Part shown: positions 1 to 36,982 of the stretch, in pieces
Position numbering within the stretch: the stretch's first letter is position 1
Layout of the letters: each line of letters begins with the position of its first letter
DNA from: Methylocystis sp.
GTDB lineage: Bacteria > Pseudomonadota > Alphaproteobacteria > Rhizobiales > Beijerinckiaceae
Assembly: GCA_024506175.1 (NCBI GenBank)
Contig: JAMBEQ010000062.1
Location: forward strand, 1 to 36,982
Reading direction: 5' to 3'
Length of the DNA stretch: 36,982 nucleotides
The notes under the pieces: model-generated
The model's database searches: none
What the model saw: the letters and a program-made list of their open reading frames with translations, nothing else
Told to the model about the DNA's origin: nothing
Program-made: the position numbers and the translations under genes

Positions 1-23
1 GCGGCGTCGTTCGCGCATTCTTG

Positions 24-108
24 TGGGGGTTGTTCATCCGAAGAAGTCCCGAGTGCATCGTGTGGCAACGACCACTCTCAAGCCTTCAGCTCGGGTGAAC
101 AACCTCCT
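24..108. repeat. Imperfect 18-bp inverted repeat with 49-base spacer
   Basis: The arms lie at 24-41 and 91-108 and match at 15 of 18 positions; the core GGTTGTTCA (28-36) is repeated perfectly as TGAACAACC (96-104). It sits just beyond the stop codon of the minus-strand PAS-GGDEF-EAL gene at 121. It could be a long-loop hairpin, paired operator half-sites or two ends of an eroded mobile element. No transposase fragment is visible beside it. Confidence 0.45.
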
Positions 109-120
109 CAGACGCTACAG

Positions 121-2412
121 CTAGGCGGCGCTCTCAAGCTTCGGGGCGTCCGCCCAGCATACGAGAAGCGGCGCTAGCTCCTCGATCGGGCGCGGCCGGC
201 TATAGAGAAAGCCCTGGATCAGAAAGATGTTCTTGCTCGCCATGAAGCCGAGCTGAGCCTGCGTTTCCACGCCTTCCGCGACAAGGTCGAGCTGGAGATC
301 CCTGGCGAGGGCCGAAATTGCGGTGATGATTGCCTGGGTTTTCGGAGATTCGATCGCCTGCCTGGAAAACGCCTGGTCGATCTTCACTTTTTTCACAGGG
401 AAGCGGTTGAGATAGCTGAGGCTGCTGTAGCCCGTCCCGAAATCGTCGAGAGACAGGCGTGCGCCGAGGGCCTCGATTTTCCTGAGTTTCTCTTCCACAT
501 CCTCTGTGTTGTTGATCAGCGTGGACTCGGTGATCTCGAGTTCGAGTCGGTCCGGTTCCAGACCGCTCTCGACGAGAGCGGCGGCGATCGAGTCGACAAT
601 GTCCGCCTGATGGAACTGCTTGGGGGCGAGATTGACTGCGACCCGCACATTCGATGGCCAGGCGACCGCATCACGGCACGCGCGGCCAAGCACCCAGGCG
701 CCGATTTCGACGATCAGACCCGTCTCCTCCGCGACCGGGATAAAAACGCCAGGGGAAATCATCCCCCGCTCCGGGTGGCGCCAGCGCACCAGCGCTTCCA
801 TTGCGACGATCGCGCCCCGGCGTGAATCGACGATCGGCTGATAGAAAACGACAAACTCGTCCCTTATCAACGCTTCTCGCAGCCGCTCCTCAATCTCCCG
901 TTTTTCGACCATCGCCTCCTGCATTTTCGCCGAGTAGCGCACGGCTCGTCCGCGGGCGTTCAATTTGGCTTCATACAGCGCCAGGTCGGCGCATTTCAGC
1001 AGGCCGACGGGGGTGTCGGCGTCATGCGGCGCGATCGCGAGTCCAATGGTTGCGCCAATGGTGATTCGATGCCCATCGATCTGGAAAGAGCGGCTCAACT
1101 CTTTCAGAATGCCGCTCGTCAGCGCATCAATGTCGGGCGCCTCGTCCGAGGCGCGCATCAAAATGCTGAATTCGTCGCCGCCCAGCCGAGCCACGAGATT
1201 GGGGGCCGGCGCGCAGGCGCCAAGTCGTGCGCCGACATGGGCGAGAAGTTGGTCGCCGACCATATGGCCAAGCGTGTCGTTGACCTCTTTGAAGCGGTCC
1301 AGGTCGATGTCGATGAGCACGAGGCTCCCGCCGGCGTCGTCGAGTCGAAGCATATCGGCGCCGAGCGCGTCTTGAAAATGGTAGCGGTTCGGAAGGCCGG
1401 TGAGCTCGTCGTAATGGGCGATCCGTTCGATCTCGTGTAACGCGCGCTGCTTGACCGTGACGTCCTCGATGACAGTGACGAAAGCGCCGCCGTGCGCCCG
1501 CTCGCAGTGAAAGTCGAAGTAACGCTCGCCGATTTTCTGCATGAACGCCGTGGGATGCGGCATTGCCGCGTGGCGCACCCAGAGCGCCGTGAATTTTTCT
1601 ATCTCCGCCTGGGGCATGGCGGCGCTGCGGCCAATGGCGTGAGCCAGAGCATCTAGCTTGATCGGCGTCGCTGCGGCGACAATGCCGAAGAACTCGACGA
1701 TGCGCCTGTTCATCACCGAGATCGTGAGGGAGGCGTCGCCCATGCAGAGACCATGGGTCATCGAGTTGAGCGCAATGCTGAACTTTTGGCGTTGCCGCAT
1801 GGCGTCGCGGCCGTTGCGGAGGGCGGATTCGAGATGGCCTTTAAGAAAATTTGTCGTCCGGAAGACAGACATCGCGCCGAAGATCAGAAATGCCGAAATG
1901 CCCCAATACCAAGGAGAAAAGTTCAATAAAATTGTAATGGCCAGGGGCATGCATGTGCCCATCATCTGCCAGAACACAATTTTGGGGCGAGCCGCGTTCC
2001 TCGCTGCGAGATTGCCGGTCACGCCCGTCATGATGATGACGCCGTAATAGCCAGCGATCTCATGGTAATGGTAGTTGAACAATATCGCGGTGGAAACGCC
2101 GAGCGCCGCCATGAAGCTGATGGCGCCGGCGCCATAGCGGCGCTCCCATGTGGCCGCGTCGCGGCGGCGAACCTCTATCGCCGCGCGCTGATGCGAAACC
2201 AGGACGTGAACGCGGTAGGCGCCGATCAGCGCCATGAGGGCGACCAGCCCCAGATAGGATCGCTCTCCGGTAGAAAACCAGGCGATCGCAGGAACGAGGA
2301 CTCCCGAAAGAATGCCGGTGATCAGCGTATGCGTGGTGTCGAACAGAGTCTCCACGAGGTCCGCATAAATTTCAGCTTCCGCGGGCTTGGGATTCGCCGA
2401 GACACTCGTCAT
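121..2412 (-). CDS. Membrane-anchored PAS-GGDEF-EAL cyclic-di-GMP enzyme, candidate DSF receptor
   Basis: About 763 residues. The N-terminal ~195 residues hold about six hydrophobic segments, so the protein is an inner-membrane protein. A PAS_7-like domain follows (~210-325, containing SMTHGLCMGD), then GGDEF (~330-490, motif GGDEF near 411-415) and EAL (~505-755, motif EAL near 539-541). The GGDEF signature is intact, and the EAL ligands are present (LEITES, DDFGTGYSS, VKID, AEGVE, IQG), so both c-di-GMP synthesis and hydrolysis are plausible. No RxxD inhibitory site precedes GGDEF. The ATG at 2412 has an AGGA about 8 bases upstream; an in-frame GTG at 2433 would overlap the preceding stop by 4 bases. 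It lies 17 bases after the RpfF-type gene and is almost certainly co-transcribed with it. Its role as sensor of the DSF product is inferred from this context and the RpfF/RpfR precedent. Confidence 0.9.
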   Translation of the reverse strand: MTSVSANPKPAEAEIYADLVETLFDTTHTLITGILSGVLVPAIAWFSTGERSYLGLVALMALIGAYRVHVLVSHQRAAIEVRRRDAATWERRYGAGAISFMAALGVSTAILFNYHYHEIAGYYGVIIMTGVTGNLAARNAARPKIVFWQMMGTCMPLAITILLNFSPWYWGISAFLIFGAMSVFRTTNFLKGHLESALRNGRDAMRQRQKFSIALNSMTHGLCMGDASLTISVMNRRIVEFFGIVAAATPIKLDALAHAIGRSAAMPQAEIEKFTALWVRHAAMPHPTAFMQKIGERYFDFHCERAHGGAFVTVIEDVTVKQRALHEIERIAHYDELTGLPNRYHFQDALGADMLRLDDAGGSLVLIDIDLDRFKEVNDTLGHMVGDQLLAHVGARLGACAPAPNLVARLGGDEFSILMRASDEAPDIDALTSGILKELSRSFQIDGHRITIGATIGLAIAPHDADTPVGLLKCADLALYEAKLNARGRAVRYSAKMQEAMVEKREIEERLREALIRDEFVVFYQPIVDSRRGAIVAMEALVRWRHPERGMISPGVFIPVAEETGLIVEIGAWVLGRACRDAVAWPSNVRVAVNLAPKQFHQADIVDSIAAALVESGLEPDRLELEITESTLINNTEDVEEKLRKIEALGARLSLDDFGTGYSSLSYLNRFPVKKVKIDQAFSRQAIESPKTQAIITAISALARDLQLDLVAEGVETQAQLGFMASKNIFLIQGFLYSRPRPIEELAPLLVCWADAPKLESAA

Positions 2413-2429
2413 ACGGTTTTCCTGTCGTC

Positions 2430-3359
2430 TCACGAAGAGTTCGATACGAGTAATCTGTCGTTTTCGGGCGCCTTTTGCCGAGCGCCGATCAAACGCTGTT
2501 GAGCGCGAACGAGTCTCTCCATATGACGCAGGTCGCGCTCGTCGATCCTAGCTGAACATTCGGCCCACAATTCAGTAATTCGGATGAGTTCATCATGGGT
2601 TACGGGGTGGCTGCGTCGTCTCGCTTCGGCAATGGCGCGCCGCCGGCGCCACTTCCTATCGCCTGATTCGCGCATCCATTCGACGGCGGCTTCCCGCGAT
2701 GCGCCCGGCGGCGTGATCTCGTCGATGACTTCCAGCTCGAACATCTGGCGGCCGGTATAGGTTTCTCCGCTCATGATGATCTGCTGGGTGAGCGCGGAGC
2801 CCACGCGGCGAGTCAGCATGGTGACGGCCCCCATGCCAGGGAATGTATTGAAAGCAACCTCGGGAAGGCCAAAGATGGCGTTCTCTTCCGCAATGATGAA
2901 GTCGAAGGCGAGCGCCGCCTCGAGCGCTCCGCCGAGGCACTGTCCCTGCACCGCGCAAAGGGTGACGATCGGCAGATCGAGGCTCTGGGAATAGCTGTAC
3001 ACAAGATCGACGCAGGCATGCGCATAGGTGACCAGCGTCGAGAGATCCTGGCGGCGAATTGCTGCGGCGAATGTGGCAAGGTCGCCCCCCAAAGAAAAGA
3101 CGCCGGGCCGTTTGGCCGCCATGACGAGGTAGCGGAAAGGGAAGCCGCCGATGAATGCGGACTCGCTGAGCGCGCGGAGCGAATCGCGCAACTGCAACAG
3201 CTCGACCAGCATTGTAAGAGTATAACACTGAGGGGCGTCGGCGCGATAATTCATCCAGATCGAGGCGGTCTGCGGATGGTAGTCAATGTCCAGCGTCTCG
3301 AAGCGCCAATGCGGAAATTCCCCCGGATCTTTGGGGCCGCGAAAGACAATGTCCGTCAT
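2430..3359 (-). CDS. rpfF: RpfF-type DSF synthase (crotonase-fold cis-2-enoyl fatty acid signal synthase)
   Basis: A 309-residue crotonase-superfamily protein. The middle and C-terminal parts closely follow Xanthomonas/Burkholderia RpfF as I recall it: FSLGGDLATF, GGALEAALAFDFIIAEE, GLPEVAFNTFPGMGA and a C-terminal RITELW...HMERLVRAQ. The two glutamates used by RpfF for thioesterase/dehydratase chemistry (E141 and E161 in Xanthomonas) are matched by E147 and E167, with the same 20-residue spacing. RpfF converts 3-hydroxyacyl-ACP to cis-2-unsaturated fatty acids, the diffusible signal factors. The start at 3359 is chosen because CAGGAG lies about 8 bases upstream; the longer open frame has no such site. 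The first gene of a two-gene operon with the downstream PAS-GGDEF-EAL protein. A plain enoyl-CoA hydratase is the alternative, but the C-terminal tail and glutamate pair argue for RpfF. Confidence 0.85.
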   Translation of the reverse strand: MTDIVFRGPKDPGEFPHWRFETLDIDYHPQTASIWMNYRADAPQCYTLTMLVELLQLRDSLRALSESAFIGGFPFRYLVMAAKRPGVFSLGGDLATFAAAIRRQDLSTLVTYAHACVDLVYSYSQSLDLPIVTLCAVQGQCLGGALEAALAFDFIIAEENAIFGLPEVAFNTFPGMGAVTMLTRRVGSALTQQIIMSGETYTGRQMFELEVIDEITPPGASREAAVEWMRESGDRKWRRRRAIAEARRRSHPVTHDELIRITELWAECSARIDERDLRHMERLVRAQQRLIGARQKAPENDRLLVSNSS

Positions 3360-3412
3360 CGAATATGCTCCTGCGCCAAGCGCTGACGGCGCCTTTGCCG
3401 CTCTTGGCGGAC

Positions 3413-3438
3413 ATCCTTCCGACCGCCTTCCGAAGGAT
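3413..3438. promoter_or_regulatory. Inverted repeat upstream of rpfF, possible operator
   Basis: ATCCTTC (3413-3419) and GAAGGAT (3432-3438) form perfect 7-base arms about 55 bases upstream of the rpfF start. The site is in the right place for a regulator-binding site or leader hairpin. The arms are short and no convincing -35/-10 pair was identified, so this is tentative. Confidence 0.25.
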
Positions 3439-3649
3439 AAGGCCGACGAGTAGGGGCGACGGGCATGTCCTTGTCCGGCGGCAGAGAGCGGCAAACCTTG
3501 AGTAGTCAGCCAATTCTTCGCTATTACAACGCAGGGTTGTGTTTGATCCTGCGAGTGAGTGTGGCGCGAAAGTCTAAAAGAAACGGTAAATTCGTTGTTT
3601 TATTTCAAACGACGCAAAGACCGTCTAGATTCAGTGGACTCGGCTTCGG

Positions 3650-4990
3650 TCACAGAGTCTCGAACCAGGTCGCGAGCCCTGCGGCTTCATGCTCCAGAAT
3701 GTCGTCGTGGATGGCCCACTTGCCCGCCGCATCCGCGACGAACGACACATGCTTTGTCTTGCGGGCGGGAATAATGACGCCGTTGCGCCAGTAGGGCTCC
3801 CAGCCATCGTCGAGATCGTGCAAGAGGCGCATGGCGTGGCCATGCACATGCATCGCCAGCGGAACATCCGACTTGTTGACATAGCCGAGAGTTACGGGGG
3901 TCCCGCGCTTCACGCTGAACAGCGGCGGGCCTTCATAGCCGTTCGTCGCCGCGCCGTTGATAATCCACCCGGGGCCGCCCGCCGGCCCCGGCTCGATAAT
4001 CAGATCCACTTTCTTCGCGTTATTGAGCTTGATCTCCGGCGGCAGCGCCGGGTTCTGGGGCAGGGAGTAGATCAAGCCCCGCTTTTCCGACCGCGCCCCT
4101 TTCGCCGTGGCGACGAGAATCTCGCTTTCGCTATTATTGGGCCCGCGCAGGATGACGCGCGCCTTGGCGCCTTCCGTCGCCGGCATGTCGAAGATGAGCT
4201 CGAATCGCGCGCCGGGGGCGACCGGGATGCTGCGCCGAACCGGTTCGAAGGCCTCGCAAGGCTGGCTATCGATCGCGACGACGAACGGCTGCACGCCGTC
4301 GAACGTGAGGATCATGATTCTCGCATTTGCGAGATTTGCGAGTCGCACGCGCACGCGCGCATTTGCCTGAAACTCGCGCACCAACGGCGGCGCCTCGCCG
4401 TTGACGGCAAGAGTCGGACCGACGCGCCCGGCGCCGCGCGCCTCGGCGGGGTTGTCGAAGGCGCCTTCGAGCCTCCCTTGCTCGTCGAGGCGCCAATCAT
4501 CGAGGACAAGAAGCAGGTCATGGTCGGCAGGCAGCCGCTCGGGCTCGTCGACGACCAGGAGACCCTTGAGGCCGCGCCCCATGAGTTCGGGCGTCTTACC
4601 GTAAGCGCTTGGCCTGTAGCAGTAGAGGCCGGGCTCCGTCAGCTTGCGGCGATAGTCCCAAGAACCGCCTGGGGTGACCGCCGGTTGGGTCAGCGGCGCG
4701 ACGCCGTCCATGGCGTTCTCGCCGCGCATTCCGTGCCAGTGGATCGTCGCGGGGAGGTCGAGCTTATTGACGAGGCGGACGGCAAGCTCCTCGCCCTGCT
4801 TGTAGCGCAGCACGGGGCCAGGCGTGACGCTTTCGAAGCCGAGAATGTTCGTCTCATTGGCGCCGAGCTTGGCCTTGCCTGCCCGCGCCTCGATGATTCG
4901 CGGGCCGGCTTGCGGCGCCGCGCGCGCGGGGAGGGCGATGACGCTGGCGGCGACGCCCGCGAGGAAGGCGCGGCGGGAGTGCGAGGGCAT
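3650..4990 (-). CDS. Tat-exported multicopper-oxidase-fold protein with degenerate copper sites
   Basis: 446 residues, the usual length of a three-domain multicopper oxidase. The N-terminus carries a twin-arginine signal (SRRAFLAG, residues 5-12) and a hydrophobic stretch ending near PARAAP, so export to the periplasm is expected. The first copper motif is present (HWHG, 84-87) and so is part of the third (HVHGH, 381-385). The second motif, normally WYHSH, reads YCYRPS (123-128). The type-1 His before HVHGH is Leu378, and the normal HCHxxxH reads HDDILEH (428-434), so the type-1 Cys and a type-3 His are Asp. Oxidase activity is therefore unlikely. A structural role like that of copper-free SufI/FtsP is one possibility. 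A monocistronic minus-strand gene with only a weak ribosome site. Confidence 0.85.
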   Translation of the reverse strand: MPSHSRRAFLAGVAASVIALPARAAPQAGPRIIEARAGKAKLGANETNILGFESVTPGPVLRYKQGEELAVRLVNKLDLPATIHWHGMRGENAMDGVAPLTQPAVTPGGSWDYRRKLTEPGLYCYRPSAYGKTPELMGRGLKGLLVVDEPERLPADHDLLLVLDDWRLDEQGRLEGAFDNPAEARGAGRVGPTLAVNGEAPPLVREFQANARVRVRLANLANARIMILTFDGVQPFVVAIDSQPCEAFEPVRRSIPVAPGARFELIFDMPATEGAKARVILRGPNNSESEILVATAKGARSEKRGLIYSLPQNPALPPEIKLNNAKKVDLIIEPGPAGGPGWIINGAATNGYEGPPLFSVKRGTPVTLGYVNKSDVPLAMHVHGHAMRLLHDLDDGWEPYWRNGVIIPARKTKHVSFVADAAGKWAIHDDILEHEAAGLATWFETL

Positions 4991-5216
4991 GGGGCGGCGG
5001 TCCTTCGGCGTCCAATTCGACTATTCCCGTATGGCTCAAAGGGAGGGCAGGGGGCAACATGAGCGCCTAACCCCTTCTTGTATCGTGAAACGCGGCGGAT
5101 CGACCTATTCTAGTGGTCGGAATCAAACGCTTGATATCCGCGACGTGGAACGGCGCAAGAGGTTACCGTTGGACCAATCTGGACCCAGCCACGAATTAAC
5201 GGATAAGGAATTGCAT

Positions 5217-5242
5217 AGGCCCGGTGGGCCTCAGCCTTGAGG
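5217..5242. other. Two adjacent short hairpins
   Basis: AGGCCCGGTGGGCCT (5217-5231) and the neighbouring CCTCA/TGAGG pair (5229-5242) lie just beyond the stop codon at 5267 of the minus-strand helical protein gene. They may contribute to 3'-end formation, but no T-run follows on that strand. Confidence 0.25.
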
Positions 5243-5266
5243 ACCGGTCGCTCTAGACTGGTCATA

Positions 5267-5959
5267 TTAGCCCCGAATATGCGCGGCCAGCTCCAGCTCG
5301 TGCAAGGCCGCAAGGACGTGTTTCGTCACGGCTTCCGAATGACCCAATTTCTGCTCTTGGAGAACTTTTCGGAGATCATCGGCCGCTTTTGCCGCATGAG
5401 GGCTGATTCTCGCCTCGTCGGCTGCTTCGGTATCCGCCAGCGCGAGATCGGAGTGAAAGGAAAGGACCTGGAAAAGTTTTAAAATCTCCTGGGCCATGGG
5501 CTCATAGCGCTGCAGCGCCGCAAGCGCATCGCCATGGGCTTTCTCAGACTTCGCATAGGCGGTCCGGGGATTTCTCTCGGCGCTTTCAGCCTTTGCTTCC
5601 AGCGCCTTTCCCGCGGCGGCGTCATACGCCGCCTGCGAGCCTTGTCGCCTGGTTTCCTCGGCGCTGACCGCCGCCGAGGCCGTGCGCTGGCCGCTTTCGT
5701 TGCCATGCGCGAGCGACTCCGCGAGCGCACGTTGCGCCTGCGCGAGATTTTCAATCGCTTGCGCCAGGTTCGTGCGCGCCTCTTCCTTAGCCGCTTCGAG
5801 AGGGTGTTGTTGCGGCGTGTGTAGGGCCGCCCTGATCATGTCGCGGAGCGCGTCCTTTTTCTCGTCGCCCGGCGGCGTTTCGGCCCGACTTAAGAGATCG
5901 AGGAGAAAGGCCGCAGTCTCGCGACTGAGACTGAGGTTCAGGGCGGAATTCTCTTTCAT
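5267..5959 (-). CDS. Hypothetical Ala/Glu-rich helical protein
   Basis: About 230 residues. I do not recognise a family. The sequence is rich in Ala, Glu, Lys and Gln with heptad-like stretches (roughly residues 50-130) and has few predicted strands, no signal peptide and no membrane segment, so a soluble, mostly helical and perhaps coiled-coil protein is expected. Two ATGs lie close together (5965 and 5959). The second is preferred because GGAGAGG sits about 7 bases before it, whereas it directly abuts the first. The gene stands alone: the multicopper-oxidase-like gene is 276 bases downstream and the tRNA region lies upstream on the other strand. Confidence 0.6.
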   Translation of the reverse strand: MKENSALNLSLSRETAAFLLDLLSRAETPPGDEKKDALRDMIRAALHTPQQHPLEAAKEEARTNLAQAIENLAQAQRALAESLAHGNESGQRTASAAVSAEETRRQGSQAAYDAAAGKALEAKAESAERNPRTAYAKSEKAHGDALAALQRYEPMAQEILKLFQVLSFHSDLALADTEAADEARISPHAAKAADDLRKVLQEQKLGHSEAVTKHVLAALHELELAAHIRG

Positions 5960-6406
5960 TTTCATCCTCTCCGTTAGTCGTAAATGGGGTGCGGGCGTCG
6001 AATTGAAACGGCTACGGGTCGGTGGGACGCCTGCGGAACGTCTTGGCTCGCCTGCGAAGCGCCAAGCCCTCAAGCGCGAAGCGGCCAATGGATATTGCTG
6101 GGGAGGAGGCACGAGAAAACGGCGCGATTTTTTCGTAGAATATGGCTGCGCCTTGGCATTGTGAATGCCAGCTCCTTTCTCTAACTGAACGGCTTCGGGA
6201 AAGTCGCGAACCTAAGCTTTCAACAAGGTCGGCGCATTGCCGGGTCCGACGTCTTCAAGATTTTGACCACTAGGCGTTCGAAGCCGACAAGGCGTCTGTT
6301 TCCCTCTTCGTATTTTTTTCGAGCATCCCGCGCCGGCCATGCTATAGAGCGGCGCCCGCGCAGGCGGGCTATAGGTTTCGCGGCGGGTCCAGACGGGGCC
6401 GCTCTC
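5960..6406. other. 447-base intergenic region before tRNA-Leu
   Basis: No convincing gene is seen here on either strand. It must hold the promoter of the minus-strand helical protein gene and that of the tRNA. A TATAGA at 6343-6348 upstream of the tRNA could be a -10 element, but no good -35 box is placed at 16-18 bases. Confidence 0.4.
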
Positions 6407-6491
6407 GCGGGCGTGGCGGAACTGGTAGACGCGCCGGATTTAGGTTCCGGTGACGAAAGTCGTGGGGGTTCGACTCCCTCCGCCCGCACCA
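6407..6491 (+). tRNA. tRNA-Leu(TAG)
   Basis: 85 bases including an encoded CCA end. The acceptor stem GCGGGCG (6407-6413) pairs with CGCCCGC (6481-6487). The D-arm contains AACTGGTAGAC. The anticodon stem CCGGA/TCCGG closes a seven-base loop TTTAGGT with anticodon TAG. A long class-II variable arm (GACGAAAGTC) is followed by the T-loop GGTTCGACTCC. The variable arm and anticodon agree on leucine, decoding CUA (and probably CUN by wobble). Confidence 0.97.
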
Positions 6492-6515
6492 AACGCCGCA
6501 ATTTCGCGGAAAATT

Positions 6516-6543
6516 AAGCCGCCGGCGGCGCGCGCGGCGGCTT
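6516..6543 (+). terminator. Strong GC hairpin between tRNA-Leu and tig
   Basis: The arms AAGCCGCC (6516-6523) and GGCGGCTT (6536-6543) pair perfectly and the inner bases are also self-complementary. The hairpin lies 25 bases after the tRNA and 26 bases before the tig start codon. No T-run follows, so it may be a processing or attenuating hairpin rather than a classic intrinsic terminator. Confidence 0.45.
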
Positions 6544-6568
6544 CGAAGTTCTAAGAAGGCGATCGACA

Positions 6569-7918
6569 ATGCAAGTAACCCAAACCTCCTCGCAGGGTTT
6601 GAAACAGGAATTCAAGGTTGTGCTGCCGGCGGCCGACCTCGCGGCCAAGCTCGGCGCGCAGCTGGCCGAGATGCAGGCCAAGGCCCAGATCAAGGGCTTC
6701 CGCCCCGGCAAGGCCCCGATCGCCCATCTCAAGAAGCTCTATGGCAAGGGCATCATGGGCGACGTCCTGCAGGACGTCGTCAACGAGGCCAATCGCAAAA
6801 TCGTCGAAGATAATCAGCTGCGAATCGCTGTCGAGCCGAAGCTGGAATTCCCTGGCGGTCAGGAAGAGGTCGAGCGCGCGCTCGAGGCCGAAGGCGATTT
6901 CGCCTTCACCGTCACTTTCGAGACCCTTCCCAAATTCGATGTCGGCTCTTTCGACGATATTGCTCTCGAGCGTCCGGTCGCCGAAGTGAGCGACGAGGAC
7001 ATCAATACGGCCTTGAAGAACCTCGCTGATCGCGCTCAGGAGTTCGAGCCGCGCGAGGAGGGGGCGAAGGCCGAGAAGGGCGACAAGCTCACGATCGACT
7101 TCACCGGCAGGCTCGACGGCGTTCCCTTTGAGGGGGGCACGGGGGGCGACATCGATATCGTGCTTGGCTCGAACACTTTCATTCCGGGCTTCGAGGATCA
7201 GCTCGAGGGCGCCGCCGTCGGCGAGCAGCGCTTGGTGAATGTGAAGTTCCCCGAGGATTATTCCGCCAAGCATCTCGCGGGCAAGGACGCGGAATTCGAT
7301 GTGACGGTAAAGGCCGTCGCCGCGCCGAAGTCGCTGGAGATCGGCGAGGAGCTCGCCAAGAAATATGGGTTCGAGAATTTCGACGCCATGAAGGAGGCGG
7401 TGAAGGGCAATCTCGAAGCCGACTTCCACAAGGTCTCGCGCGAAAAGCTGAAGCGGGCTCTGCTCGACGCCCTGGACGCGCGTTATTCTTTCGAGCTTCC
7501 CGATACGCTCGTCGAGCAGGAATTCAACAATATCTGGAGCCAGCACGAGGCCGAGAGCCGCCGCGCCGGCCAGCCGGTCGCCGAAGAGGGCAAGACCGAG
7601 GAAGAGACCCGCGCCGAGTTCCGCAAGATCGCCGAGCGTCGTGTGCGCCTCGGCCTGGTTCTCGCCGAAATCGGCCAGAACGCCGACGTGAAAGTCGAGG
7701 ACAAGGATTTGACCGAGGCCCTCGTCGAGCGCGTGCGCATGTTCCCGGGCCAGGAAAAGCAGGTCTGGGATTTCTACCGCAACAATGAGCAGGCGCTCGC
7801 CCAGTTGCGCGCGCCCATCTATGAAGAGCGCGTCGTCGATCATCTTTCGAAGCTGATCAAGATCACGGACAAGACCGTGACCAAGGAAGAGCTCTTCAAG
7901 GAAGAAGACGAGGCGTAA
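6569..7918 (+). CDS. tig: Trigger factor, ribosome-associated chaperone and prolyl isomerase
   Basis: 449 residues, full length for the family. The N-terminal ribosome-binding domain carries the tail signature GFRPGKAP (near residues 45-52). A central FKBP-type prolyl isomerase domain follows (about 160-245; GDKLTIDFTGRLDGVPFEGG, then FIPGFEDQLEGA), and then the long helical C-terminal chaperone arms. The protein binds near the ribosome exit tunnel and assists folding of new chains. AGAAGG precedes the ATG at a suitable distance. It is followed on the same strand by clpP, the usual bacterial order, but across a 392-base gap with an intergenic repeat, so the two may be separately transcribed. 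Confidence 0.97.
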   Translation: MQVTQTSSQGLKQEFKVVLPAADLAAKLGAQLAEMQAKAQIKGFRPGKAPIAHLKKLYGKGIMGDVLQDVVNEANRKIVEDNQLRIAVEPKLEFPGGQEEVERALEAEGDFAFTVTFETLPKFDVGSFDDIALERPVAEVSDEDINTALKNLADRAQEFEPREEGAKAEKGDKLTIDFTGRLDGVPFEGGTGGDIDIVLGSNTFIPGFEDQLEGAAVGEQRLVNVKFPEDYSAKHLAGKDAEFDVTVKAVAAPKSLEIGEELAKKYGFENFDAMKEAVKGNLEADFHKVSREKLKRALLDALDARYSFELPDTLVEQEFNNIWSQHEAESRRAGQPVAEEGKTEEETRAEFRKIAERRVRLGLVLAEIGQNADVKVEDKDLTEALVERVRMFPGQEKQVWDFYRNNEQALAQLRAPIYEERVVDHLSKLIKITDKTVTKEELFKEEDEA

Positions 7919-7937
7919 GGCGGCAAGCCGACGCCGG

Positions 7938-8003
7938 GGCGTGAACTCATCCCTCCCCTTTGCGGGGAGGGGGCCCCGCCGTAAGGCGGGGGACGGGTGG
8001 GGC
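7938..8003 (+). repeat. Dispersed palindromic intergenic repeat, copy A
   Basis: The element starts GGCGTGAACTCATCCC and contains two nested hairpins: CCTCCCC/GGGGAGG (7952-7970) and CCCCGCC/GGCGGGG, followed by ACGGGTGGGG. A closely similar copy in opposite orientation lies at 11602-11663. Located 20 bases after tig, the second hairpin could also serve as its 3' end. A type common in intergenic DNA of Hyphomicrobiales. Confidence 0.7.
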
Positions 8004-8310
8004 GAGCCCCAATGCTGCGGTTGCTGAGAAAGCTCGACCCGGCGAAAGGGAGGTATTTGCCGCCTCCCAAGCCGGATTCCTGTCTGCCCGGACTCTGGCG
8101 CAGCGCTTGCCAGATCATTGCCCAGCCCCCCAGAGCGTAACCTTCGTTTGCGTCTCAGCGCGCTCCGGCATATGAGGGGGCGACAAATTCCCGGCGGAGC
8201 CCTCTCCAGCCGGCAAAACCACATGACGGTCCCGGGGCAAGTTGGAGCAATTGCCTTGCGGCCGGTCAGACCGCGCGCCTCCTCCCGGAGCCGCGCAGGA
8301 AGGCGATGCG
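8004..8310. other. Intergenic region upstream of clpP
   Basis: No gene is supported. A hairpin with arms GGGAGG (8048-8053) and CCTCCC (8063-8068) is visible. The clpP promoter should lie here; I could not identify a convincing heat-shock or housekeeping promoter by eye. Confidence 0.35.
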
Positions 8311-8943
8311 ATGCGTGATCCGATCGAGGTTTACAACCAGTATCTCATTCCGCAGGTGATCGAAAATACGTCGCGCGGCGAGCGCGGCTTCGACATCTAT
8401 TCGCGCCTGCTGCGCGAGCGGATCATCTTCCTGACCGGGCCGGTCGAAGACCATATGGCCTCGGTCATCATCGCCCAGCTCCTCTTCCTGGAATCGAAAA
8501 ATCCGAAGAAGGAAATCTCTCTCTACATCAACTCGCCGGGCGGCGTGGTGACGGCGGGGCTCGCCATTTACGACACCATGCAATTCATTAAGCCCAAGGT
8601 CTCGACGCTCTGTGTCGGCCAGGCGGCGTCGATGGGCTCGCTCCTGCTCTGCGCCGGCGAGGCCGGCCTGCGCTTCGCGCTGCCCAACGCTCGCGTCATG
8701 CTGCATCAGCCTTCGGGCGGCTTCCAGGGCCAGGCGTCCGACATTCAGCGTCACGCCGAGGACATTCTGAAGGTCAAGAAGCGCCTGAACGATATCTATG
8801 TCCGCCACACCAGCAAGGACTACGACACGATCGAGCGCACGCTCGATCGTGATCACTTCATGTCGGCGGAAGAGGCGAAATCGTTCGGCATCGTCGATAG
8901 CGTGCAGGAGAGGCGCTCTGAGGACGAGACGGAAGCAAAGTAA
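8311..8943 (+). CDS. clpP: ATP-dependent Clp protease proteolytic subunit
   Basis: 210 residues, normal for the family. The serine-protease triad is present: Ser107 in QAASMGS, His132 in MLHQPSGG and Asp181 in LDRDHFMS. ClpP forms a double heptameric barrel and degrades proteins fed by ClpX or ClpA. The ATG at 8311 is preferred over the upstream in-frame start because AGGAAGG lies about 7 bases before it and the resulting [14 protein letters not shown] is the usual alphaproteobacterial N-terminus, with little or no propeptide. It follows tig as usual, but clpX is not next; pccA takes its place, so this locus departs from the common tig-clpP-clpX-lon order. Confidence 0.97.
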
Positions 8944-9014
8944 CGAGGTCTCGCGCGCTTTTCGCTCGCATGGAATCATGCGGGCGACAAGAAATCACGC
9001 AAAATCAGAGGTCT

Positions 9015-9064
9015 GGAGCACATTCTTGTCGTAAAAGTCTATCAACTTTTGCGGCATGCGCTCC
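9015..9064 (-). repeat. 50-base palindromic repeat, copy 1
   Basis: On the minus strand the element reads GGAGCGCATGCCGCAAAAGT, then a GACTTTT-containing second half ending GTGCTCC. It is an imperfect palindrome (CAAAAGT/ACTTTT core). A second copy in opposite orientation lies at 11247-11295 and matches at about four of five bases. The pair brackets pccA. Confidence 0.7.
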
Positions 9065-9145
9065 AAGGGAGAAGGCGCGGCAGGCTCTCGAAAAGAAGAG
9101 TGGCTGCGCCGTTGCGCCAAGGACAAAAGGGCAATCGGGGATCGC

Positions 9146-11155
<2,010 letters not shown>

Positions 11156-11246
11156 GTCCTTCAGCAATCGACTGAGCAAAGCGCTGCCTCCCGGGGCCGC
11201 GTTTTTGTTTGCGCACACGAAACCGCGCATCGTGACCGCGCCTTTA

Positions 11247-11295
11247 GAGAGCATTCCGCAAAAGTTGACGGACTTTTGCGAGAAGAATGCGCTCC
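11247..11295 (+). repeat. 49-base palindromic repeat, copy 2, at the 5' edge of a small gene
   Basis: The sequence starts GAGAGCATTCCGCAAAAGTT and ends AAGAATGCGCTCC; it is the same element as 9015-9064, inverted. It lies in an open frame continuous with the downstream small gene, and would encode SIPQKLTDFCEKNALR if translation began upstream of it. Confidence 0.7.
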
Positions 11296-11309
11296 GCATC
11301 ATTGCGACC

Positions 11310-11558
11310 ATGCAAAGCGGGAAGGTCGATCCCGCCCAATTCGTCGATAGCCTTTCGGCGCAAATTCAGCTTAGCTTATCCGTGATCGTCGAAGAGCTTT
11401 CCGCCAAAGGGACCGTAAAAGACGTGGCGTTCCGGGGCGTTGGTCCTGTGGGCGGCGATGTCTACGACGTGGCGTTCGAGAATGAAAATGCAGAATGGCG
11501 CATCGGCCTCGCGCCGGATGGCAAAATCAGGTTCTTGTTCTGGCAGTCGATCCCCTGA
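11310..11558 (+). CDS. Small hypothetical protein
   Basis: About 82 residues from the ATG at 11310. I do not recognise a family. An N-terminal amphipathic helix is followed by alternating hydrophobic residues suggesting a beta-rich half (DVAFRGVGPVGGDVYDVAF, then WRIGLAPDGKIRFLFW), a pattern seen in small secreted or nuclear-transport-factor-like folds. No signal peptide is obvious in this form. The frame stays open upstream to a TTG at 11205 through the palindromic repeat, so a longer protein with a repeat-derived N-terminus is possible. No good ribosome site marks either start. It lies 154 bases after pccA. Confidence 0.45.
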   Translation: MQSGKVDPAQFVDSLSAQIQLSLSVIVEELSAKGTVKDVAFRGVGPVGGDVYDVAFENENAEWRIGLAPDGKIRFLFWQSIP

Positions 11559-11601
11559 CGGAAGGGAGGCCAAATCGGCCGAAAGACCGATGGCGGAGGC
11601 G

Positions 11602-11663
11602 TCTCCACCCGTCCCTGCATCCGCGGGGCCACCCTCCCCACAAAGGGAGGGATAATTCACGCC
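11602..11663 (-). repeat. Dispersed palindromic intergenic repeat, copy B
   Basis: On the minus strand it reads GGCGTGAATTATCCCTCCC and continues through GTGGGGAGGG, GGCCCCGCGG and ACGGGTGGAG, matching copy A at 7938-8003 over most of its length. It lies in the gap between the small hypothetical gene and the MucR-like gene, whose stop codon is 24 bases away. Confidence 0.7.
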
Positions 11664-11686
11664 AAGGCTTCAACCCGATTGTCCTG

Positions 11687-12145
11687 CTAGGCGCTTGCCC
11701 TCAGCTTGCGGCCGGCGCGGGCTGGAGCCGCCTTCTTGCGCGCCTGACCGAGACCCATCTGCTTGGCGAGGTCCGAGCGCTGCGCGGCATAGTTCGGCGC
11801 TACCATGGGATAGTCCGGAGGGAGGCCCCATTTGGCCCGATACTGGTCGGGCGTCATGCCCAATGCCGCCAGATGCCGCCTCAACGATTTGAACTTCTTT
11901 CCATCGTCGAGGCAGATGAGATAATCCGGCGTGATCGATTTGCGGACCGGGACGGCAGGCTCGGGCTTTTCCTCGACGACCGGCGCCGTCGCCGCGCCTG
12001 ACGCGAGGCGACGCAAAGCTGCGTCGACAGAAGCGATCAGTCCCGGCAGCTCCGCAACGGGCAGCGAATTGTGAGAGACGAAAGCTGCGACAATGCCTGC
12101 GGCCAGTTCGACAGTATTCTGGTCTTCTGAATTGGGCGTCTGCAA
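11687..12145 (-). CDS. MucR/Ros-family transcriptional regulator
   Basis: 152 residues. The C-terminal half is the Ros/MucR zinc-finger DNA-binding domain: CLDDGKKFKSLRRHL followed by MTPDQYRAKWGLPPDYPMVA and a basic tail. MucR proteins are nucleoid-like regulators of exopolysaccharide, motility and symbiosis genes that bind AT-rich sites. Of the usual four zinc-ligand positions, Cys, Asp and the first His are present; the second His is replaced in HLAALGMT. Ros-type proteins lacking some ligands can still fold, so loss of DNA binding is not implied. There is no ATG: the start is a TTG at 12145 with a strong GGAGG 8 bases upstream. Monocistronic. Confidence 0.9.
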   Translation of the reverse strand: MQTPNSEDQNTVELAAGIVAAFVSHNSLPVAELPGLIASVDAALRRLASGAATAPVVEEKPEPAVPVRKSITPDYLICLDDGKKFKSLRRHLAALGMTPDQYRAKWGLPPDYPMVAPNYAAQRSDLAKQMGLGQARKKAAPARAGRKLRASA

Positions 12146-12303
12146 GAGCGGTTCCTCCGCACGAATCTGCTTTACTACTAGTCCCGCAGCATTCGCGCGT
12201 CGAGCTGGGCGGTCAACTTATTTTTTCTTAATTGCCGTTGCGCGCCAAACCGCGACCCGAACCGGTTTCGTGCGTTGTCGTTATGCACCGGTCCTTCCGG
12301 AAG

Positions 12304-13377
12304 TTAGGGAAAAACGCGAGTCACATGGCCCATCTTGCGGCCGGGGCGGCTTTCTTTCTTGCCGTAGAGATGCAGGCAAGCGCCATCATCAGCCAGAATC
12401 TCCGCCCATTTGTCGGCGTCGGCGCCGATGAGATTGCGCATGACGACCTGGCTTCCGTGCCGTCGCGTGGCCCCCAGCGGCATGCCGGCGATCGCGCGCA
12501 TGTGCTGTTCGAATTGTGAGGTGACCGCGCCGTCGAGCGTCCAATGGCCGGAGTTATGCACGCGCGGCGCAATTTCATTAACGATGAGCCGCTCGCCCTG
12601 CGCCTCCGGCACCACGAACATTTCCACGGCGATGACGCCGACATAATCAGCCGCCTCGGCGATGCGCCGCGTCATGTCGATCGCCGCTTGCGCCGTCTCG
12701 TCGGCGATGGCGGCGGGGGCGATAGTCGTCGCAAGAATATGATGCTCATGCACATTCTCGCAAATGTCATAGGCGCGGAAATCGCCGTCGAGCCCGCGCG
12801 CCGCGACGACGGAGACTTCCTTCGAGAAAGGCACGAAGCCTTCGAGAATCGCGGGAACTGCGCCGAGAGACGCGAGCGCCTGCGTCAGGTCGACGCCTTC
12901 GCCGATCCGCGCCTGGCCCTTGCCGTCATAGCCGAAGCGCCGTGTTTTAAGGATCGCGGGGCGGCCGAGCCGGGCGACGGCGCGCGCAAGCGAATCAACG
13001 TCGCAGACATCGACGAAGTCTGCCGTGGCGACGCCCAGCCCGCGCATGAACTGCTTCTCGATCAGCCGGTCTTGCGTAAGCGCTAGGACCTTCGGATTCG
13101 GCCGCACGGGCCGATGCGCTTCGAGAACCTCGGCGGTGCGAGCGGGAACGTTCTCGAATTCATAGGTGACGACGTCGACGGATTCCGCGAAAGCGGCGAG
13201 CGCCGCTTCGTCGAGGAAATCGGCGCAGGTGCGCGCGGCGCAGACGTCGAAAGCCGGATCGTCGGCGACCGGCGAGAAGACATGCGATTTGAGGCCGAGC
13301 CGCGCTCCGGCCGTGGCCAGCATGCGGGCGAGCTGTCCGCCGCCGAGAATGCCGACGGTCGCGCCGGGTTTCAGCAT
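12304..13377 (-). CDS. purK: 5-(carboxyamino)imidazole ribonucleotide synthase
   Basis: 357 residues of the ATP-grasp superfamily. The N-terminal Rossmann-like signature GILGGGQLARML is followed by the ATP-grasp core (PAILKTRRFGYDGKGQ) and the metal/ATP-binding segment with NEIAPRVHNSGHWT. The enzyme carboxylates AIR with ATP and bicarbonate to give N5-CAIR, which PurE then rearranges, in purine synthesis. The ATG at 13377 begins 2 bases after the purE stop; an in-frame TTG at 13383 would overlap it by 4 bases. Either way the two are translationally linked. A complete gene. Confidence 0.97.
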   Translation of the reverse strand: MLKPGATVGILGGGQLARMLATAGARLGLKSHVFSPVADDPAFDVCAARTCADFLDEAALAAFAESVDVVTYEFENVPARTAEVLEAHRPVRPNPKVLALTQDRLIEKQFMRGLGVATADFVDVCDVDSLARAVARLGRPAILKTRRFGYDGKGQARIGEGVDLTQALASLGAVPAILEGFVPFSKEVSVVAARGLDGDFRAYDICENVHEHHILATTIAPAAIADETAQAAIDMTRRIAEAADYVGVIAVEMFVVPEAQGERLIVNEIAPRVHNSGHWTLDGAVTSQFEQHMRAIAGMPLGATRRHGSQVVMRNLIGADADKWAEILADDGACLHLYGKKESRPGRKMGHVTRVFP

Positions 13378-13379
13378 GT

Positions 13380-13880
13380 TCAAGCCTCGTCCTTCGGCGT
13401 CTCTGCGACGCCTGCGGTCTGTTTGGCGCGGAAGGCGGCAAGCCGCGCGGCAAGCGCCTTGTCATTCAACGCGAGAATCGAGGCGGCGAGGATCGCGGCG
13501 TTAATTGCGCCGGCCTTGCCGATGGCCAGCGTCCCGACCGGCACGCCGCCCGGCATCTGTACGATGGAAAGAAGTGAGTCCACGCCTTTGAGCGCCTGGG
13601 ATTCAATTGGGACGCCGAGCACGGGGAGGTTGGTCAGAGAGGCGGTCATGCCGGGCAGATGCGCCGCCCCGCCGGCGCCGGCGATAATGACTTCGAAGCC
13701 TGCCATCTCGGCGCCCTTGGCGAAGGCGACGAGCCGGTCGGGGGTGCGATGGGCGGAGACGATCCGCGCGTCGCAGCCGACGTCGAGCGAGGCGAGCGTC
13801 TCGACGGTGTGACGCATCGTCGCCCAATCGGACTGAGACCCCATAATGACCGCGACAGGCGTTTTCGGCTTCGCCACTTT
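13380..13880 (-). CDS. purE: N5-carboxyaminoimidazole ribonucleotide mutase
   Basis: About 166 residues, the class I length. Signature segments are [16 protein letters not shown] and [11 protein letters not shown], where the His and Ser residues shape the active site. It converts N5-CAIR to CAIR directly after PurK, and the two genes form a purE-purK operon. No ATG is in the right place. The GTG at 13880 gives the family's typical N-terminus ([15 protein letters not shown]) with GGAA about 10 bases upstream. A GTG at 13913 would add 11 residues and cannot be excluded. Confidence 0.95.
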
Positions 13881-14098
13881 GAGATTTCCATTGGCTCGAG
13901 CGTGGGAAGCCACGCCCCATAGACGATAGGGGGCCGGGACGCAAGGCGGGGCGCCTCCGCGCGCCGCGCGCCTGCGCGTTGAAAGCCGCGTTCCCGACCG
14001 AATTATCCATTGGGCCCGGATCCCGCCGCCTTCGGGTGTCTCCTAGCCGTCGCCTTTCGCGTGCATCAATGCCCACGCCCCCTGGTCGATCGGAGCTT

Positions 14099-15259
14099 AT
14101 GGTCTTGGAGAAGAAAGTTGGCGGGGGCGGGTTCGCCAAGCCCGCTCCCGAAATCGGCAATCCGGTGACAAATCGTCCCGAGGATCCGCGCTTTCAGCCA
14201 CCGCCTTCTGCAGCGGGCGATCTCGCCCTGTCGTTGGAAGCCATTCTGCCCGGCGTGACCGAAGAATGCGAAGCGGCTGGCGGGCTGGCGTTTCACGCGG
14301 TGGGCGACACAGGCGGGATCCACGGCAACGAAACGCAAAACGCGGTCGCCACCGCGATGCAGGATCAGATCGCGAGAGGGGCGTCGCGGGAGCGGCCGAG
14401 ATTCCTTTTCCATCTGGGCGACGTCGTCTATCTGAACGGCGAAAGCAGCCAGTATGTCGCGCAATTCTACGAGCCCTACCAATATTACGACGCCCCGATC
14501 TTCGCCATTCCTGGCAATCACGACGGAGAAATTGCAGCGGAAACGCTAGATGGGCGCGAGCAAGAATCGTCGCTGCTTGCATTCATGGAGAACTTTTGCA
14601 GCCCTGAGCCGAAGCGATTTTTCAAGCATCGGCCAACGATGACGCAGCCGCACTGTTACTGGATTCTCGAAGCGCCGTTCATCCATGTCGTTGGACTTTA
14701 TTCGAACATAGACGGACAGCTCGACCGGCGCGGGGAGCGCCGCCAGCAGGATTGGCTCGTCGAGAGATTGCGAGCTGCCCCGCGCGATAAATGGCTCGTC
14801 GTCGCGGCTCACCATCCCTGCTTTTCGCTCGACGAGACCCACGGCGGCTATGTCGAAATCGTGTCGGCGATGGACGCCGCCTTCGCCGCCGCGGCGCGCG
14901 CGCCCGATCTCGTGCTGGCGGGGCACGTGCACTCCTATCAGAGGTTTTCCCGAGACTTCATGGCGAAATCGACGCCTTACATCGTCGCCGGCGCGGGCGG
15001 ATTCGCCAATTCCTCCCGTTCGCTTCACAAGCTGCAAAGGGGACTGGTCGTGGACCGCCTTCCTTTCGAGACGACTTTGCCGGCGGTGCGGCTCGAAGCT
15101 TTCGACGTGATGAACGCTGGCTTCCTGCGTTTTACCGCCGGTCCAGAGGCGCTCACGGCGGATTACTTCACCGTTTCATTCGACGACCCTGCCATCGTTT
15201 CCGACGCGCCGTGGGATTCCATCACGGTGGTCGATCGCGCCGCCATGAAGACCGCGTAG
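14099..15259 (+). CDS. Calcineurin-like metallophosphoesterase
   Basis: About 386 residues. The conserved dinuclear-metal motifs occur in order: AVGDTGG, LGDVVYLNG, PGNHDGE, AHHPCFS and AGHVHSYQRF. This is the pattern of purple-acid-phosphatase-like phosphoesterases. Substrate is unknown; nucleotides, phosphoproteins or phospholipids are all precedented. No convincing signal peptide is present, so a cytoplasmic location is likely. The ATG at 14099 is chosen for the GGAG 6 bases upstream; the frame is open further back, to 13979, but without ribosome sites. It diverges from purE. Confidence 0.88.
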   Translation: MVLEKKVGGGGFAKPAPEIGNPVTNRPEDPRFQPPPSAAGDLALSLEAILPGVTEECEAAGGLAFHAVGDTGGIHGNETQNAVATAMQDQIARGASRERPRFLFHLGDVVYLNGESSQYVAQFYEPYQYYDAPIFAIPGNHDGEIAAETLDGREQESSLLAFMENFCSPEPKRFFKHRPTMTQPHCYWILEAPFIHVVGLYSNIDGQLDRRGERRQQDWLVERLRAAPRDKWLVVAAHHPCFSLDETHGGYVEIVSAMDAAFAAAARAPDLVLAGHVHSYQRFSRDFMAKSTPYIVAGAGGFANSSRSLHKLQRGLVVDRLPFETTLPAVRLEAFDVMNAGFLRFTAGPEALTADYFTVSFDDPAIVSDAPWDSITVVDRAAMKTA

Positions 15260-15748
15260 ATCACGTCCAAGACGTCCTGCCTTGAGCTGAGGAGCCTGTT
15301 CGACCGCCATAATAACGAACGGGTCTTGGCCTATCTAGGCAAATGGGAGCGCTTGGAGGGGGTGCGCTTCCTGGGAGTGAGCGCCATGGGCTTTGTTGGG
15401 AGTTTGGTTACAGCCGCCCTTCCGGCGCGCGCAACGAAGCGCCGAGACCTTCTGGATTGGTTTGCGGTCAGCGCGCGGTCCCAAGGCGTTTTCGCATGCT
15501 CGGAGATCAGCAAGGGGCTCGCGGTTGTCACGGTTGGCGACATGATCGTCGCAGACGAGATAGGCGAGCTCGTCATTGTTCTGGCGATGGCGATGACAAT
15601 GGGGAAGCTTCTCGGGCAGGCCCAAGCCGGGACCAGGCATCGCGCCGCTCACTTGGGCTCGGTTCCCCATTGCCATAGAGATCAGATCAGCCCGATGATC
15701 AGGGCGGAGACGAAGGGCGACTCGCGCCACACGCGATGATTATCCCGT
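15260..15748. other. 489-base gap with no recognisable gene
   Basis: Both strands contain open frames of about 130 codons (15326-15739 on plus, 15335-15730 on minus). Neither resembles a family I know, and neither shows a good start or clear codon bias. On the plus strand the frame is open from 15260 without an ATG and encodes protein-like text (RSLFDRHNNERVLAYLG). This may be an eroded gene. Confidence 0.4.
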
Positions 15749-16447
15749 TTACTTGCACTCCTGCGCCACGCGGGCGAGGGCGTCCGAGAGGCCCTTGAGC
15801 GCATAGGTGTCGGTGGTCGAGGTGCCTTTGACCGATGAGGCCTTGATCACCAGCTTCGACCCGCCGCGCAGCGCGCCGACAAATTCCTTCTCCTTGGCCT
15901 GATCCTTCACCCAGGCGTTCGTGCCTTTGGTGATCAGCTCCCAATCGTCGCCGTCGATCGCCGCGGTCGCCGCCGAGCCGTCCTTGGTCGGGTAGCCGAG
16001 GTTGACCGCCACCTCGTTACGCACGCCCTCGCCGGGGCGAGAGGAGATGAAGATGTAAGCGGAGGTGTCTTTTAGCTTGGCCTTGGGCTCACGGTTCTTG
16101 GGCTGGCCAAGCGCGTAGCAGGTCCTGCTCTTGCCGCTCTCCGCCAGATAGGCCCCCCATTCGCCGAAGGTCGCGAGCTGTTCGGGCTTGCCGGCGCCGC
16201 CATTTTTATCGGCCTTGCCGTTCTTTTTGCCCTTCTTGTCGCCGGACTCGCTTTTGGTCTCGTCCGGGGCGGTTGCTTCGTCCGCGGGCTTTTCTTTCTT
16301 CGACGCCGCCGGCTTCCCTTTGGCGAGAGCCGGGGCGGAGGCGGTCGCAAAGGCCGCCAAAAGCGCAAGGGCGAGGGCGAGCGACAGGCCGAGATAAGCG
16401 GGCGCGCGCCAGGCGAAAAGAGACGGGAGCGACGATTCGTTCGACAT
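15749..16447 (-). CDS. Exported IalB-like (invasion-associated locus B) protein
   Basis: About 232 residues from the ATG at 16447. An N-terminal hydrophobic stretch (LGLSLALALALLAAFATA) ending near APALA fits a Sec signal peptide or anchor. A Lys/Glu-rich low-complexity linker of about 55 residues follows, then an IalB-like domain starting at FGEWGAYLAESGKSRTCYALGQP and ending VAQECK, with the two cysteines able to form the disulfide usual for the family. IalB proteins are periplasmic or envelope proteins of Hyphomicrobiales; the name comes from Bartonella erythrocyte invasion, but the role in free-living species is unclear. It lies 52 bases upstream of nothing related; ubiG is upstream on the same strand. 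Confidence 0.8.
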   Translation of the reverse strand: MSNESSLPSLFAWRAPAYLGLSLALALALLAAFATASAPALAKGKPAASKKEKPADEATAPDETKSESGDKKGKKNGKADKNGGAGKPEQLATFGEWGAYLAESGKSRTCYALGQPKNREPKAKLKDTSAYIFISSRPGEGVRNEVAVNLGYPTKDGSAATAAIDGDDWELITKGTNAWVKDQAKEKEFVGALRGGSKLVIKASSVKGTSTTDTYALKGLSDALARVAQECK

Positions 16448-16499
16448 CGCGTGTAGTCTACTGAGCGCCCGGAACGCAAACAAGACTATTTCCAGCGCC

Positions 16500-17270
16500 T
16501 TACCCCTCCTTCTTGGCGGCCATGAGATAGTTCACGTCGGTGTCGTGGCTTTTGCGCCAGCTCCGGGTAAAGGGCTGGAAGGTCATGCCGGCGCGGTCGA
16601 TCTCGCGCGTGCCGGCCCGGCGCAGCCAGGCGGAGAGCTCGTCGGGGCGGATGAATTTATCGTGGTCATGCGTGCCCTTTGGCACCCAGCCCAGCACATA
16701 TTCGGCGCCCAGAATGGCGAACACATAGCTCTTCATCGTGCGGTCGATCGTGGCGAGGAAGAGCAAGCCGCCCGGCTTCACGAGCCGGGAAAGCATTTGG
16801 ATGAATTCTCTCGGCCCCTCGACATGCTCGATCACTTCGAGCGCCGCCACGGCGTCGAATTGCTCGCCCGTCTCGGCGAGCGCCTCGGCGGTGATGTTCC
16901 GGTAGTCGATCGAAAGGGCCGTCTTCTCGGCGTGGCGGCTCGCGACGGCGATGTTGTTCGGCGCGGGGTCTATCCCCGTCACCTGCGCGCCGAGCGCCGC
17001 CAGAGATTCGCTCAGAATGCCGCCGCCGCAGCCGATGTCGGCGATGCGCACGCCCTCGAGCGGCCGGTCGGGCGATTCGTTCAGCGCGCTCTTGTCCTTG
17101 AGCAGAAACCGGCGGATGTGATCGCGGATGTAGGTGACGCGGATGGGATTGATGTCATGGAGGATTCCCATCTTCCCCGTTTTGTCCCACCACAGGTCGC
17201 CGAGGCGGTTGAAGCGCGCGACGTCCTCGGGATTGACGCTGGCGGAGTGGGGGGCGGCGTGTTCGGACAA
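16500..17270 (-). CDS. ubiG: Ubiquinone biosynthesis O-methyltransferase
   Basis: About 256 residues. The class I SAM-binding motif ADIGCGGGILSESLA, the acidic post-motif TGIDPAPNNIAVA, EVIEHV and the UbiG-specific N-terminus (DVARFNRLGDLWWDKTGKMGILHDINPIR) and C-terminus (VPKGTHDHDKFIRPDEL) are all present. It performs both O-methylations in ubiquinone synthesis. The start is proposed as the TTG at 17270, which gives MSEHAAPHSASVNPEDVARF with GAGG about 6 bases upstream. The alternative ATG at 17348 lies inside an intergenic repeat unit and would add a 26-residue repeat-derived leader, which is unlikely to be real. Confidence 0.95.
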   Translation of the reverse strand: MSEHAAPHSASVNPEDVARFNRLGDLWWDKTGKMGILHDINPIRVTYIRDHIRRFLLKDKSALNESPDRPLEGVRIADIGCGGGILSESLAALGAQVTGIDPAPNNIAVASRHAEKTALSIDYRNITAEALAETGEQFDAVAALEVIEHVEGPREFIQMLSRLVKPGGLLFLATIDRTMKSYVFAILGAEYVLGWVPKGTHDHDKFIRPDELSAWLRRAGTREIDRAGMTFQPFTRSWRKSHDTDVNYLMAAKKEG

Positions 17271-17310
17271 GGGGGCCTCGCAGTTGGTCTTACAGTTTTT
17301 CGTCGCTGCC

Positions 17311-17422
17311 CATGCTTCGAGACGCGCCCTATGGGCGCTCCTCAGCATGAGGACATGACGACCCGAGAAAAGGTCTCCTCATCCTGAGGAGCCGCCGGAC
17401 GGCGGCGTCTCGAAGGACGAGG
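17311..17422. repeat. Pair of inverted palindromic units (BIME-like element)
   Basis: Unit 1 (17311-17352) and unit 2 (17377-17422) are inverted copies of one another: each contains CTTCGAGACG, a variable hairpin loop and CTCCTCAG.ATGAGG. A second pair of the same family is at 24013-24132. The ATG at 17348 that extends ubiG is inside unit 1. Confidence 0.8.
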
Positions 17423-17533
17423 AGGCCTTTTCTCGGCTGCCCCTAATTTGGGGCGGCCCAGCCGCCGTTGACAGGGCAGCAGGCTCAGTCACATATACGC
17501 CCGCTTTTCGCGATGCGCGAGCGCGCGGCGTGA

Positions 17534-17595
17534 CAGTAGGCAGTCGGCCATAGGCAGTCGACCGCTTCCGCCGACTGCCCATTCCAACTGCCTAA
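17534..17595. repeat. Short GGCAGTCG repeat cluster before lysC
   Basis: GGCAGTCGGC (17539-17548) is inverted perfectly as GCCGACTGCC (17570-17579), with a further direct copy of TAGGCAGTCG at 17551-17560 and AACTGCCTA at 17586-17594. It lies just upstream of the lysC start and may be a dispersed repeat or a leader hairpin. Confidence 0.55.
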
Positions 17596-17610
17596 GACCG
17601 ATACGCCTCT

Positions 17611-18843
17611 ATGTCACGTTTGGTCATGAAATTCGGCGGCACCTCGGTCGCCAATGTCGAGCGCATCCGCAATGTCGCGCGCCATGTGAAGCGCGAGGTG
17701 GACGCCGGCCGCGAGGTCGCCGTGGTCGTTTCCGCCATGGCCGGAAAGACGAACGAGCTCGTCGCTTGGTGCAAGGAGGCGGCGCCGCTCTACGACCAGC
17801 GCGAATATGACGCCGTCGTCGCCTCGGGAGAGCAGGTCACAGCCGGTCTTCTCGCGCTCGCGCTACAGGAGATCGGCATTCCCGCGCGCTCCTGGCTCGG
17901 TTGGCAGGCGCCGATCTGCACCGATGACGCCCACGGCTCGGCGCGCATCCAATCGATCGACGGCGAAGGGATCGTAGAGGGATTCAAGCGCGGCGAGGTC
18001 GCCGTCGTCGCCGGCTTCCAGGGCGTGCACAAAGAGAGCGGCCGCATCACCACGCTCGGCCGCGGCGGCTCGGATACGAGCGCCGTGGCGATGGCGGCGG
18101 CCATCCACGCCGATCGTTGCGACATCTATACCGACGTTGACGGCGTCTATACGACAGACCCGCGCGTCGTTCCCAAGGCGCGCCGCATGGAGCGGGTCGC
18201 CTTCGAGGAGATGCTGGAGATGGCGTCGCTCGGCGCCAAGGTTTTGCAGGTCCGCTCAGTCGAAGTCGCCATGGTGCACGGGGTGCGGACCTATGTGCGT
18301 TCCTCCTTCGACGATCCGGCCAATCCCGGCGAGGGGACGCTCATCTGCAACGAGGAGGATATTGTGGAAGCCCAGGTCGTCACAGGCATCGCCTTCTCGC
18401 GCGACGAAGCGCAGATCACGCTCCGCAATGTCGCGGACAAGCCGGGGGTCGCCGCCGCCGTGTTCATGCCGCTCGCCGAGGCGGGCATCAATGTCGATAT
18501 GATCGTGCAGGTCGTCTCCGAGGAGGGCACGACGGACATGACCTTCACGGTCGGCTCCGCGGATTACGGGCGGGCCTTCGCGATCCTTGAAAAGATCAAA
18601 GCCGAGATCGGCTTTAAGAGCATGGCGGGCGAAAAGGAAGTGGCGAAAATCTCGGCAATCGGCATCGGCATGAGAAGCCACGCCGGCGTCGCCGCCCGCG
18701 CCTTCCGCGCATTGGCTGACAAGGGCGTGAACATTCGCGCCATCACGACGTCCGAGATCAAGTTCTCCGTGCTGATAGACGAGGCCTATACTGAGCTCGC
18801 GGTGCGCACGCTGCATTCGCTTTATGGGCTCGACGCCGCCTGA
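17611..18843 (+). CDS. lysC: Aspartate kinase
   Basis: 410 residues, complete. The amino-acid kinase domain begins MKFGGTSVANVERI and contains VSAMAGKTNEL, GRGGSDTSAVAMA and YTDVDGVYTTDPRVV; two ACT-type regulatory domains occupy about residues 265-405 (NVADKPGVAAAVF; GIGMRSHAGVAARAF). It phosphorylates aspartate, the first step towards lysine, threonine, methionine and diaminopimelate, and the ACT domains imply feedback control by lysine and/or threonine. No other gene of the pathway is nearby. The ribosome site is weak. Confidence 0.97.
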   Translation: MSRLVMKFGGTSVANVERIRNVARHVKREVDAGREVAVVVSAMAGKTNELVAWCKEAAPLYDQREYDAVVASGEQVTAGLLALALQEIGIPARSWLGWQAPICTDDAHGSARIQSIDGEGIVEGFKRGEVAVVAGFQGVHKESGRITTLGRGGSDTSAVAMAAAIHADRCDIYTDVDGVYTTDPRVVPKARRMERVAFEEMLEMASLGAKVLQVRSVEVAMVHGVRTYVRSSFDDPANPGEGTLICNEEDIVEAQVVTGIAFSRDEAQITLRNVADKPGVAAAVFMPLAEAGINVDMIVQVVSEEGTTDMTFTVGSADYGRAFAILEKIKAEIGFKSMAGEKEVAKISAIGIGMRSHAGVAARAFRALADKGVNIRAITTSEIKFSVLIDEAYTELAVRTLHSLYGLDAA

Positions 18844-18892
18844 CGCTGAGGCGTTATTCGTCAAACTTGGCTTGACAGGCAGGCGCCACGCC

Positions 18893-18930
18893 ACATCTCC
18901 CCTTTCGGTTGATCACCGAAGGAGGGATGT
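18893..18930 (+). promoter_or_regulatory. Hairpin that would sequester the Shine-Dalgarno of the next gene
   Basis: The 38-base segment folds back on itself: TTCGGT (18904-18909) pairs with ACCGAA (18915-18920), the stem extends through CCTT/GG and TCCC/GGGA with one bulge, and ACA/TGT closes it. The ribosome site GGAGGG (18921-18926) lies within the right arm, and the start codon follows at 18932. This arrangement could control translation, for example as a thermometer-like element. Confidence 0.45.
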
Positions 18931-18931
18931 C

Positions 18932-19375
18932 ATGGAAGAGCTATCCAGGCGCGTCGTCGACTCTACGTCGCTCGAACCCTCGATCGCGAAGGCGGCCATC
19001 GGGCACGTCCTTTTATTTCTGCGGGATGAAGTCCCCAGCGGTCACATCGACGAGTTGATCGACAAGATGCAGGGCGCGCGCGAAGCGGTCGCAGCCGCAC
19101 AGGCCACTGGCGACGGCGGCGTGACCCAGGCGATAGAAGGCCTGACCAGTTTCATGGGTCATGGCCGCGCCGACCTCAATATTCTCGTTGGCAAGCTCGC
19201 CAATCTCGGGCTCACCGAGGCGCAGAGCGCGCGACTCATCGAGGAGGTCGCTGCGCGCGCCAAATCGCTGATCGGCGAGGAGGGCGTCGCCAAGATCCGG
19301 GCGATTTTGCCAGCCCTCGCCGAACGCTCTCCGCCGCGGCAGAGCGAGACCGGCGGAATGCGTCCGGGCGTTTGA
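18932..19375 (+). CDS. DUF2267-like small helical protein, paralogue 1
   Basis: 147 residues. The N-terminal part (MEELSRRVVDSTSLEPSI, then AKAAIGHVLLFLRDEVPSGHI) is a helical repeat-like domain that I place near DUF2267; the assignment is tentative. It is related to the protein at 20519-20899, sharing the A-AIGHVL-FL pattern, the DK-GAR segment, the L-KL--LGL stretch and a C-terminal G-E-V--I---P-L. No signal peptide or membrane segment is seen. The ATG at 18932 has GGAGGG 5 bases upstream, inside a predicted hairpin. It follows lysC by 88 bases and converges with the DUF4424 gene. The function is unknown. Confidence 0.75.
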   Translation: MEELSRRVVDSTSLEPSIAKAAIGHVLLFLRDEVPSGHIDELIDKMQGAREAVAAAQATGDGGVTQAIEGLTSFMGHGRADLNILVGKLANLGLTEAQSARLIEEVAARAKSLIGEEGVAKIRAILPALAERSPPRQSETGGMRPGV

Positions 19376-19406
19376 CCGAATGGCGAGTGACGCGGCGAGA
19401 TCCGCG

Positions 19407-20393
19407 TCACTTCGCCCATTCCACGATGAGGATGTCGAGGTCCTTTTTCGGCGTGAAATCGGCGTACCGGACTTCGAACTGCGTCGGGGAGATCTTCTTG
19501 ACGCCTTCCGCGCAAAAGCTCACGAGCGTATCGGGCTTGCCCTTGTCGACGACGAGGCGGAAATCGCGGATCGGCCCTTTCCAATTGGCGCCTGTCGTCA
19601 GCACATAGCCGATCCAGATTTCGCCATAGGCGTCGCCGCCCTCGGTCCTTTTCACGCGCTTGTCGAAACTCGCGAGCCACTCCTTGTCGATGCAATACTT
19701 GCGCTGCTCTTTCTTGAACCATTCCGTATTGCGTCGGCTCGCCGAGAGTCCGCCGCCGACGCTGCCGCCAACAAGCGGCGCGTATTGGTGTTCGACGATA
19801 ACGCTCGCTTTGGGCGGAAAGGTCTGTGCGCGGGTAATGGTCGTGCGCAGCGACCATTGGGCCATATAGCTATGTTGGCCATTGACTCCGTCGTCGCGCA
19901 AAAGCCCTTCCGCGAGGAGCTTGTCGCGCTCGGGCTGGGCGACCCTTTTGACGGCTTCGTTGTATTTTTCGAAGTCGATGCAATTGAGCGGGATATTCAG
20001 TGTGGCGAGGCGCGTCGTGATGTCTTTGCCCTTGAAAAAAGCCTGCTGCACGATTTCCAACGCGATTGGCCTGCCGCCGATCGTCGTCTTGAATTTCAGC
20101 TGCGAGGGATCGCCCCAGAATATCTTGTTGTCCTCAAATTCCGCCGCGGGAATGTCGGGCAGAGGAAAAGCGACGATCGCTTCGACCGGCCGATCGCTCG
20201 TATTGGTGAAGCGGTATTTCACGCGCACCAGATCGCGGGAGATGAACAAGTCCTCGCTGTCCATCGAGATCGAATCGGATTGTTTCAGCGCCAGCCCGCC
20301 GAGCGCTGTTTCCGCTTCCGAGTCGTTCGCCAGGGACGGAGCGGGAAAAACAGCCGCCAAGGCGAGGGCGACGCAGGCGAAAGTTCTGAACAT
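19407..20393 (-). CDS. Exported DUF4424 protein
   Basis: 328 residues. The signal peptide is clear (MFRTFACVALALAAVFPAPSLAND). The mature part begins SEAETALGGLALKQSDSISMDSEDLFIS, the signature of DUF4424, followed by a beta-rich domain (VRVKYRFTNTSDRPVEAIVAFPLPD) of interface/adhesin-like character. It probably acts in the periplasm or on the envelope; the function is not known. The ATG at 20393 is supported by AGGAG about 5 bases upstream. It sits between two paralogous plus-strand genes, diverging from the second and converging with the first. Confidence 0.85.
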   Translation of the reverse strand: MFRTFACVALALAAVFPAPSLANDSEAETALGGLALKQSDSISMDSEDLFISRDLVRVKYRFTNTSDRPVEAIVAFPLPDIPAAEFEDNKIFWGDPSQLKFKTTIGGRPIALEIVQQAFFKGKDITTRLATLNIPLNCIDFEKYNEAVKRVAQPERDKLLAEGLLRDDGVNGQHSYMAQWSLRTTITRAQTFPPKASVIVEHQYAPLVGGSVGGGLSASRRNTEWFKKEQRKYCIDKEWLASFDKRVKRTEGGDAYGEIWIGYVLTTGANWKGPIRDFRLVVDKGKPDTLVSFCAEGVKKISPTQFEVRYADFTPKKDLDILIVEWAK

Positions 20394-20419
20394 GGCTTCT
20401 CCTCTGCGGGACCAGCTTA

Positions 20420-20498
20420 CGACGGCGCTGCCGCCGCCCAAACCGACTGTGTCGCGCTTGCAATTGTCATGAGGGGCGGCGAAAGTCGCGCGCCGTCG
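20420..20498. promoter_or_regulatory. Nested inverted repeat in divergent intergenic region
   Basis: CGACGGCGC (20420-20428) is complemented perfectly by GCGCCGTCG (20490-20498). Inside it GCCGCC (20430-20435) is matched by GGCGGC (20475-20480). It fills the space between the divergent DUF4424 (start 20393) and DUF2267-like (start 20519) genes and could be a regulator site or a large leader hairpin. Confidence 0.4.
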
Positions 20499-20518
20499 AG
20501 GCCATGAGGAGAATCGAG

Positions 20519-20899
20519 ATGGATGAATTGATCCAGCGTGTTGCGGCTGCGATCGGGGTGGATGCGGGGGTCGCGAGGACCGCGATCGGGCATGTCCTCG
20601 CCTTCCTGCAAAAAGAGATTCCCGACGGACCCGTGGCGGAATTCCTGGATAAGATTCCCGGCGCTCGGCAGGCGGCGGACGACGCGTCGGCGGGCGGCGA
20701 GAGCGTTGGCGGCCTGCTCGGCGGCCTTCTCAGCGGCGGCCTGATGGGCCTTGCCACAAAGCTGAACGGCCTCGGCCTGGACATGGGCCAAATCCAGAAG
20801 CTCGGCCACGAGATTTTCGGCTACGCCGAAACCGTGCTCGGCAAGGAGAAAGTGCGGCAGATCGCCAATGCTGTGCCGGGGCTATCGCAGTTCTTGTAG
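20519..20899 (+). CDS. DUF2267-like small helical protein, paralogue 2
   Basis: 126 residues, related to the protein at 18932-19375. It opens MDELIQRVAAAIGVDAGVA with AIGHVLAFLQKEIPDGPV, then a Gly/Leu-rich central segment (GLLGGLLSGGLMGLA) that may be a flexible or weakly hydrophobic linker, and closes with LGKEKVRQIANAVPGL. No signal peptide is seen. GAGGAG lies about 8 bases before the ATG at 20519. The family assignment is tentative and the function unknown. Confidence 0.75.
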   Translation: MDELIQRVAAAIGVDAGVARTAIGHVLAFLQKEIPDGPVAEFLDKIPGARQAADDASAGGESVGGLLGGLLSGGLMGLATKLNGLGLDMGQIQKLGHEIFGYAETVLGKEKVRQIANAVPGLSQFL

Positions 20900-20956
20900 G
20901 ATTGACGCTTAGGCCGCGCGCGCCGGATAGGGCGTCCGAAAAGACGCCCGTCATGT

Positions 20957-21364
20957 TTATTTGTCCACGGGCCCGTTCAAGATCCAGCGATGGCCGAATG
21001 GGTCGCGCAGACTGGCGTAGCGGGTTCCCCAGAAGGAGTTCGTCGGCTGCGTCTCGACCTTGGCGCCGAGTTGGGCCGCGCGGGCGCAGGTCTCGTCCAC
21101 TTGCTTCCCCGAATCGAATTCGAGGCTGACGGAAACCGTCGCGCTGTCGCCCGGCATCGGCACGCGAGTCTGGCCGAGCTCCGGGAAGAAGTCGGCGAGC
21201 ATGACCGAGCCGCCGTTGATCGACAGTTCGCAATGGGCGATGCGTAAGCCATCGACGGAGGGCATTAGCGCGCGCTGCTTGGCGTCGAAGGCGCCCGTAT
21301 AGAAGGCAATCGCCGCCGCGGCCGGGCTCACGGTGAGGTACGGCGCAACCCTCGGTCTGTTCAT
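20957..21364 (-). CDS. VOC-family (PhnB/glyoxalase-like) protein
   Basis: 135 residues. The pattern YLTVSPAAAAIAFYTGAF at the start and ASLRDPFGHRWILNGPV at the end is typical of VOC-superfamily proteins of the PhnB/glyoxalase type, which use paired beta-alpha-beta-beta-beta modules. The substrate cannot be inferred. The ATG at 21364 overlaps the upstream Rsm22-like stop by 4 bases (ATGA), so the two are translationally coupled, although no functional link is evident. Confidence 0.85.
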   Translation of the reverse strand: MNRPRVAPYLTVSPAAAAIAFYTGAFDAKQRALMPSVDGLRIAHCELSINGGSVMLADFFPELGQTRVPMPGDSATVSVSLEFDSGKQVDETCARAAQLGAKVETQPTNSFWGTRYASLRDPFGHRWILNGPVDK

Positions 21365-22362
21365 CCAGCATCCTCCGGCAGGGCGAGCGCATCGCCCCAA
21401 TCTTTCCGTCGAATGCTTTCATAGCCGGCCTTTTCGCGCTTGGGCAGGAAAATTTCGCTTAATCCATTCGGGCCGCATAGCTTCGCCCCGACGCCCGCTT
21501 TGCCATGGCGCGGAGGCGAAAGGATGCGCGCCGCGGCGCTGACGCCGGCGCCGACATGGTGGCGCGCCGCCACGAGGTAGCTGAACTTCTCGTCCTCGAA
21601 GGGCGCCTCCGCGCCTTTCAATAATCGATGCTCCCGGGAGCGCGGCAGCCTGACCGAGAAATGGCACCAATCGGGCGGCGCGAGCGGGCAGGGGTTGGCG
21701 TGCGGGCAGGGCGCCAGGATCTTAGCGCCGAGGTCGATTAGCCGGGCGCGCACGTCCATCAGCCTTGCGTAATCGCGCGGCGTGCCGGGCTCGACGACGG
21801 CGAGCGCGCCGCCGGTTCGCGCCCAAAGGCTCTCGGCGACGCGCGGGAGATCGGCGTCGGCAAGCTCGGTGAGCGCGTACGCCACGACAACGAGATCGCT
21901 TTCCGAATTCGGCTCAGGGAGGCGGGTAAGGTCGGCCACGGCGATCGACGCGCTCGCAAGCGCGCTCCCGCTTTCGGTTGCGAGCTTCGTGGCGAGATCG
22001 AGAAAGGCATGGCTGCGGTCGAGCATCTCGACCTCCGCGATCTCAGGCCATACGGTAACGGCGGCATAGGCGGCGGCGCCCAGGCCGCAGCCGATATCGA
22101 GGAGGCTCCGGGGCGCGAAATCTACCTGTTCGTCGGCAAGGCGCCCGAGCGTGGCGGCGACGGCGGCATAGGTCGCGGGCATGCGCGTCAGCGCGTAGGC
22201 GAGCGCGTCGGTCTCGTCGCGTATGGCGTCGCTCGTCGGCTTGTGCGCGCGATAGCTTTCGGAAAGGCGCCGGGCGCTTTGAGCTAGCGCTTGGCGCGGC
22301 CGGCGTTCGAGCTGCGCCGCGATCGCCGCCGCGAGCCCGGGAGGCAGGGCGGGGGAGATCAT
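21361..22362 (-). CDS. Rsm22-like SAM-dependent methyltransferase of the small ribosomal subunit
   Basis: 333 residues. A SAM-binding motif (LLDIGCGLGAAAYAA near residue 85) is followed by the cysteine-rich segment CPHANPCPLAPPDWCHFSVRLPRSREHR, the hallmark of the Rsm22 family, which in mitochondria is required for small-subunit assembly and has been reported to bind an iron-sulfur cluster. The C-terminal part ends in a short basic domain. Complete; the first gene of a two-gene overlap with the VOC gene. Methylation of ribosomal RNA or protein in this organism is inferred from the family. Confidence 0.85.
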   Translation of the reverse strand: MISPALPPGLAAAIAAQLERRPRQALAQSARRLSESYRAHKPTSDAIRDETDALAYALTRMPATYAAVAATLGRLADEQVDFAPRSLLDIGCGLGAAAYAAVTVWPEIAEVEMLDRSHAFLDLATKLATESGSALASASIAVADLTRLPEPNSESDLVVVAYALTELADADLPRVAESLWARTGGALAVVEPGTPRDYARLMDVRARLIDLGAKILAPCPHANPCPLAPPDWCHFSVRLPRSREHRLLKGAEAPFEDEKFSYLVAARHHVGAGVSAAARILSPPRHGKAGVGAKLCGPNGLSEIFLPKREKAGYESIRRKDWGDALALPEDAG

Positions 22363-22574
22363 GGCCGTCTCGCGAGGATCGAGGCAATCCCAAGAATCCC
22401 GGGCGCGAGCGAACCCCTACCCGTAAAGGGGAGGTATCGGGCGCCTATCGCTCCTGCTTGCTGCCTGCTCCTTTGTCTTTGCAGGGGCTGCGAACGCTCT
22501 TCCATGGCGCTTGCGTTACGGTTAGAAGACCCTCAATTCAAGAGGGGCCGCAATGGCGGCGTTAAGGAAAGACC

Positions 22575-23984
22575 ATGGCTAATTCGACGGGGCCGCGCAC
22601 GCTTTACGACAAGATCTGGGACGACCATGTCGTCGACCGCCAGGATGACGGCGCCTGCCTGCTCTACATCGACCGCCACCTCATCCACGAAGTGACGAGC
22701 CCGCAGGCCTTCGAAGGGCTGCGGATGACCGGCCGCAAAGTCCGGGCGCCGGAAAAGACGTTGGCCGTCGTCGACCACAACGTCCCGACCACCGACCGTT
22801 CGCTCCCGATCGAAGACCCCGAGAGCAAGGCGCAGGTCGAGCAGCTTGCAGCCAACGCCAAGGAATTTGGCGTCGAATATTACAACGAGCATGACCGCCG
22901 GCAGGGAGTCGTCCATATCGTCGGGCCGGAGCAGGGCTTCACGCTGCCCGGCATGACCATCGTCTGCGGCGATAGCCATACTTCGACGCATGGCGCTTTC
23001 GGCGCGCTGGCGCATGGCATCGGCACGTCAGAGGTTGAGCACGTTCTCGCCACGCAGACGCTGATCCAGAAGAAGGCCAAAAACATGTTGGTGCAGGTCG
23101 ACGGCAAGCTCGCCGACGGCGCCACGGCGAAGGACATCATCCTGGCCATCATCGGCGAGATCGGCACGGCCGGCGGCACCGGCTATGTCATCGAATATGC
23201 GGGCGAGGCGATCCGCGACCTGTCGATGGAAGGCCGCATGACCGTCTGCAACATGTCGATCGAAGGCGGCGCCCGCGCCGGCCTGATCGCGCCGGACGAG
23301 AAGACCTTCGCCTATCTGAAGGACCGCCCGAAGGGTCCGAAGGGCGAGGCCTTCGACATGGCGCGCAAATATTGGGAGACGCTCTACACGGACGAGGGCG
23401 CCCATTTCGACAAGATCATCAAGCTCGACGCGAGCAAGATTGCGCCGACCGTCACCTGGGGCACCTCGCCCGAGGATGTCGTCGCCATCGACGGAACCGT
23501 GCCGACGCCCGACACCGCCAAGACGCCTCAGAAGCGCGCGGCCATCGAGCGCGCGCTGGCCTATATGGGGCTCAAAGGCGGCGAGAAGGTCACGGACATC
23601 GAGATCGACCGCGTCTTCATCGGCTCCTGCACCAATGGCCGGATCGAGGATCTGCGCGCCGCCGCCAGGATGGTGGAGGGCAAGAAAGTCAACGCGCGCG
23701 TCAACGCCATGGTGGTGCCGGGCTCGGGGCTCGTGAAGGAGCAGGCGGAGGCCGAGGGGCTCGACAAGATCTTCCTGGCCGCTGGCTTCGAGTGGCGCGA
23801 GCCGGGCTGCTCCATGTGCCTCGCCATGAACCCGGACCGCTTAGCGCCGGGCGAGCGCTGCGCCTCGACGTCTAATCGCAATTTCGAGGGGCGCCAGGGA
23901 TTCAAGGGCCGCACCCACCTCGTCTCTCCCGCCATGGCGGCGGCGGCGGCGATCGCCGGGCGCTTCGTCGACGTGCGCAGCTGA
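22575..23984 (+). CDS. leuC: 3-isopropylmalate dehydratase large subunit
   Basis: 469 residues of the aconitase superfamily. [29 protein letters not shown] and [27 protein letters not shown] are present, and the three [4Fe-4S] ligands lie in GSCTNGR and [11 protein letters not shown]. With LeuD it isomerises 2- to 3-isopropylmalate in leucine synthesis. leuD is not adjacent: downstream come repeat units, a T-rich terminator and an unrelated minus-strand gene, so LeuD must be encoded elsewhere. AAGGAAAGACC precedes the ATG. Confidence 0.97.
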
Positions 23985-24012
23985 GATAGGCTGCGTCCCG
24001 CTTGGCGAAGCC

Positions 24013-24132
24013 CCTCACGCTTCGAGACGCCTGCTGCGCAGGCTCCTCAGCGTGAGGGGCTTCTACGTGCGCGCCAAAACACTTAGGCCGCATCCTGGGG
24101 AGCGAGCGAAGCTCGCGTCTCGAAGGACGAGG
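24013..24132. repeat. Second pair of inverted palindromic units (BIME-like element)
   Basis: Unit 3 (24013-24057) and unit 4 (24090-24132) are inverted relative to one another and belong to the same family as 17311-17422 (shared CTTCGAGACG and CTCCTCAG.GTGAGG ends). They occupy the space between leuC and its terminator. Confidence 0.8.
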
Positions 24133-24154
24133 CCGCCTCGGAGGTTTTCAACCA

Positions 24155-24181
24155 AGGGATCGCCTAGCGGTCCTTTTTTTT
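24155..24181 (+). terminator. Rho-independent terminator after leuC
   Basis: A stem of about 10 pairs, with two G-U wobbles (AAGGGATCGC against GCGGTCCTTT), closes a CTA loop and runs directly into eight T residues. It is oriented for leuC. It also lies 17 bases beyond the stop of the minus-strand diguanylate cyclase gene. Confidence 0.8.
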
Positions 24182-24198
24182 GCGTCGGGGTAGGGCGC

Positions 24199-24948
24199 TC
24201 ACGCCGCTGTGCGCACGCGGTTGCGGCCGGCGGATTTGGCCGCATAGAGGGATTGATCCGCGCGCCTGAGAACCGCCTCGGCATTCTTGTCGCTCGGGTC
24301 CGCGGCGGCGACGCCGATGCTCGTCGTCACCGTGAGGCGGCTGTCTTCGTGCATGAAGACTGTGTCCTCGACCGCTTGGCGTAGCCGTTCGGCCGTGGCC
24401 ATCGTCTCTTCGAGCGCTTTTCCGACGATCAGCATGACCAGTTCGTCGCCGCCAAGGCGACCGATGGCGCAACTCTCACAGCCGGCGATGGCGCGGGCGA
24501 TCTCGACCACCCGCGCGATGACGGCGTCGCCGGCGGCATGTCCGTGGTTGTCGTTGATGGCTTTGAAGCGATCGATATCGATGACGATTGCAGAGAATAG
24601 GCCTTTTTGTTTCTGCTCCGCGAACGCCTTGTCAGCAAACTCCGTGACGCCGCGGCGGTTGAGCGCGCCGCTCAGCGGGTCCTCGCGCACCAGCCTTTCC
24701 AACTCAAGGCGCATCTCTTCAAGGCGCAGGGAAAAGCGCGCAATCGTCCATACCATCCAGGGCGCGAGCATCAGCGGAATGACGACCGACCGAATGAGCG
24801 AAGGGCCCATCGGCGTGCCCGCCCATAAGCTGCTGACGACGGTGACGGCCAGGGCGACTGCGATGGCGATGGTCGTGAACACATAAACGAGGCGTATCGC
24901 TTCTCTTTTCGTGCGCGGCTCGAAAAGACGTTTGGCGCCTTTGAGCAT
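24199..24948 (-). CDS. Small membrane diguanylate cyclase
   Basis: 249 residues. Two hydrophobic segments (about 19-42 and 52-70) anchor it in the inner membrane with a very short periplasmic loop. A single GGDEF domain follows (about 80-245) with the variant active-site motif GGDEL at 166-170 and the substrate-binding segment DIDRFKAINDNHGHAAGD. It should make c-di-GMP from two GTP. There is no EAL domain, and the RxxD inhibitory site is absent (Cys at both positions), so product feedback through that site is not expected. Alone on its strand. The input signal is unknown. Confidence 0.9.
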   Translation of the reverse strand: MLKGAKRLFEPRTKREAIRLVYVFTTIAIAVALAVTVVSSLWAGTPMGPSLIRSVVIPLMLAPWMVWTIARFSLRLEEMRLELERLVREDPLSGALNRRGVTEFADKAFAEQKQKGLFSAIVIDIDRFKAINDNHGHAAGDAVIARVVEIARAIAGCESCAIGRLGGDELVMLIVGKALEETMATAERLRQAVEDTVFMHEDSRLTVTTSIGVAAADPSDKNAEAVLRRADQSLYAAKSAGRNRVRTAA

Positions 24949-25087
24949 GCTGGACTCCGGAATCGAGGCTTTGCGTCAAGCTCTGCAGCGTGAAGCGGAC
25001 CCCTTAATTGTTCGGTGCCGGGTTCATTAAATTGCGTCGGATCGGTCAGAGCTGTTCGACAAAGGCAGATGGTGGCATAGTCCAGGC

Positions 25088-25510
25088 ATGGCTGACAAAA
25101 CCTGTGATTTGGCGCAAATGAGCGCCCCGACGCTTGCTGACTTAGAGGCGCTCGCAGACGCCGCCTTCGCGGCGTTGCCCGTAAGATTCACCCGCCTTTG
25201 CGAAGGCGTCGTGTTCCATGTCGAGGATTTCCCGGACGAGGAGACGCTCGAGGAGATGGAATGCGAGACGGAATTCGATCTCCTCGGCCTGTTCCGGGGC
25301 CGTGGCCTGGCGGATGGACCGCATCTCGCCGAGACCGGCGCCGAGCCCAACATGGTCTGGCTCTATCGCCGGCCGATTCTCGATTTCTGGGCTGAAAGCG
25401 AGGATACGCTGGGCGAGATCATCACACATGTGCTCGTGCACGAGATCGGCCACCACTTCGGTCTTTCCGACGCAGACATGGCGGCGATCGAGCGTAGCGC
25501 TGCAGAGTAG
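25088..25510 (+). CDS. Zincin-like metallopeptidase family protein
   Basis: 140 residues. The metal site is HEIGHHFGLSD (118-128), the HExxH pattern with a downstream acidic residue as the likely third ligand, in a small protein of the Zincin_1 family. Such proteins are widespread in alphaproteobacteria, cytoplasmic and mostly uncharacterised. An acidic central stretch (EDFPDEETLEEMECETEFD) precedes the fold's WLYRRPILDFW strand. It converges with the type II secretion minus-strand arm, with 34 bases between the stops. Confidence 0.85.
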   Translation: MADKTCDLAQMSAPTLADLEALADAAFAALPVRFTRLCEGVVFHVEDFPDEETLEEMECETEFDLLGLFRGRGLADGPHLAETGAEPNMVWLYRRPILDFWAESEDTLGEIITHVLVHEIGHHFGLSDADMAAIERSAAE

Positions 25511-25544
25511 CCGCTCACGTCGGCCAAGGGGAAGCTCCCACCCG

Positions 25545-26222
25545 TCAGGGGGAGGGAAATGGTGGTTTAACCCTGCCCTGAAGCGGTGACGGCGCTGGAA
25601 TCGGCGGGGCCGGAATCGGGGAGGCGGCGATTGGCCCATCGACCGAGGGCGCCGGCTCGTCCGCGTAAATCTTCACCTTTGTCGTCTGGGAGCCGTTCGA
25701 TAGAACGACGCCGTCGCGTTCGATGCGCGAAACTGTCCAGGCGTCGATCATCTCGCCGACTCTTTTCCACTCACCTTCCGGCAAGGCGGGCGAGACCATG
25801 AAAGCCTGCGCCATCTGCTTTTCCTTGATGATGGCGTTCACTGACAGGCCAGCGGGCGCGGCGGCGTCTGGGGCGGAGATCGGCCCTGCAGCCTTTGCGG
25901 GTTTCGGGGAAGGCTTGCGACTTTTCGAAAAGATTGGCCGCGACAAGATCTCGACATCGTCGGCAGCCTGCTTGGGCGGCCCGAGCTCGACGACGGCAAG
26001 GCTTGGTGGCGTCCAATCCGGCGCCGACGCTCCGACATCCGAGCCCACCGGCCCCAGAATGGCGAACGCTGCAAACAATCCGGCGCCCACCGCAGTCGCC
26101 GCGAGAGAGGCGAGCACGATCGCCGACAGAGGGGAGAGCTGCGCGTCCCGGAGCAGTGGCGACGAATCTCCCGAGAGGCGCAACGCCTGCGTAAGACGAT
26201 CCCGGATGTCGTCGACGGTCAT
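25545..26222 (-). CDS. Type II secretion GspC-like inner-membrane protein
   Basis: About 225 residues. One membrane segment near the N-terminus (about 32-60, SAIVLASLAATAVGAGLFAAF) is followed by a periplasmic region with a homology-region-like part (VNAIIKEKQMAQAFMVS, then GEWKRVGEMIDAWTVSRIERDGVVLSNGSQTTKVKIY). This organisation is that of GspC, which links the inner-membrane platform to the secretin. It has a proline-rich tail (about 205-225) and no PDZ domain. The start overlaps the gspM stop by 4 bases. The sequence match is distant, so the call rests partly on position. Confidence 0.65.
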   Translation of the reverse strand: MTVDDIRDRLTQALRLSGDSSPLLRDAQLSPLSAIVLASLAATAVGAGLFAAFAILGPVGSDVGASAPDWTPPSLAVVELGPPKQAADDVEILSRPIFSKSRKPSPKPAKAAGPISAPDAAAPAGLSVNAIIKEKQMAQAFMVSPALPEGEWKRVGEMIDAWTVSRIERDGVVLSNGSQTTKVKIYADEPAPSVDGPIAASPIPAPPIPAPSPLQGRVKPPFPSP

Positions 26223-26809
26223 TGCCGACCCTTTTGCGGCGCGCCGCCGAAGACGTCGAACTGCGCCTCGATTTCCGCTTCGATTTCTTGGGGCGCGCCC
26301 CACATCATCATCGCCTGGCTGCGGAGCGTGGCTGCTGTGATGATGAGGAGCGGCGGCTTGCCTTCGAGCGCGCGCGCCAGGGCATGTATGTTCTCGTAGA
26401 CGCCGGAGACATCGAGACGCGCGCCGACAAGCGTGACGCCCTGGAACGATTTTTCGGGCAGCATTTGAATCGATCTGACGGTGACTTGCGCGCCTTCGGA
26501 GATCGATTTGAGTCGGGCTTGTAAGTTGGCGCCGATCACGCCTTCGCTATCGCCGTCGAAAAGCTCGCCACGGCCATTTGTTTCTGCGACTTGCCGGGCA
26601 TAGTCCTGGATTTGCGCCTCATGCGCGACGACGGCCTCATAGCGCGCGAGCGTTTGGTGGCGCTGGGCGATCGCTTCCGCGCCATCCGCGACCATGCGGC
26701 GCGCGGGCTCGATGAAAATCAGGTAGATGAGCCCGAGCGCGAGAAGATTGACGCCGACGAACATCGCACGCTGGCCCGCCGCGCCGTGAAGCTGTTCCCT
26801 CCAGTTCAT
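26219..26809 (-). CDS. gspM: Type II secretion GspM-like protein
   Basis: 196 residues. A single N-terminal membrane segment (FVGVNLLALGLIYLIFIEPAR) is followed by a short coiled-coil stretch (QRHQTLARYEAVVAHEAQI) and a small ferredoxin-like periplasmic domain (SIQMLPEKSFQGVTLVGARLDVSGVYENIHALARALE). That is the layout of GspM/PilO proteins of the inner-membrane platform, partner of GspL. It overlaps both neighbours by 4 bases, so the three form one translational unit. Confidence 0.75.
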   Translation of the reverse strand: MNWREQLHGAAGQRAMFVGVNLLALGLIYLIFIEPARRMVADGAEAIAQRHQTLARYEAVVAHEAQIQDYARQVAETNGRGELFDGDSEGVIGANLQARLKSISEGAQVTVRSIQMLPEKSFQGVTLVGARLDVSGVYENIHALARALEGKPPLLIITAATLRSQAMMMWGAPQEIEAEIEAQFDVFGGAPQKGRQ

Positions 26810-27996
26810 CTCGCGGCCTTCTTTTCCAGCTTGGTTTGGAGGGAGAAGCCTTCGCGCTTTTCACGAGGGTCCGGCGTGATGGGCGCCGTCAAGCCGGCGT
26901 CGGCGAAGAGCGGTGATTTGTTGAAGAGCGCCGGCAGGCCCACGGCGGAATCGGCGAAGCCGACGATGTCGAGGGTCTTTTCATTCGGCTTGGGCTCGCT
27001 CAGTCGAAAATCCGTGACGTAAGCGCCGTTTGGCATGACGCGCGCGGTCTCTTCCCAGAGATCGGCAAAAAGCGGTCCATCGCGCCGGGCTGTTCGCAAT
27101 ATGCTCAGCAGGCGACTCTCCGATGAGGCGCGGTCGACGATCTGTCGGACCTTGGCGGCGCGCGCCGACATTTCCTGAATCTTGGCGTCGAGCTCTTCGT
27201 TTAGGGCCGCTTGCCGCCACAGCGTCGCGCCGACGCCGATCGCGGCGAAAAGCGCGATCGCGGCCGAGAAGCCGATCGCGACATTGCGAAAGAAATGCGA
27301 AACCGGCTCATTGCCGGCAAGCGCTATGACTGGCGCCTCTCCGGCCGCACGACGCAGTCCCGACGGTCTTACGAAGGAGATGTCTGTGGGCGCGAGCCCG
27401 GCGGCTTCGGCCGGGCCGTTGACGAAGTCGCGGCGCAATATCCACAGGCTCACACGCAGCTTCTCGGGCGCCGTCTCATGTTTTGCGGCTGTATAGCCAT
27501 AGACGACGTCGGCCAGCTTGAACGGGGTCTTGCGCTCTATCTCACCGACAAGCAGCTTGGGAAGGTTGCCCGAAGCGACGCCGGGAATGTCGAACCGGCG
27601 GACGAAGAAAGCGGAATTGTCGATTTCGACGCCGATTTTGACGGCCTTGCGGGCGATGCCCCGGCGCGCCAGCGCCTCCTCCAGGGAGGAGCTTGTGATT
27701 TCATCGGCCGTTAGGCGCCAGAGCGGCGCGCCACGCGCATCGACGCACCAGAGGTCTTGCGCGCCAGCTTTGAGAACAAGCTCCCGGTCGCCGCGGTCGG
27801 TGAGCCAGGCGATCGTCTCAGGCGAGAAGAGGCTGAAAAACTGTCGGCGATACCAGGCAAAAAAGCGCTCGGCCGCCCGCTTCAGCGACCCTTCGAAGAC
27901 ATCTCGCGTCCAGAACTCGCTCGACAAGGACAGAGACTCCGGAATGCGAAGCAAGGCAATCAGCGCGCCCATTGCGTCGAAATGGATTGGGCCCAT
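26806..27996 (-). CDS. gspL: Type II secretion GspL-like platform protein
   Basis: 396 residues. A cytoplasmic part (about 1-235) has an actin-like fold character (VKIGVEIDNSAFFVRRFDIPGVA); it is followed by a membrane segment (about 245-265, GFSAAIALFAAIGVGATLW), a coiled-coil stretch and a periplasmic PilN-like domain (about 320-385; NGAYVTDFRLSEP). This is the usual GspL plan, which recruits the GspE ATPase. It is followed directly by gspM with a 4-base overlap. A start at 27972 (MGALIALLRIPESL) is equally possible; neither has a clear ribosome site. Confidence 0.8.
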   Translation of the reverse strand: MGPIHFDAMGALIALLRIPESLSLSSEFWTRDVFEGSLKRAAERFFAWYRRQFFSLFSPETIAWLTDRGDRELVLKAGAQDLWCVDARGAPLWRLTADEITSSSLEEALARRGIARKAVKIGVEIDNSAFFVRRFDIPGVASGNLPKLLVGEIERKTPFKLADVVYGYTAAKHETAPEKLRVSLWILRRDFVNGPAEAAGLAPTDISFVRPSGLRRAAGEAPVIALAGNEPVSHFFRNVAIGFSAAIALFAAIGVGATLWRQAALNEELDAKIQEMSARAAKVRQIVDRASSESRLLSILRTARRDGPLFADLWEETARVMPNGAYVTDFRLSEPKPNEKTLDIVGFADSAVGLPALFNKSPLFADAGLTAPITPDPREKREGFSLQTKLEKKAAR

Positions 27997-28033
27997 TTGA
28001 TAGCCGCGCGGGTTCGCCGTTGCAATGCGCGGC

Positions 28034-28717
28034 CTATTGAACGAACGGCGCAGCCTTCAACCGCGCGCGGCGTTCCTCCACCGATTCCGAGGGAGACTCG
28101 TCGTTCGACGAGCCGACGATCACGCCGAGCCCCGAGGTCGTGAAGGTCGTAGGGCCGCCGAGAGGTTGCCGTTTCGAGAAGGGTTCGAAGTGGTCGGGAG
28201 CAAGGATCGCGGCGTTTTCCTTTGCCTGCGTCGTCTCCAAACGCCGCGTGTAACGTCGCGAGGTCGGGAAATAGGGGAACAGGCCGGCGGGCGTGTCGAC
28301 GGCAAGCGTCGGGACTGCGGCCGCTCCTGTCGGCGTGGTCACCATCTCCACGCCGAGCGCTACGGGCGTGAAGGCCACGGACATCTCCGACGGATCGCCG
28401 AAGGCCCCGCCATCCTCCGGCTCCGAGCGCGTCTCCGTACATAGGCGGAAGCGCTGTCGGCACGCGCCGATCGACGTGAATTTCGGCGCGAGGTCTTCTA
28501 GCTGCATCCGCGCATTGGCGAATGCGGCCGCGCATTCCTGGGCCGTGAATGCTTCTGAAGCGGCGCAGGCCTCGCGCGTGGCGAAAAACTGCGTTCTTCC
28601 TAACGCCGCCGCTTCGGCGAGGGGCGCCAAAAGCAGGGTGATCGAAAGGGCGGCGACAGCGGCTCCCCGCCGCGTGGCGTGGGGGGAGAAGAAGGAATTC
28701 GGTTGATCGCTCGGCAT
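28034..28717 (-). CDS. Exported DUF1190-like protein
   Basis: About 227 residues from the ATG at 28717. A hydrophobic segment (VAALSITLLLAPLAEAAA) marks a signal peptide or lipoprotein-free anchor. A cysteine pattern follows (FATREACAASEAFTAQECAAAFANA ... IGACRQRFRLC) with four Cys, like the DUF1190/YgiB family; the C-terminal half is Pro/Thr-rich and disordered. It is the first gene of the minus-strand arm, 37 bases before gspL, and so probably co-transcribed with gspL-gspM-gspC. It may be a substrate, pilotin-like or accessory factor of the secretion system; this is inferred from position only. Confidence 0.65.
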   Translation of the reverse strand: MPSDQPNSFFSPHATRRGAAVAALSITLLLAPLAEAAALGRTQFFATREACAASEAFTAQECAAAFANARMQLEDLAPKFTSIGACRQRFRLCTETRSEPEDGGAFGDPSEMSVAFTPVALGVEMVTTPTGAAAVPTLAVDTPAGLFPYFPTSRRYTRRLETTQAKENAAILAPDHFEPFSKRQPLGGPTTFTTSGLGVIVGSSNDESPSESVEERRARLKAAPFVQ

Positions 28718-28864
28718 GGGTGGTATGGCTCGACCGAGACTGTGACTGATACGGTGCAATTTACGCGCAAATGTGTCAATCCGTAGTCGACATTCGCGAT
28801 TTGGCGCGATTGCAAATTGCGAGCTATCGTTACCTCATCTTTTTGGTGCAGCGAAGGGTTGTCG
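28718..28864. promoter_or_regulatory. Divergent promoter region of the type II secretion locus
   Basis: 147 bases separate the divergent DUF1190-like gene and gspE. The middle is AT-richer than its surroundings (28757-28840; TTACGCGCAAATGTGTCAA and GCGATTTGGCGCGATTGCAA). Both arms must start here. No certain -35/-10 pair is assigned. Confidence 0.5.
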
Positions 28865-30607
28865 ATGACGGCGCAGACCGACGTTTCAGGGGAGGGGGCG
28901 GCGGGCTCCTGGCCGGATGCGAACAGCCCGCAATTCGCCGAGGCCTTCGGCGAGTTTATTCTGCGCGAGAAAGCCGTCGATGAGCTCTCCCTGCAGCGTT
29001 CGCTGCGCGCGGCGGCGCAGAGCGGGGAGCGGTTCGACCATGTGCTGACCAAGCTTGGGCTCGTTTCGGAGACGGATCTCTGCGCGCATCTCGCAAAATT
29101 TCTGGATATCCCCCAGCTCGAGCCGAGCGAGACCCCGCTGGAGCCGCTGCTGCGAGACGAGATTCCGGAAAAATTCCTCCACGCCAACCGGCTTTTGCCG
29201 CTAGCTGTCGAGGGGCGATGCCTTTGCCTAGCGGTCACGGATCCGCTCGATCTCGAGCCGGTGCAGGCTCTGGCTTATTCCACAGGCTATGAAATCGATC
29301 TTCGGCTGGCAACCCCCGCGCAGTTCGAGAAGGCCTGGTCCTCTCTCTATGGCGCGCGGCAGGACGGCGTCTCGCTCGTCGACAATGACGCGCGCGCCAA
29401 TGACGCGAGTGAATTCGACCTCCAGCGCCTGCGCGACATCGCCAATGAGGCGCCCGTCGTGCGGCGGGTCAACCAGATCATCGGCGACGCCATCGAGGCG
29501 CGCGCCTCGGATATTCATATCGAGCCCTCGCTCGAAGCCGTTCAGGTGCGCTACCGGATAGACGGCGCGCTGAGAACGGCCGAGACGCTGCCGCCGGGCC
29601 TCAAGGCGGCCATCGCATCGCGCATAAAGATCATGGCGCGCCTGGATATCGCCGAGCGCCGCCTGCCGCAGGATGGGCGCATAAAGCTCGCCATCCGCGG
29701 CGTGGACATCGATTTCCGCGTTTCAACCCTGCCCACGGCGCACGGCGAAAGCATCGTGCTGCGCATTCTCGACCGCAGCCAGATCGCGCTGGACTTCGAC
29801 AGGCTCGGCTTCGAGCCGAATACGACGGAGCAGTTGCGCAAAGTGATGCGCAACCCCAACGGCATCGTGCTCGTCACAGGTCCGACGGGCAGCGGCAAGA
29901 CGACGACGCTCTATACGGCGCTCAAGGAGCTGACGACGCCGGACGTGAAGGTCTTCACGGTCGAAGACCCGATCGAATATCAGCTCGCCGGCGTCAATCA
30001 GGTGCAGGTGCAGCCGGCAATCGGACTCGATTTTCCCAATACGCTGCGCGCCATTCTGCGTCAGGACCCTGACATCATCATGATCGGCGAGATTCGCGAC
30101 GCCGAGACGGCGAAGATCGCCATCCAGGCGTCGCTTACCGGCCATCTCGTCTTCTCGACGCTGCATACCAACAGCGCGGCCGCCTCGATCACGCGTCTCA
30201 TCGACATGGGCGTCGAAAATTACCTCATCGCGTCGACCGTGAAGGCGGTGTTGGCGCAACGTCTGGTGCGCCGCCTCTGCCAATGCAAGGCGCCGCTGGA
30301 GACCCGCGCGCAGGTCCGCGCGCAATTTGCGCAGGAGGTCTTCGCCAAAGGCCCCGACAAGCTCTCCTCGCCCAAGGGCTGCCCGCACTGCCGCAATCTA
30401 GGCTACTCGGGTCGGTCGACCATTGCAGAGCTTTTGATTATGAACGACCGCATGCAGCGTCTCGTCTGCGAGAGCGCGCCCGACGCCCAGCTCGAGACGG
30501 CCGCGCGCGAGGCGGGCATGACGACGATGTATCATTGCGGCATGGGCAAAGCCTGGCGCGGCGAAACCACGATCGAGGAAGTGGCGCGCGTCACACGGAT
30601 GGATTGA
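28865..30607 (+). CDS. gspE: Type II secretion system ATPase
   Basis: 580 residues. The N-terminal GspE/MshEN-like domain (about 20-165) is followed by the ATPase core: Walker A GPTGSGKTTTLY (339-350), an Asp box (VFTVEDPIEYQ), Walker B (DIIMIGEIRD) and a His box (TGHLVFSTLHTN). A zinc-binding module with CQC and CPHC lies near 455-515. The enzyme powers assembly of the pseudopilus and is recruited by GspL. GAAGGG about 6 bases upstream of the ATG at 28865 decides the start. First gene of the plus-strand arm; gspF follows after 5 bases. Confidence 0.95.
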   Translation: MTAQTDVSGEGAAGSWPDANSPQFAEAFGEFILREKAVDELSLQRSLRAAAQSGERFDHVLTKLGLVSETDLCAHLAKFLDIPQLEPSETPLEPLLRDEIPEKFLHANRLLPLAVEGRCLCLAVTDPLDLEPVQALAYSTGYEIDLRLATPAQFEKAWSSLYGARQDGVSLVDNDARANDASEFDLQRLRDIANEAPVVRRVNQIIGDAIEARASDIHIEPSLEAVQVRYRIDGALRTAETLPPGLKAAIASRIKIMARLDIAERRLPQDGRIKLAIRGVDIDFRVSTLPTAHGESIVLRILDRSQIALDFDRLGFEPNTTEQLRKVMRNPNGIVLVTGPTGSGKTTTLYTALKELTTPDVKVFTVEDPIEYQLAGVNQVQVQPAIGLDFPNTLRAILRQDPDIIMIGEIRDAETAKIAIQASLTGHLVFSTLHTNSAAASITRLIDMGVENYLIASTVKAVLAQRLVRRLCQCKAPLETRAQVRAQFAQEVFAKGPDKLSSPKGCPHCRNLGYSGRSTIAELLIMNDRMQRLVCESAPDAQLETAAREAGMTTMYHCGMGKAWRGETTIEEVARVTRMD

Positions 30608-30612
30608 CGCCC

Positions 30613-31833
30613 ATGCCGACCTTCAAATATCGCGCCTATAGCGGCTCGGGCGATCTGCTCGAAGGCGAGATCGAAGCCAAGAGCAGCGACGCGGCCGAAG
30701 AAGCGCTGTTCAGGCGCGGCCTCACGCCTTTCGAGACGCGCGAGGCCAAGGCGGGCGGCGCGGCGCGGCTGACGCAGATATCTTTTGGCAAGCGTGGGCC
30801 GAATGCGACGCAGATCGCCTCCTTCACGCGCGAATTTGCGACGCTCGAGCAGGCTGACGTCCCGCTGGATCAAAGCCTGCGCATTCTCTCGGCGCAAAGC
30901 CCGACGCCGGCGTTGCGAGAGCTGGCGCAGGAAATTCTTACGCGCATCGTTGACGGCGCCTCGCTCTCTGACGCCCTGTCGCGGCGGCCCGACGTTTTCG
31001 GCCAGGAATATGTCAACGTCGTGCGCGAGGGCGAGACCGTCGGCAAGGTCGGCCCCGCGCTTGCCGATCTCGCGGATATGCTGGAGCGCCGGCAAGAATT
31101 GCGCGCGCGCGTGCAAAGCGCGCTCATCTATCCCGCGCTGCTGATCACGCTCGCCATCATCTCGACGGGCGTCGTTCTCGGCACGCTCGTGCCCAGCATC
31201 GCGCCGATCTTCGCCGACAACGGCAAGGACATGCCGGCGGGCCTGCAATTCATCCTCGACGTCGAGGCCAATCTTGGAACCATAGCGCTTGTTCTCGCGA
31301 TTATGGGCGGCGCGATCGCGCTCTTCTACAAGATGGCGCAGTCGCGTCCGCCATGGCGGATTGCAATCGCCCGCTTCTATCTGCGCATTCCCGTCGCCGG
31401 CCCGCTGCTCGCGCAATTCGCGACGGCGCGTTTTTCGCGCACGCTTGGCTCGATGCTGAAGGCCGGCGTGCCGCTGCTTCAGGGATTGGAGAGCGCGCGC
31501 GTCGCCGTCACCAACGAATTCCTCAAACATGAGCTCGAAGCCGTAATCGACGCCGTGCGCGGCGGCGCGCATCTCAGCGGCTCACTTGCCGCCGTGCCGC
31601 ATCTGCCGCCCGTCGCGACGCAAATGATCACCATCGGCGAGGAGACGGCCCAGCTCGGCGACATGCTCTTGCGCGTCGCCGTCATGTTCGAGCGGGAGAC
31701 GCAACGCTCCATCGAAAGGGCGATGGGGCTTCTGACGCCCACGCTCACCATCTTTATCGCCGCAGCCGTCGGCGGCCTGATCATGACGGTTATGGACGCG
31801 GTGTTGAGCATCAACGATCTTGCGGTGAAATGA
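30613..31833 (+). CDS. gspF: Type II secretion inner-membrane platform protein
   Basis: 406 residues. It starts MPTFKYRAYSGSGDLLEGEIEA, the family's usual N-terminus, and has two GspF/PilC helical bundles (about 60-185 and 265-385) with membrane segments near 175-200 (LLITLAIISTGVVLGTLV), 220-240 and 380-400 (IFIAAAVGGLIMTVM). GspF is the polytopic core around which the pseudopilus is assembled. Its stop overlaps the gspH start by 4 bases. Confidence 0.95.
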   Translation: MPTFKYRAYSGSGDLLEGEIEAKSSDAAEEALFRRGLTPFETREAKAGGAARLTQISFGKRGPNATQIASFTREFATLEQADVPLDQSLRILSAQSPTPALRELAQEILTRIVDGASLSDALSRRPDVFGQEYVNVVREGETVGKVGPALADLADMLERRQELRARVQSALIYPALLITLAIISTGVVLGTLVPSIAPIFADNGKDMPAGLQFILDVEANLGTIALVLAIMGGAIALFYKMAQSRPPWRIAIARFYLRIPVAGPLLAQFATARFSRTLGSMLKAGVPLLQGLESARVAVTNEFLKHELEAVIDAVRGGAHLSGSLAAVPHLPPVATQMITIGEETAQLGDMLLRVAVMFERETQRSIERAMGLLTPTLTIFIAAAVGGLIMTVMDAVLSINDLAVK

Positions 31834-32294
31834 TGCGGCGCCGACGCAACCCGCCGCTCCGGCGCGCCGGATTCACCATGCTCGAGTCGCTCGTCGTGCT
31901 GTCTCTGGTCGCCCTTCTTGCGGGCATGTCCTCGCAACTGCTGCGTCCGCCCTCCGCCCACATGCGGCTCGAGGCGGCGACGCGCGGCTTCTGCGCGATG
32001 CTTCGCGCCACGCGCTCACGCGCCATCGCGACGAATGGCGAGACCGCGGTCGTCGTGGATCTCTTCGCCAAGACTTATGCGTCGCCTGTTGGCGGCGTCG
32101 GCAAGCTGCCTGCCGATGCGCAAATTACGCTCGACATCGCAAACACTCAGCGCGTCTCGGAGCGCAGCGGCGCGATCACATTCTTCCCCGACGGCGGCTC
32201 GACCGGCGGCGACATGATTTTGCAGACTCCCGAGGCGCGCGCGACGATCTCCGTGAACTGGCTCACCGGCGAGGCGCGATGCGCGCTCGGCTGA
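31830..32294 (+). CDS. gspH: Minor pseudopilin GspH
   Basis: 154 residues. The N-terminus carries a prepilin-peptidase site, RRAGFTMLESLVVLSLVA, with the conserved Glu at +5, followed by the hydrophobic spine helix. The remainder is a beta-rich GspH/FimT-like domain (ITFFPDGGSTGGDMIL). It forms part of the pseudopilus tip. The ATG at 31830 overlaps gspF by 4 bases; the next in-frame ATG is at 31833. It follows gspF directly, where the major pseudopilin GspG normally sits. Confidence 0.85.
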   Translation: MMRRRRNPPLRRAGFTMLESLVVLSLVALLAGMSSQLLRPPSAHMRLEAATRGFCAMLRATRSRAIATNGETAVVVDLFAKTYASPVGGVGKLPADAQITLDIANTQRVSERSGAITFFPDGGSTGGDMILQTPEARATISVNWLTGEARCALG

Positions 32295-32689
32295 AATCCA
32301 GGCTGGGGTTCTCCCTCATAGAATCGCTCACGGCTTTCGCCATTCTCGCCATGACTCTTTCGCAGCTCCTCGAAGGCGTCGGCGGCGGCGCGCGCAATGA
32401 GGCGCGCGCGGATTTTCTGTTTCGCGCGGCGCGTCAAGGCGCTTCGCATCTCGACACTCTGGGCGTCGAAGGGCCGCCGCCATTCGGCGAGACGAGCGGC
32501 CGATATTCCGACGGGCTCTATTGGTCCTTGTCCGTTACGCCGGGTCAGCGCGTTGTCGGCATCGGCGGCGCGCCGATCGCAACGAGCTTCCACGCGCGCC
32601 TCGTCATCACCAAGCCGTCAGGATTCGGCGAGGCCTTCACGCTCTCGGCGGTCAAGATAAGGGCCTATGATCAGCAGGCGTCGAAATGA
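32279..32689 (+). CDS. gspI: Minor pseudopilin GspI
   Basis: 136 residues. The prepilin-cleavage site is LGFSLIESLTAFAILAM with Glu at +5, followed by a helix and a small beta domain (DGLYWSLSVTPGQRVVG). The sequence, size and order after gspH fit GspI. It overlaps gspH by 16 bases. Confidence 0.82.
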   Translation: MRARLKSRLGFSLIESLTAFAILAMTLSQLLEGVGGGARNEARADFLFRAARQGASHLDTLGVEGPPPFGETSGRYSDGLYWSLSVTPGQRVVGIGGAPIATSFHARLVITKPSGFGEAFTLSAVKIRAYDQQASK

Positions 32690-33333
32690 AGCGGCGGGCG
32701 CCGGACGGCTTCACATTGCTCGAGCTTTTGCTGGCGGTCAGCATCCTCTCGCTGATCACGGCCTCCATCATGGGCGGCATCCATCTTGGGCGGCGCGCCT
32801 GGGAATCGAGCCGCGCGAGTGAGACTCTCGACGAGGCCGAATCAGCGATACGCGCGACCGTGGGCCTAGTGAGCAAAGCCTATCTGCCGGCGGCAAATCT
32901 GGCGCTGGATCTCATGACCCAGCCCACCGGCCCCTTCCGCGGCGCACTGGACTCTTGCCGTTTCGTCGCGCTCAGCGAGGGCGGGGGACAGTGGGGCGGA
33001 TTGATCTTGACGGAAATCGGGGTCGATAACGGCCCCGAGGGAAGAGAGCTGGCAGTCTGGACCAAGCCCTATCGTCCGAAGGAAGGCCTGACGCCTACGC
33101 GCGGCCAAATGCGCAAGACGGTTATCCTGCGCGATCTCGCTCGGGTGCAGTTTTCCTTTTTCGGCAAGCAGCAACAGGATGCGGCCCTTCCCCAACAGGG
33201 ACCGCTTCCAGCCTGGTCCGCCGATTGGAACAGCCGCATCGGCATGCCGATGCTCGTTTCCGTGAAGATCGCAGCCAATAGAATGGGGCGGGTGATCGAA
33301 TCTCAGGCGACCGTCGCGCTGCGCCAGCAGTGA
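32686..33333 (+). CDS. gspJ: Minor pseudopilin GspJ
   Basis: 215 residues. The prepilin site is DGFTLLELLLAVSILSLI with Glu at +5. A long alpha/beta domain follows (DSCRFVALSEGG, VQFSFFGKQQ, RIGMPMLVSVKIAANR), as in GspJ. It overlaps gspI by 4 bases. The last 31 bases overlap the 3' end of the convergent PAS-GGDEF-EAL gene, so no gspK follows. Confidence 0.85.
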   Translation: MKRRAPDGFTLLELLLAVSILSLITASIMGGIHLGRRAWESSRASETLDEAESAIRATVGLVSKAYLPAANLALDLMTQPTGPFRGALDSCRFVALSEGGGQWGGLILTEIGVDNGPEGRELAVWTKPYRPKEGLTPTRGQMRKTVILRDLARVQFSFFGKQQQDAALPQQGPLPAWSADWNSRIGMPMLVSVKIAANRMGRVIESQATVALRQQ

Positions 33334-36008
33334 GATTGTACCAGCTCCATTTTGGCGGAAAGCTCGATCAGCTTGCTCGACTTCCCGTGTTCTGAAATTA
33401 TGCCCTCCATGCTCGCGGCGTCGATGGGTCGGCTAAAGAGGTAGCCCTGGGCTTCGTCGCAGCCCAGCTCCTTCAGGAACTGCGCCTGAGCGGGCGTCTC
33501 GATGCCCTCGGCGAGAACCTTCAGATGCAGGCTATGGCCAAGGGCGACGATCGCGCGGGCGATCGCCGCTTCATTTTCTTCAGACGGAAGGTCGGAGATA
33601 AAAGAACGGTCGATCTTCAGCTTGTCGACGGGCAGCCGCTTCAGATAGGCAAGAGACGATTGTCCCGTGCCGAAATCGTCGATCGCCAGCGAGACGCCGA
33701 GCGCGCGAAGTCCGTCGAGAACTTGCACGTTCCGCTGCGCCTGGCGCATGACGTAGGTCTCCGTAATCTCCAGCTCCAGAAACTGCGGCGGCAGTCCCGT
33801 CTGCGCCAGAATATCCGCCACAGACCGGACGAGATCGGAGCGTTCGATCTGAACCCCGGAAATATTCACGGCGATGCCGTGAAGACCCAATCCCTTGCAC
33901 GCCCATTCCATCGCCTGGCGGCAGGCTTCGCGTAGCGTCCATTCGCCGAGCGGAATGATGAGACCGGTGTCCTCGGCGATGGAGATGAACTTGTCCGGCG
34001 AGATCATCCCGCGTTCGGGATGGCGCCAGCGCAAGAGGGCTTCGGAGCCGACGAGCCGGCCGTCGGATAAATCGAATTGCGGCTGGTAATGAAGGTACAG
34101 CTCACCCCGCTGCATCGCCTTGCGGAGCTCGCCTTCCAGAAACAGCCGTTCGTTCGCCTGATCTGTCAAATGCGCTTGGTAGAACATGAACCTGTCTCGT
34201 CCGTCCTCCTTGGCCTGGTACATGGCGAGGTCAGCGTTCTTGATCAGAGTCGTCGCATCCTCTCCGTCGCCTGGATAGCAGCTCACTCCAATGGAGGTTC
34301 GGACTTCCAGCCGATGGCCTTGAATAACGAAAGGTCGGGCCAGGGCGGTGAGGATTTTGCGCGCGGCCTTCCCCGCGTCTTCTGCGCCGCTGATGTTCTG
34401 CAGCAGCACGATGAACTCGTCGCCGCCAAGCCGCGCGATCGTGTCGCTGCGGCGCAGGCATTGCGCTAACCGCTGCGCGACGGCGCGCAAGAGCTCGTCG
34501 CCGACCGGATGTCCCAGACTGTCATTCACATATTTGAACCGGTCGAGATCGAGAAATAACAGGCAGAGCTTTTTGCCGGTCCGTTGCGACATTCTCATCG
34601 CCTGGTCGCATCGGTCCTTGAAGAGCTGACGGTTGGGGAGGTCGGTCAAGGAGTCGTAGTAGGCCAGGTGATGAATATGCGCCGCCGAACGCTTTTGTTC
34701 TGTCAGGTCGTAGAAGACGCCGATGAAATATTTGACGCGACCCTGCATGTCGCGAACGGCTGAGATACTCTGCCATAGCGGTATGATATCGCCGTCCTTG
34801 CGACGATCCCAGATTTCGCCTTCCCACTCGCCTTCGTTCCGCAACTTGGTCCAAAGCTCTTGGTAGAAGCTGGCGTCATGGCGCTTCGATTTGAAGACGC
34901 TTGTCTTTCTGCCGACGACCTCATCCGCCGCATAGCCGAGAATGCGGCTGAAGGCCGGATTGACCTTGATGATCCGCGACTCGGCGTCGGTAATGACCAC
35001 GCCATTCAGGCTGCCGTCGAAGACGCTGGCCGCAAGGCTCAATTGCTCGGCGGCCAGGCGTTGCGCAGTGACGTCCTGCAAAGTTCCGTTCGCCCGTAAG
35101 GGCTGTCCGTCCTCCCGATAATGCGCCAGACCTCGAACTTCGATCCACTTGGTTTTGCCGCCAGCGAGGACAAGGCGGCAGCCGCGGCTGAAAAGCCGGC
35201 GGTCTCGGATCGACGCCTGAAACGCCTCGTCTATGGCTTGCCGGTCATCAGGATGGATGATTGCGAGACAATCCTGGTAGCTGCGCGGCGGCTCGTCGAG
35301 TTCACAGATTTGAAGCAGCTCTTCAGACCAATGAACGACTTCCCCGCTCTCCAGACCGAGCTCCCAGCGGCCGATCTGGGCGATGCGCTGCGCCTCTTTG
35401 AGCTGTCGCTCGCTTGCCAGCAGCGCGTCGCGTTGGCTCTTGATCGCGGTAATGTCCGTTGCGCAAACGACCGCGCCTTCCTCTTTTCCTCTCGGATCAT
35501 GCTGTAGAGTCGCTTCGAGCCAGTAGAAGCGGTAATCTCCGTCCTTGCAGAGCAGCCGGTGTTCGGCTCGGTAGGCGCCGGAGCGCCGCACCTGTTCAAA
35601 GAGCGGTGAATGCGCCGGCCAGGGCAGGCGGGCGAGCAACTCCTCGAGCCGACTCCTTTCCTCTGGCGGCAGCCATTCGTCCAAGACCCGTTCCGTTATC
35701 TCGCCCGCCAGCGTGCGCAGATCGGCGCCAAAACGGCGATTGACTTGGCGAATACGTCCCTCGGGACCCAGGACGATCATCAGGGCGCTCGACGTGTCCA
35801 TAACGCGCTGCGTGAAGTCGGCCTGAGCGGTCTGCCGTCGATTGGCGGCTTGCAGCGCTTCGGCCTGCTGCTCCATCAAGCGCAGCATCTTGTCCGTCTC
35901 GGCGGCGCCGACGCTGAGTTCCTCCTGGATGGCCGCGTTGGCGAGACGCAGCGCCTCAACCTCCGCTCGTAGGCGCTCGACTTCTTGCGTGAGTGAGAGG
36001 TCAGACAT
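33303..36008 (-). CDS. Triple-PAS GGDEF-EAL cyclic-di-GMP enzyme
   Basis: 901 residues, without membrane segments. A coiled-coil (about 8-60) is followed by three PAS domains (about 65-190, 205-315 and 325-440), GGDEF (about 445-610, motif 528-532) and EAL (about 620-885, EAL at 656-658). RRSD at 519-522 is a proper RxxD inhibitory site, unlike in the other two GGDEF proteins of the window. EAL ligands are intact (LEITET, DDFGTGQSS, LKID, AEGIE, AQG). Bifunctional synthesis and hydrolysis of c-di-GMP is plausible, with PAS input probably redox, oxygen or a small ligand. The ATG at 36008 overlaps the hydrogenase-protease stop by 8 bases, so it is translationally coupled to the hydrogenase operon. 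Confidence 0.92.
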   Translation of the reverse strand: MSDLSLTQEVERLRAEVEALRLANAAIQEELSVGAAETDKMLRLMEQQAEALQAANRRQTAQADFTQRVMDTSSALMIVLGPEGRIRQVNRRFGADLRTLAGEITERVLDEWLPPEERSRLEELLARLPWPAHSPLFEQVRRSGAYRAEHRLLCKDGDYRFYWLEATLQHDPRGKEEGAVVCATDITAIKSQRDALLASERQLKEAQRIAQIGRWELGLESGEVVHWSEELLQICELDEPPRSYQDCLAIIHPDDRQAIDEAFQASIRDRRLFSRGCRLVLAGGKTKWIEVRGLAHYREDGQPLRANGTLQDVTAQRLAAEQLSLAASVFDGSLNGVVITDAESRIIKVNPAFSRILGYAADEVVGRKTSVFKSKRHDASFYQELWTKLRNEGEWEGEIWDRRKDGDIIPLWQSISAVRDMQGRVKYFIGVFYDLTEQKRSAAHIHHLAYYDSLTDLPNRQLFKDRCDQAMRMSQRTGKKLCLLFLDLDRFKYVNDSLGHPVGDELLRAVAQRLAQCLRRSDTIARLGGDEFIVLLQNISGAEDAGKAARKILTALARPFVIQGHRLEVRTSIGVSCYPGDGEDATTLIKNADLAMYQAKEDGRDRFMFYQAHLTDQANERLFLEGELRKAMQRGELYLHYQPQFDLSDGRLVGSEALLRWRHPERGMISPDKFISIAEDTGLIIPLGEWTLREACRQAMEWACKGLGLHGIAVNISGVQIERSDLVRSVADILAQTGLPPQFLELEITETYVMRQAQRNVQVLDGLRALGVSLAIDDFGTGQSSLAYLKRLPVDKLKIDRSFISDLPSEENEAAIARAIVALGHSLHLKVLAEGIETPAQAQFLKELGCDEAQGYLFSRPIDAASMEGIISEHGKSSKLIELSAKMELVQSHCWRSATVA

Positions 36009-36462
36009 GGTCGTCTGACTCGAAGTGGGAATCCAGCAACGCGGCGACCTCGTCCACCGCGCGCGCCACGGGAGCGGAAAGCCCGGGATGAAAGGGCGCG
36101 ACGCTCTCGGCTTCGGCTGCGAGGATCTCGATCGCCGGCATGGTCTCCGGAAGCGCCGATAGGGCCCGAAGAACGTAACCGAGGCCGAGTCCATGCGCTG
36201 CAGGCGTGGCTTCTTCGATGATCGACGCGGGGGAGGGGCGGCTGATCCGCCCGGGCGCGCCGGCGGGCGCTAATGCGTCAATGATAAGGACTTGGTCGCA
36301 ATCCTCAAACAGCGCCAGCGCCGCCGGACCGGGCGCGCCGGCGTCGGTGAGGCGCAGATTCGCGGGCCGCTTGCGCCTGGCCAACCGCTCATAGACCGCG
36401 GGGCCGAAGCCGTCATCGCCGTGCAGCGGATTGCCGAAGCAGATGATATGGCGCCGAACCAT
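36001..36462 (-). CDS. [NiFe]-hydrogenase maturation protease
   Basis: 153 residues of the HyaD/HybD/HupD family. Motifs are CFGNPLHGDDGFG at the N-terminus, IIDALAPAG in the middle and AHGLGLGYVLRAL near residue 95; the conserved Asp, Asp and His of these segments bind the nickel of the precursor large subunit. The enzyme removes the C-terminal tail of that subunit after nickel insertion. The ATG at 36462 has AAAGGAGG about 10 bases upstream, which overlaps the stop codon of the large-subunit gene. Directly follows its presumed substrate gene; the downstream PAS-GGDEF-EAL gene starts inside its stop. Confidence 0.9.
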   Translation of the reverse strand: MVRRHIICFGNPLHGDDGFGPAVYERLARRKRPANLRLTDAGAPGPAALALFEDCDQVLIIDALAPAGAPGRISRPSPASIIEEATPAAHGLGLGYVLRALSALPETMPAIEILAAEAESVAPFHPGLSAPVARAVDEVAALLDSHFESDDHV

Positions 36463-36478
36463 GACAAGGAGCCTCCTT

Positions 36479-36982
36479 TCAGGCGCCGAAATGGACCTTC
36501 TTGCCGGTGTCCAGCATATGCACTGTGCAAACCAGGCAAGGATCGTGTGAGCGGATGATATGGCCGAGCTCGACCGGATCGTCCGGATCGCGCACCTCGA
36601 CGCCGACGAGGCTTTGCTCCCAATGGCCGGGCTGGCCGGCGCTGTCGCGCGGCGAGGCGTTCCAGGCTGTCGGCGTGATGATCTGATATTTTTCGATGAC
36701 GCCATTCTTGATTTTGACCCAATGGCCCAGCGCGCCGCGCGCCGCCATGACGAGGCCGTATCCTTCGCCATCGGTTTCATCCACCTTGGCGGGCGCGATG
36801 AAATGCGCGCCATCGAGGTCTGCGGCCAATTCGTCGAGCATGCGCCGGGCGTAGGCGAATTCATGGGCGATGCGCCGCGCGCGCGCAAACTGCCGCAGCC
36901 AGGCGCCGCCGCCTTCCAAGGCGTTGAGCGAGGCGATCAAGGCGTCCCCGCCGATCAGCAATTCGGCCAGCGGGCCGGTCTG
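36479..36982 (-). CDS. [NiFe]-hydrogenase large subunit, C-terminal part (partial at window edge)
   Basis: The last 167 residues are in the window, and the gene continues beyond the right edge. The second nickel-ligand motif DPCLVCTVH is intact, preceded by ITPTAWNASPRDS and WEQSLVGVEVRDPDDPVELGHIIRSHD, typical of the uptake-type large subunit. After the motif's His a 12-residue tail (MLDTGKKVHFGA) remains; it is the likely substrate of the adjacent protease, which speaks against a sensory hydrogenase lacking such a tail. The CLVCTVH wording recalls group 2a/1h-type rather than standard group 1d enzymes as I remember them, but the catalytic group cannot be fixed from a fragment. Confidence 0.9.
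   Translation of the reverse strand, partial: QTGPLAELLIGGDALIASLNALEGGGAWLRQFARARRIAHEFAYARRMLDELAADLDGAHFIAPAKVDETDGEGYGLVMAARGALGHWVKIKNGVIEKYQIITPTAWNASPRDSAGQPGHWEQSLVGVEVRDPDDPVELGHIIRSHDPCLVCTVHMLDTGKKVHFGA

Follow-up and report, generated by a model that had tools for sequence, protein, structure and literature searches.

A putative DSF-type circuit in Methylocystis: RpfF, a one-gene membrane c-di-GMP receptor, and a catalytically dead RpfF paralog

Introduction

How would a DSF-family signal be perceived where the gene next to rpfF encodes neither RpfC nor RpfR? According to a 2015 review, DSF perception has two core pathways, one through RpfC/RpfG and one through RpfR (PMC4504480). 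The question is raised by a contig of Methylocystis sp., analyzed as a single window of 36,982 nucleotides (JAMBEQ010000062.1, positions 1 to 36,982), in which an rpfF-like crotonase gene is closely followed by a gene for a membrane-embedded PAS-GGDEF-EAL protein. Among the titles and abstracts listed from the open-licence literature, we found no pair of rpfF with a membrane GGDEF-EAL gene, which is not proof of absence; the same literature gave no match for DSF in Methylocystis, and none of the matches listed described a DSF circuit in methanotrophs or other Hyphomicrobiales. The relevant features of the window are:

1..120, no strand: left contig edge; a paralog of RpfF is expected beyond it, as in 27 of 30 tandem loci, where the paralog follows the membrane gene in convergent orientation
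121..2412, minus strand: membrane PAS-GGDEF-EAL protein, 763 aa, the proposed one-component receptor (Pfam, AlphaFold2, alignment)
1768..2412, minus strand: MEMB, the predicted N-terminal six-helix membrane domain, residues 1-215 (AlphaFold2; without a convincing Pfam family)
2413..2429, minus strand: 17-base intergenic gap with AGGA 7 bases ahead of the ATG (sequence)
2430..3359, minus strand: rpfF, encoding an RpfF-family PRK08788 crotonase, 309 aa (Pfam, NCBIfam, PDB, tree, alignment)
3650..4990, minus strand: upstream multicopper oxidase gene (Pfam; 25 of 30 tandem loci have a match)

The crotonase belongs to the RpfF family

The rpfF frame runs from an ATG at 3359 to a stop ending at 2430, and its product matches ECH_1 and ECH_2 in Pfam. 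RpfF is described as using Glu141 and Glu161 for catalysis, plus Gly residues for thioesterase activity (PMC9040811), and the alignment places E147, E167, GG at 91-92, and G144 at these sites in the window protein. The initial annotation had pointed to the two glutamates; they are indeed present, but they are not diagnostic of RpfF because all eight aligned generic crotonases have both. The PRK08788 model of NCBIfam gives 287.7 bits (cut-off 177), and the best PDB match is RpfF 3m6m (2.2e-44), followed by 6dgn, also named RpfF, and by 7zq7 and 5fus, which are named crotonase or hydratase. In a tree of RpfF proteins and generic crotonases, the comparison that the initial annotation had proposed, the window protein shares a 100/100 branch with 3m6m, 7zq7, and 5fus and the eight generic crotonases fall outside, with a program warning that the bootstrap was unsettled and that some long rows were unsure. 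The NCBIfam RpfF equivalog NF053515 (cut-off 550) is missed at 182.8 bits. This miss does not speak against the window RpfF because two RpfFs encoded beside RpfR-type genes also score below the cut-off: that of L230 (180.7), whose neighbor is an RpfR anchored to solved structures, and that of L233 (181.2), whose neighbor is similar. The RpfF of L229, which is nearly identical to PDB 7zq7, does exceed it (582.5), so the cut-off spans just part of the RpfFs. On sequence grounds, the assignment of the window crotonase to the RpfF family is supported.

The membrane partner is neither RpfR nor RpfC

The spacing of the two genes is operon-like and agrees with the initial description: 17 bases, or a 4-base overlap with the rpfF stop if the partner starts at a GTG at 2433. 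The ATG at 2412 appears the likelier start because of the AGGA 7 bases upstream, and the frame that it opens ends with a stop at 121. Pfam finds PAS_7, GGDEF, and EAL in the product. The GGDEF motif is intact, the RxxD inhibition site is absent from this copy, and the EAL positions that we take to be catalytic are invariant in 30 of 30 aligned homologs. AlphaFold2 predicts six membrane-length helices (27-48, 51-76, 86-114, 118-138, 143-164, and 167 onwards), the sixth extending towards the PAS domain. No known fold was recognized for MEMB: Pfam gave nothing convincing, a PDB profile search gave nothing, and Foldseek returned no match at E <= 0.001, with the membrane cyclase ImcA at E 0.22.

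A PAS-GGDEF-EAL output is a trait of RpfR, and the partner was at first described as having a membrane region in place of the RpfR N terminus. The membrane region is borne out by the prediction, whereas the kinship with RpfR is not. RpfR is soluble, and its FI domain binds RpfF while its PAS domain binds BDSF (PMC6361424). In the window partner, residues 1-215 are instead predicted to form the six helices, and the PDB profile search returned no FI chain. Among the BDSF contacts, N172, Y183, R187, and N202 are conserved in none of 30 homologs and S169 aligns loosely in 20 of 30; hhalign of the PAS of MEMB proteins against that of RpfR gives 7%. With FI not found and four of five contacts missing, an RpfR carrying a membrane N terminus is discarded.

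These results also bear on an alternative in which the PAS domain reads the signal and the helical bundle is a mere anchor, holding PAS close to the membrane into which the fatty acid partitions. It has precedent in RpfR and RpfS, soluble DSF-family receptors that use PAS (PMC4504480, PMC6361424), and PAS_7 occurs in the window protein and in four of five other Pfam-scanned MEMB proteins (L107, L121, L128, and L267:2205-4481). However, Pfam found no PAS in the fifth (L269), four of the five BDSF contacts and the PAS profile of RpfR are not matched, and it is MEMB that is clearly kept across gene arrangements (hhalign 97-99.9% between groups). We regard sensing by PAS as rather unlikely.

RpfC, a histidine kinase with five helices that signals by phosphorelay (PMC4504480), provides no better match. 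Pfam finds no kinase, REC, or Hpt domain in the window partner, and hhalign of MEMB against 30 alphaproteobacterial RpfC-type input domains gives 0.1-15%, as against 97-100% for comparisons inside each family (100% for one half of the RpfC set against the other). An RpfC input domain fused to PAS-GGDEF-EAL is thus ruled out.

Conservation of the pair and its arrangements

Within the genus, this RpfF is found in 26 of 39 genomes (E<=1e-100), and the membrane gene adjoins it in 24 of the 26, namely in all 20 fetched loci, in the window, and, judged by coordinates, in three of five unfetched genomes; in the remaining two, rpfF and the MEMB gene lie on different contigs. MEMB itself (E<=1e-40) is present in all 26 and in two further genomes whose RpfF is just a remote one; the other 11 genomes have no such match. 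The pair is also kept beyond the genus, in other Hyphomicrobiales. Neither of the outcomes named beforehand as contrary to the initial reading, placement among generic crotonases or an unconserved pair, was found.

Across 199 genomes of the family, 43 of 74 RpfF-like matches have MEMB within 4 kb, against about 0.1 expected by chance from hit density. The fraction is 15/15 for RpfF scores of at least 250 bits, 6/37 at 150-250 bits, and 22/22 at 90-150 bits; eight of the 31 MEMB-less matches at 150-250 bits were inspected, and five had RpfC while no partner was found for three. A wider scan covered 122 loci, picked from hits rather than at random and with intergene distances that are approximate where frames overlap. 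MEMB stands beside RpfF-like genes in tandem in 47, tail to tail in nine, and upstream in seven. RpfC, recognized with a profile built from 30 of the same scanned loci, is the commonest other neighbor (40 of 122, mostly tail to tail), and no locus of the 122 has MEMB together with an RpfC input domain. MEMB alternates with the known receptors: it adjoins RpfF-like genes at the place that RpfC or RpfR takes in other genomes. In 20 of the 63 MEMB-paired loci there is just a remote RpfF (24-29% identity), and 18 of these 20 have D at the first catalytic glutamate. On the RpfF tree, the partner label switches six times, at least three of which are forced by well-supported branches. Plasmids carry the pair as well: 60 plasmid records matched, and four of five loci examined have it (Methylobacterium radiotolerans pMRAD01, two Bosea plasmids, and Sphingomonas parapaucimobilis), while it is absent at the examined Methylorubrum extorquens AM1 plasmid locus. 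In M. radiotolerans JCM 2831, the pair is annotated as MRAD2831_RS61465/RS61470.

One may argue that the gene order was inherited by descent, without shared function. The upstream multicopper oxidase, whose membership in the signaling system is uncertain, is retained in 25 of 30 tandem-clade loci too, which indicates that gene order in that clade is generally well kept around the pair. But common descent of a fixed order sits poorly with three arrangements, the forced changes on the tree, two RpfF lineages, the plasmid loci, and a third gene that is retained when unlinked (see below), and we consider this explanation very improbable.

MEMB is not DSF-specific in itself, because homologous membrane proteins occur without rpfF. 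Among 119 listed MEMB matches in the 199 genomes, 76 lie away from an RpfF-like match (one later proved adjacent). When 18 strong non-adjacent loci were inspected, one stood beside an rpfF truncated where its contig ends, and the other 17 gave no RpfF match among frames of at least 80 residues. The invariant MEMB residues R67, R138, and Q149 occur in 17, 17, and 16 of 17 proteins away from rpfF, which weakens them as markers of a DSF site and leaves MEMB with no feature found specific to RpfF neighbors; its bit scores favor such neighbors because the profile was built from their proteins. A second alternative takes up these observations: the two proteins would share a pathway in which RpfF contributes to membrane remodeling as an acyl-ACP thioesterase or hydratase, and the membrane protein would set c-di-GMP in response to lipid or redox state rather than to the RpfF product. 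The abundance of MEMB proteins away from rpfF, with the same invariant residues, is in its favor. Against it, equivalent loci carry the known DSF receptors RpfC and RpfR instead, and a pair that recurs in three arrangements speaks for a specific relation, so that we hold it to be improbable. As first suggested, the partner is best read as a membrane receptor encoded by one gene and acting on c-di-GMP; because so many MEMB matches stand apart from RpfF, its fatty-acid ligand is a putative one.

A dead RpfF paralog

The third gene, beyond the contig edge of the window, is an RpfF paralog in which the second of the catalytic glutamates is missing, as is most of the oxyanion site. In the window genome, its copy lies at C54:27035-27601, at another contig's end and cut by it, and we infer that this end and the left edge of the window are genomic neighbors. 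The paralog co-occurs almost strictly with this RpfF: within the genus, every one of the 26 genomes that have the latter carries it, G581 and G105 retain it though unlinked, and it occurs besides only in G600, where neither RpfF nor MEMB was found. It was found only with the tandem arrangement (27 of 30 loci, plus Bosea and a weak L223 match), and no relative turned up among the viral contigs scanned. Against RpfF, hhalign gives 99.8%. In an alignment of 23 rows, with one copy entered twice, E167 and G144 are lost in all 23, the E147 position holds D in 18 rows and E in five, and D93 is a gap in 20. Two precedents concern synthase proteins as such: a catalytically inactive RpfF supports DSF signaling in Xylella, and the REC domain of RpfC represses RpfF through binding (PMC4504480).

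The proposed circuit

We consider it probable that the locus encodes a DSF-type circuit made of an RpfF synthase, a one-gene membrane c-di-GMP receptor, and a dead-paralog regulator. The chemical nature of the signal, the site where it binds, the net direction of the enzymatic output, and all interactions are put forward as a model. From acyl-ACP, RpfF would produce a signal of the DSF family that is probably a free fatty acid with cis-2 unsaturation. The gene for the membrane protein is probably co-transcribed with rpfF, and its product would serve as the one-component receptor cognate to RpfF; a signal residing in the inner membrane, or located at it, would alter the six-helix bundle, and the sixth helix would relay the change via PAS to GGDEF-EAL, so that c-di-GMP falls or rises. 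The dead paralog, usually encoded adjacent, may bind RpfF, the signal, or the receptor.

With somewhat less than even confidence, we extend this model to a third core DSF class in which the receptor sets c-di-GMP without a phosphorelay, in which the naturally dead paralog is a dedicated regulator or signal-binding subunit, replacing the restraint exerted by RpfC-REC or RpfR-FI, and in which receptor swaps beside rpfF created the pairing more than once. If true, this third core pathway would join membrane input, as in RpfC, with direct c-di-GMP output, as in RpfR; it would bring a DSF pathway to methanotrophs and other Hyphomicrobiales, and tie cell-to-cell signaling to biofilm control in methane-consuming bacteria. 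The paralog would also allow a clean genetic approach to the question of why the synthase takes part in DSF signaling as a protein, besides through its product.

Comparison with known systems

The Hyphomicrobiales MEMB proteins away from rpfF resemble the window partner in their membrane domain, which is homologous, and in having GGDEF, often with EAL, but they have no rpfF neighbor. RpfF/RpfR of Burkholderia and Cronobacter likewise combines the gene for a DSF-family synthase with an adjacent gene for one PAS-GGDEF-EAL protein, and sensing would act straight on c-di-GMP in both. However, RpfR is soluble with an FI domain, whereas the window partner has six predicted membrane helices and no FI found; the gene order is convergent in the RpfR system and tandem in Methylocystis, which has an extra dead synthase. 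RpfF/RpfC/RpfG of Xanthomonas and its alphaproteobacterial form share a membrane-embedded input beside rpfF and a c-di-GMP output, but RpfC is a five-helix kinase whose membrane domain is not detectably homologous to MEMB, and the alphaproteobacterial RpfC loci scanned have REC-PAS-GGDEF-EAL or REC-PAS-kinase proteins beside rpfC. Finally, the Xylella case also involves a synthase without catalytic glutamates that still takes part in DSF signaling (PMC4504480); there it is an engineered variant of the sole RpfF, whereas here it is a natural, separate, and remote paralog.

The rpfF gene and its membrane partner

The window begins at base 1 of contig C62 in a genome of 3.37 Mb and 266 contigs, whose nearest named relative by gene comparison is Methylocystis sp. 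Sn-Cys (86% identity); on this basis the genus is taken as Methylocystis. Two genes form the pair under study:

3359-2430, minus strand: rpfF, at the left end of the window
2412-121, minus strand: gene for a 763-residue protein, starting 17 bases after rpfF

The initial annotation recognized RpfF by its two catalytic glutamates, a weak argument since both are also present in all eight ordinary crotonases aligned. Other evidence for this identity is strong: the protein passes the PRK08788 model (287.7 bits against a cut-off of 177), the top four PDB hits carry the name RpfF in two cases and crotonase or hydratase in two others, both close kin of the former, and it groups in a tree with the solved RpfF 3m6m. 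The 100/100 branch unites the window protein with 3m6m, 7zq7, 5fus and every row taken from an rpf locus, with the eight generic crotonases outside, so the tree comparison proposed earlier favors RpfF. This tree has 117 rows, from 134 sequences after removal of 17 near-copies; the program warned that its bootstrap was unsettled, and some long rows, L225 included, may be misplaced. The window RpfF scores below the NCBIfam RpfF equivalog cut-off, as do the synthases adjoining RpfR-type genes at loci L230 and L233.

The 763-residue protein contains PAS_7, GGDEF and EAL domains (Pfam), preceded by six predicted membrane helices, the sixth of which is predicted to continue towards the PAS domain (AlphaFold2; mean pLDDT 85, pTM 0.47 for the whole model and 0.79 for the membrane part alone). 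Its GGDEF motif is intact, and E539, N594, E626, D656, D657, K677, E713 and Q733 of EAL, which we take to include the catalytic positions, are invariant in all 30 aligned homologues. An RxxD inhibition site is found in 15 of these 30 homologues, but the window protein and its close counterparts in Methylocystis lack one.

The membrane domain (residues 1-215) is one family in all the groups compared, whether tandem (membrane gene downstream of rpfF, in the same orientation), tail to tail, upstream or remote, with hhalign probabilities of 97.1-99.9% between groups. It has no convincing match in Pfam families, PDB sequences or PDB folds. Nor is it detectably homologous to the input domain of RpfC, the membrane histidine kinase of known systems: hhalign gave 0.1-15% with whole profiles and <1% with the membrane part only, versus 100% between two halves of the RpfC set. 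The predicted topology would place its conserved residues R67, W89, R138, N139, Q149 and P156 mostly towards the inner face. Because homologues away from rpfF also carry R67 and R138 (17/17) and Q149 (16/17), these three mark the domain and not a ligand. In the PAS alignment, the RpfR contact residues N172, Y183, R187 and N202, taken from PMC6361424, are conserved in 0/30 homologues, which sets this PAS apart from that of RpfR. Pfam found no PAS domain in the membrane-domain protein of locus L269.

Conservation of the pair

For the initial annotation, an unconserved gene pair would have refuted its reading; in the genus the pair proved conserved. This RpfF (E <= 1e-100) occurs in 26 of 39 genomes, two further genomes have a remote RpfF only, and the membrane domain (E <= 1e-40) occurs in exactly those 28. 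Loci were fetched from 20 of the 25 RpfF genomes other than the window's, and the membrane gene comes after rpfF on the same strand in all 20, in a broken frame at one (L084). There the gene lies in two frames, for which sequencing error and decay are both possible. At the other five genus loci, coordinates place the two genes next to each other in three cases and on separate contigs in two.

Among 199 family genomes, 49 have RpfF and the membrane domain, 21 RpfF only, 29 the membrane domain only and 100 neither. The membrane domain lies within 4 kb of 43 of the 74 RpfF-like matches (E <= 1e-25): 15/15 at >=250 bits, 6/37 at 150-250 and 22/22 at 90-150. Eight of the 31 medium-scoring matches lacking it were inspected, revealing RpfC in five and no partner by our own profiles in three. 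Conversely, among the 119 membrane-domain matches listed, 43 adjoin RpfF-like matches and 76 lie apart, one of which proved on inspection to adjoin a cut rpfF. The top 20 all adjoin rpfF, a result partly built in because the profile was made from rpfF neighbours.

Upstream of rpfF and in the same orientation lies a multicopper oxidase gene (window 3650-4990). Of 30 tandem loci, 25 have a match to it; its retention is perhaps only inherited gene order.

An RpfF paralogue with a degenerate catalytic site

In 27 of 30 tandem loci, and likewise on two Bosea plasmids, a third open frame lies past the membrane gene and converges on it; at the tandem loci it spans 238-273 residues. It was not found in tail-to-tail, upstream or RpfC loci, and L223 gave a weak match (38.7 bits). 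The initial annotation missed it because the window genome's copy sits outside the window:

C54 of the window genome, 27035-27601: third gene, cut short at the very end of the contig
L267, 9310-10098: third gene on a Bosea plasmid, annotated hypothetical protein
L268, 9260-9994: third gene on a second Bosea plasmid, annotated likewise

The third gene encodes a remote RpfF paralogue (hhalign 99.8%, ~16% identity). In a catalytic-site alignment of 23 rows, two of which are the same copy, none retains the second catalytic glutamate or G144. At the first catalytic glutamate 18 rows have D and 5 keep E, and 20 have a gap at D93 of the GGD loop. These losses were the same in three alignment modes, P166 excepted. 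Judged by its residues, the product should be unable to perform RpfF chemistry.

The third gene tracks tandem RpfF closely. In the genus it occurs in 27 of 39 genomes, namely every one of the 26 that have this RpfF, plus G600, and is absent from both genomes with remote RpfF only. The G600 copy is full-length (C125:1420-2124), in a genome with no match to RpfF (E <= 1e-25) or the membrane domain (E <= 1e-40). In the family, 14 genomes carry it at >=259 bits, each of them one of the 15 whose RpfF reaches >=250 bits, and the next match, at 102 bits, is RpfF itself. The fifteenth, G042, is without it, its sequence being cut inside the membrane gene. Since the third gene lies ~2 Mb from rpfF in G581 and on a different contig in G105, it is retained without close linkage.

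Partners of rpfF at other loci

With our own profiles we scanned 122 loci: 80 from genus, family, order and class matches, the two named loci L008 and L009, and 40 from a second round. The membrane domain is present at 63 (downstream in tandem at 47, tail to tail at 9 and upstream at 7), sharing its frame with GGDEF and EAL in 61; the exceptions are L084 (split) and L090 (cut by a contig end). An RpfC-type input domain, by a profile built from 30 of the same 122 loci, is present at 40, nearly always tail to tail and with GGDEF-EAL nearby in 18. Six loci have GGDEF-EAL with neither domain, 13 have no partner found, and none of the 122 has both membrane types. Four of the six resemble the soluble receptor RpfR by sequence, among them L230, which could be anchored to the solved PAS and FI domains of RpfR; L115 is cut by a contig end and has a tree sister of the membrane type, and L235 differs. 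Pfam assigned HisKA, HATPase, receiver and Hpt domains to representative RpfC-like proteins, and REC-PAS-GGDEF-EAL or REC-PAS-kinase architectures to their neighbours. The membrane-partner label changes six times on the RpfF tree, at least three of them forced by well-supported branches; therefore, the partner was swapped several times, the direction and the root of the tree being unsettled.

Other arrangements were also observed. At the alphaproteobacterial rpfF-rpfC locus L105 and the similarly laid out L102, L104 and L108, a GGDEF-EAL protein follows rpfC (REC-PAS-GGDEF-EAL in L105 by Pfam), in place of the HD-GYP protein RpfG of known systems, and at L131, L137, L141 and L142, also alphaproteobacterial, a REC-PAS-histidine kinase does. 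A remote RpfF-like group of 20 fetched loci (L128 and L207-L226 except L223; 24-29% identity), with D replacing the first catalytic glutamate in 18, adjoins a membrane GGDEF-EAL gene in 20/20. On the Methylorubrum extorquens AM1 megaplasmid (L265), an unannotated RpfF-like gene is convergent with that of a 652-residue PAS-GGDEF-EAL protein, in which our membrane profile found no match. On the Bosea plasmid L267, rpfF is flanked on its opposite side by a second membrane-PAS-GGDEF-EAL gene (2205-4481), whose EAL domain scores lower.

Proposed mechanism and comparison with known systems

Going beyond the gene facts, we infer that the system most likely works as follows: RpfF would make a cis-2 fatty acid, which would enter the membrane and act on the receptor, and the receptor would alter c-di-GMP directly. 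The dead paralogue could serve to hold the synthase, by forming mixed oligomers with RpfF, binding the product, or bridging RpfF and receptor; crotonases form trimers. In Xylella, signalling is supported by a catalytically inactive RpfF (PMC4504480), so it is plausible that a natural dead copy takes part in signalling as well.

In the two core systems the receptor has a second role, that of holding the synthase, which RpfC does with its REC domain (PMC4504480) and RpfR with its FI domain (PMC6361424). Neither REC nor FI was found in the window receptor. For RpfC, DSF binding has been assigned to a stretch of 22 residues adjoining the membrane (PMC5391125). Among the open-licence papers listed in our searches, we found no report of an RpfF-membrane receptor pair or trio. 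A DSF synthase with a c-di-GMP receptor is a known kind of system; within that kind, the one-component receptor in the membrane and the dead synthase partner are novel variants as far as could be seen from the literature.
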